Assembly: GCF_007990635.1 (NCBI RefSeq)
Contig: NZ_AP019846.1
Span: 310,001 to 374,000, forward strand
Origin: Leptotrichia hongkongensis
GTDB lineage: Bacteria > Fusobacteriota > Fusobacteriia > Fusobacteriales > Leptotrichiaceae
Length of the DNA: 64,000 nucleotides
Direction: 5' to 3'
The notes beneath the pieces are model-generated. The model made no database searches and had not been told where the DNA came from. It saw only the letters and a program-made list of their open reading frames with translations. Position numbers and translations under genes: made by a program. This document shows, in pieces, positions 1 through 64,000 of this stretch (the first letter of the stretch is position 1; the number at the start of each line of letters is the position of its first letter).

Positions 1-37
1 AGAAGAATGTGTTCTTTTATAGGGAGGAATTTTTTAA

Positions 38-3000
38 ATGAACAAACTTATTGAAAGATATAGTTTCGGGAAAATAGTAGATAGAGGGGAAATGCCGCAC
101 TTTTTAGAATTTCAACTAAATTCTTATGAAGATTTTTTACAGACTAAAGTGCCACCTCAAAAAAGAGAAAATAAAGGTTTTGAAGCAATCTTTAATGAAA
201 TTTTTCCAATTGAATCCAGCAATGGATTACTAAAATTAGAATACTTATGGTATGAAATTCACGATAATGATGAGCCTTTAAATGATGAATTGGAATGTAA
301 AAAAAGAGGTAAAACATATTCTGGGCAATTAAAAGTTAGATTAAAATTAACTAACAAGAGAACAGGAGAAATTCAGGAAACATTAGTTCATTTCGGAGAT
401 ATACCACTTATGACTGATAAAGCGACATTTATTATAAATGGTGCTGAAAGAGTCGTTATTTCTCAATTACACAGATCACCAGGAATTACTTTTAACAAGG
501 AATTGAATATTCAGACAGGAAAAGATGTGTTTATTGGGAAAATTATCCCTTATAAAGGAACATGGCTTGAATTTGAAACTGATAAAAATGACATCTTAAA
601 TGTAAAAATTGATAGAAGAAAGAAAGTATTATTACCAGTATTTTTAAAAGCGGTTGATTTTTTCCAAAATAATACGGAAATTATGAATCATTTCTTTGAA
701 AAAAAAGAAGTAGAGTTATCAGAACTTTATTCAAAATATAGAGATACTGAGCTGGAAGAAGTTTTGCGTTCAAGATTAGAAGGAAGTTTTGTAAGGGAAG
801 ATATTTTAGATGAAGAAACAGGAGAGTTTGTTGCAGAAGCAGAAGAAATTATTGATATGCCTGTAATTCAGAAAATAATAGATGCAAAAGTGCCTGTAAT
901 TAATATTTGGGAAGTGAAGCCTGAAGATAGAATTATTGCAAACGCTTTAGTGCATGATAGCACAAAAAATAGTGATGAAGCTGTTATTGAAGTATTTAGA
1001 AAATTGCGTCCAGGTGACTTAGTAACTGTAGACAGTGCAAGATCGCTTGTTAAACAGATGTTTTTTAATCCGCAAAGATACGATTTGGCAGATGTTGGAA
1101 GATATAAAATTAACAAAAGATTGAAAATAGATGTACCAGCAGATGTGATTGTACTTACAAAAGAAGATGTTTTACAAACTATTGAATACGTAAAAAATCT
1201 TGTAAGTGGAGAAGGCTTTACAGATGATATTGATAACTTATCAAACAGACGTGTAAGAGGTGTTGGAGAGCTACTTTCTATCCAAATAAAAGGTGGAATG
1301 CTTAAAATGTCTAAAATGGTCAGAGAAAAAATGACAATTCAAGATATTACAACACTGACTCCGCAAAGTCTTTTAAATACAAAACCATTAAATGCGTTAA
1401 TTCTTGAATTTTTTGGAAGTGGACAGCTGTCACAATTTATGGATCAGTCTAATCCATTGTCAGAATTGACTCATAAGAGAAGAATTTCAGCATTAGGACC
1501 AGGGGGACTTTCAAGAGATAGAGCAGGATTTGAGGTGCGTGACGTTCATAACTCGCATTATGGAAGAATTTGTCCAATAGAAACTCCAGAAGGACCAAAT
1601 ATCGGACTTATTGCTTCACTTTCAACTTATGGGAAAGTTAATAAATACGGGTTTATAGAAACTCCGTTTGTAAAAATAAACGATGGAAAAGCTGATTTTA
1701 ATGATATTAGATATTTAGCAGCTGATGAAGAGGAAGGACTGTTTATCGCACAGGCTGATACTCCTATTGATAAAGACGGAAATTTCTTGACTGATGAAGT
1801 TGTTTGCCGTTATGGAGATGAAATTGTGCATATTGATAAATCAAAAGTTGATATTTTGGACGTGTCACCTAAACAGCTAGTATCTGTTTCGGCGGGATTA
1901 ATTCCATTCTTGGAACATGATGACGCCAACCGTGCATTGATGGGTTCAAATATGCAACGTCAAGCAGTACCGTTGTTAAAAACACAGGCTCCTTATGTAG
2001 GAACTGGACTTGAAAGAAAAGTTGCTGTGGATTCAGGAGCAGTAATTACTTCAAAAGCAGCAGGAACTGTAACTTTTGTGGATGCAAGAAAAATTATTGT
2101 AACTGATAAAGAAGGGAAAGAACATTACCATAGATTATTAAACTTTGAAAAATCTAACCAATCAATGTGCTTACACCAAAAACCAATTATTGATTTGGGA
2201 GATAAAGTTAAAAAAGGTGACATTATTGCAGATGGACCATCTACTGCGGGTGGAGATTTGGCATTAGGTAAAAATATCTTGCTGGCATTTATGCCTTGGG
2301 AAGGATATAACTTCGAGGATGGAATCCTTATTTCTGAAAGACTTAGAAAAGATGACGTGTTTACATCAATTCATATTGAAGAATTTGATATTGAAGCAAG
2401 AACTACAAAATTAGGGGATGAAGAAATTACAAGAGAAATTCCTAATGTTTCTGAAGAAGCTTTGAGAAATCTTGATGAAAATGGAATTGTAAGAATAGGA
2501 GCTCATGTAACTCCTGATGATATCCTTGTTGGAAAAGTAACTCCAAAAGGGGAAACTGAACCACCAGCAGAAGAAAAATTATTACGTGCAATCTTTGGGG
2601 AAAAAGCAAAAGATGTAAGAGATACTTCATTAAGACTTCCACACGGAGTAAAAGGAACTGTTGTAGACGTACTTGAATTGTCTAAGGAAAATGGAGATGA
2701 TTTGAAAGCTGGAGTAAATAAACTAATCAGAATTTATATTGCAGAAAAAAGAAAAATAATGGTTGGGGATAAAATGTCTGGACGTCATGGAAACAAAGGG
2801 GTTATTTCAAGAGTATTACCAGTTGAAGATATGCCACATTTAGAAAATGGAACACCGATAGATGTTTGTCTTAACCCACTTGGGGTGCCATCACGTATGA
2901 ATATCGGACAGGTTTTGGAAGTGCATTTGGGACTTGCAATTGGAGATATTGACAAATATATTGCAACACCAGTATTTGATGGAGCAAGTGAAGAAGATGT

Positions 3001-3484
3001 TAAAAATTACTTGGAAGAAGCTGGATACAGCAGAACTGGTAAAGTAAAACTGATAGACGGAAGAACTGGACAGCCATTTGACAACCCAGTAACAGTGGGG
3101 CGTATGTATATGCTAAAACTTCACCACTTGGTAGAGGACAAAATGCATGCCAGAGCAATTGGACCATATTCACTTGTTACTCAGCAGCCACTTGGAGGAA
3201 AAGCCCAATTTGGTGGACAAAGACTTGGGGAAATGGAAGTTTGGGCATTGGAAGCCTACGGTGCGTCAAATATCCTTCAAGAAATGCTTACAGTTAAATC
3301 AGACGACATTAGCGGAAGAACAAAAACTTATGAAGCTATCGTAAAAGGACAGGCAATGCCAGAAGCAGATGCTCCAGAATCATTTAGAGTATTAATTAAG
3401 GAATTCCAGTCACTTGGATTAGATGTTGCTCTTTATGATAAAGATGGGGAACAAATTGAATTAGATAAGAATATAGATGCTTAG
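38..3484 (+). CDS. rpoB: DNA-directed RNA polymerase subunit beta
   Basis: RpoB forms, with RpoC, the catalytic cleft of RNA polymerase in the cytoplasm. The 1148-residue length is normal for the family. The rifampicin-pocket region around residue 460 ([21 protein letters not shown]) and the nucleotide-binding segment [13 protein letters not shown] (about 909-921) are intact. The start is set by the strong ribosome site GGGAGG eleven bases upstream of ATG. The upstream gene (normally rplL) lies outside the window, and rpoC follows after 110 bases, so this is the distal part of the rplJL-rpoBC unit. Identification is certain. Confidence 0.99.
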
Positions 3485-3540
3485 TAAAAAATAGTTAAAA
3501 ATAAAATTTTAAATTAAAAGTTAAAATATAAAAAGTTTTC

Positions 3541-3565
3541 CCACTTTACTTTTCAAAAAAAGTGG
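3541..3565 (+). other. Hairpin in the rpoB-rpoC intergenic spacer
   Basis: A seven-base-pair stem (CCACTTT / AAAGTGG) with an 11-base loop sits 29 bases before the rpoC start. No U-run follows, so it does not look like a terminator. It could be a processing or stability element of the rpoBC messenger; that role is inference. Confidence 0.4.
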
Positions 3566-3594
3566 AATTAAAGAATAGAGGAGGCTCTTAACGA

Positions 3595-6500
3595 ATGAGT
3601 ATAAGAGATTTTGACAGTATTCAAATAAAATTGGCATCGCCAGAAAAGATTTTGGAATGGTCGTATGGTGAAATTACAAAAGCCGAAACAATAAATTATA
3701 GAACTTTAAAACCTGAAATGGACGGATTATTCTGTGAGAGAATATTTGGGCCGTCTAAGGATTATGAATGTGCCTGCGGGAAGTACAAGAGAATGCGTTA
3801 CAAAGGCATGGTATGTGAAAAATGTGGTGTTGAAGTGACAACTTCAAAAGTTAGGCGTGAAAGAATGGGACATATAAAACTTGCTACTCCAATTGCACAT
3901 ATCTGGTATTCTAAAGGTACGCCTAACAAAATGAGCCTTTTATTGGGAATCAGTACGAAAGAATTGGAATCAGTTCTATATTTTTCAAGATATATTGTGA
4001 CTGATCCAGGAGAAACTGGACTTCAAAAAGGTGAAATTCTGACTGAACGTGAATATAAATTATATGAAAATCAGTTTAAAAATGAATTTACAGCAAAAAT
4101 GGGAGCTGAGGGAGTTCTAGCCTTGCTTGAGGAAATCGACTTGTTTGAACTAGAAAAAACTTTGCAAGGAGAAATGGATACAGAACACTCTACACAAAAA
4201 AGAAGAAAAGTTATAAAAAGATTAAAAGTAGTTAGAGATTTGATAGAAGCAGGGAACAGGCCAGAATGGATGATTTTAACTGTATTACCTGTAATTCCTG
4301 CGGATTTACGTCCGATGGTTCAATTAGATGGTGGAAGATTTGCCACTTCTGACTTGAATGATTTATACAGAAGAGTAATCAACAGAAATATCAGACTTAA
4401 AAAATTGATGTCAATAAAAGCGCCTGAAATTGTAATAAAAAATGAAAAAAGAATGCTTCAGGAAGCAGTTGACGCATTAATTGATAACGGTAGACGTGGA
4501 AAACCAGTTGTTACACAAAACAATAGGGAATTAAAATCACTTTCTGATATGTTAAAAGGGAAACAAGGACGTTTTAGACAAAATCTGCTAGGAAAACGTG
4601 TGGATTATTCAGGAAGATCGGTTATAGTCGTTGGACCAAATTTAAAAATGAATCAATGTGGACTTCCTAAAAAAATGGCACTTGAGCTGTATAAACCATT
4701 TTTAATGAGAGAACTTGTAAAAAGGGAACTTGCCTCAAATATAAAAGTGGCTAAGAAAATGGTTGAGGAAGAAGACGAAAACGTATGGGAATTGATTGAA
4801 GAAATTATAAAAAATCACCCAGTTCTTTTAAATAGGGCGCCAACATTGCACAGACTTTCAATTCAAGCCTTTGAGCCAACATTAATTGAAGGGAAGGCAA
4901 TAAGACTTCATCCACTTGTATGTTCTGCTTTTAATGCGGATTTTGATGGAGACCAAATGGCAGTCCACTTGGTATTGTCACAAGAAGCTCAAATGGAAGC
5001 AAAATTATTAATGCTTGCAACAAATAATATTATTGCACCATCAAGTGGTAGACCAATAGCAGTTCCATCGCAAGATATGGTAATGGGATGTTACTATATG
5101 ACAAAGGAAAGAAAAGGTGTTAAAGGAGAAGGAAAATCTTTTTCTAACAAAAATCAGTTAATTACAGCATACCAAAATGGACAAGTTGCAGTTCATGCTC
5201 TTGTAAATGTAAGAATTGACGGGCAAACAATACAAACTACACCTGGACGTCTTATGTTTAATACAATGCTTCCAAAAGAAGTGAGAGATTATACAAAAAC
5301 TTTTGGTAAAGGTGAATTAGGAAAATTAATCGCTGAGCTATATAAAAAATTTGGATTTGAAAAAACATCTGAACTACTTGATAAAATTAAAGAGTTTGGA
5401 TTTCACTATGGAACACTTGCTGGAATTACTGTTGGAATTGAAGATCTGGAAATTCCTGAAAGTAAAAAGGCTATTTTGGAAAAAGCTGAAAATGAAGTGG
5501 CTGAAATTGAGGAACAATATAAATCTGGAGAAATTATTGATGCAGAAAGATACAGAAGAACAGTCGCTATATGGGATGAGGCAGTTTCAAAAGTAACTAA
5601 GGAAATGATGGATAACTTGGACGAATTTAACCCAGTTTACATGATGGCAAACTCTGGAGCTAGAGGGTCAATTGCACAAATGCGTCAGCTTGGTGGAATG
5701 CGTGGACTTATGGCAGATACGCAAGGGCGTATTATCGAAATGCCGATTAAAGCTAACTTTAGAGAAGGACTTAACATTCTTGAATTCTTTATGTCATCAC
5801 ATGGAGCAAGAAAAGGACTTGCGGATACAGCATTGAGAACTGCCGATTCAGGATACTTAACAAGAAGACTTGTTGATATTTCACACGAAGTTATCGTAAA
5901 TCATGATGACTGTGGATGTGAACATGGAATTGTCGTATCAGATTTGATGGATGCTGGGGAAGTAATCGAAAAATTAAGCGAAAGAATTTATGGAAGAAAC
6001 TTGGCAACAGACTTAATTCATGAAGGAAAAGTAATTGCCAAAAGAAATACTTTAATAACTGATGATTTGATTAAGAAGATTGAAGAATTAGATATTCGTG
6101 AAGTAGAAATAAGAACGCCTTTGACATGTAAACTGGAAAAAGGAGTTTGTAAAAAATGTTATGGATTAGATCTTTCTAATCACAAGGAAATTCTTAAAGG
6201 AGAAGCAGTTGGAGTTATTGCGGCTCAATCAATTGGGGAACCTGGTACACAGCTTACAATGCGTACTTTCCATACAGGAGGGGTAGCAACAGCGGCATCT
6301 GTTCAGTCAGATTATAAAGCTGATGTTTCTGGAAAAGTTAAACTTAAAGATATTTCTATACTTGTAAATGATGAAGGGAAAGAAATCGTTGTTTCACAAA
6401 ATGGACGTGTAATAATAGGAAAACATAGATATGAAGTGCCTTCAGGTTCAACTTTACACGTAAAAGATGGAGATTCTGTTAAGAAAGGTAAAGTGCTAGT

Positions 6501-7668
6501 AGAATTTGATCCTTATCAAATACCTATTATTACATCTGTTGCAGGAAAAGTAGAATTTAGAGATATTTATGTAAAAGAAAATATTGATGTAAAATATGGA
6601 GTTACTGAAAAAGTAGCTATAAAACCTGTGGAAAGTAATGATGTAAACCCAAGAATAATAATTTATACAAAAGGTGATAAGAAAGTAGAATATGCAGTTC
6701 CTTATGGGGCATATTTAATGGTAAGCGAAGGAGAAACTGTTAAAAAAGGTCAAATTATTACAAAAATCCTAAAAACTGGAGAAGGAAATAAAGATATTAC
6801 AGGAGGTCTTCCTCGTGTACAAGAATTATTTGAGGCAAGAAATCCTAGAGGAAAAGCTATTCTATCAGAAGTTGCAGGGCGTGTAGTTTTCTCTGACAAA
6901 AAGAAAAAAGGTATGAGATTAATCTTGATTGAAGATCCTGAAACAGGAGAATTAATCCAAGAATATACTGTTCCTGTGGGAGAGCATTTGGTTGTAACTA
7001 ATGAAATGCTAATCGAAAAAGGTGCGAAAATAACTGACGGGCCTGTTTCACCACACGATATTCTGAAAATAAAAGGGCTTGTAGAAGCACAGCAATTTAT
7101 TCTTGAATCAGTACAGCAAGTTTATAGAGAGCAAGGAGTTGCGGTTAACGATAAACATATTGAGATAATCGTAAAACAAATGTTCCAAAAAATTAAAGTT
7201 AAAGAAGCTGGAGATTCATTATTCCTTGAAGATGAGCTAATCGATAAAAAAATTGTGGAACGTGAAAATGAAATATTAATTTCAAAAGGAAAACGTCCAG
7301 CAACTTACGAACCAGTAATTCAAGGTATTACGAAAGCAGCTGTAAATACAGAAAGTTTCATTTCTGCAGCATCGTTCCAAGAAACTACAAAAGTTCTTGC
7401 AAATGCGGCTGTTGAAGGAAAAACAGACAGACTTGAAGGATTGAAGGAAAATGTAATCATTGGTAAAAAAGTGCCAGGAGGTACAGGATTCAATGATTAT
7501 AAGTATTTGGATGCAGTCTTAAAAAATGATATTGTAGAAGAGGAAGCTGTGGAAACTGAGGTGGAAGTAGATGGAGAAAAAGTAGAAGTTACAGAAACTT
7601 TAGGTGCCTTGAAGGACAATCCAAATGAAATTATAGAAACTATTGAAGAAACAGCAGAAGTTGAATAA
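3595..7668 (+). CDS. rpoC: DNA-directed RNA polymerase subunit beta'
   Basis: RpoC carries the active-site magnesium of RNA polymerase. The catalytic motif NADFDGD is at about residues 447-453. The N-terminal zinc ribbon (CACGKYKR...VCEKCG) and the second zinc site (CGC...[11 protein letters not shown]) are both present. At 1357 residues it has the normal bacterial architecture, with an acidic Glu/Val-rich tail. GAGGAGG lies a few bases upstream of ATG. It is cotranscribed with rpoB, and nothing that looks like a strong terminator follows it. Confidence 0.99.
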
Positions 7669-7758
7669 TTAAGATAATTTAAACTTGATTAGTAAATATA
7701 TACTTGAAGTAACTATAAGCATAAAATTTTAATATTACTGTCAAAATTAGATTATTAA

Positions 7759-7808
7759 TATAATATTGTGAATAGGGAGATTTGTGAATATAAATTTCCC
7801 TTATTCGC
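7759..7808 (+). promoter_or_regulatory. Candidate promoter and 5'-end hairpin ahead of gmk
   Basis: TATAAT at 7759-7764 could serve as a -10 box, but the -35 match (TTACTG, 18-base spacing) is weak. The predicted transcript would begin inside or next to a long hairpin at 7768-7808: GTGAATA pairs with TATTCGC, and GGGAGATTT pairs with AAATTTCCC around one bulged base. An A-run rather than a U-run follows, so it is not a plus-strand terminator. A 5'-end stem of this kind could stabilise the gmk-rpoZ messenger (inference). Confidence 0.45.
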
Positions 7809-7833
7809 GTAAAAAAATAAAAGGTGGTTTCTA

Positions 7834-8385
7834 ATGAAAGGAAAATTATTCATTGTTTCAGGGCCTTCAGGCTCAGGAAAATCAACAGTTACAAAATTAG
7901 TAAAAGATCGACTAAATATTCCATTATCAATATCAGCTACAACTCGACAGCCAAGAGACGGAGAAATCGATGGTAAAGACTACTTTTTCTTAACTAAGGA
8001 AATTTTTGAACAAAAAATAAAAAATGATGAATTTTATGAATATGCAAATGTTCATGGAAATTATTATGGAACATTGAAAGAAGTAGTAGAAAGTAATTTA
8101 AATAAAGGATTAAATGTAATTTTGGAAATTGATGTGCAAGGTGCATTAATTGCAAAGGAAAAGAAAAAAGACGCTGTATTGGTATTTTTTTGTACAAAGG
8201 ATATGGAAACTCTTGAAAAAAGGCTTCGTAACAGAAATACTGATACAGAAGAAGTTATTCAGACACGTTTAAAAAATGCGTTAAAAGAACTGGAATATGA
8301 AAAAAAATATGATTACACTATAATAAATAATGATATTGAAGAATCTTGCACAGCATTGATAAATATTATTAATCCACAAAATTGA
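7834..8385 (+). CDS. gmk: Guanylate kinase
   Basis: Guanylate kinase phosphorylates GMP to GDP with ATP in purine nucleotide synthesis. The P-loop SGPSGSGKST is at residues 9-18, followed by the GMP-binding stretch with TTRQPRDGE and the EIDVQGA segment near residue 99. The length of 183 residues is slightly short for the family. AAGGTGG precedes the ATG. The gene lies between rpoC and rpoZ, and gmk-rpoZ pairing is common in bacteria. Confidence 0.97.
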   Translation: MKGKLFIVSGPSGSGKSTVTKLVKDRLNIPLSISATTRQPRDGEIDGKDYFFLTKEIFEQKIKNDEFYEYANVHGNYYGTLKEVVESNLNKGLNVILEIDVQGALIAKEKKKDAVLVFFCTKDMETLEKRLRNRNTDTEEVIQTRLKNALKELEYEKKYDYTIINNDIEESCTALINIINPQN

Positions 8386-8421
8386 TATAAATTCTAAAAT
8401 AATAGGAGAAAATTATAAAAA

Positions 8422-8619
8422 ATGAAAAAAGAAAAAATAACAATAGATGAACTATTGACTAAAATACCGAATAAATATGAGCTTGCAATTGTATCAGGGA
8501 AAATTGCAAAAAGAGAATTTGCTAAAGGGAAGCAAAAATCGGAAATAATGGATGAAGTTTTTAAAGATATTATGGAAGATGATGTGGAAATAATTCGTGA
8601 AACTAATGAGGAAAATTAA
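8422..8619 (+). CDS. rpoZ: RNA polymerase omega subunit
   Basis: This 65-residue protein matches the small omega subunit, which helps RpoC fold and join the polymerase. The IDELLTKIPNKYELAIVSGKIAKREF pattern corresponds to the conserved omega core (elsewhere written as NRYELVLVAAKRARQL). It follows gmk by 36 bases with an AGGAG ribosome site, so the two are probably cotranscribed. The strong promoter for the next operon begins 20 bases after its stop. Confidence 0.9.
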   Translation: MKKEKITIDELLTKIPNKYELAIVSGKIAKREFAKGKQKSEIMDEVFKDIMEDDVEIIRETNEEN

Positions 8620-8639
8620 AAAAATTTGTTTATAAAGTA

Positions 8640-8667
8640 TTGACTATTTAAAAAAACAAATTATACT
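8640..8667 (+). promoter_or_regulatory. Promoter of the dnaG-rpoD operon
   Basis: TTGACT and TATACT are separated by 16 bases, a good housekeeping-sigma match. The predicted start is about 50 bases before dnaG, giving a short leader. Confidence 0.7.
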
Positions 8668-8721
8668 AATAGTGTAAATATTTTTTATTGACTGTTTTTT
8701 TTTATGGAGGAATAAGAAATA

Positions 8722-10545
8722 ATGATTTATAGTGAAAAAGAGATACAGAAATTAATTGATAATTTAGATATTGTTCAAGTGATTGGAGAATATGTAAATT
8801 TAAAAAAGGCAGGTTCAAATTATAAAGGCTTATCTCCTTTTAAAGATGAAAAGACTCCATCTTTTACAGTCAGCCCAGTAAAAAATATTTTTAAGGATTT
8901 TAGTACACAAATTGGCGGAAATGTAATTTCGTTTTATATGAAAATCAATGATGTTAGTTTCATTCAGGCAGTAGAAGAATTATCTCGAAAGTATAATATT
9001 CCACTCAAGAAAAATAGGGAATATAGGACAATCAATCAGGAAATTGAAAGAAAAAAGGCTCTAAACAAGGAGTATTACGAAATAATGAATGAAGCCCAGA
9101 TATTTTTTAGAGAAAATATTGAAAAATATCCTGAAGCATTAGAATATATGAAGGAACGTAATTTCTCTATTGAAGAAATCAGAAAATTTGGGATAGGATT
9201 TGCCAATAATTCAAGAGATGAATTATTTCAGCATTTATTAAAAAAAGAATTTCCAGAAGAAAAGATAATAGAATTAGGACTTGTCAAAAGAAATGAAAAT
9301 GGCGAAATTTATGATAGCTTTAGAAATAGAGTGATTTTTCCAATTTACAATATAAATTCTCAGATTGTAGGATTTGGGGGACGTATAATTGAAAAAAATA
9401 CTAATTTGCCTAAATATCTAAATTCTCCAGATTCGCCTATTTTTAAAAAAGGAAATGAACTTTTTGGAATAAAGCATCAAGGAGAAAATATTAGGAAAAA
9501 AGGCTTTGTGATGCTGATGGAAGGTTATCTTGATGTACTTACAGCCCAAAAGAATGGTTTTGAAAATGCAGTTGCAAGTCTTGGAACTGCACTTACTGAG
9601 GAACAGGCACAACTTTTAAAAAAATATACAGATAAAATATTGATTTCGTATGATAACGATGAAGCTGGGAAGAATGCCATAATAAAAGCAGGATACATTT
9701 TAAAAAAATATGATTTTGATGTAAAGTGTCTAGTTATAGATGGAAATGAGAAGGATCCTGATGAGTTCTTGAGGAAAAATGGTAAAAAGGCATTTATAGA
9801 AGTTGTAAAGAAATCAGAAGAAATTTTTGATTTTTTAACAAAGGAAGCTTCAAAAGATTTGGATTTGAATGACATAAGTGGAGAAAGAAAATTCATTGAA
9901 AGATTAAAACCATTTTTTTCAAATGTTACAAATAATCTTAATAAAAATCTATATTTACAAAGATTATCAGCTAATTTTGGAATTAATGAATTTGTTTTAG
10001 AAGAGGAACTCAAAAATTTGCCGAATAAAACTTCTAAAATGAAAAAAAGAAGAATCTATGAAAATCAGAAAGTTCAATACAAAAAGCAAAAAAGAGATTT
10101 ATATATTGAACTGGAAGAACAAACACTTATATATATATTGGAATTTTATAAATCAGAAAAGGAAAAGTGTATAGAACTTTTAAATAAAGAATTTAGCCAT
10201 CCGATTTTTAATGAACTAATAGAAAAATTGAAAGCTATAGATTTTGATATAATGAAACTTGATAAAATTGATATTAGTGAAGAAAATAGGGAGATTGTAA
10301 CAAACTTGAAGTTACGGGCAGATAATGACATTAAGGATAAGGAAATTTATTTTAGGGAAATTTATTCTGGCTGGTTTGAGCGTGAAATAGATGAGGAAAG
10401 AAAAAAAACTGAGGAAGAAAACGATAGAATTAAGAAAATTGAATTAAAAAAAATATTATCAAAATTAAAAAATATTAATAAAATTAGTGAAATAGAAAAA
10501 TTATATAATGAATTTATATTGATAAGGAGACCGAATTATGTCTGA
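8722..10545 (+). CDS. dnaG: DNA primase, zinc ligands replaced
   Basis: DnaG makes RNA primers at the replication fork. The 607-residue protein has the N-terminal zinc-finger-like fold, the RNA polymerase core with a TOPRIM domain ([11 protein letters not shown] near residue 260, SYDNDEAG near 310) and a C-terminal helicase-interaction region. The TOPRIM acidic residues are intact. The usual Cys-His-Cys-Cys zinc ligands are replaced by S38, K41, D59 and T62, while the surrounding consensus (GL-PF, EKTPSF-VSP, GGN) is retained. TGGAGG precedes ATG. The gene overlaps rpoD by eight bases, as expected for a macromolecular-synthesis operon. Confidence 0.95.
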
Positions 10546-11716
10546 TAAAAAACAAAATTTAAAAAATAGTCTCGCAAATTTTATAAAACAGGCACGAGAG
10601 CAAAAAGTTGTAAGTTACGAAGAAATAAATTCTGTTTTATCTATCGGATTTTCAACTGAAAAAATCGAGCAGTTAATAAAAAAACTGACTGATGACGGTG
10701 TTCAAATCGTAGATACTATAAAGGAAAAAGAGGATTTATTAAAAGTTCCTGATTCCATAGAAGCTATCGAAAAAATGGAAATATCGGATTTTGAAGATTC
10801 GCATGATGAATTTGTAGAGAGTGAAATCGACGATTCGGAAGTGGATAAACTATTACAGACAGATTTGTTAAAAATGGCAGAAAGTATGGATGTAGATGAA
10901 CCAATAAAAATGTATTTACGTGAAATTGGACAAATTCCACTACTTAGCTATGAAGAAGAAATCGAATATGCTCAACGAGTTTTAAATGGCGAGGAGGAAG
11001 CAAAACAGAAATTAATAGAGTCAAATTTAAGGCTTGTTGTCAGTATCGCAAAAAAACATACAAATCGTGGCTTGAAAATGCTGGATTTAATTCAGGAAGG
11101 AAATATGGGGCTTATGAAGGCTGTGGAAAAATTTGAATATGAAAAAGGATTCAAGTTTTCGACTTATGCAACTTGGTGGATTAGACAGGCTATAACACGT
11201 GCAATTGCAGATCAGGGAAGAACAATAAGAATACCTGTTCATATGATTGAAACAATTAATAAAATCAAAAAGGAAAGCCGTATTATTTTACAGGAAACTG
11301 GAAAAGAGCCAACAGCAGAGGAATTGGCTGAAAAGTTAGAATTACCAGTAGAAAAGGTAAAAAGTATTTTGGAAATGAATCAGGATCCGATTTCACTTGA
11401 AACTCCAGTTGGAAGTGAAGAAGATAGTGAACTGGGAGATTTCGTGGAAGATGATAAATTTGCGAATCCTTATGACGCAACAACGAGAGTTCTATTAAAG
11501 GAACAGCTTGATGAAGTATTAAAAACATTAAATGAGCGTGAGGAAATGGTGCTTAGATATAGATATGGACTAGATGACGGTTCTCAGAAAACTCTTGAAG
11601 AGGTGGGGAAAATCTTTAATGTAACAAGGGAACGTATTAGACAGATTGAGGTAAAAGCATTAAGAAAATTAAGACATCCAAGCAGAAGAAAAAAATTGGA
11701 AGATTACAGGAGCTAA
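10538..11716 (+). CDS. rpoD: Primary sigma factor RpoD
   Basis: RpoD directs RNA polymerase to housekeeping promoters. The 392-residue protein shows region 1.1 at the N-terminus, region 2 with [17 protein letters not shown] and the -10-recognising [16 protein letters not shown], region 3, and region 4 with [19 protein letters not shown]. The length fits the short Gram-positive type rather than the proteobacterial type. Its ATG lies inside the end of dnaG, so translation is probably coupled. A terminator hairpin begins within its last codons. Confidence 0.98.
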
Positions 11717-11738
11717 AGTTGTTATTTAGCTCCTTTTA
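11708..11738 (+). terminator. Terminator overlapping the rpoD stop codon
   Basis: A perfect ten-base-pair stem (AGGAGCTAAA / TTTAGCTCCT) with a seven-base loop is followed by a short U-run. The left arm contains the last coding bases and the TAA stop of rpoD. It separates dnaG-rpoD from the sigma-like gene. Confidence 0.8.
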
Positions 11739-11792
11739 GATATTTAGGATTTTTAGATGAACTAAATAATAAATAAAATAAGGGGAAAAAAG

Positions 11793-12743
11793 ATGTTAAA
11801 AAATGTTTTTGAAGATATAAGAAAAAAAGGAAGTTTCAGTTTTGAAAAAATTATAGAAAATCATACAATGAATGATGATGAATTTTTTGAATTTTTGAAA
11901 TTTATCCATTTGGAAAATATTCCAGAGGTTAGGACTTCAACTGATGGGAGTGATTTTATCGTATTAGAAGACGAGAATATTTTTATTGAAGAAAAGGATA
12001 TGATAAAGTCATATTTAGAAGATATAAAGAGAAAATACGAAGAACTTGATAAAAAAAGTGAAAATGAGAAAGAAAAGGAAGAATTAATTGATAAATATTT
12101 AAAAATTGCAGTAAAAGAAAGCTTGCTTTATTCAAAATATGGATTTTCGTTTTTGGATACAGTTCAGGAAGCTACACTTGGAATTATGTCAGGTTTGAAT
12201 TATTATGATGAAATTATGAAAATAACAAAAGAGCCCGAATTTTTTGTGAAAAATTTTGCTGTAAAATATATTTTGGAATTTCAGAAGGAACTGTTAAAAG
12301 ATATTAAATCATCTGAATTATCGTATATTTTATATTTAAAAGTAAAAGTTGACAGGAGTATGGGATTTTCAATGGATGAAATAAGTAAACAGATGAATGT
12401 TTCAAAAGAATATATTGAACAGCTTGAAAAACTGTTTGACCAGGTAGAGCCTGAGGAGCTGATTGGAAATTCACAGATATTGGAAAAGGCTGATAAAATT
12501 ACACAGATGTATATTCTTGAAAATATTCCTAAAAAACTAAATTATCTAGATGAGCAGATTTTAGTTATGACTTATGGACTGGATGATAAAGTGTATACAG
12601 AAAAGGAAATTGCAAAATCTTTAAATATTGCAAGTCACAATGTAAATATTTTAAAGGAGAAGGCACTTAATAAGTTATCAATTGACTTAATGAGAAATGA
12701 TTTTGTAGAAAATAATGAAGAGGCAAATTATACAATAAATTAA
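11793..12743 (+). CDS. Divergent RpoD-like sigma-factor paralogue
   Basis: The 316-residue protein resembles regions 2 to 4 of RpoD but is strongly diverged. FLDTVQEATLGIMSGLNYYD matches the core-binding region 2.2. The following segment, where RpoD has the aromatic -10-melting residues (YATWWIRQ), reads FFVKNFAVKYILEF and lacks the paired tryptophans. A region-4-like helix-turn-helix remains (ILVMTYGLDD then EIAKSLNIASHNVNILKEKAL). It lies directly downstream of rpoD behind a terminator, which suggests an old tandem duplication. It may be an alternative sigma factor or a non-melting competitor; the function is unknown. Confidence 0.75.
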   Translation: MLKNVFEDIRKKGSFSFEKIIENHTMNDDEFFEFLKFIHLENIPEVRTSTDGSDFIVLEDENIFIEEKDMIKSYLEDIKRKYEELDKKSENEKEKEELIDKYLKIAVKESLLYSKYGFSFLDTVQEATLGIMSGLNYYDEIMKITKEPEFFVKNFAVKYILEFQKELLKDIKSSELSYILYLKVKVDRSMGFSMDEISKQMNVSKEYIEQLEKLFDQVEPEELIGNSQILEKADKITQMYILENIPKKLNYLDEQILVMTYGLDDKVYTEKEIAKSLNIASHNVNILKEKALNKLSIDLMRNDFVENNEEANYTIN

Positions 12744-12770
12744 GAAAAATAATGAAAGGAAAAGGAAATT

Positions 12771-13583
12771 ATGAAATTATGGGAAATAATAGGAGAGCTT
12801 CACACAATCTTTAATCCTAAAATTGCTGAAAACTGGGATAATGTCGGACTTCTTGTGGGAGATAACACAAAGGAAGTCAATAAAGTGTTATTTTGTCTGG
12901 ATGTAACAGAAAAAGTTGTAAAACAAGCTGTAGATAACAATGTAGATTTGATAATTTCACACCATCCAGTTATTTTTTCAGGTCTAAAGAAAATTACAAA
13001 TGAAACTGTACATGGAAGAAAGTTATTAAAATTAATAGAAAATAAAATAGCGGTTTATTCAATTCATACTAATTCTGATTTTGCAATTAATGGGTTAAAT
13101 GACTTTATAATGGATAAACTAAATCTAGATGGGGAAAAAATAATTTTTAATGAACACGAATTTGAAGACTATAATCCAATAAAAAATAAGGTGGAACATG
13201 TACATAGCGGACTTGCAAGAATAAAGATATTAAATGAGGAAATGAGACTGGAAGACTTGCTTGAAAGAATAAAGGATTCTCTTGGAATAAGCTATGTAAG
13301 GTATGTTGGCAATAAAGATGTATATGTACGAAAAATTGGACTTGTTACAGGTGGTGGAAGTTCATTTATGTATGAAGTGGCTGATAAAATTGATGTGTTT
13401 CTCACAGGAGACTTGAAGTACCACGAGGCTTTAGATGCTTTAGAAGAAGGGCGTATTTTAGTTGACATTGGACATTTTGAGAGCGAATACTTGTTTGTAG
13501 ATATGATGGAACAGAAAATGGCGAAATTCTTTAATGGAGAAATGATTCGACATTTTGAAGACGAGATATTTAAGTTAGGATAA
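12771..13583 (+). CDS. Nif3-like dinuclear metal-centre protein
   Basis: The 270-residue protein belongs to the Nif3/YqfO (GTP cyclohydrolase 1 type 2-like) family, toroidal hexamers with a two-metal site. The N-terminal segment AENWDNVGLLVGD and the metal-binding ISHHPVIFSGLK (near residue 65) are canonical, as is the later HTNSDFA motif. The C-terminal GHFESE supplies further ligands. It lacks the long insert seen in some homologues. It follows the sigma-like gene by 27 bases with an AAGGA ribosome site. The cellular function of the family is not settled. Confidence 0.9.
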   Translation: MKLWEIIGELHTIFNPKIAENWDNVGLLVGDNTKEVNKVLFCLDVTEKVVKQAVDNNVDLIISHHPVIFSGLKKITNETVHGRKLLKLIENKIAVYSIHTNSDFAINGLNDFIMDKLNLDGEKIIFNEHEFEDYNPIKNKVEHVHSGLARIKILNEEMRLEDLLERIKDSLGISYVRYVGNKDVYVRKIGLVTGGGSSFMYEVADKIDVFLTGDLKYHEALDALEEGRILVDIGHFESEYLFVDMMEQKMAKFFNGEMIRHFEDEIFKLG

Positions 13584-13590
13584 AATTATT

Positions 13591-13623
13591 TTGCAGGATT
13601 GGCAATTATTGTAGATCCTGCAA
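13591..13623 (+). terminator. Terminator after the Nif3-like gene
   Basis: An eight-base-pair stem (TTGCAGGA / TCCTGCAA) is followed by a T-rich stretch just after the stop codon. Confidence 0.65.
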
Positions 13624-13758
13624 TTTATTTGTTTAATTTTAAAACTTTTTTAAGTTGCTAAGCAATTGTAGTTAAATAATGAAAAATTGTTAGTTTATTC
13701 TAAAAAATATATTTTATCCTATTTAAGTGGGAAAATTAGAAGATAAAAAACTGCACTA

Positions 13759-13810
13759 AGAAAGAAATATTTTTTAATATATTTTTGTAACAAATGTTTG
13801 ACATCTATAC
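13759..13810 (+). mobile_element. Orphan copy of an IS right end
   Basis: About 52 bases closely match the right terminus of the insertion sequence at 35300-36382, ending with the same ACATCTATAC. No transposase or left end accompanies it. Its last bases continue into a perfect tandem duplication of an 11-base unit (ACATCTATACA, 13801-13822). It lies about 30 bases before the promoter of the tRNA-Leu gene. It is probably the scar of a lost copy; the rest of 13624-13758 shows nothing recognisable. Confidence 0.7.
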
Positions 13811-13841
13811 AACATCTATACAAAAAAAATTTTAAAAGAAG

Positions 13842-13870
13842 TTGACAAAACTTAAAAAATATATTATACT
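13842..13870 (+). promoter_or_regulatory. Promoter of the tRNA-Leu gene
   Basis: TTGACA and TATACT are separated by 17 bases. The predicted start is about 16 bases ahead of the mature tRNA. Confidence 0.8.
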
Positions 13871-13892
13871 AATTAGGTAATTTAAAATTTAT

Positions 13893-13978
13893 GCCCGAGT
13901 GGTGAAATTGGTAGACGCAACGGACTCAAAATCCGTCGATTTTATATCGTGCCGGTTCGACTCCGGCCTCGGGCACCA
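13893..13978 (+). tRNA. tRNA-Leu (anticodon CAA)
   Basis: The 86-base gene has a seven-base-pair acceptor stem (GCCCGAG / CTCGGGC), an anticodon stem ACGGA / TCCGT around the loop CTCAAAA (anticodon CAA), and a long variable arm with stem CGAT / ATCG typical of class II tRNAs. The T-arm contains GGTTCGA. The 3' CCA is encoded. It is a single-gene unit with its own promoter and terminator. Confidence 0.97.
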
Positions 13979-14016
13979 ATAATAAAATTAAATTTTTTCA
14001 TAATAAATTGCACTCT

Positions 14017-14040
14017 ACACTCCTAGAGTGTTTTTTATTT
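14017..14040 (+). terminator. Terminator of tRNA-Leu
   Basis: The hairpin ACACTC-CTA-GAGTGT is followed at once by a six-base T-run and further T-rich sequence. Confidence 0.8.
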
Positions 14041-14195
14041 TAAAAATTTTAATTGATAATTATTTTTTCATATTATTTTCCATTAAAATAGCGAATGTTT
14101 AATAAATTTTGAATTACACATTATTTAGCTGAGGATTAAGGCTTCTTATCCTTAAAATAGTTTTTATTTTCTAATAGATTTAGTATTAAACAAGA

Positions 14196-14298
14196 AATAA
14201 AACTAGTTTAAAACAGAACTCAAAAATTATGACTATTTTACTCAAACCCTAAATTGTATAATTTCTATCAGTTCAATTTTAAATGAGTTCGAGTATAA
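14196..14298 (+). repeat. Dispersed ~105-bp intergenic repeat, copy 1
   Basis: This is one of five related copies (others at 36928, 44461, 58622 and 63206). Shared blocks are AAAACTAGTTTAAAAC, AACTCAAAA-TTATGACT-TTTTACTCAAACC and a final GAGTATA. Copy 1 pairs imperfectly because its 3' arm reads GAGTTCGAGTA. It lies in the 460-base gap between tRNA-Leu and miaB, in which I otherwise see no gene and no clear promoter. Confidence 0.8.
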
Positions 14299-14503
14299 TT
14301 AAAAAAAAGAATAAAAAATTCTTGAAATTCCAAAATAAAAATGATACCATTACAATAGGAGAAAATAAACTTGAAAAATAATGGTTTATACTTGGATAGC
14401 TAGAACTATTTAAGTGTTGAAAAAATTATCAATTTAGTCAATTCAAAACTATTCAGTAAAAATCAAAAATTTTTAAAAAAGAACAAAATTTGGAGGGAAA
14501 AAA

Positions 14504-15832
14504 GTGGAAAAGAGAGCAACTATAATAACATACGGTTGTCAAATGAACGTAAATGAAAGTGCGAAAATGAAGCAGATGCTGCAAACAATGGGGTATAGCA
14601 TGACTGAAGATATTGAAAATACAGATTTGGTATTTTTAAATACTTGTACGGTAAGAGAAGGTGCAGCTGTTAAAGTATATGGAAAACTAGGGGATTTGAA
14701 AAGAATTAAGGAAGAAAAAGATGGAAAAATGATTATTGGTGTCACAGGATGCCTTGCTCAAGAGGTAAGAGATGAATTTATAAAAAAAACGCCTTATGTC
14801 GATTTGGTTCTTGGAAATCAGAATATAGGAAGAATTCCTGATATTTTAGAGAGAATCGAAGCAGGAGAAGAAACACATATTGTTATGGTAGATGATGAGG
14901 ATGAACTTCCAACAAGAGTAGATGCAGACTTTGGAGATGATATTGTGGCTTCTATCTCGATTACTTATGGGTGTAATAATTACTGTACATTCTGTATAGT
15001 CCCTTATGTGCGTGGAATGGAGAGATCTGTACCTCTTAATGAAGTTGTTAGGGATGTTGAGCAATATACAAAAAAAGGATACAGGGAAATATTATTTTTA
15101 GGACAGAATGTAAATTCATATGGAAGTGATTTTGCGAATGGAGAAGATAATTTTGCAAAGCTGCTGGAGCAAAGTGCAAATGTAGAAGGAGATTTCTGGA
15201 TAAAATATGTATCTCCACATCCAAAGGATTTTAGTGATGAAGTAATTGATACAATTGCAAGAAATCCTAAAATAGCTAGAATGCTACACTTACCATTACA
15301 GTCAGGATCTACAAAAATCTTAGATTCAATGAATAGAGGATACACGAAGGAAGAGTTTATAGCTCTTGCTAAGAAAATTAAAGAAAAAATACCTGATATT
15401 GGGCTTACTACTGATATTATCGTTGGGTTTCCTGGGGAAACAGATGAAGACTTTCAAGATACAATGGATGTAGTAAATGAAGTTGGATTTGAGAATGCAT
15501 TTATGTTTATGTATTCAAAGAGAACAGGAACTCCTGCGGCTACAATGGAAAATCAAGTTGATGAGCAAGTAAAAAATGAGAGATTGCAACAGCTTATGAG
15601 ACTGCAGAATATGAAAGCAAAAGAAGAAAGTCAGAAATATTTAGGAAAAATTGTAAAAGTGCTAGTTGAAGGACCAAGTAAAAAAAATCCTGAAATGCTA
15701 GTTGGAAGAAGTTCTACACATAAAATAGTTTTATTTAAAAGTGATAGAAAAGACCTGAAAGGGCAATTTGTAAATACGAAAATTTACAATGCGAAAACAT
15801 GGACATTGTATGGAGAGCTGGTGGAGGAATAA
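14504..15832 (+). CDS. miaB: tRNA-2-methylthio-N6-dimethylallyladenosine synthase
   Basis: MiaB is a radical-SAM methylthiotransferase that modifies A37 of tRNAs reading UNN codons. The 442-residue protein starts with the UPF0004 domain (TYGCQMNVNES, with further cysteines in NTCTVRE and GCLAQE), then the radical-SAM motif CNNYCTFCIVPYVRG, and a C-terminal TRAM domain. The start codon is GTG, supported by GGAGGG seven bases upstream. The next gene, rho, begins immediately after its stop codon. Confidence 0.95.
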   Translation: MEKRATIITYGCQMNVNESAKMKQMLQTMGYSMTEDIENTDLVFLNTCTVREGAAVKVYGKLGDLKRIKEEKDGKMIIGVTGCLAQEVRDEFIKKTPYVDLVLGNQNIGRIPDILERIEAGEETHIVMVDDEDELPTRVDADFGDDIVASISITYGCNNYCTFCIVPYVRGMERSVPLNEVVRDVEQYTKKGYREILFLGQNVNSYGSDFANGEDNFAKLLEQSANVEGDFWIKYVSPHPKDFSDEVIDTIARNPKIARMLHLPLQSGSTKILDSMNRGYTKEEFIALAKKIKEKIPDIGLTTDIIVGFPGETDEDFQDTMDVVNEVGFENAFMFMYSKRTGTPAATMENQVDEQVKNERLQQLMRLQNMKAKEESQKYLGKIVKVLVEGPSKKNPEMLVGRSSTHKIVLFKSDRKDLKGQFVNTKIYNAKTWTLYGELVEE

Positions 15833-17179
15833 ATGGCAAAAAAAGATAATGAAATAGAATCGGAAAAAAATTTGGATGAACAACTAGAATTAGATAAGAA
15901 AGATGTTTCTGAAAATTCAGATTCCGAAGAAGAAATGATACGAGAAATTCTTTCTCAAAATGTAACTAAATTAAAGAAAATGGCAAAGGAATATAAAATT
16001 GGAAGTTTTTCTGGAATGTCAAAACTTGAACTTATAAATGCAATTTTGATTGAAAAGGGGAAAGAAAGAGGAAAAACTTATGGATTTGGTAAATTGGATG
16101 TAATAGGTGAGGGAAATTATGGGTTTTTGAGAAATACTTCGATTGGGCCTGATGTTTATGTGTCAATTTCACAGATAAAAAGATTTTTCTTAAGAAATGA
16201 GGATATTGTATTTGGAGAATTGAGAATTCCGATTGGAACTGAGAAGAATTATGGGATTTTGAAAGTATTGCTTGTAAATGGAGATTTGCCTGAAAAATCG
16301 CTAGAACGTCCGTATTTTGATGATTTAGTACCATCTTATCCAGATGAAAAGCTAAATTTAGGAGGCGGGGAAATTTCTTCAAGAATTATTGACTTAATTT
16401 CGCCAATTGGAAAAGGACAAAGAGGACTTATAGTTGCACCTCCAAAAGCTGGTAAAACAGTACTTCTTTCTACTCTTGCAAATGACATTATAAAATACAA
16501 TCCTGAAATTGATGTGTGGATACTATTAATTGATGAACGTCCTGAAGAAGTTACGGATATTAAAGAAAACGTAAAAGATGCGGAAGTATATTCAGCGACT
16601 TTTGATGAAGACCCAAGAGTACATACGGAAGTTACAGAAAATGTTCTTCAGATGGCAAAAAGGCAAGTGGAACGTGGGAAAGATATTTTGATTCTTATGG
16701 ATAGTTTAACAAGGCTTGCACGTTCATATAATATCACTATTCCATCAAGCGGAAAATTAATTTCGGGAGGAATCGATCCCAATGCACTTTATTATCCAAA
16801 AAGATTTTTAGGTGCCGCAAGAAATATAAAAAATGGTGGAAGCCTTACAATTATTGCGACAGCTCTTGTTGAGACTGGAAGTAGAATGGACGAAGTAATT
16901 TTTGAGGAATTTAAAGGAACAGGAAATATGGAAATCATTTTGAGCAGAACGCTGGAACAGTTAAGAATATTTCCTGCGATTGATGTACTAAAAAGTGGAA
17001 CAAGACGTGAAGAGCTTCTTATTCCAAGAGAAAATTTGGAAAAAATTTGGAAATTAAGAAGAGAGCTGAATGAAATGTCAGAAGTTGAAGGAATGAAAAA
17101 TCTGATAGAACTTATAAAAAAATATAAAAATAATGATGAATTACTGGAAGATTTATATAAAGCTAAAAAAACAAAATAA
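15833..17179 (+). CDS. rho: Transcription termination factor Rho
   Basis: Rho is a hexameric RNA-dependent ATPase that ends transcription. The 448-residue protein has an acidic, lysine-rich N-terminal extension of about 45 residues, a Rho_N-like helical domain, the RNA-binding cold-shock fold (GEGNYGFLR), the Walker A segment APPKAGKTVLL and Walker B ILILMDSLTRLARSYN. The Q- and R-loop region GGIDPNALYYPKRFLG is intact. It starts directly after the miaB stop (TAA then ATG), so translation is probably coupled. Confidence 0.98.
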   Translation: MAKKDNEIESEKNLDEQLELDKKDVSENSDSEEEMIREILSQNVTKLKKMAKEYKIGSFSGMSKLELINAILIEKGKERGKTYGFGKLDVIGEGNYGFLRNTSIGPDVYVSISQIKRFFLRNEDIVFGELRIPIGTEKNYGILKVLLVNGDLPEKSLERPYFDDLVPSYPDEKLNLGGGEISSRIIDLISPIGKGQRGLIVAPPKAGKTVLLSTLANDIIKYNPEIDVWILLIDERPEEVTDIKENVKDAEVYSATFDEDPRVHTEVTENVLQMAKRQVERGKDILILMDSLTRLARSYNITIPSSGKLISGGIDPNALYYPKRFLGAARNIKNGGSLTIIATALVETGSRMDEVIFEEFKGTGNMEIILSRTLEQLRIFPAIDVLKSGTRREELLIPRENLEKIWKLRRELNEMSEVEGMKNLIELIKKYKNNDELLEDLYKAKKTK

Positions 17180-17203
17180 AAATAAATATTAAGGAGAAAA
17201 AAG

Positions 17204-17485
17204 ATGTTTGGAAATGTAAAAAATGAAGCAGGATTGCTATTTAACAAAGGAAATTTTAAATTGGTAAAGAAAATTTTGAAAAAAGATGAAAAAATTGCTA
17301 AACACAATCATGAAGATGAGGAAATTATTTTTACCGTTCTAAAAGGAAAAATGGAAATGTACCTGAATGAAACTGAAAAACATGTTTTAGTACCAGGAGA
17401 TATTTTACATTTTGATGGAGTAAACTTTATTAATGGAAGTGCTTTGGAAGATTCTGAAGTTAGTGTAACATTGATAAAAAAATAA
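17204..17485 (+). CDS. Small single-domain cupin protein
   Basis: The 93-residue protein is a single cupin barrel. The pattern HNHEDEEIIFTVLKGKMEMYL (metal-binding H-x-H and E) is followed by the second motif VPGDILHFDG. Cupins of this size bind a metal and serve many roles; no substrate can be deduced. It follows rho by 24 bases with an AAGGAG site and ends at a strong terminator, so it may be the last gene of the miaB-rho unit. Confidence 0.8.
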   Translation: MFGNVKNEAGLLFNKGNFKLVKKILKKDEKIAKHNHEDEEIIFTVLKGKMEMYLNETEKHVLVPGDILHFDGVNFINGSALEDSEVSVTLIKK

Positions 17486-17493
17486 GTATGTAA

Positions 17494-17515
17494 AAAGGGG
17501 CTTTTTAGCCCCTTT
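17494..17515. terminator. Bidirectional terminator between the cupin gene and rnfD
   Basis: AAAGGGGC-TTTTTA-GCCCCTTT forms a hairpin with A/T flanks on both sides. It can serve the cupin gene on the plus strand and rnfD on the minus strand, whose stop codon touches it. Confidence 0.8.
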
Positions 17516-18671
17516 AATAGTTTATTCTTTTTTTAGTTGTAATGAGTTTTATTGTAAGTATCAAAATATAAAGATATACTAAATAGGGAATGATTCCAAA
17601 TTTATGGAACTTCACAAAGATAACTGCAAAAGTGAAAATCCCGATAGTAAGTAAAATCATTTTTCCAGATTGCTTTAATATTTCTTCTTTTACATTGTAA
17701 CCAAATACAACTGGACGAAAAACTTTATTTATAAATTTTGTAAAAGGATTCAATATTATTAGAACATATGATAATGTTTCATTTTTTATTCCAAGTAATG
17801 ATAATAAGACTATTATGAGCCCAAGCATTATCCCGTAATATATTTTTCCGCCTGCAAAAGATGGACTTGTCGGCATATCAGTTGCCATAAAAATTCCTGT
17901 TAATAATAATCCGCCGATTGAAACAGAGGTATCTTCTTTTAATAACATTGTTATCAGGAAGAATGTAGCAAACAGGCTTACAGGAATATGCCATGAAATC
18001 CGATTTTTCAGCAATAAGTACAATCCACCTAGAATCAAGGCAAAAGCAGAGTATAATCCTAAAGAACCTGAAGAACTTAGTAATAGTTCATCTAGATAAC
18101 TTGTAAATGGAGCTTTATAAAAGTTTGCAAAAAAATTAATTTTTGGTAATAGTAAAGCCTTTTGGCTAAACCAAATTGCTCCTGAAGACATTGAAACAGA
18201 AAAAAAGACAGTCATAAATTCACGACCTACTACTGCGGGATTAAGAATGTTTTTTCCAATTCCCCCATACATTAATTTTCCAAAGATTACAGCCATTGCT
18301 GCTCCAAAAACAACTATAGGTAAAGGAGTTAATGGTGCTAAGGTCATAGCCAATAAAATACCAGTTATAATTGCAGATAAATCATGGATAGAATTGGTAT
18401 CGTCTAAAAATATTTTTGAAAATAACTTTTCCGTTACAACTGCTGATAAAATAGAAGTTGCAATTAGCAAGAGTGCATTTATTCCATAAACCAATCCTGA
18501 TGCAATAATAGCTGGGAATAATGATATAATAACATCTTTCATAATATTTCTTACATCAGTTTCAGTTCTAATGTATGGAGTAAAAGATAGTTTTTTTAAT
18601 TTCCTTTTTTGAAAAAATTCGTTATTATTTTTGTCTTCTATTTTTTTTGTTTTTATTTTTATTATTATCAT
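17514..18671 (-). CDS. rnfD: Rnf electron transport complex subunit D
   Basis: RnfD is an integral membrane subunit of the Rnf ferredoxin:NAD+ oxidoreductase, which couples electron flow to ion transport. The 385-residue protein has several hydrophobic segments and family stretches (GITGILLAMTLAP-like, NPAVVGREFM, PTSPSFAGGK). I do not see the usual S/T-GAT flavinylation motif; the nearest candidate is APFTS at about 187-191. The first 30 residues are lysine/asparagine-rich and unlike typical RnfD starts. It lies downstream of rnfC, with one small ORF between, and no further rnf genes follow. Confidence 0.85.
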   Translation of the reverse strand: MIIIKIKTKKIEDKNNNEFFQKRKLKKLSFTPYIRTETDVRNIMKDVIISLFPAIIASGLVYGINALLLIATSILSAVVTEKLFSKIFLDDTNSIHDLSAIITGILLAMTLAPLTPLPIVVFGAAMAVIFGKLMYGGIGKNILNPAVVGREFMTVFFSVSMSSGAIWFSQKALLLPKINFFANFYKAPFTSYLDELLLSSSGSLGLYSAFALILGGLYLLLKNRISWHIPVSLFATFFLITMLLKEDTSVSIGGLLLTGIFMATDMPTSPSFAGGKIYYGIMLGLIIVLLSLLGIKNETLSYVLIILNPFTKFINKVFRPVVFGYNVKEEILKQSGKMILLTIGIFTFAVIFVKFHKFGIIPYLVYLYILILTIKLITTKKRINY

Positions 18672-18701
18672 CTATATTATTTTTATTAAATATTTTTTCA
18701 T

Positions 18702-19040
18702 TTATAGCCTGTTTTTTTTGTTGGCTGTACTTTTTTTCATCTTTTTTACAATTGAATTTAGAGAACTTGTGTCTTTATTTTCTGTTTTGTTTTTTCTTAT
18801 GTTTATTTCACTTCTAATATTTTCATCTCTAGTTTTTTCTAATTTTATTATTTTTTCATTATTTTTATTTCTTAATGTTGAATTTTTAGAAATATTGTTT
18901 TGTGATGGATTAATTTTTTTTGTTTCTGAAAATTTTTGATTTTTAGAACTGAAAATATTTTCATCATTATCCAAAAGCCCATTTTTAATACTTTTTTTTC
19001 TATCTAATATTTCTTCCAGTAATGACTTTTCATCTTTCAT
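18702..19040 (-). CDS. Low-complexity ORF between rnfC and rnfD
   Basis: This 112-residue ORF is rich in Lys, Asn and Ser and has no recognisable domain. Its ATG overlaps the rnfC stop codon by one base (TAATG), which implies coupled translation. It ends near an A-run; in another frame the same low-complexity composition continues about 28 more codons toward the rnfD start. It may be a detached N-terminal extension of RnfD split by slippage, or an independent small protein. The function is unknown. Confidence 0.5.
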   Translation of the reverse strand: MKDEKSLLEEILDRKKSIKNGLLDNDENIFSSKNQKFSETKKINPSQNNISKNSTLRNKNNEKIIKLEKTRDENIRSEINIRKNKTENKDTSSLNSIVKKMKKSTANKKNRL

Positions 19041-20407
19041 TATTTCTTTTCCTCCATTTCTGACAAAATTAATTTTCCAGTTTTTATACTTTCCATTAAA
19101 GGAACTCGTGATGGACAGACAAATTCACAGGCTCCACATTCAATACAGTTCTGGATATTAGCTTTTACCATTTTTTCATACTTTCCTTTTTCATAATAAT
19201 CAGCAAACTCAAAAGGCATAAGGTTCATTGGACAGGCTTCGACACAATATCCGCATGAAATACAGTTTTTACGTTCTATTTCTTCATTACTCAAAAATAG
19301 TATTCCAGAAGTTCCCTTTATTACTGGCACTCTAGAATCAAAAACTTCTGTTCCCATCATTGGTCCGCCAAAAATTACTTTATCTTCATTAGGTATTCCT
19401 AGTTCCTTTACGATATGATAAAGAGGAGTTCCAAATTTTATTTTATAATTTCCAATGTTTTTAGCTTCTTCTCCAGAAATTGTAACAATTCTTTCAATAA
19501 GTGGTTTCCCTTCAAAAAATGCGTCATAAATCGCTTTAACTATGCTGACATTACTTACAATGACACCTTTTTCAAGAGGAAGTTCCCCTTTTTTCAGTTT
19601 TTTTCCTGTAATAGTATTTATTAGTTGCAGCTCACTTCCTTGCGGATAAATTGTAGGAAGTAATTTTATTTTTATTTCAAATTCCTCTTCTTTTTGAATT
19701 TTATCAAATATTTCGATTAAATCACTATTTTCTTCTTCTATTCCAAGCACAATTTCTTTTGGGTTTAGTAATTTTTGTATAACTTTTAATCCACGAACAA
19801 TTTCTTTCGTGTAGTTTTTCATTGTTGAATAATCAGAAGTTAAGTATGGTTCACATTCAGCACCGTTTATTATAAGTGTTTCCACTTTCCTAAATGTAAT
19901 GTCATATTTTATATGAGTAGGAAATTGTGCTCCTCCAAGACCTACAATTCCTGCTTCTTTTATTATTTTAAAAATTTCATCTTTTTTTATTAATTTTAAA
20001 TCACGGAGTTCCCTTTTTGTAAGAGTTTCTTCCTTATTCTGAAAATCATTTGCTATAATAATTGTTTTTACCTTATTTCCACTTGCTACAAAATGTTCAA
20101 CAATATCAACAATATCTCCAGAAACTGGGGAGTGAATATTAGCTGAAATATTACCTGAAATCTCTCCAATTTTTTCATATTTTTTTACAGAATCTCCAAT
20201 TTCTATTATTGGTATAGATGGACTTCCTATATGCTGGGAAAGAGGAATATAAAAAAGACCTGAATCAATTAGTTCTTTCAGTTTAGTATTTTTTGTCATT
20301 GGTTTCATTAATTTCCAATTTTTATTTTTAGTTTTTTTCTCATTTTCTTCGATATTCTTATTTAAGAGAATATTTGCTATTTGTTTTAAATTTATTCTTT
20401 TAACCAT
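19040..20407 (-). CDS. rnfC: Rnf electron transport complex subunit C
   Basis: RnfC is the peripheral NADH/flavin-binding and iron-sulfur subunit of the Rnf complex. The 455-residue protein has the N-terminal barrel, the Rossmann region with GLGGAQFPTHIK and INGAECEPYLTSD, an SLBB domain, and two ferredoxin motifs near the C-terminus (CISCGYCVEACP and CIECGACEFVCP). It heads the minus-strand unit with rnfD. GGAGAG lies just upstream of ATG. Confidence 0.95.
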   Translation of the reverse strand: MVKRINLKQIANILLNKNIEENEKKTKNKNWKLMKPMTKNTKLKELIDSGLFYIPLSQHIGSPSIPIIEIGDSVKKYEKIGEISGNISANIHSPVSGDIVDIVEHFVASGNKVKTIIIANDFQNKEETLTKRELRDLKLIKKDEIFKIIKEAGIVGLGGAQFPTHIKYDITFRKVETLIINGAECEPYLTSDYSTMKNYTKEIVRGLKVIQKLLNPKEIVLGIEEENSDLIEIFDKIQKEEEFEIKIKLLPTIYPQGSELQLINTITGKKLKKGELPLEKGVIVSNVSIVKAIYDAFFEGKPLIERIVTISGEEAKNIGNYKIKFGTPLYHIVKELGIPNEDKVIFGGPMMGTEVFDSRVPVIKGTSGILFLSNEEIERKNCISCGYCVEACPMNLMPFEFADYYEKGKYEKMVKANIQNCIECGACEFVCPSRVPLMESIKTGKLILSEMEEKK

Positions 20408-20541
20408 TTTTTCTCTCCAATTTTTTATTTTAATTCTTTAGTAAAAACCATATTTTATAAAAAAATCTAATTTTTGCTAAAAAACTAAAATTAAACTTAA
20501 AAAGTTATAAATATTTGTATAAAAATAGGCTATTAATTAGA

Positions 20542-20565
20542 AAACAAGGGGTTTATGCCCCTCGT
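20542..20565 (-). terminator. Terminator after the nitronate monooxygenase-like gene
   Basis: On the minus strand AACGAGGGG pairs with CCCCTTGTT (nine base pairs, one G-U) around CATAAA, and T-rich sequence follows. Confidence 0.75.
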
Positions 20566-20583
20566 TTCCAGCTATCATTATAA

Positions 20584-21714
20584 CTAATTAGCTTCTGTCA
20601 TAAGCTCGTCTATCAGATCTTTCACATGTACAATTTCCTTTAATCTCCATCCGTTTGCTCCTGAAAAGAATAATCCGCTTTGAAGCCTACCTAAATAAGC
20701 ATCACCTAAGCTGTCGGCAATACAGTATCCAACTCTATTTGCACCTTTTCCACGTTCACAAGGGAATACACAGTTACTGATACATTTAATTTTTTTTGTA
20801 TTAGGCTCCAATGTTTCTATTAAGTTTGTTTTTATTGCACGTCCTGGATAACCTACTGGAGAGCTGACAATTACAATGTCTTCTTCTTTTGCGTTAAGAA
20901 GTACCTGTTTTAGTACATCGCTTGCATCACATTCATAAGTACCGATAAATCTTGTTCCCATTTGAACAGCATCTGCTCCAAGTGCCATAATGTTTTTTAT
21001 ATCGTTATTATCCCATATTCCACCTGCTGCAATAATTGGGAAATCTCCCCATTTGTCACGTTCTTCCTTTATAGGTGGCAAGATTGCTTCCAGCTGATGT
21101 TCAGGTGCGAATAATTCTTCATATTTTGCCCCTTGGTGTCCACCACTTTTTGGACCTTCCACGATTACTGCTCCTGGCATTTTACCAGCTGCTTTCCATT
21201 TTTTGCAGATTATTTTTAATGCTCTGGCAGATGAGACTATTGGAACGATTTCTACATCTGGGAAATCTTTTACAAGCCTTGGAAGCTCCAATGGAAGCCC
21301 AGCCCCAGTAACAATAATGTTTGCTCCTGCATCAAGAGCATCCTGTACAACTCTTTCATAATCATTTATTGCATGAAGAATATTACACGCAAGCGGTCTA
21401 TCACCACAAATCTTTCTTGCATTTTTAAAAATTTCAAAAAGCGCTTCACGGTTGTAGGCATTTTCTGTTCCAAGAGGACGTCCATTTACTGCTTTTTTAA
21501 CAAATCTCATATTTTGGTAATATCCAGTACAGATGGCGCTTATTGTTCCAAGACATCCATTTTTTGCAACATTTCCAGCAAGCTGATCCCAGCTGATTCC
21601 AACACCCATTCCACCCTGAACTATTGGTTTTTCAATAAAATATTTTCCTATTTTTATTCCTTTTAATTCAATTTTTTTATTTTCTGTCTTTTCGTTCACT
21701 TTTATTTCCTCCAA
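20584..21714 (-). CDS. Nitronate monooxygenase / FabK-like FMN protein
   Basis: The 376-residue protein is a TIM-barrel flavoprotein of the 2-nitropropane dioxygenase family. IVQGGMGVGIS begins the barrel, GPKSGGHQG carries the family's catalytic histidine, and AAGGIWD and GADAVQMGTRF form the FMN phosphate site. The C-terminal third contains four cysteines (CISNCVFPC, GYC), unusual for the short FabK enzymes. Family members oxidise nitronates or act as enoyl-ACP reductases; the sequence does not decide which. It uses an AGGA ribosome site. Confidence 0.8.
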   Translation of the reverse strand: MEEIKVNEKTENKKIELKGIKIGKYFIEKPIVQGGMGVGISWDQLAGNVAKNGCLGTISAICTGYYQNMRFVKKAVNGRPLGTENAYNREALFEIFKNARKICGDRPLACNILHAINDYERVVQDALDAGANIIVTGAGLPLELPRLVKDFPDVEIVPIVSSARALKIICKKWKAAGKMPGAVIVEGPKSGGHQGAKYEELFAPEHQLEAILPPIKEERDKWGDFPIIAAGGIWDNNDIKNIMALGADAVQMGTRFIGTYECDASDVLKQVLLNAKEEDIVIVSSPVGYPGRAIKTNLIETLEPNTKKIKCISNCVFPCERGKGANRVGYCIADSLGDAYLGRLQSGLFFSGANGWRLKEIVHVKDLIDELMTEAN

Positions 21715-21745
21715 TTTTATAATTTTTATAAATAATTATTTGTGA

Positions 21746-22215
21746 TTATTTGTAAAAATTATATGGTGGAGCTCTGCTAATTTTTATATTTTCGTTTATT
21801 GAAGTATAATTTAGAATAATATAAAAAAATAAATATAATTTTGGTAAAATTTCTAATATTTTTTTTATTCTTTCGATTATTTCATTTCTAATGTCATTTT
21901 CAATAAAATTTTTATATCCATTGGAACAAAGCCGTTCAAAATTTTGAACAAGTTTTTTTAAATCGACATTTTCAAAAAAAGATAAATCAATGCCCGAATT
22001 AGAAATATATTTATCTAAAGATTTCAAAAAATTGTCACTTTTGCTTATAATAATGTTTTTATTTCTTTTATATAATAAAGCGACATTTTCAATATTTAAA
22101 AAATTTATTTTAGAAAAAGTATCAAAATAATTCTTTTTGTAAATTGTTCTGAAAGATTTGAAATAGCAGACTGTATAACTTTTGATAAATTTTTCAGTCG
22201 AAATTTTTCAAACAT
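21746..22215 (-). pseudogene. Frameshifted gene of unknown function
   Basis: A strong ribosome site (GAGGAG) precedes ATG at 22215 and opens a frame that ends after 36 codons. Adding one A to the AAAAA run just after residue 25 joins it to the long downstream frame, giving about 157 codons with uniform composition (MFEKFRLKNLSK at the start, RAPPYNFYK at the end). The downstream half has no ribosome site of its own; its first start codon is a TTG. I do not recognise the family. It is either a pseudogene or a sequencing error in the A-run. Confidence 0.65.
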
Positions 22216-22285
22216 AAAATCTCCTCTGTTAGTTATTTTTATTAGTTTAATATAAAAAATCCGAATATATAACCACTGTTATTTA

Positions 22286-22314
22286 ATTATATAATGTTTT
22301 TATATTTTTTACAA
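22286..22314 (-). promoter_or_regulatory. Promoter for the frameshifted minus-strand gene
   Basis: Read on the minus strand, TTGTAA and TATAAT are 17 bases apart, about 70 bases before the ATG at 22215. Confidence 0.6.
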
Positions 22315-22423
22315 TTGGATATTTTTATTTTGATAACCAAAATATATGTTTATATTTTTTAGCATCAAAAATAATTATAAAGAACAAATTATAGTAGCAA
22401 TTTTTTCCCTAAAATTTTTTCGG

Positions 22424-22453
22424 TTGAAAAATACCATTGAAATGGTGTATAAT
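22424..22453 (+). promoter_or_regulatory. Promoter with palindrome ahead of the DUF262 gene
   Basis: TTGAAA and TATAAT are 18 bases apart. The spacer holds the inverted repeat ACCATT-GA-AATGGT (22433-22446), placed where a repressor would block polymerase. The operator role is inferred. Confidence 0.6.
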
Positions 22454-22479
22454 TTATAAAAAGAACGGTAGGAGGCGTT

Positions 22480-24189
22480 ATGGTTGCAACAATACAAGTT
22501 AATAAGCAAAGCATCAAACAGTTGCTGGAAAGTGGAAAAGATCAGATGTTTTTAATACCTGAATATCAGAGACCATATTCCTGGACTGAAAATGAGACTA
22601 AGACGTTGTTTTATGATTTATTAGAATTTACTGAAAATGAGTCAAAGAGAAATAGTGAAGTAGAAGGAACATATTTTTTAGGGAGCATAGTTTCGTATGA
22701 AAATGAGAATGGGGAACAGGAAATAATTGACGGGCAGCAGAGAATTACTTCATTGTTTCTTCTTTTGCGTGCAATTTATACAAAATTAGTTTCCTATGAG
22801 GAAAAAACTGTTGAACAGGAAAATTTTATAAGACAGATTCAGCCTGCACTCTGGAAGCAGGAGAAATTAACTGGAGAAGTTGATTATAAAAGCGTACTTA
22901 TAAATTCACGAGTTATAGATAATGAAGGAAATAAAATTTTACAAAATATTTTGGAAACTGGAGTTGCTGATCCTGAGGCTACGGACAATTATTCAAAAAA
23001 TTATATTTTATTTCAAAAGTTATTTGACAAACTTTGTGAATTAAGCCCTACATTAATGCTTGAATTTATTTACTATACTTTAAATAGAGCGGTAGTCTTT
23101 CCAATAAATACAGATTCGCAAGATGATGCATTAAGTGTATTTTCTACTTTGAATGACAGAGGATTACCACTTTCTGAAGCTGATATTTTTAAGGCAAAAA
23201 TGTATAACCGAATCAAAAAAGAATACAAGAAAATGTTTATAAAACAGTGGAAAAAACTAAGTGAACGGGCAATTTATGCTAAAGAAAATGTAAAACAGCT
23301 ATTTTATTATTATATGTTTTATCTAAGGGCAGTAGAAAAAGATGTGGCAACGACTACACTTGGACTTAGACGTTTTTATTCAAAGGGTGGATTTACAAGG
23401 CTTTATAAATCAAATCTTTTGAAGCATCTGGATCAGATTCTTGATTTATGGGTTGTGATGAATAGGCATGAATCAATAGATGACAAGCCTTGGACAGAAA
23501 ATATACAGATTATAAAGATTTTGGATACTTTATCAGCTTATCCAAATGAATCTTGGAAATATCCTGTTGTTGTCTATTATTTGTCACATGGCGAAAAAGA
23601 AAATTTTGAAACTTATTTCTTAAAATTTTTAAGAAAGCTATTTTTGGAATTGACAGCAAATTATCTTGTAACACCGAGTGTTGCCGCTGTAAAAGCTGAT
23701 ATTCTTAAACTTAATGTTGATATTGTTGATAATATTTCTCCAAAAATTGCATTCAAGAATATTCCCATTTCAATATTGCAGGAAAAAGTCAAGACACCAA
23801 ACAAAAATCTTGTGCGTATGATTTTAAAAATGGTTGTTTACAACAATCAAGATGAATTACTTCCTGAAAAATGGGAAATTGAATATATATTGCCACAAAA
23901 ATGGAGTAACCGTTTCTCAGAAAGTGTTGAAAATAAACAGGTTAAAGAATATATAAATTATATTGGAAACAAGATTCCTTTTGAAAAGAAATTGTCGATT
24001 AAAGCTTCAGAAAACTTTTTTGAAAAGAAAAAAGCAAGTTATGAAAAATCTAAAATTAAATATGTACGTGAACTAATCCCAGCAGACAAGACTGACTGGA
24101 CTTTTGAAGACATTAATATAAGAAACAAAAAAGTAGCAGAAGAGCTTGTTAAATTGTTTATTACTTGGAATGGAGAATATGAATTTTAA
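22480..24189 (+). CDS. DUF262/DUF1524 (GmrSD-like) protein with degenerate HNH
   Basis: The 569-residue protein has an N-terminal DUF262 ParB/sulfiredoxin-like domain (IPEYQRPYSW, LGSIV, IIDGQQRITSL near residues 82-93). The C-terminal part aligns with the DUF1524 HNH nuclease domain. The family motif EHI-LPQ reads EYILPQKW (about 468-475), so the catalytic His is Tyr, and the asparagines of the following N-x-K-x-S-N segment are Ser and Glu (KLSIKASENFF). Relatives such as GmrSD cleave modified phage DNA. The intact DGQQR with a lost HNH suggests a sensor or NTPase without cleavage. The gene stands alone with its own promoter. Confidence 0.8.
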   Translation: MVATIQVNKQSIKQLLESGKDQMFLIPEYQRPYSWTENETKTLFYDLLEFTENESKRNSEVEGTYFLGSIVSYENENGEQEIIDGQQRITSLFLLLRAIYTKLVSYEEKTVEQENFIRQIQPALWKQEKLTGEVDYKSVLINSRVIDNEGNKILQNILETGVADPEATDNYSKNYILFQKLFDKLCELSPTLMLEFIYYTLNRAVVFPINTDSQDDALSVFSTLNDRGLPLSEADIFKAKMYNRIKKEYKKMFIKQWKKLSERAIYAKENVKQLFYYYMFYLRAVEKDVATTTLGLRRFYSKGGFTRLYKSNLLKHLDQILDLWVVMNRHESIDDKPWTENIQIIKILDTLSAYPNESWKYPVVVYYLSHGEKENFETYFLKFLRKLFLELTANYLVTPSVAAVKADILKLNVDIVDNISPKIAFKNIPISILQEKVKTPNKNLVRMILKMVVYNNQDELLPEKWEIEYILPQKWSNRFSESVENKQVKEYINYIGNKIPFEKKLSIKASENFFEKKKASYEKSKIKYVRELIPADKTDWTFEDINIRNKKVAEELVKLFITWNGEYEF

Positions 24190-24282
24190 ATTTAATAATT
24201 TTTTAGGATAAGGGTGTTAGAAATGCACTTATTTTTTGATAAAATTGTTTTAAAGTCTGTTTTATTTTATTTAATTAAATTC

Positions 24283-24311
24283 TTGAAATTTAAAATAAAA
24301 AGGTATATAAT
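24283..24311 (+). promoter_or_regulatory. Promoter of the HMA/P1B-ATPase cluster
   Basis: TTGAAA and TATAAT are 17 bases apart. The predicted start near 24318 lies after the in-frame ATG at 24317, which supports the ATG at 24341 as the real first codon. I see no convincing Fur-box palindrome here. Confidence 0.7.
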
Positions 24312-24340
24312 AGTTTATGAAAATATTTAAGGAGTTTGTT

Positions 24341-24826
24341 ATGTTACAAAATTTTTATGGCGTTATTCAAGTAAAACATTACCAGAATGGACGTTTGAGA
24401 CTTCAAACAGATGTATTAAAGGAAAATGAAGAATTAGAACAGGAATTTTTAAATAATATACGTCAATTATCAGGAATACACTCAGTAAGCGTTAATTCCA
24501 TTATTGGAAGCATCTTAATTTATTTTGATGAAAAAATTATTGAAAGTTCGTTTTTATATTTAATCGTACTAAAACTGCTCCATCTGGAAGAAGAAGCCTT
24601 AAAAAATAAGCCTGGAAAAGTAAAAAAATTGTTAAAACAGGCATTTGAATCTGTTGATATGGCTATTTACAATAAAAGTAGAGGTTATCTGGACTTAAAG
24701 ACATTAGTTGCAGGAATTTTTGCTTTTTATGGCATTAAAAAATTAAGAGAAATTCCAAAATTGCCTACAGGTACTACTTTATTATGGTGGGCTTTTATTT
24801 TTTTATCAGAAGGGAAAAGAAAATAA
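24341..24826 (+). CDS. HMA-like membrane-associated protein with R-rich motif (1)
   Basis: The 161-residue protein begins with an HMA-like (ferredoxin-fold) segment that lacks the metal-binding CxxC. Its start carries the motif KHYQNGRLRL, of the H-x3-G-R-x-R type shared by its neighbours. Two hydrophobic stretches near the C-terminus (LVAGIFAFYGI and TLLWWAFIFL) suggest membrane association. The ATG at 24341 has AAGGAG six bases upstream; the ATG 24 bases earlier has none. It is the first gene of a cluster with a P1B-ATPase and resembles small proteins encoded in ferrosome clusters. Confidence 0.7.
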   Translation: MLQNFYGVIQVKHYQNGRLRLQTDVLKENEELEQEFLNNIRQLSGIHSVSVNSIIGSILIYFDEKIIESSFLYLIVLKLLHLEEEALKNKPGKVKKLLKQAFESVDMAIYNKSRGYLDLKTLVAGIFAFYGIKKLREIPKLPTGTTLLWWAFIFLSEGKRK

Positions 24827-25197
24827 TGTTAGAAAATTTATTTAAGGCTACATATCTGATGTTTAATCAGATAAAGGTTGTACACAGTATTCCTGGCAGA
24901 TTAAGGCTTTCGGTCCCAAATTTGTCAAAGATTCCAGAAGAATTAAAAAAATATGATTATCGAGTTACAGAACTTATTTTATCAAAAAAAGGCATAAAAA
25001 GTATTGAGTATTCGTATGTGACAAATAAAATTCTGCTTTACTATGATGTAAAATTAATTTCAGAAAAACAAATACTGGACTGGCTGAACAAAGTATGGAA
25101 AACTATGATTAATCATTCTGAATTATATGAAAATAAATCCTTAAAGGAAATAGAAGATAATTTGGATACTTTTTATAACATAATTAAAGAACTTTAA
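24826..25197 (+). CDS. HMA-like protein with R-rich motif (2)
   Basis: The 123-residue protein is a single HMA-like domain without cysteines. It carries VVHSIPGRLRLSVPNL near its start, the cleanest example of the H-x3-G-R-x-R motif in the cluster. The ATG at 24826 overlaps the preceding stop by one base (TAATG), implying translational coupling; an upstream in-frame ATG at 24784 would overlap the first gene by 43 bases and is less likely. No signal peptide or membrane segment is apparent. Confidence 0.7.
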   Translation: MLENLFKATYLMFNQIKVVHSIPGRLRLSVPNLSKIPEELKKYDYRVTELILSKKGIKSIEYSYVTNKILLYYDVKLISEKQILDWLNKVWKTMINHSELYENKSLKEIEDNLDTFYNIIKEL

Positions 25198-25230
25198 TTA
25201 TTGCCAAAATGAAAAAAGAAAGGGATTTTT

Positions 25231-27411
25231 ATGTTAAATAAAGATTATTTGCTGGACTGCAAGATTTTACACGAAATTCGTGGAAGAATCAGAATAAAAT
25301 CAAGAGCTTTAAAATATCTTGGAATTCATAAGGAAGAGATAACAAAGCAGCTAATGCAGGTTCATTATATCCAAAGTGTTGAGATTTCAAGTATTACAGG
25401 AACTATTCTTGTTTATTTTGACAATTTCTCATTAACTGGTGAAAACTTAATATCTTTACTTCAAAATACATTAAATACATATCTAGTAGATATATACAAA
25501 AACGAAAAAAAACAAATATCAAATAAATATGTGATTGAAAGACGTCTGCAGGAAGAATCTCCACAGGAAATTATTAAAAATATTGGTGCTGCTGTACTTT
25601 TACTGCTACTGCCAAATCCAAAGACAAAATTAACAGGAATCAGGCGCCTATTTAACTACAAAACTTTATCAACAGTTTCTTTAGCCCTGCCTGTTTTAAA
25701 AAATGGAATTTATTCTCTTATTCAAAATAAGCGTCCCAACGCAGATACGCTAAGTTCTACAGCTATTGTCAGCAGCATTATTTTAGGAAGTGAACGAACA
25801 GCTTTGACAATTATGATTTTAGAAAAATTTGCAGAGCTTCTGACTGTTTATACAATGAAAAAGACACGTGGCGTAATTAAAGACATGTTAAGTGTTGGAG
25901 AAAACTATGTCTGGAAGCAGTCTGATGATGGAAATACGGCCAAAAAAGTTCCAATTGAAGAAATTAGCAAGGGAGATTTTATACTTGTTCAAACTGGGGA
26001 AAAAATAAGTGTGGATGGAACGATTGAAAAAGGTGAGGCGATAATTGATCAGTCGGCAATTACTGGGGAATATATGCCTGTTACGAAAAAGGCTGGAGAA
26101 GAAGTTTTTGCAGGAACACTTTTAAAAAGTGGAAATATTACTGTAAAAGCTGAGAAGGTTGGAGATGACAGGACAGCTTCCAGAATTATAAAATTAGTGG
26201 AAGATGCCGCTTTTAACAAGGCTGATATTCAATCTTACGCCGATACATTTTCTGCACAGTTAATCCCGCTTAACTTTCTGCTCGCCGGAATTGTCTATGT
26301 TTCAACGAAAAACTTGCAAAAAGCCCTTAGTATGCTTGTAATTGACTATTCATGCGGAATAAGGCTGTCAACAGCAACAGCATTTTCAGCTTCAATTAAT
26401 ACAGCGGCTAAAAATGGAATTTTGATTAAAGGAAGCAACTATCTGGAAGAACTTTCAAGATCTGACACAGTAATATTTGACAAAACAGGTACAATTACCG
26501 AAGGAAAACCTAAAATTCAAACGCTGAAGACTTTTGGAAAAAATATGAAAGACAACCGAATGCTTGCACTAGCTGCCGCGGCTGAAGAAACTTCATCACA
26601 TCCTTTAGCAAGTGCAATTTTGAATGAAATTAAAAATAGAGGATTAAAAATTCCAAAACATAAGGAATCCGTTATTAAAGTTGCAAGAGGGATAGAAACT
26701 TTTATAAATAAGGATATTATTCGTGTAGGAAGCCTGAAATACATGGAAGAGAACGATATTTCACTAGAAGTGGCAAGTGATATAGTGAAGGGAATGCAAA
26801 ATCGTGGAGAAATTGTAATTTACGTGGCTAAAAATAATGATTTAATAGGTGTTATCGGTGTTTCAGATCCGCCTAGGGAAAATATAAAAAAGGCAATGAA
26901 TCGGCTAAGAAATCAAGGAATAGATGATATTGTACTGTTAACGGGAGATTTGAGACAGCAGGCTGAAACTATCGCTTCAAGAATGTCAATGGATAGATAC
27001 GAGTCTGAACTGATGCCTGAGGACAAGGCTAAAGATATTTTAAAATTCCGTTCAATTGGTTCAAAAGTTATTATGATAGGTGACGGAATAAACGACGCTC
27101 CTGCCCTTTCCTACGCAAATGTAGGAATAGCTCTAGGAAGTTCACGTACCGACATTGCGATGGAAGCTGCTGATGTTACAATAACTTCAGACGACCCATT
27201 ACTAATACCAGGTGTAATTGGTTTAGCAAAAAACACTGTAAAAATAATAAAGCAGAATTTTGCAATGGCAATTGGAATAAATAGTTTTGCCCTTGTATTA
27301 GGTGCAACAGGACTTCTGCCTGCAATATACAGTTCAATTTTGCATAACTCTATCACAATTTTAGTAGTTGGAAATTCATTGCGACTATTAAAATACGATG
27401 TTAATAAATAA
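25231..27411 (+). CDS. P1B-type (P1B-6-like) metal-transporting ATPase
   Basis: The 726-residue P-type ATPase has an N-terminal HMA-like domain with the R-rich motif ILHEIRGRIRIK and no CxxC. The catalytic core is intact: the actuator loop TGE, the phosphorylated DKTGT (D417), the HP motif SSHPLA and GDGINDAP (about 617-624). The membrane metal-site motif is DYSCG (372-376) instead of CPC. That substitution, and an R-rich start, are features I associate with P1B-6 ATPases such as the ferrosome protein FezB. Iron is the favoured substrate by analogy only. It is third in the cluster, with an AAGGGA ribosome site. Confidence 0.85.
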   Translation: MLNKDYLLDCKILHEIRGRIRIKSRALKYLGIHKEEITKQLMQVHYIQSVEISSITGTILVYFDNFSLTGENLISLLQNTLNTYLVDIYKNEKKQISNKYVIERRLQEESPQEIIKNIGAAVLLLLLPNPKTKLTGIRRLFNYKTLSTVSLALPVLKNGIYSLIQNKRPNADTLSSTAIVSSIILGSERTALTIMILEKFAELLTVYTMKKTRGVIKDMLSVGENYVWKQSDDGNTAKKVPIEEISKGDFILVQTGEKISVDGTIEKGEAIIDQSAITGEYMPVTKKAGEEVFAGTLLKSGNITVKAEKVGDDRTASRIIKLVEDAAFNKADIQSYADTFSAQLIPLNFLLAGIVYVSTKNLQKALSMLVIDYSCGIRLSTATAFSASINTAAKNGILIKGSNYLEELSRSDTVIFDKTGTITEGKPKIQTLKTFGKNMKDNRMLALAAAAEETSSHPLASAILNEIKNRGLKIPKHKESVIKVARGIETFINKDIIRVGSLKYMEENDISLEVASDIVKGMQNRGEIVIYVAKNNDLIGVIGVSDPPRENIKKAMNRLRNQGIDDIVLLTGDLRQQAETIASRMSMDRYESELMPEDKAKDILKFRSIGSKVIMIGDGINDAPALSYANVGIALGSSRTDIAMEAADVTITSDDPLLIPGVIGLAKNTVKIIKQNFAMAIGINSFALVLGATGLLPAIYSSILHNSITILVVGNSLRLLKYDVNK

Positions 27412-27447
27412 AAATTTTTGTGTTTTTGAAGGAGTTTGAATTAAGAT

Positions 27448-28194
27448 ATGAAAAAACTAACCTTAATAATACTGCATAAATTACCGAATCGTGTCAGATT
27501 CAAAATTTCACACGATATTGCCAATACAAAAAAATTTTTTGAAACAGTAAAAGTTGAAACTAAAAATACAGCTTTACGGTATAATCAGACTATAAATACT
27601 TTGCTCGTTACATTTGAGCCTGAAGAAATTTCAATAGATGAAGTAATTTACCGAACTGCGACTGCCTTATCAGTTGAACATGGCATGACTTCAGTAAAAC
27701 TTGTTGAAGATTTTGAAGAAAAATCAATAGATTTACTGTCTGTTTATTCTGGAGCCGCAATATTACTTTCTTTCCTGTATGGGCTTGGCAAAAGTAAAGT
27801 TGAAAAATTACAAATGGGCATAAATAACTTTACAGCAGGGCTGACAACCGCAGCAATTATCGAGCATGCTTACAGGGAAACACAGCGTAAAGGTTTTTTT
27901 GACATTGAAATATTGCCTGCATTATATTTGCTCAAATCGTATCTGGCAAACAGATCGGTTACAGCGATAGCGCTTATGTGGTTTACAACTTTTGGACGGC
28001 ATCTTGTATTAAATAACTTTTCCAACAAGGAAGTAAGAATTTATCGTTTAAAAGCTGATAATGGAAAATCTCATTATGTTGTAGATGTAAGAAATGATAA
28101 TTCTATTGAAAATCTGAGTGATTTGATAGATCACATATTTTTCAATAACAGGGCAGGCAATGAGCCAGATGACAAATACATTGCTTTGCAATAA
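27448..28194 (+). CDS. HMA-like membrane protein of the P1B-ATPase cluster
   Basis: The 248-residue protein starts with an HMA-like domain and a variant R-rich motif (LHKLPNRVRF, with Asn in place of Gly). The middle has hydrophobic stretches (VYSGAAILLSFLYGL, then a GLTTAAII segment). The C-terminal segment IYRLKADNGKSHYVVDVRN is polar. AAGGAG lies 13 bases before ATG, longer than usual. Its N-terminus resembles the ATPase's own, so it may be a partner or scaffold protein. I do not assign a specific Fez name. Confidence 0.6.
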   Translation: MKKLTLIILHKLPNRVRFKISHDIANTKKFFETVKVETKNTALRYNQTINTLLVTFEPEEISIDEVIYRTATALSVEHGMTSVKLVEDFEEKSIDLLSVYSGAAILLSFLYGLGKSKVEKLQMGINNFTAGLTTAAIIEHAYRETQRKGFFDIEILPALYLLKSYLANRSVTAIALMWFTTFGRHLVLNNFSNKEVRIYRLKADNGKSHYVVDVRNDNSIENLSDLIDHIFFNNRAGNEPDDKYIALQ

Positions 28195-28244
28195 AAATTA
28201 ATAAATGATAAAATAATAACAAATAAAAATTTGGAGGTATAAAA

Positions 28245-28532
28245 ATGATAAAATTTGGAAACATTAAAAAGGAACATTTAGTAGGAGCAGCAATCGGAGT
28301 AGGAACTGTAGCAGTAGGTTATTACCTGTACAAAAAAAATCAAAATAAAGTTGACAGTTTTTTAAGAAAACAAGGAATAAATATAAAAACATCTTCAGAA
28401 GCAACTTATGATAATATGAACCTTGAAGAATTGATGACAACAAAGGAACATCTTGAAGATTTAATTGCTGAAAAAGAACTATCTACAAACACAGCCTCTG
28501 TAGAAGCAGTTGTGGAAACTGAAACAAAATAA
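28245..28532 (+). CDS. Small membrane-anchored protein of the P1B-ATPase cluster
   Basis: The 95-residue protein has one hydrophobic segment near its start (LVGAAIGVGTVAVGYYLY) followed by a charged, helix-prone tail ending in a low-complexity Val/Glu/Thr stretch. GGAGG lies seven bases upstream of ATG. It is the last gene of the cluster; gpmA follows after 62 bases. Small single-span proteins of this type occur beside P1B-6 ATPases, but I cannot assign a role. Confidence 0.6.
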   Translation: MIKFGNIKKEHLVGAAIGVGTVAVGYYLYKKNQNKVDSFLRKQGINIKTSSEATYDNMNLEELMTTKEHLEDLIAEKELSTNTASVEAVVETETK

Positions 28533-28594
28533 TAAAATAAAGCCACTTTTTATTAGTTCAAATATAAAACAACTTTATCAAAAGGAGGAAAACA

Positions 28595-29281
28595 ATGAAA
28601 TTAGTATTAATTCGTCATGGAGAAAGTGAATGGAACTTGGAAAATAAATTTACTGGATGGAAAGATGTAGATTTGACTTCAAAAGGAGTGGAAGAGGCAA
28701 AAGCTGGAGGTAAAGCATTAAAGGAAATGGGGTTAGTTTTTGACATTGCGTACACATCTTATTTGAAAAGAGCCATTAAAACTCTTAATTACGTTTTGGA
28801 AGAACTGGATGAACTATACATTCCAGTTTACAAATCTTGGAGATTGAATGAACGTCATTATGGAGCATTACAAGGATTAAACAAAGCTGAAACTGCTAAA
28901 AAATATGGAGACGAGCAAGTCCTTATTTGGAGAAGAAGCTTTGATGTTGCCCCGCCTGCAATAGACAAATCAAGCGAATACTATCCAAAATCAGATAGAA
29001 GATATGCAGATTTATCTGATTCTGAAGCGCCACTTGGAGAAAGCCTTAAAGATACTATCGAAAGAGTTCTGCCTTACTGGCACTCACATATTTCAAAAAG
29101 TTTGCAGGAAGGGAAAAATGTTATTGTAGCAGCTCACGGAAATAGTTTGCGTGCTTTAATAAAATATTTGCTAAATATTTCAGATGACGATATTTTAAAA
29201 CTGAATTTAACAACAGGAAAACCTTTAGTATTTGAAATAGATAAAGATTTAAAAGTGTTGTCATCACCAGATTCATTTTAA
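28595..29281 (+). CDS. gpmA: 2,3-bisphosphoglycerate-dependent phosphoglycerate mutase
   Basis: GpmA interconverts 3- and 2-phosphoglycerate in glycolysis. The 228-residue protein has the phosphohistidine motif [10 protein letters not shown] at the start, the second catalytic histidine in [10 protein letters not shown], and the substrate-binding [12 protein letters not shown] segment (here [10 protein letters not shown]). AAAGGAGG precedes ATG. It ends at a clear terminator, so it is either the last gene of the preceding cluster or a separate unit. Confidence 0.97.
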
Positions 29282-29306
29282 TTTTAATAAAAATAAAATC
29301 TTTTAA

Positions 29307-29340
29307 GCAAGGGCAAAATTTTAGTCCTTGCATTTTTATT
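29307..29340 (+). terminator. Terminator after gpmA
   Basis: The stem GCAAGG / CCTTGC encloses a 13-base loop and is followed by ATTTTTATT. Confidence 0.75.
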
Positions 29341-29369
29341 TTGCATTTTTTAGTAATTTCAATTATAAT
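29341..29369 (+). promoter_or_regulatory. Promoter of the DUF2721 gene
   Basis: TTGCAT and TATAAT are 17 bases apart, about 70 bases upstream of the gene and directly after the gpmA terminator. Confidence 0.6.
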
Positions 29370-29440
29370 AAAAATAAAGTGTAGTATTTAAATTGTTAAA
29401 TAAATATATATTATAAAAAATTGAAAGGATGATGAAAAAT

Positions 29441-29848
29441 ATGACTTTGGAAATAACTACCCCAGCTGTTCTTTTTCCTACGGTATCTCTTCTTTTGCTG
29501 GCATATACTAACAGATTTTTGGCACTTACAGCCATTGTCAGACAGATGGATTCGAGCGGAGAAATCGAGCATGAATTTTATCAGGTTAAGAATCTGAAGA
29601 AACGGTTAAATTATATTAAAAAGATGCAGTACTTTGGAGTTTCTAGCTTATTATTATGTGCTGTTTCAATGTTATTCCTGTTTTTCCAAATAAATTTTAT
29701 TGGATATATAAGTTTTGGGATAAGTCTAGTGTCACTCATAATTTCGTTAATATTTTCATTGTTAGAAATTCAGATTTCACTAGAGGCATTGAGGATTCAT
29801 TTGAATTATAATAAAGATAGTGAGAATGAAGAGAAAAAAAAACTTTGA
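29441..29848 (+). CDS. DUF2721-family membrane protein
   Basis: The product (about 135 residues) matches DUF2721 proteins: a first hydrophobic segment with TTPAVLFPTVSLLLLAYTNRF, a short charged middle, and two further membrane segments. I place the start at 29441 because the family begins here and an AAAGGA lies 11 bases upstream; ATGs at 29429 and 29432 are too close to the ribosome site. The function of the family is unknown. Confidence 0.75.
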   Translation: MTLEITTPAVLFPTVSLLLLAYTNRFLALTAIVRQMDSSGEIEHEFYQVKNLKKRLNYIKKMQYFGVSSLLLCAVSMLFLFFQINFIGYISFGISLVSLIISLIFSLLEIQISLEALRIHLNYNKDSENEEKKKL

Positions 29849-29884
29849 TTTAAAGATATTTTATTAAAAAATTATTTATATTAT

Positions 29885-29913
29885 TTGAATAAATCAGAAA
29901 AAATTGATATAAT
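29885..29913 (+). promoter_or_regulatory. Promoter upstream of glmU
   Basis: TTGAAT and TATAAT are 17 bases apart. A transcript from here would have a leader of about 117 bases containing the hairpin at 29939-29958. Confidence 0.6.
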
Positions 29914-29938
29914 TAAACAGAAAAGAAATTTTAAGATT

Positions 29939-29962
29939 AAACTCAAAAATTTGAGTTTTTTT
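29939..29962 (+). terminator. Terminator-like hairpin in the glmU leader
   Basis: AAACTCAA-AAAT-TTGAGTTT is followed by a short T-run. It lies between the glmU promoter and the gene, so it is either an attenuator of glmU or the terminator of the DUF2721 gene 90 bases upstream. Confidence 0.55.
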
Positions 29963-30036
29963 AAACACTAGATTTTTTATAGCTTGAGTAAAATAAAAAC
30001 AAATATTTTATTGTTAATAATTTTAAGGAGGAAATA

Positions 30037-31374
30037 ATGATTTCGGTAATTTTAGCGGCTGGAAAAGGGACTAGAATGAAGTCTGAACAGTCTAAAGTTC
30101 TGCACAAAGTGAACGGTGTTCCGATGATTAGAAGAGTGGTCAATGTACTAGAAAATATTGGGAATGATAAAAATATTTTTATTCTAGGACATAAAAAGGA
30201 AGATGTTTTAGCTGAAATGGGAAATGTTGTTTATGTTACACAAGAAGAACAGCTTGGAACAGGACATGCTATTTTAATTGCAAAGGATAAAATCAAGGAA
30301 TATGGAGAAAATGTATTAATCACTTGTGGAGATACTCCGCTTTTGAAGGAAGAAACATTGAAAAAATTAAAGGATACGTTTGAGGAAAAAAATCTTGATT
30401 GTATTGTACTTTCATGTAAAGTTAAAAATCCATTTGGATATGGTCGGATTGTTAAGAAAAATGATAAGATTTCAAACATTGTTGAAGAAAAGGAAGCAAG
30501 CGAAAGTCAGAAAAAAATAGATGAAATTAATACAGGAGTATATATTTTCAAAAATGAAAGTCTGCTTTATGCGATAGAAAAAATTGACAATAACAATTCA
30601 AAAGGTGAATATTATTTAACCGATGCTATAAAAATATTGACAAATGAAGGTTACAGTGTTGACAGCTTTCAAATTGAAGATGAAGAGGAAATCTTAGGAG
30701 TAAACTCAAAAGCTCAGTTAGCGCAGGCAAGTAAAATTTCAAGAAACAGAAAAAATACTGAACTTATGGATAACGGAGTAATTCTCATTGACCCAGATAC
30801 AACTTATATTGAAGATAATGTTGAAATTGGACAGGATACTGTAATTCATCCAAATGTTACAATTCAAGGTAATACGAAAATCGGGAAAAACTGCGAAATC
30901 TTGGGAAATACGAGAATTGAAAATTCTGTGATTGCTGATAATGTGAAAATAGAGGCTTCTGTTGTTGAGCAGTCTACTCTTGAGGAAGGGGTAACTGTGG
31001 GACCTTTTGCACATTTACGTCCAAAGGCGCATTTGAAAGAAACTGTACATGTGGGAAACTTTGTGGAAATAAAAAATGCTACGCTTGAAAAAGGTGTGAA
31101 AACAGGGCATTTGACTTATATTGGAGATGCTGAAGTTGGGGAAAATACGAATATCGGTGCAGGTACAATCACTTGCAATTATGACGGGAAAAATAAACAT
31201 AAGACAAAAATTGGAAAAAATGCATTTATTGGAAGCAATTCAATAATTGTAGCACCTGTAGAAATTGGTGATAAAGTACTAACTGCCGCAGGTTCTGTTA
31301 TTACAAAGAATATTCCTAATGAAGCACTTGCATTTGGAAGGGCAAAACAGGTAAATAAAGAAAAAAATAAGTAA
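30037..31374 (+). CDS. glmU: Bifunctional UDP-GlcNAc pyrophosphorylase / GlcN-1-P acetyltransferase
   Basis: GlmU makes UDP-N-acetylglucosamine for peptidoglycan and other envelope polymers. The N-terminal nucleotidyltransferase domain begins with [11 protein letters not shown] (signature L-x2-G-x-G-T-x-M) and has the QLGTGHA and GDTPLL motifs. From about residue 245 the protein is a left-handed beta-helix of hexapeptide repeats with the acetyltransferase residues in LRPKAHL and GNFVEIKNA. The length of 445 is normal. AAGGAGG precedes ATG. prs follows, the common glmU-prs arrangement. Confidence 0.98.
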
Positions 31375-31507
31375 AACATTTTGAAAAATGTCAAAAAATC
31401 AGAAAATGTTATAAAACATTTATTATGTAAATTTAAGACCTTATAACTTAATGGAAAATAAAAATATTTTAATAAAAATTCAAAATATAGAGAGAAAGGG
31501 AAATGAA

Positions 31508-32500
31508 ATGATAACATTAACCAAGGAAGACAAGAGCAGAATAAGAATATTTGCAGGAACATCAAGTGAAGTTTTAGCGCAAAAAATTGTAAAATATTTG
31601 GATATGGATTTATCATCTGCTGAAATTGTAAGATTTGCCGATGGAGAAACTTTTGCAAAGTCAAATGAAAGTGTACGGGGATGCAAGGTGTTTATCATCC
31701 AATCTACTTCAAAGCCTGTAAATGAAAGTATTATGGAGCTTTTAGTTTTTATTGATGCGATTAAAAGGTCATCAGCCAGAGAAATTATTGCAATAATTCC
31801 TTATTACGGGTATGCAAGGCAGGACAGAAAGGCAAGTCCACGTGAGCCAATCACATCAAAACTTGTTGCAAACCTGCTTACTGTTGCAGGAGCTACAAGA
31901 GTAGTTACAATGGATTTACATGCAAGACAAATTCAAGGATTTTTTGACATTCCAGTGGATCACATGGAAGCATTGCCAATTTTGGCTAAACACTTTATAA
32001 AATATGGATTCCACCCGGAAGATACTGTTGTTGTTTCACCTGACGTTGGAGGCGTAAAAAGAGCAAGAGGGCTTGCAAACTGGCTTCATACACCGCTTGC
32101 GATAATTGACAAAAGACGTGCGAAGGCAAATGTTTCAGAAGTTATGAATATTATTGGAGATATAAAAGGGAAAAAAGCCATCTTAATTGACGATATGATT
32201 GACACAGCGGGAACAATTTGCAATGCGGCGCAGGCTCTGATTGACAAAGGGGCATCGGAAGTTTACGCATGTGCTACACACGCCGTATTCTCAGATCCTG
32301 CAATCGAAAGATTAAAAAACTCAGCCTTTACAGAAGTTGTGGTAACTGACACAATCCAATTGCCCGAAGACAGAAAATTCGACAAATTGAAAATTTTATC
32401 AACAAGTAAAATGTTGGCGGAAATAATAAAAAGAATTGCTACAAATAATCCAATAAGCGACTTATTTGAAATGCCGGTTGATGATGGTAACGATGACTAA
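31508..32500 (+). CDS. prs: Ribose-phosphate pyrophosphokinase
   Basis: Prs makes PRPP for purine, pyrimidine, His and Trp synthesis. The protein shows SESVRG-type and RQDRKASPREPI segments and the PRPP-binding loop ILIDDMIDTAGT. I place the start at 31508 (MITLTKED), which has AAAGGG seven bases upstream and gives 330 residues; an in-frame ATG at 31451 lacks a ribosome site. The C-terminus has an extra acidic tail (DDGNDD). It overlaps the next gene by eight bases. Confidence 0.96.
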   Translation: MITLTKEDKSRIRIFAGTSSEVLAQKIVKYLDMDLSSAEIVRFADGETFAKSNESVRGCKVFIIQSTSKPVNESIMELLVFIDAIKRSSAREIIAIIPYYGYARQDRKASPREPITSKLVANLLTVAGATRVVTMDLHARQIQGFFDIPVDHMEALPILAKHFIKYGFHPEDTVVVSPDVGGVKRARGLANWLHTPLAIIDKRRAKANVSEVMNIIGDIKGKKAILIDDMIDTAGTICNAAQALIDKGASEVYACATHAVFSDPAIERLKNSAFTEVVVTDTIQLPEDRKFDKLKILSTSKMLAEIIKRIATNNPISDLFEMPVDDGNDD

Positions 32501-33095
32501 AATTCAAAATGCAGTAAATATTTTAAAAAAGGGAGGAGTTGCCATATTTCCAACGGACACTGTTTATGGAATAGGCACTCTTCCCAAAAAAGAATACATG
32601 GAAAAAATTTATAAAATAAAAAAAAGGGATTTTTCAAAAAAAATAATCGCTTTAATCAGTGATAAAAATAAATTAGCAGAATTAATAAACGAAACTGATG
32701 AAAATATAAAAAAAATTGAAAATATACTCAAAAAATATTGGCCGGGAGAACTAACTGTCATCTTTCGTGCAAATCAGAATTTTACAAAACATTTTGATAA
32801 AAATATGGAAACAATTGGAATTCGTATTCCAAAAAATGAAACTGCCCTTGAAATAATAAAAAAATCTGGAGGCGTTTTATTAACCACAAGTGCAAATATT
32901 TCAGGCGAAAATGCTGTCACTAAAGTAGAAAAACTGAGCGAGGAATTAATAAAAAATGCAGATATAATTATTTCAAATGAAAAAGTGAAACTGACAGGAA
33001 AACCTTCTACAATTGTGAAATATGAAGATGGAAAATTGACATTGCTAAGAGAAGGAAATATTGCATTTGAAGAAATAATCAATAATTTTAGATGA
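32493..33095 (+). CDS. TsaC/Sua5-like threonylcarbamoyl-AMP synthase
   Basis: The product (about 200 residues) is a YrdC-fold protein of the short TsaC type, which activates threonine and bicarbonate for the t6A37 modification of tRNAs. Family segments are FPTDTVYGIG, KKRDFSKKI and the KYWPGELTVIF and TSANISGE motifs. The ATG at 32493 lies within the end of prs and matches the family start; an upstream ATG at 32466 would add nine unusual residues. There is no Sua5 C-terminal domain. Confidence 0.9.
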   Translation: MTKIQNAVNILKKGGVAIFPTDTVYGIGTLPKKEYMEKIYKIKKRDFSKKIIALISDKNKLAELINETDENIKKIENILKKYWPGELTVIFRANQNFTKHFDKNMETIGIRIPKNETALEIIKKSGGVLLTTSANISGENAVTKVEKLSEELIKNADIIISNEKVKLTGKPSTIVKYEDGKLTLLREGNIAFEEIINNFR

Positions 33096-33112
33096 TGATA
33101 TTTAAGATTAAA

Positions 33113-33141
33113 TTGACAAAAGTTAGATATTTGAGTAGAAT
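33113..33141 (+). promoter_or_regulatory. Promoter ahead of the 157-residue gene
   Basis: TTGACA and TAGAAT are 17 bases apart, 60 bases upstream of the gene. Confidence 0.65.
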
Positions 33142-33200
33142 AATTATAATTTTAATAAATTATTATAAATATAAAAATAATAAATGGAAAGGAGTCTTTT

Positions 33201-33674
33201 ATGGCAAAAATGGTAAATCCAAATACTGTTAGCAATATGGATTTAATAAATGCAAAATCACAAGCGAAAATGCAGCAGCTTGTACAAAAAATTGGAAAAG
33301 GAAAAAGAAAAGTCAATATTACATTTTCTAAAATGTCAAGAAGTTATCTAACAAGAATGATTGAAGAAATGAGAAAAATGATGAGTCAGTATGAAAAACA
33401 GCTGCCAAACGTATTTGGTTTCTTTAAATATCTAGAAAATGAAGTAAAAATAACAAAGGCAAACAAAAAGGAAAAAACTAAAAATGTAAAACTTTCTTAT
33501 GAAGAAGTTGACTTTTTTAAATTACAGCTAAAGGAAACATTAAAGGGGATTGATGCACAACGTGCAGCTTTGAAATGGTACAACTTGATTAAAAAGGCAT
33601 TATTTAAAACATTGAAAAAGCAGACAGAATTAGTACTAGAAGAATTTAATGCTGGAAGTGTAAAAAAGAAATAA
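33201..33674 (+). CDS. Conserved-looking basic protein of unknown function
   Basis: The 157-residue protein is very lysine-rich and predicted largely helical. It has no membrane segment, signal peptide or motif I recognise. A good ribosome site (GAAAGGAG) and a consensus promoter support expression. The PilB/GspE-type ATPase gene follows after about 40 bases and is probably cotranscribed, so a role with that ATPase is possible but unsupported. Confidence 0.65.
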   Translation: MAKMVNPNTVSNMDLINAKSQAKMQQLVQKIGKGKRKVNITFSKMSRSYLTRMIEEMRKMMSQYEKQLPNVFGFFKYLENEVKITKANKKEKTKNVKLSYEEVDFFKLQLKETLKGIDAQRAALKWYNLIKKALFKTLKKQTELVLEEFNAGSVKKK

Positions 33675-33718
33675 CTAAAAATAAAAAACTATAAAAGCGG
33701 GAAGGGAAATTGAGGACA

Positions 33719-34927
33719 ATGAATGAAAAAATAACTGAGAAAGTAAAATTAAAGGATATTTCTGATAATAAAAAAAATAATTTGTTATCAAAAGATACAG
33801 TTTCTTATTTAAATGAAATTGTAAAGGCTGGATTTAAGGAGCGTGCCAGCGATATTCACATAAAATTTGACTTGCTGGAAGGCACGGAAATAAAATACCG
33901 AGTTGACGGGTATCTTATGGAAAGTGAAAAATTATATGAATCCGTAAACAAAAAGGTACTTGAAAAAAATATTACAGAAATTATTGCCAGAATAAAAATT
34001 TTGGCGGGAATGAATGTTGCAGAGAAAAGAAAGCCACAAGATGGCAGCTTTTCTTTTTTATTGAATATAAAAAATATTAATAAGCGATATGACATAAGAG
34101 CAGCCTATATGCCAACAATTGGCGGAGAAAGCATAGTTCTACGTATTCTTGAAAATTATCTGGAAGACATAAACCTTGAAACACTAGGATTTTCGAACCA
34201 AAGCATAGCAATGCTAAATGAGATTTTAACTAGAAAGTATGGAATGATACTTGTAAGCGGACCGACAGGCTCTGGAAAATCCACAACCTTAAAATCCTTA
34301 ATAAATATGTTAAATGACGGAAGAAAAAAAATCATAACGGTAGAAGACCCTGTAGAAAGCAAAATTGACGGAATTATTCAAATACAGGTAAATCAGAGTA
34401 TCGGAGTAACATTTGCTGAAGTCTTGAAAGCTACATTAAGAAATGACCCCGATATTATTGTAATTTCAGAAATTAGAGATGAAGTTACGGCTGAAATTGC
34501 TGTAAGAGCAGCATTAACAGGACATCTTGTAATTTCGACAATTCACACAAACGATGCTGTTTCCACATTAATCAGGCTAGTAGATATGGGCATTCCAAAA
34601 TACTTGATACTAGATTCATTAATCGGAGTAATTGGACAAAGACTAGTTGGGAAAAAGTGCCAGAAATGTATGGGAGAAGGCTGTGATGAATGCTCCAGCG
34701 GATACAGCGGCAGAATTTCGATAAATGAGCTGCTTGTACTAAATCAAGATGTGCGAAATATTTTGAAAGAAGACAATCATCTTGGCTCTGAAACAAAAAA
34801 TAAATTGAAAATACTGAATCAAAAGTACCAAAATCAGAAATGTTTTATTGATTTTATGGAAGATGCGGATGAAAAAATAGAAAAAAATCTAATCTCTGAA
34901 AGGGAAAAAACGAGTATTATCTTTTAA
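33719..34927 (+). CDS. PilB/GspE-family secretion or pilus ATPase
   Basis: This AAA+ ATPase powers type IV pilus extension or type II secretion in its family. The protein has the N2-type domain (ASDIHIKFD), Walker A GPTGSGKSTTL, the aspartate box, Walker B VISEIRD, the His box GHLVISTIHTNDA and a zinc tetra-cysteine cluster (CQKCMGEGCDEC). At 403 residues it lacks the longer N-terminal domain of typical PilB. The ATG at 33719 is chosen over a TTG at 33710; the ribosome signal GAAGGG fits either imperfectly. No pilin, platform or secretin gene is nearby. Confidence 0.9.
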   Translation: MNEKITEKVKLKDISDNKKNNLLSKDTVSYLNEIVKAGFKERASDIHIKFDLLEGTEIKYRVDGYLMESEKLYESVNKKVLEKNITEIIARIKILAGMNVAEKRKPQDGSFSFLLNIKNINKRYDIRAAYMPTIGGESIVLRILENYLEDINLETLGFSNQSIAMLNEILTRKYGMILVSGPTGSGKSTTLKSLINMLNDGRKKIITVEDPVESKIDGIIQIQVNQSIGVTFAEVLKATLRNDPDIIVISEIRDEVTAEIAVRAALTGHLVISTIHTNDAVSTLIRLVDMGIPKYLILDSLIGVIGQRLVGKKCQKCMGEGCDECSSGYSGRISINELLVLNQDVRNILKEDNHLGSETKNKLKILNQKYQNQKCFIDFMEDADEKIEKNLISEREKTSIIF

Positions 34928-35271
34928 GAAAATATCAAAAATACAAAATTAAGCAATAATTAGTTTAATGATTGAAATACGAAGAGAAAGAGTAGGTAAT
35001 TAAGATGAAAAAGTTGAAGTTTATATTATTGATTTTGGTAAGTATTTTCTGTTTAAATTTCTGTCTTACAACAGCTGCAATCATAGGTTCAATGCAGGGG
35101 GATGGTTTATTACCTCCTCCTAAACCTGAAAGTCCTTATTATTATGGTAATAATAAGAAATTGAATACCTTGCTTCTTACTGAAAATAAAAAAAAGATAG
35201 AGATTGGAAATAGTAATGTACAAATTTCTATACCTGAAGGATTATGGTTAAAGAATAGTGATAATAGTCTT

Positions 35272-35299
35272 ATTAATGAAACATTGAGTAAAAAAAAAT
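35272..35299 (+). repeat. 28-bp target-site duplication, left copy
   Basis: The sequence from ATTAATGAAACATTGAG through a nine-base A-run to a final T is repeated exactly at 36383-36410, on the other side of the insertion sequence. Confidence 0.92.
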
Positions 35300-36382
35300 G
35301 TTGTGAGATAATACATATGTGACAAGAATATACAAAAAAAGAAAGGTTTCTGATATAATGTAAATCTACCAAACCACATTAAGGAGAAACCTTTCATATG
35401 AGTAGTATATCAGAAATATACCGTGTTCGTCAACGGGCAATTGAGTATGCAATAAAACATAATAATAATTCAAAGGCAGCAGTGAAGTATAAGACATCAC
35501 GTCAGCAGATAAAACGTTGGAGAGACAGATACGACGGAACAGTCCAGTCTCTTCTGCCAAAAAGCAGAAGACCTAAAAGCCACCCAAACCAGCACACGCA
35601 AGAAGAAATAGAGCTGGTTATGAAAAAGTACAGGAAATTTGGCTATGAAGGGCTGGCAGAAGTCTATGTTAAAGCAAGAAAGGAAGGCTACAGCCGTACA
35701 TACGATTCAATGTGCAAGATAATAAGGAAAATGAAGGGCAATGCCAAAGAAAAGCCTAAAAAGCAGCATAAAAGAAAAAGAAAGTTGAACAGGCGAAGTA
35801 CCTGGGAAAGAGTGCAGATAGACATAAAATATGTTCCAGAAGAATGCATACAGTTTGGAACACGTGACCAGAAGTATTATCAAATAACAGCATTAGATGA
35901 ATATACAAGAAAAAGAGTGTTAAGGATAGCAGATGAAAAAGCACCTATCAGACTGCAAAGTTTCTAGAGAACTTGGAAAGGGAGCTGGGATTTGACATAA
36001 AGAAAGTTCAGACAGATAATGGGAAAGAGTTCACAAATTCTGAAAGTGATAAGAAAACACTGTTTGAGCTGAAACTGGAGGAGAAGGGGATAGAGTACGT
36101 GACAACCCGTCCATATTCGCCATGGGAGAATGGAAAAGTGGAAAGAAGCCACAGGCTTGACAGCAAGTACTATGCAGACAAGAAATTTAAAAGCAAGGAA
36201 GAACTGTTAAGGGCAATAAGGAAATACAATACAAGATACAACAACATATCAAGAAAAGTACTGGGCTTTAAGAGTCCAAATGAAGTATTAAAAGAGTACA
36301 AGGAAAATCAGTAGGTTAAAGATACATTAGGAAAGAAATATTTTTTTAATATATTTTTGTAACAAATGTTTGACATCTATAC
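35300..36382 (+). mobile_element. Insertion sequence, 1,083 bp, long target duplication
   Basis: The element lies between perfect 28-bp direct repeats. Its ends are imperfect inverted repeats: left ACATATGTGACAAGAATATA matches the complement of the right end, ACATTTGTTACAAAAATATA, over about 20 bases. It encodes one DDE transposase in two frames. Long duplications of 24-29 bp are known for part of the IS1202 family (IS1202 itself, about 27 bp), so an IS1202-type element is likely; the family call is inference. The right end carries an outward TTGACA (36371-36376) without a matching -10 box. Confidence 0.88.
35398..36314 (+). CDS. DDE transposase in two frames (-1 shift)
   Basis: Frame one (from ATG 35398) encodes a helix-turn-helix (KYKTSRQQIKRWRDRY) and the first catalytic Asp (QIDIKY). 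It ends at 35967. The rest, with the second Asp (VQTDNGKEF) and the Glu (ENGKVERSH), is in the -1 frame. The frames join at the AAAAA run at 35936-35940: slippage on the Lys codon, or one missing A, gives DEK-STYQTAKFLENLE without a break. The product would be about 305 residues with a full DDE triad. Programmed frameshifting and a simple one-base deletion are both possible. AAGGAG precedes the start. Confidence 0.85.
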
Positions 36383-36410
36383 ATTAATGAAACATTGAGT
36401 AAAAAAAAAT
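36383..36410 (+). repeat. 28-bp target-site duplication, right copy
   Basis: This is an exact copy of 35272-35299, immediately right of the insertion sequence. The disrupted gene's reading frame resumes here. Confidence 0.92.
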
Positions 36411-36771
36411 CATTTGAATTATCTGGTGATTATCTAGGAAAATCAATTATATTGCCAATCAATATTTATAATGAAAATTTTGAAGAATTTGCAAAAAAAG
36501 AAAATTTAGTTAAAATAAATAAAAATACATACTTTAACAAATTTGAATATGGGAGTAAAAAATTAAATTGAATCAAATTATAAAAAAATTAATGACAATG
36601 CTTTTGCCGTTACAAGTTTTGATGATACGAAAGAAATTTCTAAAAATTTCTTTTAGAGTTGATGAAAGATTGGTAAAAGTTAAACTTTATATTGATAGAA
36701 CTAATAATTATTGTGTTTTGATAAATAATAAAGTAAATTTTATATATTGAAGAACAGACAAATAAAATATG

Positions 36772-36824
36772 AACTGTACCTGAAATTTTGTATAACAAGA
36801 TGGAGGGTGCAGTTTTTTATTATT
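36772..36824 (+). terminator. Terminator after the interrupted gene
   Basis: ACTGTACCT pairs with AGGGTGCAGT (two G-U pairs), followed by TTTTTTATTATTTTTT. Confidence 0.65.
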
Positions 36825-36860
36825 TTTTAGATATTTTGATTATTTGAAATATTGGGTTTA

Positions 36861-36903
36861 TATCCTTTATTAAAAAAGTTTTTAATGAATTCGTTATTTA
36901 AAT
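36861..36903 (+). repeat. Short 43-bp repeat B, copy 1
   Basis: TATCCTTTATTA-AAAAGTTT-TAATGAATTCGTTATTTAAAT recurs at 44629-44671 with three differences. Its core TAATGAATTCGTTA is nearly palindromic. It lies 24 bases before a copy of the 105-bp repeat. Confidence 0.75.
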
Positions 36904-36927
36904 GAGGTTTAGCATAAAATAAATATA

Positions 36928-37035
36928 TAGTAAAACTAGTTTAAAACAGAACTCAAAAGTTATGACTGTTTTACTCAAACCCTAAAGTATATAATTTCTA
37001 GTAGTTCAATTTTAAAAGGGTTCGAGTATATTATA
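36928..37035 (+). repeat. Dispersed ~105-bp intergenic repeat, copy 2
   Basis: This copy pairs AGTAAAAC with GTTTTACT, and ACTCAAACCC with GGGTTCGAGT (one mismatch). It lies in the 470-base gap between the interrupted gene and hrcA, which also contains repeat B and the hrcA promoter. Confidence 0.85.
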
Positions 37036-37135
37036 GAAAATTGAAAAAATAAACTTAAAAAACTCAGTATTTATTATATTTATCTCAATATCATAAAAAT
37101 TTTTTGAAAAAATGAAAAAAAATTTAAAAAAAGTG

Positions 37136-37164
37136 TTGACAAATTTAAAAAAATGTAATATTAT
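37136..37164 (+). promoter_or_regulatory. Promoter of the hrcA-grpE-dnaK operon
   Basis: TTGACA and TATTAT are 17 bases apart. The predicted start falls just ahead of the CIRCE element, the usual layout for HrcA-repressed operons. Confidence 0.8.
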
Positions 37165-37174
37165 ATATCTATAG

Positions 37175-37201
37175 TTAGCAACCTAAGTTAGAGAGTGCTA
37201 A
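37175..37201 (+). promoter_or_regulatory. CIRCE operator
   Basis: TTAGCAACC-N9-GAGTGCTAA matches the CIRCE consensus (TTAGCACTC-N9-GAGTGCTAA). The right arm is perfect and the left arm differs at two positions. The HrcA repressor encoded just downstream is expected to bind it. No CIRCE is seen before dnaJ. Confidence 0.92.
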
Positions 37202-37223
37202 CAACAAAAAGGAAGGTGCCGAG

Positions 37224-38234
37224 ATGAATGATAGGGAGCAATTGATTTTAAAGGCTATTATCAAGCACTATCTGGAATTTGGTGAGAGTGTGGGATCACG
37301 GACACTTGAGAAAAAATACAATATTGGAGTGTCTTCGGCCACTATTCGAAATACAATGGCAGATTTGGAAGATAAGGGCCTAATTGTAAAAACACATACA
37401 TCTTCTGGACGTATTCCGACAAGTGAAGGATATAAGCTGTATGTCGATGAGCTTTTGAAAATCAGAGATATTTCTCAGGAGGAAAAGGCGAAAGTCATGC
37501 AGGCGTACAATAAGAGGATGAATCAAATTGATACTATATTTGAGGAAACATCCAGATTATTGTCAAAAATTAGTCAATATGCCGGGGTTGTATTAGAGCC
37601 GGCGTTTACGCAGGAAGGTGTAAAAAAGGTAAAATTGGTACATATTGATGAAACGACTATACTTGCCGTAGTTGTAATGAATTCTTCCCTTACAAAAAAT
37701 TTAAATATCTTTCTAGAAAATCCTGTAACTGAAAATGAAGTGGAAACAATAAATAGTTTTTTAAATGAAAAAATTGCGAACAGTGAGTATTTTACATTAT
37801 CTGACTTAAAGGATTTTTTCACGAATACAAATTTATTTATGCAAAGCGATTTTCAGGATAATATGATTTCTGATGAAGGAAAATTATTTTTTGAAGGTGG
37901 AACGAATCTCATTGAAAACAATGCCTCTGATGTAATGAACCTTATAAACCGTGTAAAATTGTTTAATAATCCGAATGATTTACGGAACGTGTTTGCACAG
38001 TTTTTACAGATGGAGGAATTTAAGGATAGAGAAGTTAATGTAATTTTCGGAGAAGATTTGAATATTGCAGGGCTTGAAGATTTCTCATTTGTATTCTCGG
38101 TTTATACGCTTAATAATGCGAAGGGGATTATCGGTGTGATTGGACCAAAACGAATGGAATATTCAAAGACGGTTGGACTCGTTGAATATGTAGCAGAAGA
38201 AGTGAATCAGTTATTAAATCAAAAAAATAAATAA
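37224..38234 (+). CDS. hrcA: Heat-inducible transcription repressor HrcA
   Basis: HrcA represses chaperone operons through CIRCE. The 336-residue protein has the winged-helix N-terminus with GESVGSRTLEKKY and the segment VSSATIRNTMADLEDKGLI, followed by the GAF-like dimer domain. It is the first gene of the operon and therefore regulates itself. The ribosome site is AAGGAAGG. Confidence 0.97.
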   Translation: MNDREQLILKAIIKHYLEFGESVGSRTLEKKYNIGVSSATIRNTMADLEDKGLIVKTHTSSGRIPTSEGYKLYVDELLKIRDISQEEKAKVMQAYNKRMNQIDTIFEETSRLLSKISQYAGVVLEPAFTQEGVKKVKLVHIDETTILAVVVMNSSLTKNLNIFLENPVTENEVETINSFLNEKIANSEYFTLSDLKDFFTNTNLFMQSDFQDNMISDEGKLFFEGGTNLIENNASDVMNLINRVKLFNNPNDLRNVFAQFLQMEEFKDREVNVIFGEDLNIAGLEDFSFVFSVYTLNNAKGIIGVIGPKRMEYSKTVGLVEYVAEEVNQLLNQKNK

Positions 38235-38258
38235 TAAGAAGGAGAGTGGGTTTTTTAA

Positions 38259-38846
38259 ATGGCGGAAAAAGATTTGGAAAAGGAAAATTTGGAAGGTGAA
38301 GCTGTACAGAATGAGGCGGTTGAAGAGCAAAATAAAAATGTAGAAAATCAAGAAGCTGAAAAAAGTGCAGAAGAAACTTCTGATAATTGTGATGATAAAG
38401 TAAAGAAATTAGAAGCTGAACTTGAAGAATGGAAAAATTCATATACAAGAAAGTTAGCTGAATTTCAAAACTTCACAAAAAGAAAAGAAAATGAAGTTGC
38501 TGAAATGAGAAAATACGCTTCTGAAGGAATTATCGTAAAATTGCTTGACAATATAGATAATCTGGAAAGAGCGGTTGATGCATCGAAGGAAAGTCAAAAC
38601 TTTGATTCATTAATCGAAGGAGTTAATATGATTTTGAATAATCTAAAAAATCTATTGACAGAAGAAGGCGTAGAAGAAATTGAAGCGGCTGGAAAAGAGT
38701 ACGATCCTTACGAACATAAAGCAATGATTACTGAAAACAAAGAGGAACTAGATGACAACGTGGTTGTGCAAGTTTTCCAAAAAGGGTACAAAATGAAAGG
38801 AAAAGTTGTAAGACCTGCGATGGTTACTGTAAATAAGAAACAATAA
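38259..38846 (+). CDS. grpE: Nucleotide exchange factor GrpE
   Basis: GrpE releases ADP from DnaK. The 195-residue protein has a highly acidic N-terminal arm, a long coiled coil (KVKKLEAELEEWKNSYTRKLAEFQNFTKRK) and the C-terminal beta domain ending in GYKMKGKVVRPAMVTV, the GrpE signature. It is the second gene of the hrcA operon. Confidence 0.97.
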   Translation: MAEKDLEKENLEGEAVQNEAVEEQNKNVENQEAEKSAEETSDNCDDKVKKLEAELEEWKNSYTRKLAEFQNFTKRKENEVAEMRKYASEGIIVKLLDNIDNLERAVDASKESQNFDSLIEGVNMILNNLKNLLTEEGVEEIEAAGKEYDPYEHKAMITENKEELDDNVVVQVFQKGYKMKGKVVRPAMVTVNKKQ

Positions 38847-38896
38847 AAATTGAAATAAAAAATAAATAAATTAAATTTATAAAAAATTGATAATAA

Positions 38897-40735
<1,839 letters not shown>

Positions 40736-40772
40736 TTAAGAAATAGAAATTTAAAGTGAAAAATAGGATTGA

Positions 40773-40800
40773 GAAGGGGAATTAGTTCTCCTTCTTTTAT
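40773..40800 (+). terminator. Terminator after dnaK
   Basis: GAAGGGGAA pairs with TTCTCCTTC (one G-U) around TTAG, followed by TTTTAT. Confidence 0.75.
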
Positions 40801-40809
40801 AAAAAATAA

Positions 40810-40850
40810 TTGATTTTTTCATAAAAAAAGTATATACTATGTATATACTT
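40810..40850 (+). promoter_or_regulatory. mazEF promoter with overlapping operator
   Basis: TTGATT and TATACT are 17 bases apart. The -10 box lies within a perfect inverted repeat, AAGTATATAC-TAT-GTATATACTT (40828-40850), placed as expected for autorepression by a MazE-MazF complex. Confidence 0.75.
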
Positions 40851-40869
40851 AATAGAAAGAGAGATTATT

Positions 40870-41121
40870 ATGGCAGAGGTTTTAAAAATACAAAAATGGG
40901 GAAACAGTCAAGGAATAAGACTTCCTAAAAAAATATTGGAAATACTTGATTTAAAGGTAAATGACACTATTTTGATAGAAGAGGGAGATGATTGCCTTAA
41001 ATTAAAAAAAATAAAAAAAGAAAAAAGAAAGACAATAAAGGAATTATTTGCAAATTATAATGAGGATTATGAAAAACAGGAAATAGATTGGGGAGAACCA
41101 GTAGGTAAAGAGGTATGGTAA
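40870..41121 (+). CDS. mazE: MazE-like antitoxin (AbrB fold)
   Basis: The 83-residue protein has the swapped-hairpin AbrB N-terminus typical of MazE (KIQKWGNSQGIRLPKKILE) and an acidic C-terminal tail that would wrap around MazF (NYNEDYEKQEIDWGEPVG). It normally neutralises the toxin and represses the operon. Its stop overlaps the toxin start by seven bases. A good ribosome site (GAGAGA) is weak but present. Confidence 0.93.
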   Translation: MAEVLKIQKWGNSQGIRLPKKILEILDLKVNDTILIEEGDDCLKLKKIKKEKRKTIKELFANYNEDYEKQEIDWGEPVGKEVW

Positions 41122-41444
41122 AACAAGGGGATATAATAAAGATAAATTTTAATCCGCAGGTAGGACATGAACAAGCTGGATATCGTCCTGCGGTTATAGT
41201 AAGCAATGATACTTTCAATAAGGTAACAAATTTAGTTTTAGTTTGTCCGATTACAAATTCAATAGATAAATTTCCGCTTCATATAAAATTAGACAGTCGG
41301 ACTGCTACTACGGGTATAATCTTATGTGAACACCTTAAGTCTTTGGATATTACTACAAGAAGTTATAAAATTATTGAAAAATTACCAGAGGACATTTTAG
41401 AAAAAGTTGTAGACATTATTTTTTCTGAAGTAGAAATTGAATAA
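41115..41444 (+). CDS. mazF: MazF-family endoribonuclease toxin
   Basis: MazF toxins cut mRNA at short specific sites. The 109-residue protein has the family motifs GDIIKINFNPQVGHEQAGYRPAVIVSN-type start (Gly-His-Glu-Gln, then RPAVIVSN), LVCPITNS and the C-terminal EHLKSLDITTR. Catalytic Arg and Thr positions appear intact. It overlaps mazE, so expression is coupled. The pair sits between dnaK and dnaJ, which are otherwise often adjacent. Confidence 0.95.
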   Translation: MVKQGDIIKINFNPQVGHEQAGYRPAVIVSNDTFNKVTNLVLVCPITNSIDKFPLHIKLDSRTATTGIILCEHLKSLDITTRSYKIIEKLPEDILEKVVDIIFSEVEIE

Positions 41445-41510
41445 AAAATAAATTTGGTACAATAATAAAATCAAAATAAATAAAAATCTTTAAAAAAGGA
41501 TGTGTCGAAG

Positions 41511-42392
41511 ATGGAAAGTACAATAAACACTCTAAAATATGGGAATGTTGAAATTTCAGTTACAGACAGAGGAGCGGAATTACAAAGTTACAAAGTGGAC
41601 GGAGAAGAGTTTATGTGGGATAGAAAGCCTGAGTTTTGGGCTGCCAGTTCCCCTGTGTTGTTTCCGTTTGTTGGAAGTATAAAAAATGGGGCTTATAGTT
41701 ACAACGGAAAAGAGTATAAAATTTCTACACGGCATGGGTTTGCTCGGACTGAGGATTTTGAACTGGTTGAGAAAACTGAAAATTCTTTGAAGTTTAGATT
41801 TTCTTCAAATAAGGAAACTTTGGAGAAGTATCCGTTTGAGTTTGAACTGTTTATAACTTATACAATTGTCGAAAATACTCTGGAAATTGGGTATAATGTT
41901 GTGAATAAGAATGATTCTGATATGTATTTTTCACTTGGGACACATCCTGCATTTGCACTTGATGTAACTGATGATATAAAATTGAGTGATTATTATTTGG
42001 AATTTGAAAAAAATGAAACTTCGCAGAAATATAAACTTACCGATAATGGGTTAGTTTTTGATGAAAAAGCTGATTGCTTGAATAATGAGAATAAATTGCA
42101 GATTACTGAAACTGTGTTTGATGATGATGCAATAGTATTTGATGATTTGAAATCAGAGAAAGTTACGATAAAAAATAGTAAAAATTCTAAGGAACTTAGC
42201 GTTGATTATAAAGGATTTCCTTATATTGCATTTTGGAGCAAGCCAAAAGCTCCTTATGTGTGTATAGAGCCTTGGTATGGAATTTCGGATTTTGAGAATG
42301 CAAGCGGGAAACTGGAAGAAAAAACAGGGATTTTGAAATTGGAAAAAGATAGTGAATTTTTCGCAAAATTGATTATTGAAGGTAAAAAATAG
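41511..42392 (+). CDS. Aldose 1-epimerase-like (galactose mutarotase family) protein
   Basis: The 293-residue protein is a beta-sandwich mutarotase of the LacX/YeaD-like group. It shows FPFVGSIKNG, RHGFARTEDF (catalytic His in the RHG segment), the GTHPAF motif with the second His, and the YICIEPWYG-type glutamate (VCIEPWYG). The start at ATG 41511 has AAAGGA ten bases upstream; a GTG at 41502 is too close to it. The substrate is an aldose or hexose-6-phosphate; the sequence does not decide. Confidence 0.88.
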   Translation: MESTINTLKYGNVEISVTDRGAELQSYKVDGEEFMWDRKPEFWAASSPVLFPFVGSIKNGAYSYNGKEYKISTRHGFARTEDFELVEKTENSLKFRFSSNKETLEKYPFEFELFITYTIVENTLEIGYNVVNKNDSDMYFSLGTHPAFALDVTDDIKLSDYYLEFEKNETSQKYKLTDNGLVFDEKADCLNNENKLQITETVFDDDAIVFDDLKSEKVTIKNSKNSKELSVDYKGFPYIAFWSKPKAPYVCIEPWYGISDFENASGKLEEKTGILKLEKDSEFFAKLIIEGKK

Positions 42393-42412
42393 ACAAAAAT
42401 TTAAATTTTATA

Positions 42413-42441
42413 TTGGTTTTATTGGCAAATTAGGTTATAAT
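42413..42441 (+). promoter_or_regulatory. Promoter ahead of the 161-residue membrane protein
   Basis: TTGGTT and TATAAT are 17 bases apart; the leader would be about 130 bases. Confidence 0.5.
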
Positions 42442-42574
42442 ATATTCAATTAGCTGTGAAACCAATTATTAGATGATTATAATTTTTTGGATACCAGTTA
42501 TAAAACTAAAAAATTATAAGTTCCTGACAATTTAGAAGATATTTTATGGAATTGTATAATAGAAGGAAGTGAAA

Positions 42575-43057
42575 ATGCTAGAGATACTAAAAAATAATTT
42601 GAAGAAATTTTCGATTTTTGTAGGTTCGGTATCGTTTGGAATGTTATTTTATAATTATAATTTTAACTTTTCAAACTTATACATATTTATATATTTTCTA
42701 ATTGTATTAGGAGTTTGTTTTTTTGTTAATAAATCACTAAAGGCTGGATTTGAAAATGCGATTGTAGAAACTTTGTTACTGATTCTAATTTACGTACTAC
42801 CATTGAATATTAGTTTTAAGTCATTTTTATACGGAGTTTTCATATTTATTTCAATTAGCTCGATTTTTAATAAAATAAGAGAAGTTGGAAAAGGAAAAGA
42901 ACCTGTGACAGGGGCTTTATATTTGTTAATTACATTAATGATAGTGCTTATACTTTATAGATCTCCAGGACTTCTAATATACTTTAGAGGTATGGAAAAT
43001 ATAAATAATGAGATGCTTATGTTATTTGGACTAATAAGTCTACTTGGAAGCATTTAA
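42575..43057 (+). CDS. Multi-span membrane protein of unknown function
   Basis: The product (about 160 residues) is almost entirely hydrophobic with five or six predicted membrane segments and one charged loop (NKIREVGKGKEP). No family motif is recognised. ATG 42575 has AAGGA seven bases upstream; a GTG at 42569 is less likely. It precedes dnaJ by about 75 bases. Confidence 0.7.
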   Translation: MLEILKNNLKKFSIFVGSVSFGMLFYNYNFNFSNLYIFIYFLIVLGVCFFVNKSLKAGFENAIVETLLLILIYVLPLNISFKSFLYGVFIFISISSIFNKIREVGKGKEPVTGALYLLITLMIVLILYRSPGLLIYFRGMENINNEMLMLFGLISLLGSI

Positions 43058-43133
43058 GTTTTGAGAAAATTGATATTATTATAACGAAAGATTAAATAAA
43101 ATTTGCAGAAGTGGAAAGGATGAAAGATAGAAA

Positions 43134-44306
43134 ATGGCAAAAAGAGATTATTATGAAGTGCTTGGCGTACCTAAAAACGCTTCGGAACAGGATATAAAAA
43201 AAGCGTATAGGAGTATGGCAAAAAAATATCATCCTGACAGAAATAAGGATAATCCTGAAGCTGAAGCCAAATTTAAGGAAGTACAGGAAGCAAATGAAAT
43301 ATTGAGTGACCCACAAAAAAGGGCAGCTTATGATCAATATGGACATGCTGCATTTGAAAATGGGGGAACTGGAGCAGGTGGCTTTGGTGGACAAGGCTTC
43401 GGAGGCTTTGGCGGAGGTGCCGGTGGATTTGATTTTGAGGATTTAGGAGATATTTTTGGAAGTTTTTTTGGTGGAAGAAGTCGAAGTCAAGGACCAAGAG
43501 TTCATCAAGGGGATGATTTAAGATACAACTTAACATTAACTCTTGAGGAAGTGGCTTTTGGTACAGAAAAAGAATTAAAATATAAAAGAGATGGACAATG
43601 TAAAACTTGTCATGGAAGTGGAGCTGAGCCAGGACACAATATGAAAACATGTGATAAATGTAATGGTTCAGGACACGTAAGAGTGCAACAGAGAACATTG
43701 TTTGGTATGACAAGCGGAATACAGGAATGCGACAAATGTCACGGAACAGGGAAAATTCCTGAAAAAGAATGTCATACTTGTCATGGAACAGGATTAGAAA
43801 GAGAAACACATACAAGAAAAGTAAGATTTCCAGCAGGAGTAGAAACAGGACAAAGATTAGTTGTAAGAGAAGGTGGAAATGCTGGAGCAAATGGTGGAAT
43901 CTTCGGAGATTTATATGTGTATATAACTGTTGCAAAGCATGATATTTTTGAAAGAATAAGTGAATATGATATTCGTTGTGAAGTACCTTTGAAAATGACA
44001 ACGGCTATTTTAGGCGGAGAAGTGGAAGTGCCTACACTTAGTGGCAAGAAGAAAATAGTAATTCCTGAAGGAACTCAAAATGGAAAAACATTCAGATTGA
44101 GAAATGAAGGAATTAAATATGGCCGAAGTGAAAATAGAGGAGATGAAATTGTAGAAATAAAAGTGGAAACACCAACAAATCTTACTGACAAACAAAAAGA
44201 AATCTTACGTGAATTTGATGGCTCGCTTGACAATAAGAAAAATTACAAAAAAGCACATTCATTTAAAGATAAGATAAAAAGGTTTTTTAGTAAATTTGAA
44301 AATTAA
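43134..44306 (+). CDS. dnaJ: Chaperone protein DnaJ (Hsp40)
   Basis: DnaJ delivers clients to DnaK and stimulates its ATPase. The 390-residue protein has the J domain with the HPD motif (KYHPDRNK), a Gly/Phe-rich linker, four zinc-finger repeats of the CxxCxGxG type ([32 protein letters not shown]) and the C-terminal client-binding domain. It is 2.4 kb from dnaK and has no CIRCE of its own, so regulation may differ from the hrcA operon. Confidence 0.98.
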
Positions 44307-44326
44307 AAAAAAAGAATAAATATAAA

Positions 44327-44361
44327 AATATTCTAGTCGTAGCTGATTAGAATATTTTTTT
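44327..44361 (+). terminator. Terminator after dnaJ
   Basis: AATATTCTA pairs with TAGAATATT (nine base pairs) and is followed by a T-run. Confidence 0.8.
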
Positions 44362-44460
44362 ATATCTAATACTAATCTCCTTTAAAAAATAGGAGTAAAT
44401 TTTTTAATGAGATTGTTCAATAACTAATTCATAATTATTCAACTTTTTACCTTTTTTATT

Positions 44461-44564
44461 TTATACTCGAACCCATTTAAAATTGAACTGATAGAAATTA
44501 TATAATTTAGGGTTTGAGTAAAATAGTCATAATTTTTGAGTTCCGTTTTAAATTAGTTTTACTA
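44461..44564 (-). repeat. Dispersed ~105-bp intergenic repeat, copy 3
   Basis: This copy is inverted relative to copies 1, 2, 4 and 5. Its long stem pairs ACTCAAACCC with GGGTTCGAGT. It lies in the 414-base gap between the convergent dnaJ and phosphorylase genes, which holds no gene. Confidence 0.85.
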
Positions 44565-44628
44565 GATACTAGGCTCTATTTAAAAGATGAAAATTATATC
44601 TTAGAATTAAATAAAAATACTAGGTTGT

Positions 44629-44671
44629 TATCCTTTATTAGAAAAGTTTGTAATGAATTCGTTATTTAAAT
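44629..44671 (+). repeat. Short 43-bp repeat B, copy 2
   Basis: This is the second copy of the 36861-36903 sequence, with three differences. It lies 64 bases from copy 3 of the 105-bp repeat, in the opposite relative orientation to the first pair. Confidence 0.75.
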
Positions 44672-44681
44672 AGAATTAAAA

Positions 44682-44713
44682 AAAACAGGGAGTTAAGAAT
44701 TAATCCCTGTTTT
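44682..44713 (-). terminator. Terminator of the phosphorylase gene
   Basis: On the minus strand AAAACAGGGA pairs with TCCCTGTTTT and is followed by a T-run. Confidence 0.85.
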
Positions 44714-44720
44714 ATAAAAT

Positions 44721-46994
44721 TTATTTAGTTCCTTTAGTTTTCCAAATTTCATTTTCATATTGTGCGATTGTTCTATCTGATGAGAAGAATCCTGCTTTTG
44801 CTATGTTGTTTATTACTTTTTTGTACCACAAGTCTTTGTTTTCATAGTCTTTAAACATTTTTTCTTTTGTGTTGTAGTAATCTTCAAAGTCAATTAATGT
44901 CATGAACCAGTCTTTGTTTATTAATTCGTTTTGAAGTCTTTCTAATCTTTCTTTATTTCCTACTTTTAATAATTTGTCTGAAGTTATGAAATCAACTACT
45001 TCTTTTATTCCATCTTGCTTGTAGTAATCTTTTGAAACATAACCTGATGTTTCATATAATTTAATTATATAATCACTATTTTTTCCAAAAATGTAAATAT
45101 TTTCATCGCCTACAAGATCATGAATTTCCACATTCGCTCCATCCATTGTTCCAAGAGTCAATGCTCCATTTAGCATAAATTTCATATTTCCAGTTCCACT
45201 GGCTTCTTTTGAAGCAAGCGAGATTTGCTCAGAAATATCTGTTGCTGGAATAATTTTTTCAGCCAACCCTACATTGTAGTTTTCAACTAGGTAAACATTT
45301 AAGTATTTGTTTACTTCTGGGTCGTTGTTTATTATTTCTGATAGACAAAGTATTAAGTGGATTATGTCTTGAGCAATGATGTAGGCTGGTGCAGCTTTTC
45401 CACCAAATAATACTGTTATCTTTCTTTCTGGTAATTTTCCATTTTTAATGTCTAAATATTTTTTAATTACATACAAAGCATTCATTTGTTGACGTTTATA
45501 TTCGTGGAATCTCTTAATTTGAGTATCAATGATACTGTTTTCATCAATAACGATTCCTTGTGTATGTTGTAAGTATTTTTTCAATTTAATTTTATTTTCG
45601 TGTTTAATTTGTGATAATTTTTCATAAACATTTTTATCATCAACATATTTTAAAAGTTCTTTTAGATTTTCAGCATCTGTTAAGTATCCTGTACCAATTA
45701 ATTCTTTCAAGTAGTCTGCCAAGTCTTCGTTACAGCTTTCAAGCCATCTTCTGAATGTAATACCATTTGTCTTATTATTAAATTTGTTTGGATAAATTTC
45801 ATAAAATTCTTTAAGTTCACTATTTTTCAAGATTTCAGTATGCAGATAAGCAACTCCGTTTACACTTGAAGAAAAATGAATATCCATATTTGCCATATGA
45901 ACTCTATTTTGTCCATCAATAATTTGTACTTTTTCATCTGAATATTTAGCTTTTATAACTTTATCCAATTTTTTTATAATTTCAACAATATTTGGCACAA
46001 CTTCTTCCAGATAGTCTAAAGGCCATTTTTCCAATGCTTCTGCCAAAATTGTGTGATTTGTGTATCCTGTCATTTTTGTTACAATTTCTGTTGCTTCTTC
46101 AAAAGAAATATTATGCTCTTCCGTCATAATACGAATTAATTCAGGGATTACAATACTTGGGTGTGTATCGTTAATTTGAACAAATGCGTAGTCTGCTAAA
46201 TCGTGAATGTTGCTTCCTTTTTCAGTTGCTTCAGCAATAATCAATCTTGCTGCATTTGATACCATGAAATATTGCTGATAAATACGTAACAATTCTCCTT
46301 TTTTTGTACTGTCGTCAGGATATAGGAATAATGTTAGATTTTTTTCAATATTTTCTTCATCGAACGATATTCCATTTTCTATCAAATTGTAGTCAATGCT
46401 TTCAATATCAAACAAATTCAAATAATTTTTTGTATCTTTTTCATATCCTAAAATATCAATTCTTTTTAATTTTGAATGTAAACTGAAGTTTTTGAATTTA
46501 ACTTCATATCCAATATTTGTATCTCTTAGCCAACTTTGGTCTTCTATCCAGTAGTTTGCTTCAGCTTTTTGCTCATTGTTCTTGAAAACCTGCTTAAACA
46601 GTCCGCAGTGATAGTTAAGTCCAACTCCTTCTCCATTGATTCCTAAAGTTGACATTGAATCAACAAAGCATGAAGCAAGTCTTCCAAGTCCACCGTTTCC
46701 TAATGAAGGTTCCACTTCTATTTCTTCAATGTGGCTCAAGTTTTTTCCTGCAGCCTTCAATTCTTCCCTTACTTCCTTATAAATCCCCAAATTAATCAAA
46801 TTATTTGACAACAATTTTCCAATTAAGAACTCTGCAGAAATGTAGTATATTTTCTTTTTAGATTTATTAGGTGTTTTTTCATCTGCTCTTTCTTTAACAT
46901 ATTCCAGTAATTTGTAATAAATTTCTTGATTTGTCATTTCATTTAAATTTTTTTCATTTTTTTTCTTTAAAAAATCTGTAAAATTATAACTCAC
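44721..46994 (-). CDS. Glycogen / maltodextrin phosphorylase
   Basis: The 757-residue enzyme releases glucose-1-phosphate from alpha-1,4-glucans. It has the PLP-site signature [20 protein letters not shown] near residue 590 and the N-terminal [16 protein letters not shown] segment; the RFHEYKRQ motif is also present. GTG at 46994 is the only start that fits family length, although the AAAGGA site is 13 bases upstream. No other glycogen gene is nearby. The sequence does not tell glycogen from maltodextrin as the main substrate, so glgP versus malP is left open. Confidence 0.95.
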
Positions 46995-47155
46995 TGTTTT
47001 GATTATTTCCTTTCAAATAAATTTTGTTTTTTATAATAAATTTAATGGTTTAACCACTTCAAAATTGGATTATTGTTATAATAAATAAACTTGTAATTTA
47101 AGCAATTTAGTTATAAGTTATATCCAATTTTAAAGTTGTTTTACTATGTTGCCAT

Positions 47156-47201
47156 ATTATATAATTTATTTTAAAGTTTGTCAAGACGTTTACGTAAATG
47201 T
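47156..47201 (-). promoter_or_regulatory. Consensus promoter and palindrome of the phosphorylase gene
   Basis: On the minus strand TTGACA (47179-47184) and TATAAT (47156-47161) are 17 bases apart, a perfect consensus. A 16-base inverted repeat with one mismatched pair (ACgTTTACGTAAAtGT, 47186-47201) lies immediately upstream of the -35 box. Its centre, TTTACGTAAA, is fully palindromic, which suits an activator or sugar-responsive regulator site (inference). Confidence 0.75.
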
Positions 47202-47247
47202 CGAAAAGATTGGGGTATGAAAAGACTTGAAGAAAATAAAAAATATA

Positions 47248-47277
47248 CCTCCAATTTAATTTTCAAGATTGGAGGTA
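47248..47277 (-). terminator. Terminator of the 96-residue secreted-protein gene
   Basis: A nine-base-pair stem (ACCTCCAAT / ATTGGAGGT) is followed on the minus strand by TATATTTTTTATTTT. Confidence 0.75.
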
Positions 47278-47389
47278 CAGTAATAATATTTTTTCAAAAA
47301 TTTCTCAATTATGTTTTGTTATTTTACTTCTTATATGACATTTTAAATTTTTTTATTTAAAATATTTAAAAAATATTATTTTTAGTAAA

Positions 47390-47680
47390 TTAATTACCAA
47401 TATAGTCAAAAGTTTCCAAAGTTAAATTTCTATTTCCATTTCCATAAAAATACACTTTAAATACTGTTCCTTTGGAAAATTTGTAATAAGTCTGGTCAAC
47501 AAGTCCTGTAAAATTAAATGTTTTTCCTGACTGAAGGCTCACACAGTTTGCGAATCTTTTGCCATCTTTTGTCATACCTCTTGAAGTTACACGGCATTTT
47601 TCAACATTTCTTAACGTCTTTTGTGCTGCAAAACTGTAGGCACTTGCTAATATTAAAAATGCAAAAATAATTTTTTTCAT
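47390..47680 (-). CDS. Small secreted protein of unknown function
   Basis: The 96-residue precursor has a clear signal peptide (MKKIIFAFLILASAYSFA with cleavage after SFA-like residues). The mature part is basic with two cysteines (KCRVTSRG, ANCVS) and no recognised domain. A GGGAGCTG site precedes ATG. It is the downstream gene of the minus-strand envelope region. Confidence 0.75.
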   Translation of the reverse strand: MKKIIFAFLILASAYSFAAQKTLRNVEKCRVTSRGMTKDGKRFANCVSLQSGKTFNFTGLVDQTYYKFSKGTVFKVYFYGNGNRNLTLETFDYIGN

Positions 47681-47735
47681 AATAAATCAGCTCCCATTAC
47701 TGTAATTTTTAGTTATTTGTGAAAATTTATAAATT

Positions 47736-48857
47736 CTACCATTGTATACCCAGCCTTTTTACAAGCTGTGCATAATTTGCAGGAGGCATCCAGTATTTTA
47801 TGATTTTCTTATTTTTATTGAACACATCCAGTGCTTTTTCTTTTTCTCCCTTTTTGAGATAAACATCTATCATAATTGCAAATAATTCATTCATCGGATG
47901 ATTTTTGCTGTTTTCATAAATAAATTCCGGATATTTTTTTGTATCGACATTTTTATATGCTTCAATTCCTTTTTGTGCATAATTTAATATTTCTGAATAA
48001 TTATCAGGATAATTATGATAAATAAAATCTGTCATAATACGGTATCCTTCCGGATAATCAGGGAGATTTTCTATTAATTTTTGCGATATTCTTTTAAAAT
48101 TGATGTTATCAGGATTTTTTACCGGTGAGTAAAGTATTAGAAGCATTTTATAATCATCAATTTTTGCTGTTTTATTTTTTATTTTTTCCTCTTTTTCACT
48201 AATTAAAAGCTCTTTTTCTTCCTTTGTTGTTATAGGACTTCTTGCTATTTCCCCTATTGTTTTATCCATCCCCTTTATTTTATAATTATCAAGTGAAAGA
48301 ATATTTATAAATTCCTTATTGCAGTCTTTGGGAATTACCCATCTTCCGATTGGAATATTATATTCAAATTTTACAGTCATCTCTTTTTCGATATATTTTA
48401 TGTCATTCTTCTTTAATTCACTTTTTAAAAAGGAAGATATTTCCTGTTCTATTATTTCCATCTGTGTTAGGCTGCTTTTTCCTTTAACTAACGAATTAAA
48501 ATCTTTATTTTTATAAAATTTAGACATTATATAGTTTAAATCGGGATATTTTAGTGACACATTTACATAAGCCAGTTTTATGTCCCTTCCGTTTCCATTT
48601 TTCTGCTTCGTTAGTTCAATTTTATTTATTTTATATGTAAGATATTTATAGCTTTCCTGTGAAGTACGCCAGACATTCCTCCATATTAAATGATATTCAT
48701 TAACTTTTTTTGTATCTTCATTTTTTGCTGCATTGATATAATCTTCAAAAGCCGCTATTACAGCCTTTTTATCATCATTCTCTTCAGCACTTTGGCTAAT
48801 TTCGCAGCTTGTTATAAACATAATTGCCAGTAAAATAAATGATATAAATCTTTTCAT
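47736..48857 (-). CDS. Lipoprotein of unknown function, TPR-like C-terminus
   Basis: The 373-residue precursor has a lipoprotein signal with FITSC as lipobox (Cys18). The N-terminal half resembles an NTF2/DUF4878-type extended region with a conserved-looking ENDDKKAVIAAFEDYINAAKNED start. The C-terminal half has helical repeats (IYENSKNHPMNELFAIMIDVYLKKGEKEKAL is TPR-like). It is preceded by AGGAGGA. No known family is claimed. Confidence 0.7.
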   Translation of the reverse strand: MKRFISFILLAIMFITSCEISQSAEENDDKKAVIAAFEDYINAAKNEDTKKVNEYHLIWRNVWRTSQESYKYLTYKINKIELTKQKNGNGRDIKLAYVNVSLKYPDLNYIMSKFYKNKDFNSLVKGKSSLTQMEIIEQEISSFLKSELKKNDIKYIEKEMTVKFEYNIPIGRWVIPKDCNKEFINILSLDNYKIKGMDKTIGEIARSPITTKEEKELLISEKEEKIKNKTAKIDDYKMLLILYSPVKNPDNINFKRISQKLIENLPDYPEGYRIMTDFIYHNYPDNYSEILNYAQKGIEAYKNVDTKKYPEFIYENSKNHPMNELFAIMIDVYLKKGEKEKALDVFNKNKKIIKYWMPPANYAQLVKRLGIQW

Positions 48858-48941
48858 GATTCCTCCTGATTTTTCTAATAATAAATTTTCCTGATTGCAC
48901 TAAAAATGCTATATTTTTTAGCTTTTTAATCAAAAAGTAAA

Positions 48942-49367
48942 CTATTTTTTTATATTTTCTGGAGTAGATGCCACATCTTTGGAAAATGTCATTGAAATTC
49001 CTGTATCCTGATTATACTGCACTTTTCCATTTTTTACAATAATTTCATCTGATTCCTTGCCATTTCCTACAAGAATGTATTTTCCGTTGCCCTTACTTTG
49101 CATATCATAAGTTCCTGCCTTTGTTATACAGTTCCCGTTAACTACATTGTTAAGACTTATATAAGCAATATTTCCTTTTATTTCAAAATATGAATTTTCA
49201 AAACATTCCTGACCTGCCACCTTTACAATCTGCCCTTTTGTAGTAAGTGTTTCCACATTATATTTTCCTGAAATGCCACTTTGGGAAACTTTCCCCTTTG
49301 CTTCACATCCCATACTCATTAAAATCATTCCTGCCATCATAGCTAGATTTATTTTTTTATTTTTCAT
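48942..49367 (-). CDS. Small lipoprotein of unknown function
   Basis: The 141-residue precursor has the lipobox MSMGC (Cys21). The mature part is beta-rich (GKYNVETLTTKGQIVKVAG, then KGNGKYILVGNGK) with two cysteines and looks like a small barrel or lipocalin-type fold, though this is only impression. AGAGGTG precedes ATG. Confidence 0.7.
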   Translation of the reverse strand: MKNKKINLAMMAGMILMSMGCEAKGKVSQSGISGKYNVETLTTKGQIVKVAGQECFENSYFEIKGNIAYISLNNVVNGNCITKAGTYDMQSKGNGKYILVGNGKESDEIIVKNGKVQYNQDTGISMTFSKDVASTPENIKK

Positions 49368-49426
49368 TTTTTCACCTCTGTCTGTATTTAACTATTCAAA
49401 ATTCCATCAGCTATTTTCTTATCCTA

Positions 49427-50206
49427 TTAAAATAAATGTATATGTGCTTTACTTCCATATAGTAAAACGAATGTCATAATTGGCATAAAAGATATAAAAA
49501 GAAGCATACTCTGCATTATCTTCATTTTAAAAAGCCTAAATTTTACTTTTGGAATCTGCTTTTTCTGAATTATGTCTATCATGTTGTCCACAATTTCTGA
49601 GATTCTGCTATTTTCTATTATTATATCTATTTGCGAAGAGCCTCCTTTTAAGTTTTTCTCAGGCACAAAACAGATTTCTTTTTTTCCATCAAGAAGATAG
49701 ATGTGAGATTTAGATCTGATTATTCGAGTGCCAAATAGAGGAAATAACTCAGTACCCCAGTTATAGCCTTTAATATCCAGTAATTTTCCATTTAAATAAA
49801 AATCTTCATTTATTATCTCAAGCGTATCTTTTGTTTTTTCTTTTGGATAATAATATTTGTTCCCGTATGTTATACTTATTACAGCACAGCTAAGTAAAAG
49901 CAGTATTCCAATTTTTATCCCGGAAAACATTAATATTTCTATTATGGTAAAGCAGATAATATTCAAAACAACTGATTTTTTCAAATTTTTAGGAACTTCA
50001 TAAAATACCGTTCCTGTTTCTGTTCTTTCACGGTAAACTGTATCAGCTGCTAAAATTCCAAGTTTTATTTTCTCTTTAGCTTCATCTTCATGCCTTTGAA
50101 TAATCTTACGTAAATTTTTTTTGATTTTTCTATTTTTCATATCAAAAATAATTATTATACTCAAAACTGCAAAATATATTAATGCAAAAACTAAACTATA
50201 TAGCAT
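49427..50206 (-). CDS. Duplicated membrane protein, intact copy (A1)
   Basis: The 259-residue protein has one N-terminal membrane segment, a central hydrophobic pair (SVVLNIICFTIIEILMF, GILLLLSCAVISITYG), a beta-rich middle (YLNGKLLDIKGYNWGTELFPLFG) and a C-terminal segment ending GSKAHIHLF. It is a paralogue of the gene at 50391-51110, with long stretches almost identical. No known family is recognised. It lies downstream of a decayed DUF6683-like remnant, mirroring the intact pair further upstream. Confidence 0.75.
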   Translation of the reverse strand: MLYSLVFALIYFAVLSIIIIFDMKNRKIKKNLRKIIQRHEDEAKEKIKLGILAADTVYRERTETGTVFYEVPKNLKKSVVLNIICFTIIEILMFSGIKIGILLLLSCAVISITYGNKYYYPKEKTKDTLEIINEDFYLNGKLLDIKGYNWGTELFPLFGTRIIRSKSHIYLLDGKKEICFVPEKNLKGGSSQIDIIIENSRISEIVDNMIDIIQKKQIPKVKFRLFKMKIMQSMLLFISFMPIMTFVLLYGSKAHIHLF

Positions 50207-50221
50207 TTTAAACTCCCTGAA

Positions 50222-50340
50222 TTAATAAGATATTCCTTGCAATGTTATATGAATTCTGTCAGCATCCACTTTTAAAATTGTTTTCAGTACCTGTTTTTAC
50301 AAAGATAATATTGTTATACACCATATATGCTACCATTATT
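50222..50340 (-). pseudogene. Remnant of a DUF6683-like gene
   Basis: Read on the minus strand, this stretch encodes the family fragment YMVYNN (compare GAYMAYNN) and then, after a large internal deletion, the family C-terminus KQVLKTILKVDADRIHITLQ followed by GISY and a stop. The rest of the gene is missing. It sits between the two membrane-protein paralogues, in the position that the intact DUF6683-like gene holds in the other duplicate. Confidence 0.8.
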
Positions 50341-50390
50341 TTACTAAAATAAATACATATATGCTTTGCTTTTATATAAAGAAACAAGTA

Positions 50391-51110
50391 TCACAATTGA
50401 TATAAAAAGTAAAAGAGAAGTATGCTCTGCATTTTTTTCATTTTAAAAAGCCTAAATTTTACTTTTGGAATCTGTCGTTTCCGGATTACATCAATAATAT
50501 CATCTATAATTTTAGAAATTCTGTCATCTTCTATTATTATATCTATTTGAGATCTTTTTAACTGTCTTTCAGGTACAAAACAGATTTCTTTTTTTCCGTC
50601 AAGAAGATAAATATGGGATTTAGAGTATATTATTTGAGTTCCAAATATAGGAAACAATTCAGTTCCCCAGTTATAGCCCTTAATATCCAATAATTTTCCA
50701 TTTAAATAAAAATCTTCATTTATTATTTCAAGTGTATTTTCTGTTTTTTCTTTTGAATAATAATATTTATATCCATATATCATACTTATTACAGCACAGA
50801 CTATTAAAAGCAATATTCCAAGTTTTATTCCCAAAAATATTAATATTAGCATTATGGCAAAGCAAATAAGATTTAAAACAACTGCTTTTTTCAAATTCTC
50901 CGGCACTTCATAAAATACTCTTCCTGTTTCCGTCTTTTTACGGTAAACTGTATCAGCTGCTAAAATTCCAAGTTTTATTTTCTCTTTAACCTCATCTTCC
51001 TGTTTTTGATTAATTTTACGAAGTTTTTTTCTGTTTTTTATTTGTTTCACACCAAAAACGATTAATATAACAGCAACTGAAAGATACACTAATACAATAA
51101 TTGAATTCAT
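50391..51110 (-). CDS. Duplicated membrane protein, C-terminally frameshifted copy (A2)
   Basis: The 239-residue product is a close paralogue of the 49427-50206 protein. Near the end its frame shifts: the coded tail is LLFYFLYQL, but a shifted frame reads LFISIVILVSLYKSKAYMYLF to a stop at 50344, matching the paralogue's tail. The final membrane segment is therefore altered. The start at 51110 has GGAGGGG. The gene may be partly or wholly non-functional. Confidence 0.7.
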   Translation of the reverse strand: MNSIIVLVYLSVAVILIVFGVKQIKNRKKLRKINQKQEDEVKEKIKLGILAADTVYRKKTETGRVFYEVPENLKKAVVLNLICFAIMLILIFLGIKLGILLLIVCAVISMIYGYKYYYSKEKTENTLEIINEDFYLNGKLLDIKGYNWGTELFPIFGTQIIYSKSHIYLLDGKKEICFVPERQLKRSQIDIIIEDDRISKIIDDIIDVIRKRQIPKVKFRLFKMKKMQSILLFYFLYQL

Positions 51111-51126
51111 TTCAGTCCCCTCCGTA

Positions 51127-51789
51127 TTAATAAGATATTCCTTGGGCTGTTATACGGACTCTATCAGCATTCACTTTTAAAATAGCTTCAAGTATTTGTT
51201 TTCCTGCATCCCTTAATTGAGCGGTAGTCTGTGAATTAGGATTGCTCTGATTTAAGGACTGTCCCACAGCTAAAGTCATTCCAACCATAACCATCTGGTC
51301 GTACATACTTTTTTTCTCCCTGTTGCTCATTCCGTCAAAAAATCCGCTGTTTTCAAGATGAGCCTTGAACTGATCTGCCATAGGTTTCACATAGTCATCA
51401 TTAAGACTTATATTGTTATATGCCATGTATGCTCCTGCTATTACAGCCGCTACTGCTGAAGACAGATCATTTGTCGGTATTCCTACAGAATGGGCTACCT
51501 GTGGAAAAGAATCATACAGCTGTTTTAATGATGCCCTTATTTCCTTTTGCTGGCTTTTTGGATAAGTTGCAACCAATGTTTCCAGTCCATCGGTACTTCC
51601 GTCCTGTGTGAAAGTAAGTGATGATTTTCCGTAAGATTTACCTTGTGAAGATGAAGTTGTATTTAAAAGTTCCTGCATTATTTCATTTTTAAACATATCG
51701 CTGTAGTCAGCATGAGCTTGTCCTGAAATTCCAAGTCCCAGTGCTAAAATACTTAAAAGAAATATTTTTTTCATAAATTTTGCTTTCAT
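51127..51789 (-). CDS. DUF6683-like secreted protein (X1)
   Basis: The 220-residue precursor has a signal peptide (ILALGLGISGQAHA) and the family's C-terminal domain: YPKSQQKEIRASLKQLYDSF, VGIPTNDLSSAVAAVIAGAYMAYNN and the end ADRVRITAQGISY. Unlike X2-X4 it has only a short linker after the signal peptide. AGGAGG precedes ATG 51789. The DUF6683 label is from memory of the conserved pattern; the function of that family is unknown. It is followed by the membrane protein A2 after 17 bases. Confidence 0.75.
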   Translation of the reverse strand: MKAKFMKKIFLLSILALGLGISGQAHADYSDMFKNEIMQELLNTTSSSQGKSYGKSSLTFTQDGSTDGLETLVATYPKSQQKEIRASLKQLYDSFPQVAHSVGIPTNDLSSAVAAVIAGAYMAYNNISLNDDYVKPMADQFKAHLENSGFFDGMSNREKKSMYDQMVMVGMTLAVGQSLNQSNPNSQTTAQLRDAGKQILEAILKVNADRVRITAQGISY

Positions 51790-51822
51790 AACTTTTCCTC
51801 CTGTAATTTTTTTATTTTACTG

Positions 51823-52548
51823 TTAATTTAAATCAGATAATTTTTTCCTGTTTTCCTCATATTTTTTACTATTAGTAGATTTTAACATTTCATTATCCTT
51901 TTTGGCATTTTCTAAAGCTATGTTATACAAAAGGGGATTATAGTTTTCTTTTAGAAATTTTTGGTTAATTATAAAAGTTTCTACTGCTTTTTCATTATTT
52001 CCTGACAATCTGTAAGCCTGTATCAAATTTTTTTCAATTATCTCTGAAAGTACATTATTTAATACTTTAATATCCTTATATTCAGCATAACTCTGTTTAC
52101 CATGTTTTAAAATACCTATTGCTTTTTCATAATATTCAGCACTTTCCTCATATTTTTTTTCATAAAAGAGAATATCTGCCATCACTCTGTAACCATAAGA
52201 ATAATCAGGAGCATTTTTTAAAAATATTTCTGTAATTTCCTTTGTTCTTTTAAATTCACGGTTTTGATAAAATGCCACAGTTACATAATTATGGTATTTC
52301 TCAAGATTTTTGCTGTCCTTTAAAAATTCCTCTTCCGCTTTTTTTATAACTTCTTCTGATGAAACTTCTTTCTGCTTTTCTATTTCAGAGCTGTCTTTTT
52401 CTGAATTCTTTTTATTTTCTTCAGTTTTATTTTTATCGCTCTGGCTTGTATTAATATTATTACCTTTTTTTGTTTTATTTTGTTCCTGTTTCTTATTGCA
52501 GCTAAAAACAACAAAAACTATCATAGCTATCATTAAAATTTTTTTCAA
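51823..52548 (-). CDS. TPR-like lipoprotein
   Basis: The product has a lipoprotein signal (KKILMIAMIVFVVFSC as lipobox) followed by a very charged Lys/Glu/Asn/Ser linker and then helical repeats of TPR type (SYGYRVMADILFYEKKYEESA and YYEKAIGIL). I place the start at the TTG at 52548, which has GGGGA upstream and puts the lipobox near the N-terminus; an ATG at 52653 would add 35 residues and overlap the TraX gene. It is probably a periplasm-facing or surface scaffold. Confidence 0.65.
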   Translation of the reverse strand: MKKILMIAMIVFVVFSCNKKQEQNKTKKGNNINTSQSDKNKTEENKKNSEKDSSEIEKQKEVSSEEVIKKAEEEFLKDSKNLEKYHNYVTVAFYQNREFKRTKEITEIFLKNAPDYSYGYRVMADILFYEKKYEESAEYYEKAIGILKHGKQSYAEYKDIKVLNNVLSEIIEKNLIQAYRLSGNNEKAVETFIINQKFLKENYNPLLYNIALENAKKDNEMLKSTNSKKYEENRKKLSDLN

Positions 52549-52642
52549 TTTTATCACTTCCCCAATGGATACAGAATTTTTTATGTTTTTTATTTTCTTA
52601 ACAGTTCTTCTTAAACTTTTGCTTTGTAAATATTGGCTTGAC

Positions 52643-53461
52643 TTAATTTCCATAATTCTTACCTATCAAAGAAATCAGATATATCATAAAAGAAACATAA
52701 ATCGCCACTATTAGTAAAAGGTGTAATGGATAAAAGAAATAAAACATATATTTTGTAAATCTGTTATGAATACCCTGCTTTCCGTTGTAAAGCCATATTA
52801 TCGGCAGTGAAAATATCGCAAATATCTGTGTTTTTATAAATATCTCATTTCCAAAAAAGTTAAACGGAAATTCAAGTCCAGGCATAATAAATACGTTTAG
52901 AAACACCATTAATACAGCCTGAAATATTATATTCCTGTAATTTTTCCCCCTGAAAAAATAGAATATCAGAATAATTGCAATTCCATATCCTAAATAATCA
53001 CTTCTTGCAAAATGTGCAATTGCGACAGTTAAAATGCTTATGGCAGCTTTTGCAAAAAATTTTATTATTTTATTCATATTTTCTGATTTTTCCGTTTTTT
53101 CCAGTAAATTCATTCCGCATAAGGCAATTCCGAAAGTCCATAATACATTGTTATATGGATAAAATACCATTATTTCTCCTCTTAATGCCAGACTTGCAAA
53201 AAAATTGAACGGAATTTCCGAAATAGCTGCAAAAATAAAGATACGTATTAAATATTTTTTTCTGTTTTTAGTCCTGTAAAATCCTTCCGTAAGTATAAAG
53301 GCAAAAATAGGAAAGGCAAGTCTTCCAAGCACATTTAACCATATCTGATTAGGAAAAAATATATTCCACAGATGATCTGCCACCATAAATGCCATTGCTA
53401 GAATATGTAGTGTAAAAGAATTTATCCCTTTAGAAAATATATCTTTTTTATTCATTTTCAC
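52643..53461 (-). CDS. TraX-family membrane protein
   Basis: The 272-residue protein is a polytopic membrane protein of the TraX family, whose F-plasmid member acetylates pilin. The N-terminal FTLHILAMAFMVADHLWN (the conserved His region) and the LGRLAFPIFAFILTEGFYRTKN segment are typical, as is the C-terminal FYPLHLLLI motif. Chromosomal TraX proteins without conjugation genes are common, with unknown substrates. It is in the same direction as, and amid, the DUF6683-like genes. Confidence 0.85.
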   Translation of the reverse strand: MKMNKKDIFSKGINSFTLHILAMAFMVADHLWNIFFPNQIWLNVLGRLAFPIFAFILTEGFYRTKNRKKYLIRIFIFAAISEIPFNFFASLALRGEIMVFYPYNNVLWTFGIALCGMNLLEKTEKSENMNKIIKFFAKAAISILTVAIAHFARSDYLGYGIAIILIFYFFRGKNYRNIIFQAVLMVFLNVFIMPGLEFPFNFFGNEIFIKTQIFAIFSLPIIWLYNGKQGIHNRFTKYMFYFFYPLHLLLIVAIYVSFMIYLISLIGKNYGN

Positions 53462-53476
53462 TCCTATTCTATTATT

Positions 53477-54256
53477 TTAATAAGAAAGCCCTGATGCCGT
53501 TATTCTCACTTTGCTTGCACTTACTCCAAGAAGTCCCTCAAGCACCTTTTTACCAGCCTGTCTTAATTGAGCTGTAGTCTTTGCATTTGGATTTTGTTGA
53601 TTTTGAGACTGATTTACTGCCAAAGTCATCCCTATTATTACCATTTGGTCATAAATATATTTTTTTTGGCTGTCACTCATTTTATCAAATTCAGAAACAC
53701 TTTGCATAGCTTCTTTAAACTGATTTGCAATAGGTTTCATATAATTATCGTTAAGGCTGACATTGTTATAAGCCATATATGCTCCTGCTACAACAGCTGC
53801 CATTCCTGTTGATAAATCATTTGTAGGTATTCCTACAGAACGTGCTACTTGCGGGAATGAATCCTGTAATTTTTTCAATATAGGTTTCACTTGGGCTCTT
53901 TTATTTGAAGGATATTGAAGAACTAAATCATCTAATCCTTTTGTATTTCCATCAGGTTTAAATGTTATTTTAGCTTTTTTTGTAGAAGTAACTGTCTTAG
54001 CACTTGTCGATGAAGATGTATTTTTTTTATTCGACGATGTTTTTTTTGACATTAAATTATTATATTCGTCTTCTCCATACATTTCCTCATATCTTTCTCT
54101 ATTTCTTTTTTCCTGTTCTCTTGCATTTTTGAGCCCTTGATTAGCCATCCATTGTGCATTATAATCAATAAAAAAACCGTAAGCCTGATTTGAAATCCCA
54201 AAACTTAATGCTGCTATTATTGTTAAAAATATTTTTTTTATTTGCTTAACTTTCAT
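53477..54256 (-). CDS. DUF6683-like secreted protein (X2)
   Basis: The 259-residue precursor has a signal peptide (IIAALSFGISNQAYG), a charged region with a Ser/Thr/Lys linker (STSAKTVTSTKKAK), and the C-terminal family domain: PDGNTKGLDDLVLQYPS, VGIPTNDLSTGMAAVVAGAY and SASKVRITASGLSY at the end. Its tail is the closest to X3 and X4. AGAGGAG precedes ATG. It lies 16 bases upstream of the TraX gene in the same direction. Confidence 0.78.
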   Translation of the reverse strand: MKVKQIKKIFLTIIAALSFGISNQAYGFFIDYNAQWMANQGLKNAREQEKRNRERYEEMYGEDEYNNLMSKKTSSNKKNTSSSTSAKTVTSTKKAKITFKPDGNTKGLDDLVLQYPSNKRAQVKPILKKLQDSFPQVARSVGIPTNDLSTGMAAVVAGAYMAYNNVSLNDNYMKPIANQFKEAMQSVSEFDKMSDSQKKYIYDQMVIIGMTLAVNQSQNQQNPNAKTTAQLRQAGKKVLEGLLGVSASKVRITASGLSY

Positions 54257-54357
54257 AATTTCTCCTCTTAAATTGAATTATATATTTTCATTTTTTTGTT
54301 TTTTTTCATTATTACTACATACTGTTATAAAACTTCTTATTTTTGTAATTATTTATT

Positions 54358-55140
54358 TTAATAAACAAGCCCTGACGATGTTATTTTTACTTTACTTGCA
54401 TTTACTTTAAGAACTCCCTCAAGTACTTCTTTTCCCGCTCTTCTTAATTGAGCAGTAACTTTTGCATTTGGATTTTGCTGATTTTGGGACTGATTTACAG
54501 CTAAAGTCATTCCTATTATTACCATTTGGTCATAAATATATTTTTTATCACTATCACTCATTTTATCAAACTCAGTTACACTTTCTAGAGCTTCCTTAAA
54601 CTGTTTTGCCATAGGTTTCATATAACTGTCATTTAAACTGACATTATTATAAGCCATATATGCTCCAGCTAATATAGCAACCATTCCTGAAGACAGGTCA
54701 TTTGTAGGTATTCCTACTGAACGTGCTACCTGCGGGAAAGAATCCTGCATCTGTTTCAGGTATGTTCTCGCTTCTCCTCTTTGTTTTGAAGGGTATCTGT
54801 TAACAAGATAATCAAGTCCTCTTGTACTTCCATCCGATTTAAAAGTTATTTTGGCTTTTTTTGCCGGTTTTGGTTTAGACGATGTTTGGGATGATGATGA
54901 TTTACTTTTACTGCTTCCTGTACTCTTAGAGCTTGAACTTTTTCCACTTGAACTGTTGTTATTTGTATTATTACCAAAAACTCTATTATGATTCTCAAAA
55001 GTTCTTCTCATTATATCCTGCTGAATCCAGTCACTGTTATAATCATACCAGTATCCCATAAATGCATGTGCAGGTTGTGATACAAATAATCCCGCTCCAA
55101 TAACTGCTGTAACAAATAGTTTTTTTAAATTTATTTTCAT
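54358..55140 (-). CDS. DUF6683-like secreted protein (X3)
   Basis: The 260-residue precursor has the signal VTAVIGAGLFVSQPAHA, which is nearly the same as X4's, then an extended Ser-rich linker (SSSGKSSSSKSTGSSKSKS) and the family C-terminal domain ending KVKITSSGLVY. The 5' and intergenic sequences are nearly identical to those of X4, so X3 and X4 are a recent duplication. GGAGGA precedes ATG. Confidence 0.78.
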   Translation of the reverse strand: MKINLKKLFVTAVIGAGLFVSQPAHAFMGYWYDYNSDWIQQDIMRRTFENHNRVFGNNTNNNSSSGKSSSSKSTGSSKSKSSSSQTSSKPKPAKKAKITFKSDGSTRGLDYLVNRYPSKQRGEARTYLKQMQDSFPQVARSVGIPTNDLSSGMVAILAGAYMAYNNVSLNDSYMKPMAKQFKEALESVTEFDKMSDSDKKYIYDQMVIIGMTLAVNQSQNQQNPNAKVTAQLRRAGKEVLEGVLKVNASKVKITSSGLVY

Positions 55141-55225
55141 AATTATTCCTCCTAAATTAAATTATATATTTTTATATTATTACTATATACTACGATAAAA
55201 CTTCTTATTTTTGTAATTATTTATT

Positions 55226-56002
55226 TTAATAAGAAAGCCCTGATGATGTGATTTTTACTTCACTTGCATTTACTCCAAGAAGTCCTTCAAGCACCTGTTT
55301 TCCTGCGTTTCTTAATTGGGCAGTAACTTTTGCATTTGGATTTTGCTGGTTTTGGGACTGATTTACAGCCAAACTCATTCCTATTATTACCAATTGATCG
55401 TAAATGTATTTTTTATCACTGTTACTCATTTTATCAAAGTCATCTACACCTTGAAGCACTGTTTTTAACTGATTTTGCATAGGTTTCATATAATCATCAT
55501 TCAGACTTACATTGTTATATGCCATATATGCTCCTGCTATTGCAGCTGCCAATCCTGAAGACAGGTCATTTGTAGGTATTCCTACTGAACGTGCTACCTG
55601 CGGGAAAGAATCCTGCATCTGTTTCAGGTATGTTCTTGCTTCTCCTCTCTGTTTTGACGGATAGTTATTAACAAAATAATCAAGTCCTCTTGTATTTCCG
55701 TCCGATTTAAAAGTAATATTTGCTTTTGTTGTTTTTGGGGCTGTAGTTGAAGTTGCTGAACTTCCCGTTGTTTTTGTAGTTGTTTTTTTAGAATTTGATT
55801 TTTTCTTTGAAGAATAATCTCCTTTTTTAATGTGGCTTATTACTTCACTACCAAGTAAATAATTTCTTGTACTATTTATCACATTGTTCGTATAGTTAAA
55901 ACTGTCTGACATATCATAATAAAATGCGTGTGCAGGCTGTGATACAAATATTCCCACTACAATAACTGCTGTAACAAATAGTTTTTTTAAATTTATTTTC
56001 AT
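55226..56002 (-). CDS. DUF6683-like secreted protein (X4)
   Basis: The 258-residue precursor has the signal VTAVIVVGIFVSQPAHA, a shorter Thr/Ala-rich linker (KKTTTKTTGSSATSTTAPK) and the same C-terminal domain ending EVKITSSGLSY. The family-wide pattern is a conserved signal, a linker that differs in sequence and length, and a conserved tail, which suggests surface or periplasmic proteins with a variable spacer. GGAGGA precedes ATG. Confidence 0.78.
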   Translation of the reverse strand: MKINLKKLFVTAVIVVGIFVSQPAHAFYYDMSDSFNYTNNVINSTRNYLLGSEVISHIKKGDYSSKKKSNSKKTTTKTTGSSATSTTAPKTTKANITFKSDGNTRGLDYFVNNYPSKQRGEARTYLKQMQDSFPQVARSVGIPTNDLSSGLAAAIAGAYMAYNNVSLNDDYMKPMQNQLKTVLQGVDDFDKMSNSDKKYIYDQLVIIGMSLAVNQSQNQQNPNAKVTAQLRNAGKQVLEGLLGVNASEVKITSSGLSY

Positions 56003-56098
56003 AATTATTCCTCCTAAAAATTTTATTTTTTATGATTTCTATTATTTAATTATACTGTATATTTTTTAGATTAAAAGAACATTAGAGCTTTTTCCTTT

Positions 56099-56929
56099 CT
56101 ATTTATTTTTTGATGTTTTTTTAAATATGAGATTACTCTCAGGAACTCCGATATAAAGAATTTGCTCGTTATCCATAAGCGTTATTACATCGGCATTGCT
56201 TAAATCATCTAAAAAATCTTTATCCCTGTCGTTCAGTCCGCTTCCTTTTTTCAGCAGATTACTCAAATTATCTATTTCAAAAGAAATTCTGTGATTTTTC
56301 AGGAAATATTTTCCCGAATATTTTTTCCCGTTTTTTCCTGTTATGACAACATTTCCTTTATCAAGTTTTATTGAAATTTCACTGTTTTTAAGTTCAAGTC
56401 CTGCAATATTCATAAGTGTCCATTCATTAGCCATTATTTTTTTCTCAAAATCTTTAATATTACTAAAAAATGAAAATCTGTCTTTATATTTTTCTTTAGA
56501 ATATTTTTCCATATTATTTAACATAAAGCCGTCCCCTTTTTCAAAGCTGTTTTTCAAAAAATCGGGAATATCCTTTCTGTATATGAGATATACAGTTTCA
56601 TAATTTTTGTTATCCACATAGACAGGATAATAGCCGTAATCAGAATTTCCTAACGACAGCATAGGCGAAAGGATTGCTTTAACTATTCCATTTTTGAGAT
56701 TCTGCACCATAATATTACTGTCCTTATATTCAGTCGCTTTGAAAATAGTATAAGTGGGAGAATGCTCTATTTTTTCAGCAAATTCCCTGTCAATCTCATT
56801 GGATACACCTACTTCTAATATATATCCCTTGTCTATTATGTCTTTTTTTAAAGGTTTTCCACAGGAAATAAATATTATTCCAAAAAGTAGAAAAATTATA
56901 AATCCTGTCAATTTTTTAATTTTTATCAT
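56099..56929 (-). CDS. Lipoprotein with META/HslJ-like C-terminal region
   Basis: The 276-residue precursor has the lipobox IFISC (Cys23). The C-terminal part, from about residue 170 (NEWTLMNIAGLELKNSEISI, GKNGKKYSGKYFLKNHRISFE), resembles META-type domains of stress-related lipoproteins, although this is a weak impression. The N-terminal part is not recognised. The gene overlaps the upstream membrane-protein gene by 14 bases. AAGGAG precedes ATG. Confidence 0.65.
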   Translation of the reverse strand: MIKIKKLTGFIIFLLFGIIFISCGKPLKKDIIDKGYILEVGVSNEIDREFAEKIEHSPTYTIFKATEYKDSNIMVQNLKNGIVKAILSPMLSLGNSDYGYYPVYVDNKNYETVYLIYRKDIPDFLKNSFEKGDGFMLNNMEKYSKEKYKDRFSFFSNIKDFEKKIMANEWTLMNIAGLELKNSEISIKLDKGNVVITGKNGKKYSGKYFLKNHRISFEIDNLSNLLKKGSGLNDRDKDFLDDLSNADVITLMDNEQILYIGVPESNLIFKKTSKNK

Positions 56930-57335
56930 ACTGTTTTCTCCTTCCTATCAATAAATTTACACCAAGGCCCACAAGAAATATTACATCCAATAAACCTATG
57001 GCAAAATAAGCATAATAAGTTGGTAAAAATTCTTCATCTCCTGCTGATGAAACTAAATATTTATACGATATTAAAAATATTAGTATTTTTAATATTACAC
57101 CAATTATTGTTAAAATTATCAAAGCCTTTTTTCCAATTCCTACTTTTGCATAAAAATATGATAAAAATATATTAAGCAAAATTAATATAAGATTTTTCGA
57201 ATATATACCTCCAATCATTTTCAAATTACTTAAAACTGATACTTCTAATACTAATACAGGTAGAAAAAATAGTACCAGAATATTAAAACAGAGCAGATGA
57301 ATAAAATACAGGCTTGCAAAAAATATTTTTTTCAT
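56916..57335 (-). CDS. Four-span membrane protein of unknown function
   Basis: The 139-residue protein is hydrophobic throughout, with four predicted membrane segments and short polar loops. No motif is recognised. AAGGAGG precedes ATG. It is the first gene of the long minus-strand accessory region, downstream of the shared promoter motif at 57372-57420. Confidence 0.7.
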   Translation of the reverse strand: MKKIFFASLYFIHLLCFNILVLFFLPVLVLEVSVLSNLKMIGGIYSKNLILILLNIFLSYFYAKVGIGKKALIILTIIGVILKILIFLISYKYLVSSAGDEEFLPTYYAYFAIGLLDVIFLVGLGVNLLIGRRKQYDKN

Positions 57336-57371
57336 TTTTCCTCCTTATTCAAACGCTAATTAATTAGTCAT

Positions 57372-57420
57372 TTTTCAATTTTATGATATGTAATATAGAT
57401 TAAAATAAAATGAGAATTTT
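57372..57420 (-). promoter_or_regulatory. Shared 49-bp upstream motif, copy 1
   Basis: 37 of 49 bases match 62402-62450 at the same spacing, including the blocks TTTTCAA, TATGATAT and TTAAA-TAAAATGAGA. It lies 37 bases ahead of the membrane-protein gene at 57335. The positions fit a promoter or regulator site; no clean -35/-10 pair is seen. Confidence 0.5.
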
Positions 57421-57547
57421 TACTTTTTTCAAAGAGATAAAATTATATTGCAAGGAATATGAGTGAAGACAGTAAATATGCATTGTCGTTCATTTTATTT
57501 TTTGATAATAAAATTTGTAATATGATTTCGATTTTTTTAATATTTTA

Positions 57548-57576
57548 TTGATATTTATATAAAAATAGGGTAGAAT
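57548..57576 (+). promoter_or_regulatory. Promoter of the Abi-family remnant
   Basis: TTGATA and TAGAAT are 17 bases apart, about 70 bases before ATG 57645. The rest of the gap 57336-57644 holds the shared motif and nothing else I recognise. Confidence 0.6.
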
Positions 57577-57644
57577 TGAACATATCAAACTCTCTACAAA
57601 CTTTTTATAGTTGGTATAGGCTTTTATTTATTATAGGAGTAATT

Positions 57645-57941
57645 ATGAGTAAGGAGTATTTAGAAATTATTGAACAGTTATAACTTTTTAAAAAACGTGG
57701 AATGATTATTAAAAATGAGAAAAAAGCATTAGAGAAACTGGTTTTTATAAATTATTACAAGCTGAAAGAAGCCTTGTTCCCTTTCTTTTTTGAAAATAAA
57801 TACATAGAAAATATAAGATTTGAAGATATTGTTTTTAGATTTTATGAAGATAGAAATTTAAGATTATATAAAAGAGATATGAGAATCTTAAAACAAATAG
57901 GATTTAAAGATATAGAGAATATAAAAAATTTAAAAATATAA
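57645..57941 (+). pseudogene. Remnant of an Abi-family (AbiD/F-like) gene
   Basis: A good ribosome site (TAGGAG) precedes ATG 57645. The frame runs LEIIEQL, then an in-frame TAA at 57681-57683, then FKKRGMIIKNEKKALEKLVF and NYYKLKEALFPFF with FEDIVFRFYEDRNLRL. These match the conserved N-terminal pattern of Abi-type proteins, which abort phage infection. The whole gene ends after about 99 codons where family members are about 300 residues, so it is both nonsense-interrupted and truncated. Confidence 0.75.
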
Positions 57942-57972
57942 TCACAATCGTTAATTCGGTTGTGATTTTTTG
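57941..57972 (+). terminator. Terminator after the Abi remnant
   Basis: ATCACAATCG pairs with CGGTTGTGAT (one G-U) and a T-run follows. Confidence 0.8.
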
Positions 57973-58051
57973 TTAAATAGCTATAAATCAGAATAGATGC
58001 AGGGATACTAAGAATAAATAATCCCTGTAAAAATAAAACAATAGAGAAAAT

Positions 58052-58570
58052 TTAGTAAACCACTTTGAAGCCTTCCTCTTCCAGTTCCTGTTGTCTTATT
58101 TCTAAAAACTGAACATTTATCAGATAGAGAATTTGAAAAAGTTCATCATTTGTGCTGATTGAATTATCTATAAAATCTCCAATGAATAGCATATCTTGAA
58201 AAGCGAGTGCCTTATTTGTTGGAAGTTCCAGTAAATAATAGTTTCCTTCTTCTTTATTGATTGTCTGTTTTGTAAGATATTCGACTGCATAGTCTGAAGC
58301 AGTTATATAACGGTACATATCACCATCATATTTACATTTCATCTGAAATACTACGAGCCTTCTTTCTTTTAATGCTTTAACAATTTCAGGATTTGCAACA
58401 TCAGCTGGTATTTCCTCATCTTTATATTTTTCTGTATCTTCATAAATTAATCTTGCCTTACTATTTGTTTTTAGCTCTTTAGGAATATAGCACATAATTC
58501 TTTCAGTCTGTTCTGTAGAAAAACTTAAACTAGAAAATATAAGTGCTAGTATAATAATTATTTTTTTCAT
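58052..58570 (-). CDS. Secreted protein of unknown function
   Basis: The 172-residue precursor starts at ATG 58570, supported by GAAAGGA six bases upstream; an in-frame ATG at 58594 is less likely. The signal peptide is MKKIIIILALIFSSLSFS. The mature part has two cysteines (MCYIPKEL, KCKYDGD) and an acidic C-terminal helix. The repeat at 58622-58726 lies just upstream, and the gene may have no promoter other than within it. Confidence 0.7.
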   Translation of the reverse strand: MKKIIIILALIFSSLSFSTEQTERIMCYIPKELKTNSKARLIYEDTEKYKDEEIPADVANPEIVKALKERRLVVFQMKCKYDGDMYRYITASDYAVEYLTKQTINKEEGNYYLLELPTNKALAFQDMLFIGDFIDNSISTNDELFQILYLINVQFLEIRQQELEEEGFKVVY

Positions 58571-58621
58571 TTTATTTCCTTTCATATAATACAAGATAGA
58601 ATGAAAAGTTATTCAAATGTA

Positions 58622-58726
58622 TAGTAAAACTTATTTAAAACCAAACTCAAAAGTTATGACTACTTTACTCAAACCTTAAATTTATAAGTTTTAGCAGTTT
58701 AATTTAAAATAGGTTTGAGTATATTA
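58622..58726 (+). repeat. Dispersed ~105-bp intergenic repeat, copy 4
   Basis: The long stem pairs TACTCAAACCT with AGGTTTGAGTA perfectly, a compensated change compared with copies 2 and 3 (CCC/GGG). It lies between the start of the secreted-protein gene and the end of the PepSY gene. Confidence 0.85.
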
Positions 58727-58766
58727 TATAATAGAAAAGAAATTTTCACAAATAAAATCTCAAAAA

Positions 58767-58806
58767 AATATCCTCTTTAGTCTATTATTAAACTTTAGAG
58801 GATATT
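58767..58806 (-). terminator. Terminator of the two-component operon
   Basis: On the minus strand AATATCCTCT pairs with AGAGGATATT and a run of T follows, just after the PepSY gene stop. Confidence 0.8.
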
Positions 58807-58813
58807 TATCTTA

Positions 58814-59425
58814 CTAATTTTCATTTACTTCCCAAGTTATTACTTCACCTGTTATAGCATCAATGTCGAATTTATATTCTGTATTTTTATACACAATTCT
58901 TCCTTCATAAATTTTTCTTCCTTTTTCACTATCTAGCTGAATATTTGTAACATTGATTTTTTTCGCACCAGTAATCCGTGCAACCGCTATTTCTTTTGCT
59001 TTTTCCATTCCAATATATTTTGGTGTTTTTCTTATTTCTGTATCACTGCCATTTGTATTGATAATTTTACCATTATCTCTTATTGTTGTTGAAGCGGATA
59101 TTCGTTCTTTTTCACTGTAACTCAGAACTTTTCCTGTATTAGCGTCAATGTTATATTTGTATTTTTTCCGTTCTGTATAAAATTCTATTTCATAAATGAA
59201 TTTTCTATTTTCTTTATCCAAACGAATTTTAGTCATTTTTGCCATATTTTTTGCCACTTTTGAATGATTCAATGCAAGTTGTTTTGCCTGTTCAATCGAA
59301 ATTTTTACATCGACATTAAAAACTCTTACAGTTTTAGCCTTTTTAGGTGAATTTCCATTTGCAAAAGCTCCTGTTACTATAATAAAAAATGAAATAAGTA
59401 ATGTTTTTAAAAAATTATTTTTCAT
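58814..59425 (-). CDS. PepSY-domain exported protein
   Basis: The 203-residue precursor has a signal peptide (ISFFIIVTGAFANG) and two PepSY repeats: KISIEQAKQLALNH with YEIEFYTERKKYKYNIDANTG, then MEKAKEIAVARITGAK with YEGRIVYKNTEYKFDIDAITG. PepSY domains often inhibit peptidases or sense ligands. Its ATG overlaps the kinase stop by one base (TAATG), so it is part of the two-component operon. Confidence 0.88.
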   Translation of the reverse strand: MKNNFLKTLLISFFIIVTGAFANGNSPKKAKTVRVFNVDVKISIEQAKQLALNHSKVAKNMAKMTKIRLDKENRKFIYEIEFYTERKKYKYNIDANTGKVLSYSEKERISASTTIRDNGKIINTNGSDTEIRKTPKYIGMEKAKEIAVARITGAKKINVTNIQLDSEKGRKIYEGRIVYKNTEYKFDIDAITGEVITWEVNEN

Positions 59426-60786
59426 TATTCCTCCTTTTTCAGCCTAAATATAAACGAACTTCCTTTTCCAATTTCACTTTCTACAGCAATTTCTCCTTTG
59501 TGTGCCTCTATAATCCATTTTACCATTGATAAACCAAGTCCTAGATTTTCTGTTGATCTGGAACTTTCCACCTGATAAAATCGTCCCCATATTTTAGGTA
59601 TATTTTCTTTTTCAATACCAATTCCATCATCAATAATTTTACAGATTGCAAAATCTTTATCCTGTGTTAATTTTATCCATATATTACCGTTTTCACGACC
59701 ATAGTTAATTGCATTTGAAATTAAATTTACAAAGACTCTCATAATCATTGTCTCATCACCAACAATAAAAATATCTTCCTCTATTTCAGAATAAATTTTT
59801 ATATTTTTATTGTCTGCACTATGTTGCTGGCTGTCAGCAATAAGATGTGTCATTTCACTTATATTTATTTTATCAAAATTAAGTTTCTGATTTCCTCTGT
59901 CCATTCTCGATAAAGTCAAAAGCTGTGAGATTAGTTTTGACATCTTTTTAGTTTCATCTAGTACAGAAGAAATTGTATTTTTTGCATTTTCTATTGAATT
60001 TAGATTTTCAAGTCCATATTCACATTCGGAAATTATGATTGACACAGGCGTCCGTAATTCGTGTGAAACATCAGATGTAAACTGTGCTTCTCTTTCAAAG
60101 GAGTTTTGTAGTCTATCAAACATTGTATCAAATGTATTTGCCAAAGTGTAAATTTCATCATTTCCTTCTCCAATGTTAATTCTTTGTGTCAAATTGTTTC
60201 CCTCATTTATTTTTTCTGCTGCCTCCCTTATTTTTTCTATTGGCCTAAATGCCTTCTTTGTTATAAAGTATCCGCTTATTGCGGAGAATAATAAGAAAAA
60301 TGGTAATACAATCAGAGAAATTAAAACAATTGTTTCAATAATATTTTCAGCTTCTGTCGCAGGAGTGATTCCTCGAATATGAACAATACCATAATCTTGA
60401 AAATTCTTTTTGCTATCAAAAATATACCATTTTTTATTTTTATGTTTTATAATTCTCACATCATTTTTATCAGAAAAAGTTTCATCGTATTCAAAATCTA
60501 GTGGAATGTCTCCATAAATAAACCCTGTTTCGTCATTATAAACTGATAAATGAACATTATTATTAAAAATAATAAAATCATTATCAATAGTAAGTTCGCC
60601 ATCATAAACTTCAATTTCATCGAATGCTGAAATTACGGAGCTTTTTAAATTTTTGTAAGCGTTTGCCCGTATAAGATTTTCGCTGATATAGATTATTGTT
60701 GTAAGAAATATGATTATAAGGCTTATCATAAGACCAATGTACCAGAAAGCTATTTTAGATTTTATAGAAAATTTATTCATTCTCAT
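59425..60786 (-). CDS. Sensor histidine kinase
   Basis: The product (about 453 residues) has two membrane segments around an extracytoplasmic loop, a HAMP domain (FRPIEKIREAAEKINEGN), HisKA with phospho-acceptor SHELRTP (His near 243), and a HATPase domain with NLISNAINYG, DDGIGIEKENIPKIWGRFYQ and GLGLSMVKWIIEAH. I choose ATG 60786, which has GAGG seven bases upstream. The gene overlaps the regulator gene by about 14 bases. The signal is unknown. Confidence 0.95.
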   Translation of the reverse strand: MRMNKFSIKSKIAFWYIGLMISLIIIFLTTIIYISENLIRANAYKNLKSSVISAFDEIEVYDGELTIDNDFIIFNNNVHLSVYNDETGFIYGDIPLDFEYDETFSDKNDVRIIKHKNKKWYIFDSKKNFQDYGIVHIRGITPATEAENIIETIVLISLIVLPFFLLFSAISGYFITKKAFRPIEKIREAAEKINEGNNLTQRINIGEGNDEIYTLANTFDTMFDRLQNSFEREAQFTSDVSHELRTPVSIIISECEYGLENLNSIENAKNTISSVLDETKKMSKLISQLLTLSRMDRGNQKLNFDKINISEMTHLIADSQQHSADNKNIKIYSEIEEDIFIVGDETMIMRVFVNLISNAINYGRENGNIWIKLTQDKDFAICKIIDDGIGIEKENIPKIWGRFYQVESSRSTENLGLGLSMVKWIIEAHKGEIAVESEIGKGSSFIFRLKKEE

Positions 60787-61456
60787 TATCAATCCTCAAT
60801 ACATAACCGAGTCCACGAACTGTGTGAATAAGTTTTGGAGTATAGCTGTCATCAATCTTTTTCCTCAAATATCTGATATATACGTCTATTACATTAGTTC
60901 CACCTTCATAGTCATAATTCCAGATATGGTCTTCTATTCTTTCTCTTGATAAAATTTTTCCTTTATTTCGTATTAGATATTCCAAAATTGAATATTCTCT
61001 ACCTGATAGTTTTATTAATAAATCATCTCTAAAAACAGTCTTGGCATCAAGGTCGACTTTAAGATTGGCTATTGTAATTACATTGTCGGCATTTCCAGAA
61101 TTGCGTCTTAAAAGCACACGGATACGAGCCATAAGTTCTTCAAAGATAAAAGGTTTCACAAGATAGTCATCTGCACCGTAATCTAGTCCTTTAACTTTAT
61201 CATCTATATTGTCTCTTGCTGTTAAAAGTAATATCGGAACTTTATTTTTCTTTGCCCTTATTCTTTTAATCACTTCAAATCCATCAAGTTTTGGAAGCAT
61301 AATATCTAGAATTATTGCATCATATTCAGTTCCTTCCACGTATCTGACTGCTTCTTCTCCATCAAAACAGCTATCAACGCCATAATATTCCTTTTCCAGC
61401 TTTTTTGTAATAAGGTCATTTAATTTCTTTTCGTCTTCTACAACTAATAATCTCAT
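60773..61456 (-). CDS. OmpR-family response regulator
   Basis: The 227-residue protein has a receiver domain (VVEDEKK, phospho-acceptor D51 in ILDIMLPK, LLTARD, DYLVKPF) and a winged-helix effector domain typical of OmpR/PhoB (SGREYSILEYLIRNKG, VYIRYLRKKID, TVRGLGYVL). It is cotranscribed with the kinase downstream. Its ATG overlaps the stop of the small ORF upstream by one base. Confidence 0.97.
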   Translation of the reverse strand: MRLLVVEDEKKLNDLITKKLEKEYYGVDSCFDGEEAVRYVEGTEYDAIILDIMLPKLDGFEVIKRIRAKKNKVPILLLTARDNIDDKVKGLDYGADDYLVKPFIFEELMARIRVLLRRNSGNADNVITIANLKVDLDAKTVFRDDLLIKLSGREYSILEYLIRNKGKILSRERIEDHIWNYDYEGGTNVIDVYIRYLRKKIDDSYTPKLIHTVRGLGYVLRIDNENE

Positions 61457-61680
61457 TATCTTTCACTCTCTTCCGTTTCCATTAGTGTACATTGATTTTT
61501 TTCACAAAATAATTTTAATTGTTCTATTTTTGTTGTTTTTTCACAATTTTGATTACTTTCTACAAATAATTCACTTTTATTATACCTTATAAATACCGAC
61601 AAAAACAGAGAAAGAAGAAAAAATCTTTTTATAAAGATTTTATAATTACTAGATTTAATTAAATATTCCATTATTTCCAT
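61456..61680 (-). CDS. Small ORF upstream of the response regulator
   Basis: The 74-residue protein has one hydrophobic segment near the start (FFLLSLFLSVFIRY) and a Cys-containing charged tail (NCEKTTKIEQLKLFCEKNQC). ATG 61680 has AAGGA nine bases upstream and overlaps the preceding gene by ten bases. Its stop overlaps the regulator start. The tight coupling suggests it belongs to the signalling unit, for example as a membrane partner. No family is recognised. Confidence 0.6.
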   Translation of the reverse strand: MEIMEYLIKSSNYKIFIKRFFLLSLFLSVFIRYNKSELFVESNQNCEKTTKIEQLKLFCEKNQCTLMETEESER

Positions 61681-62366
61681 TTTATCTTATCCTTATTTTT
61701 GGCAGCTAAAAATGATCCTCCACCTGTCAATCCTGCTCCTAAAAGAATTAAAATAATATTTGCCGTAAAAACACCTAGAACAAGCGAAACAAGTCCACCA
61801 CCGATTAATCTTGCCACAAATTTCTGAAGTGTACGATTTTTATAATTCGTTTCAGGATTACTTGGATTATTATAAGAATTGTTAGTATTTACATTGTCAA
61901 TACTATTGTTATTCATATCACGAAAATTACTATTATTCTTAGCTTCCTTAAATTCGATAGCTTCAGTTTTTCCTGGTTGCTGTGTTTCCCAATTTTCAGC
62001 TTCTTTCATCATTCTTTCTCCATTACTTCTAAAAGAATTATTTGTATCATTGAATAAAATTCCATTCATTCTCAAAACCTGTGCATCTTCTTCTGTAAAC
62101 GGATACCATCCTTGTTTAATAAGTTTTTTGACATGCATTTCATTATATTTAAGACCAAATATAGCTGATAAAATAAATATTAATGGGAAAAATATCAGCC
62201 CAGCTGTACCAATTACAATGAAAGCAATTCCAGCAATCATATAATCTCCTTTAATTAAAGGATATATAAATCCTAGAAAAAATGCCGCTTTTGAAAATCC
62301 AAATTTTACTTCTTTTCTCAAAATTCCATTTTCCAATATTGCTCTTTTTCCATTTATCTGATTCAT
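61671..62366 (-). CDS. DUF2628-like membrane protein
   Basis: The 231-residue protein has an N-terminal region like DUF2628 (KFGFSKAAFFLGFIYPLIKGDY with GLKYNEMHVKKLIKQGWYPF), a linker of Asn/Ser-rich low complexity (NNNSIDNVNTNNSYNN) and a C-terminal glycine-rich membrane pair. It is the first gene of the two-component operon. AAAAGGAG precedes ATG by several bases. The function of DUF2628 proteins is unknown. Confidence 0.65.
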   Translation of the reverse strand: MNQINGKRAILENGILRKEVKFGFSKAAFFLGFIYPLIKGDYMIAGIAFIVIGTAGLIFFPLIFILSAIFGLKYNEMHVKKLIKQGWYPFTEEDAQVLRMNGILFNDTNNSFRSNGERMMKEAENWETQQPGKTEAIEFKEAKNNSNFRDMNNNSIDNVNTNNSYNNPSNPETNYKNRTLQKFVARLIGGGLVSLVLGVFTANIILILLGAGLTGGGSFLAAKNKDKIKWK

Positions 62367-62401
62367 GAGTAATCATCTCCTTTTATTTTTTATATATTTT
62401 A

Positions 62402-62450
62402 TTTTCAAAAATATGATATTATCAAAACATTAAAGTAAAATGAGAGTTTT
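62402..62450 (-). promoter_or_regulatory. Shared 49-bp upstream motif, copy 2
   Basis: This is the partner of 57372-57420 (37 of 49 positions alike). It lies 36 bases ahead of the first gene of the two-component operon. The matching distance to each gene supports a shared regulatory role. The remainder of 62451-62729 shows only AT-rich sequence. Confidence 0.5.
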
Positions 62451-62729
62451 CATATTTTTTAAATTTGTAGTAAGATTACTGCAATTTTAATTATCAGGAT
62501 AGACATTTATTATTAAGATAAGGATTTGCAACAATGAGTAATCCTTAAAAAAAATATAGTAAAAACTGTTGTTACATAAAATAATTTAATAATAAATCTT
62601 ATTAGAAAATATAAACTATGTTAAAGATAATAAATTTTACTTTTTTGATAATATATTGTGTAATTTAAAAATTATTAAACATTTGCTATTTAAATTAAAG
62701 AATAGTATATATTTTATAAAAAAGAAAAA

Positions 62730-62746
62730 CTCAGAAAATTTCTGAG
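62730..62746 (-). terminator. Terminator of RNase P RNA
   Basis: On the minus strand CTCAGAAA pairs with TTTCTGAG, followed by TTTTTC. Confidence 0.85.
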
Positions 62747-62747
62747 T

Positions 62748-63098
62748 CTAGGTAGGCCTTGGTATAAGCCGGATTCTGTATTTGTTAATCATTTATCTAA
62801 ATCAATAATTGCTTATGGATTTTAGCGAGCTACCAATCAAGTCAAGACGGGCCGCCTCTTAATAACTTTCTGCTTGCTCTTGCTTTGGGAGGGGTTTACC
62901 TAGCTAATTTAATCTCTTAAATTACTGGTAGTCTCTTACACTACCTTTTCACCCTTACCTGAAAAAGACAGGCGGTTTCTTTTCTGTGGCACTTTCCTTA
63001 AGATTTCTCCCAGCAGCCGTTAGCTGCCTCCCTTGCCCTGCAAAGTCCAGACTTTCCTCTTAAAAATAAATTTTCAAGCGATTAACTCCAAAACCTGA
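62748..63098 (-). ncRNA. rnpB: RNase P RNA (catalytic subunit)
   Basis: The minus strand carries the universal segments GAGGAAAGTCTGGACT near the 5' end and AGAATCCGGCTTATACCAAGG near the 3' end (positions about 63058 and 62760). The terminal helix P1 can form from AGGTTTTGG and CCAAGGCCT with two G-U pairs, which sets the ends. The length of about 350 bases fits the bacterial A type. RNase P matures tRNA 5' ends. It has its own promoter and terminator. Confidence 0.95.
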
Positions 63099-63102
63099 AT
63101 TT

Positions 63103-63132
63103 ATAGTAACATTTTTTATCTATTTTTGTCAA
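63103..63132 (-). promoter_or_regulatory. Promoter of rnpB
   Basis: On the minus strand TTGACA (63127-63132) and TACTAT (63103-63108) are 18 bases apart, with the RNA start about six bases downstream. Confidence 0.75.
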
Positions 63133-63205
63133 TTTATTTCTATTTCAAAATAAAGATTATAATTTTTTAAGAAAAAACCAATAGTAAAAAAATATACCTA
63201 TCATA

Positions 63206-63311
63206 TAGTAAAATTGCTTTAAAACTAAACTCAAAAGGCTATGACTATTTTACTCAAAACCTAAATTATATAATTTTTAGTAGTTTAATTTTAAATAGGT
63301 TTGAGTATATT
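63206..63311 (+). repeat. Dispersed ~105-bp intergenic repeat, copy 5
   Basis: AGTAAAAT pairs with ATTTTACT in full (compare AGTAAAAC/GTTTTACT in copy 2), and ACTCAAAACCT pairs with AGGTTTGAGT with one bulged A. It lies in the 410-base gap between rnpB and dapH. The rest of the gap, apart from the rnpB promoter, shows no gene. Confidence 0.85.
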
Positions 63312-63509
63312 TTTAAAATATTATCGGAAACAAATGTTTAATATAAAATTTAAATTCCGTTATTTATATATTGAAAATGAATTATATTTAATCAAAATAA
63401 AAAATTAAAAAACAAATTACAGTTGTAAAAATCAGAAAAAAATGCTAAAATACGGAAAATACAATGATTAGAAAATCATAATATGTAAAAATAAAACTGG
63501 AGGAATAGA

Positions 63510-64000
63510 ATGACTGAATTGGAAAAATCAAAGGCGATTATTCAATATATTGCTGATGCCAAGAAGACAACACCTGTGGAACTTTATACAGATGAAGAGA
63601 TAAAAAATGCTTATTCTTGTAAAGTAATAGGAAAAGAAGGCTTAAAGATAGTTTTTGGAGATTGGGAAGAAATTGAAAAAATTATTAGTGAAAATAATCT
63701 TACTAATTATTATCTGAAAAATGATAGGAGAAATTCTGGTGTTCCTATGCTTGATATTAAAAATATTAATGCAAGAATTGAGCCAGGAGTGTTTATTCGT
63801 GATAAAGTAACCATTGGAGACAGAGCTGTTATAATGATGGGAGCTGTTATAAATATCGGTGCTGAAATTGGTGAAGGAACAATGATTGATATGAACGTTG
63901 TACTTGGTGGACGTGCAAAAGTTGGTAAAAATTGTCACATTGGTGCAGGAGCCGTACTTGCAGGAGTTATTGAGCCGCCTTCAGCAGATCCAGTAGTTAT
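63510..64000 (+). CDS. dapH: Tetrahydrodipicolinate N-acetyltransferase (5' part)
   Basis: DapH acetylates tetrahydrodipicolinate in the acetylase branch of lysine and diaminopimelate synthesis. The visible 163 codons include the N-terminal domain with FGDWEEIE and [15 protein letters not shown], then the left-handed beta-helix start ([58 protein letters not shown]). The gene runs off the window end, so the C-terminus is unseen. GGAGGA precedes ATG. Confidence 0.96.

Follow-up and report, generated by a model that had tools for sequence, protein, structure and literature searches.

To our knowledge, few bacteria have so far been demonstrated to form ferrosomes. The original ferrosome study reportedly recorded many bacterial and archaeal fez clusters, which may already include some of the five-gene loci considered here. 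In Clostridioides difficile, ferrosomes need both FezA and FezB, and both are Fur-repressed (PMC12574912). The same pair of genes, CD630_05910 and CD630_05920, is induced by low iron and also in a fur mutant (PMC6311696). Rhodopseudomonas palustris has six fez genes, RPA2333-2338 (PMC12016538), and some fez clusters include a FezC/DUF4405-type cytochrome (PMC10979944). In P1B6 transporters, the HN of TM6 is conserved and the partner is a DUF6110 protein, and CtpC is a P1B6-like transporter with CPC (PMC9374683). The literature that we searched, with the original ferrosome papers outside the search, yielded no paper combining fezB with Fusobacter and no report in which a member of the five-gene branch had been tested.

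The DNA analyzed here is a 64,000-nucleotide stretch of the Leptotrichia hongkongensis genome (2.28 Mb in total), which is referred to as the window. Between positions 24341 and 28532 it carries five genes, all on the plus strand, which had been described in the original prediction as same-strand genes under one consensus promoter; the positions proved right and the promoter is near-consensus, matching at 11 of 12 positions. The features of the locus are as follows.

24283..24311, plus strand: operon promoter TTGAAA-17-TATAAT, 11/12 consensus, conserved in seven genus-level sequences.
24341..24826, plus strand: g1, a 161-aa HMA_2 protein with KHYQNGRLRL and without CxxC (PF19991 over its full length, 3.4e-54).
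24826..25197, plus strand: g2, a 123-aa HMA_2-like protein with VHSIPGRLRL (PF19991, 8.9e-8; syntenic homologue in 25 loci).
25231..27411, plus strand: FezB-like P1B-6 ATPase, 726 aa (assigned from Pfam/TIGR01525, motifs and tree).
27448..28194, plus strand: g4, a 248-aa HMA-fold protein with LHKLPNRVRF and a helical region (invariant columns, predicted model and fold matches).
28245..28532, plus strand: g5, a 95-aa single-span protein with the C-terminal end KEHLEDLIAEKE (profile match to FezA/DUF6110; conserved in 25 loci).

We consider it probable that these five genes function together as a single cassette that stores iron in the manner of a ferrosome and belongs to a distinct branch. This reading draws on the operon, the class of the pump, the conserved gene set, the remote FezA homology and the iron-gene neighbors of some relatives, each of which is described below.

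The promoter is the sole 11/12 match on the plus strand 5' of the five genes, and when seven genus-level upstream regions are aligned, strong conservation ahead of g1 is confined to its core, TTGtAATTTAAAATaAAAAGgTATATAAT. In the same alignments, ATG-TTA/CTG-CAA is conserved at 24341 and the in-frame ATG at 24317 is not, and the start of g1 was therefore placed at 24341. The start of g2 overlaps the stop of g1 (TAATG). Homologues of the cassette in a genome of the same genus, presumably that of Leptotrichia sp. oral taxon 879 (NZ_KI271357.1), are 98-99.7% identical to the window proteins. Immediately 5' of the cassette (22480-24189) lies a gene for a DUF262-like protein of 569 aa that matches PADLOC HEC-06 (8.7e-44) and Orf5. 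Of the homologous loci that were read, just the window, L047 and L058 have this gene, which suggests a variable defense-type insertion next to a stable operon. Elsewhere in the window, the minus strand has at 50391-56929 a series of eight adjacent ORFs that differ little in length (220-276 aa) and are possibly a tandem gene family.

A detailed reading of 20 fusobacterial loci showed the gene order g1-g2-ATPase-g4-g5 to be kept throughout (L052 is cut at a contig end). The flanks of the cassette vary among these loci, and a downstream gpmA is common only to the closest relatives. The same gene set occurs in Bacteroidales MAGs (a few of these loci have a truncated g2 or none that was recognized), in Desulfosporosinus, in Acidaminobacter together with about 20 further genomes of the order containing it, and in a Spirochaeta MAG, so that at least four phyla, Fusobacteriota, Bacteroidota, Bacillota and Spirochaetota, carry the cassette. 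A further genome group, reached via G349 and not part of Desulfobacterota, gave a match in 3 of its 52 genomes. Pfam HMA_2 was detected in 44 of 98 Fusobacteriota genomes, a count that includes some lone HMA_2 domains in other ATPases, and among the 44 are all 12 of the other sampled Leptotrichia-genus genomes. Because the gene set stays together across four phyla while its surroundings change, the five genes are best regarded as one functional unit.

Four of the five proteins had been predicted to carry an H-x3-(G/N)-R-x-R motif. With 60 aa as the minimum ORF length, the window has exactly four occurrences of the motif, one per protein (g1, g2, ATPase and g4), against 0.09 occurrences per window expected by shuffling. 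Its [GN]RxR part is retained in nearly all homologues (23/24 for g1, 23/25 for g2, 25/25 for the ATPase and 25/25 for g4). Consistent with the further claim that the HMA-like domains are without their usual metal site, none of the 24-25 homologues of each of g1, g2, FezB and g4 has a CxxC within its first 100 residues. The HMA-like nature of the proteins rests on Pfam for g1, g2 and the N-terminus of the ATPase (PF19991, 7.6e-11). For g4, whose value for PF19991 (0.12) is below the Pfam threshold, it rests on the predicted fold and on a mutual match between the g1 and g4 profiles (97%). PF19991 has no occurrence in the 2.28 Mb genome other than at the five-gene locus.

Predicted models of g1 (AlphaFold, pLDDT 78) and g4 (pLDDT 77.6) both consist of a ferredoxin-like HMA domain followed by helices, which are C-terminal in g1. 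In Foldseek, g1 resembles metal-binding domain 3 of RAN1 (probability 1.00, TM-score 0.70 by target), and the HMA part of g4 resembles CopP/MerP/CopZ metallochaperone folds with target-normalized TM-scores of 0.5-0.7. The HMA fold was assigned by shape and probability because the Foldseek E-values are above 0.01; matches were confined to the HMA part, with no E-value below 0.001 for the helical parts of g4 and g1, and a PDB sequence search with g1 gave no match. In the helical region of g4, residues H140, D152, E154, W178, R184 and H185 are invariant in 20 of 20 aligned homologues. Four of these, H140, D152, E154 and H185, are hard ligands that as a set could directly bind iron. A FezC-type haem protein was also considered for g4 on the strength of its two invariant histidines, and was dropped as there is no DUF4405 match.

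The ATPase matches the TIGR01525 heavy-metal P-type ATPase family (1e-168) and carries LHEIRGRIRI at its N-terminus, VIDYSCGIRLS in TM4 and LHNS in TM6. All the P1B-6 rows compared, that of the window ATPase included, share the HN of TM6 with CtpC, and CPC/SPC pumps do not have it. Another P1B-6 trait is a TM4 without CPC, here D-[YF]-S-C-[AG]. Neither hallmark of the CPC copper/zinc P1B pumps, a CPC in TM4 and a CxxC HMA domain, is present in the window ATPase. The same genome encodes a CopA-kind CPC pump with CxxC and a second CPC pump, both without the TM6 HN and DYSCG, which agrees with the original prediction that DYSCG replaces CPC in this P1B-type ATPase.

Membership of the P1B-6 group had been set beforehand as a check on the prediction. 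In a maximum likelihood tree of 38 pumps, a sample with the FezB of D. magneticus and Shewanella outside it, the window ATPase, with its TM6 HN, falls inside the P1B-6 clade (94/91). A CtpC-type pump is next outside (100/99), and the CPC and SPC pumps lie further out. The P1B-6 clade divides into two sister clades. Clade I (100/100) contains the Clostridioides-type FezB, Azospirillum and other proteobacterial pumps (six-gene clusters), and clade II (100/99) contains the window pump and all the five-gene loci, including that of Priestia. Judged from its sequence, the window ATPase is a P1B-6 member, and the cassette appears to represent a new sister branch to the tested ferrosome pumps with a five-gene design of its own.

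Pumps with related features were seen elsewhere. On the Rhodococcus plasmid pDK1 (L200:4764-7254), an actinobacterial CtpC-type pump adjoining a PacL/DUF1490 gene has GRIR at its N-terminus, HN in TM6 and CPC in TM4, and seems to stand midway between the P1B-6 and the CPC pumps. The R-motif thus occurs outside fez as well, and by itself is not fez-specific. Other HMA_2/GRxR P-type ATPases with a different TM4, of about 620-630 and 1037-1067 aa, were observed in clostridia and Nitrospiraceae (L174:9452-13171, L176:3909-9434 and L236:8391-11594), either near fez-type loci or alone; the one in L174 adjoins a five-gene cassette.

The similarity of the neighboring genes to Fez proteins was the other point on which the prediction could be judged, and here both R-motif HMA_2 proteins and a remote FezA/DUF6110 relative were found. 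The g5 family profile scores 33.1 against the FezA/DUF6110-type profile, as compared with 17.6 for the best of 200 column shuffles, and the two types have the common ending (K/Q)E-x-(I/L/V)ED-(I/L/V)-(I/L)AE. A further match of the g5 profile is to the YtxH-like protein encoded in the Azospirillum cluster. None of the five window proteins matches DUF6110 or DUF1490 in Pfam. By its profile match, g5 is a remote relative of FezA/DUF6110 and a candidate scaffold of the FezA type.

A pump with a single-span scaffold could also serve a different purpose. The main rival to iron storage is an efflux platform: without any vesicle, the P1B-6 pump and its scaffold would gather at the plasma membrane and detoxify the cell by expelling Fe(II) or some other divalent metal. 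CtpC-PacL1 does so for zinc, and shares with the window cassette the GRxR N-terminus, the TM6 HN and the single-span partner; furthermore, the CtpC type is the nearest outgroup to P1B-6 in the pump tree, and PacL/DUF1490 has been described as related to DUF6110 (PMC9374683). However, TM4 of CtpC is CPC and that of the window pump is not, the sister branch within P1B-6 holds the organelle-forming C. difficile type (PMC12574912), and four R-motif proteins are more than an efflux pair would need. Export without a vesicle is therefore considered unlikely, although it deserves more weight than the other rivals.

The link of the cassette to iron comes from its relatives, and there is no direct iron signal in Leptotrichia itself. 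In L172, a co-directional feoA-feoA-feoB operon (FeoB by Pfam) lies directly upstream of the cassette, with a gap of 164 bp. In Desulfosporosinus (D. hippei), a perfect Fur box, TGATAATAATTATCA, is located 163 bp ahead of g1, and there are 3 such sites in the whole 4.9 Mb genome. Feo, ZIP, TroA/TroC or DtxR-type genes were found within 5 kb of 7 of 33 cassette loci and of 1 of 38 control loci, which are CPC-type and similar pumps (P = 0.017, Fisher; P = 0.013 with related flanks collapsed). Since the search terms came from the cassette loci themselves, this enrichment is suggestive rather than a clean test. The scan of upstream regions for Fur boxes gave a perfect site in D. hippei only and was at chance level elsewhere. 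No Fur box was detected upstream of the Leptotrichia operon, an absence that is uninformative because the same simple scan also misses the region upstream of Clostridioides fezA, a locus type reported to have one. The Leptotrichia genome also encodes Fur-family proteins and ferritins, so a ferrosome would not be its sole iron store. Two intact ferritin genes adjoin a Fur-family gene at G000:C1:1585597-1587216, and at G000:C1:1575221-1575643 there is a third, ferritin-like sequence whose reading frame is broken by a TAA.

Not all of the neighbors point to iron alone. Two same-family relatives have genes for troABC-like transport and for a Fe_dep_repress/FeoA-domain (DtxR-type) regulator adjoining the cassette, and two others have adjoining ZIP transporters, one of them also with a DtxR-like regulator. 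Such neighbors are compatible with manganese or zinc as well as with iron, and lend something to the possibility of a ferrosome-like compartment for one of these other metals. This possibility is improbable in our judgment, as relatives with Feo neighbors or a perfect Fur box argue for iron, and ZupT and flavodoxin of C. difficile are themselves Fur-controlled (PMC6311696). Very improbable, and already disfavored, is a conventional resistance pump for Cu/Zn/Cd that works with soluble chaperones: the TIGR01525 match would suit it, but pump and partners are without CPC and CxxC, the tree strongly supports a place for the ATPase apart from the CPC and SPC clades, and the genome already has two CPC pumps, one of them CopA-kind with CxxC.

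Returning to ferrosome-kind storage, the claim of a ferrosome-like cluster stands as to the P1B-6 pump, the R-motif HMA_2 partners and the remote FezA relative, which supply three traits of the ferrosome family. It falls short in that the pump belongs to a sister clade of the tested FezB, the five-gene make-up is the cassette's own, and neither a Pfam FezC/DUF4405 nor a DUF6110 protein is found; FezC/DUF4405 (PF14358) had no match in the five window proteins at E up to 10. FezC is not universal in fez, because none is seen beside the Clostridioides pair either.

We infer Fe(II) as the cargo in Leptotrichia, and likewise the direction of transport, the organelle and the role of each HMA_2 protein. 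The P1B-6 ATPase would move Fe(II) from the cytoplasm into a membrane-bounded space, by means of Asp-Tyr-Ser-Cys of TM4 and His-Asn of TM6 instead of CPC. The FezA-like g5 may organize or shape the membrane patch around the pump, and the HMA_2 proteins, in which CxxC is lost and the H-x3-(G/N)-R-x-R edge is kept, may be adaptors to the pump or to lipid, not copper/zinc chaperones. Inside the compartment, iron would build up as a mineral, probably with phosphate. More tentatively, the cassette may be a second, independent ferrosome design, in which a P1B-6 pump and a FezA-like scaffold are combined with three CxxC-less HMA_2 adaptors, g4 possibly being iron-binding, and which would equip Leptotrichia, fusobacteria and several further anaerobic lineages with iron organelles inside the cell.

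The cassette is present in all 12 other sampled Leptotrichia-genus genomes and in several Fusobacterium lineages. If the storage reading is true, membrane-bounded iron storage would be extended to common oral and gut anaerobes, for which iron swings between scarce and plentiful. The five genes also constitute a defined gene set in which the need for each HMA_2 protein can be addressed, as can the question whether these proteins are adaptors or metal chaperones.

Among known systems, PacL1-CtpC of Mycobacterium tuberculosis resembles the window cassette in its P1B6-like pump with HN in TM6 and its single-span scaffold, and differs in the CPC of TM4, in its zinc substrate, in forming plasma-membrane foci rather than a vesicle, and in having no HMA_2 partners (PMC9374683). 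The Rhodococcus CtpC homologue shares GRIR with the window pump. The DUF1490 scaffold and the CPC pump that define PacL-CtpC are both absent from the window cassette. The operon on Priestia megaterium pBM400 has the same layout as that of the window, with two HMA2 proteins (annotated "HMA2 domain-containing protein"), the pump, another HMA2 protein and a small protein, and no study of it was found in the literature searched; its pump differs, being 38% identical to that of the window and having DFICG in TM4.

The six-gene cluster on Azospirillum brasilense plasmid p3 (L199:3212-7251) is like the window cassette in having GRxR HMA2 proteins (two HMA_2-like proteins there), a single-span protein, which is YtxH-like, and a P1B-6 pump, with DYSCA. 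It differs in its gene set and order, with the pump last, and its pump is in the other P1B-6 clade. An iron ABC transporter adjoins it. From the number of genes, this cluster presumably corresponds to the R. palustris arrangement.

Loci L166-L171 each encode a P1B-6 pump of 699 aa, preceded in L166 by a 131-aa single-span DUF6110 gene. Their gene order and strand fit C. difficile CD630_05910 (ATPase) and CD630_05920 (hypothetical), and on this basis and that of the published locus they presumably represent Clostridioides. The C. difficile fezA-fezB pair (CD630_05920/05910) differs from the window cassette in being a two-gene core with DUF6110, in having no HMA_2 partners beside it and in the separate clade of its pump. 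Nevertheless, the C. difficile-type and window pumps are 31-32% identical over their full length and share D-[YF]-S-C-[AG] in TM4, HN in TM6 and H-x3-G-R-x-R at the N-terminus, and their single-span partners share the end (K/Q)E-x-(V/L)ED-(I/L)-(L/I)AE.
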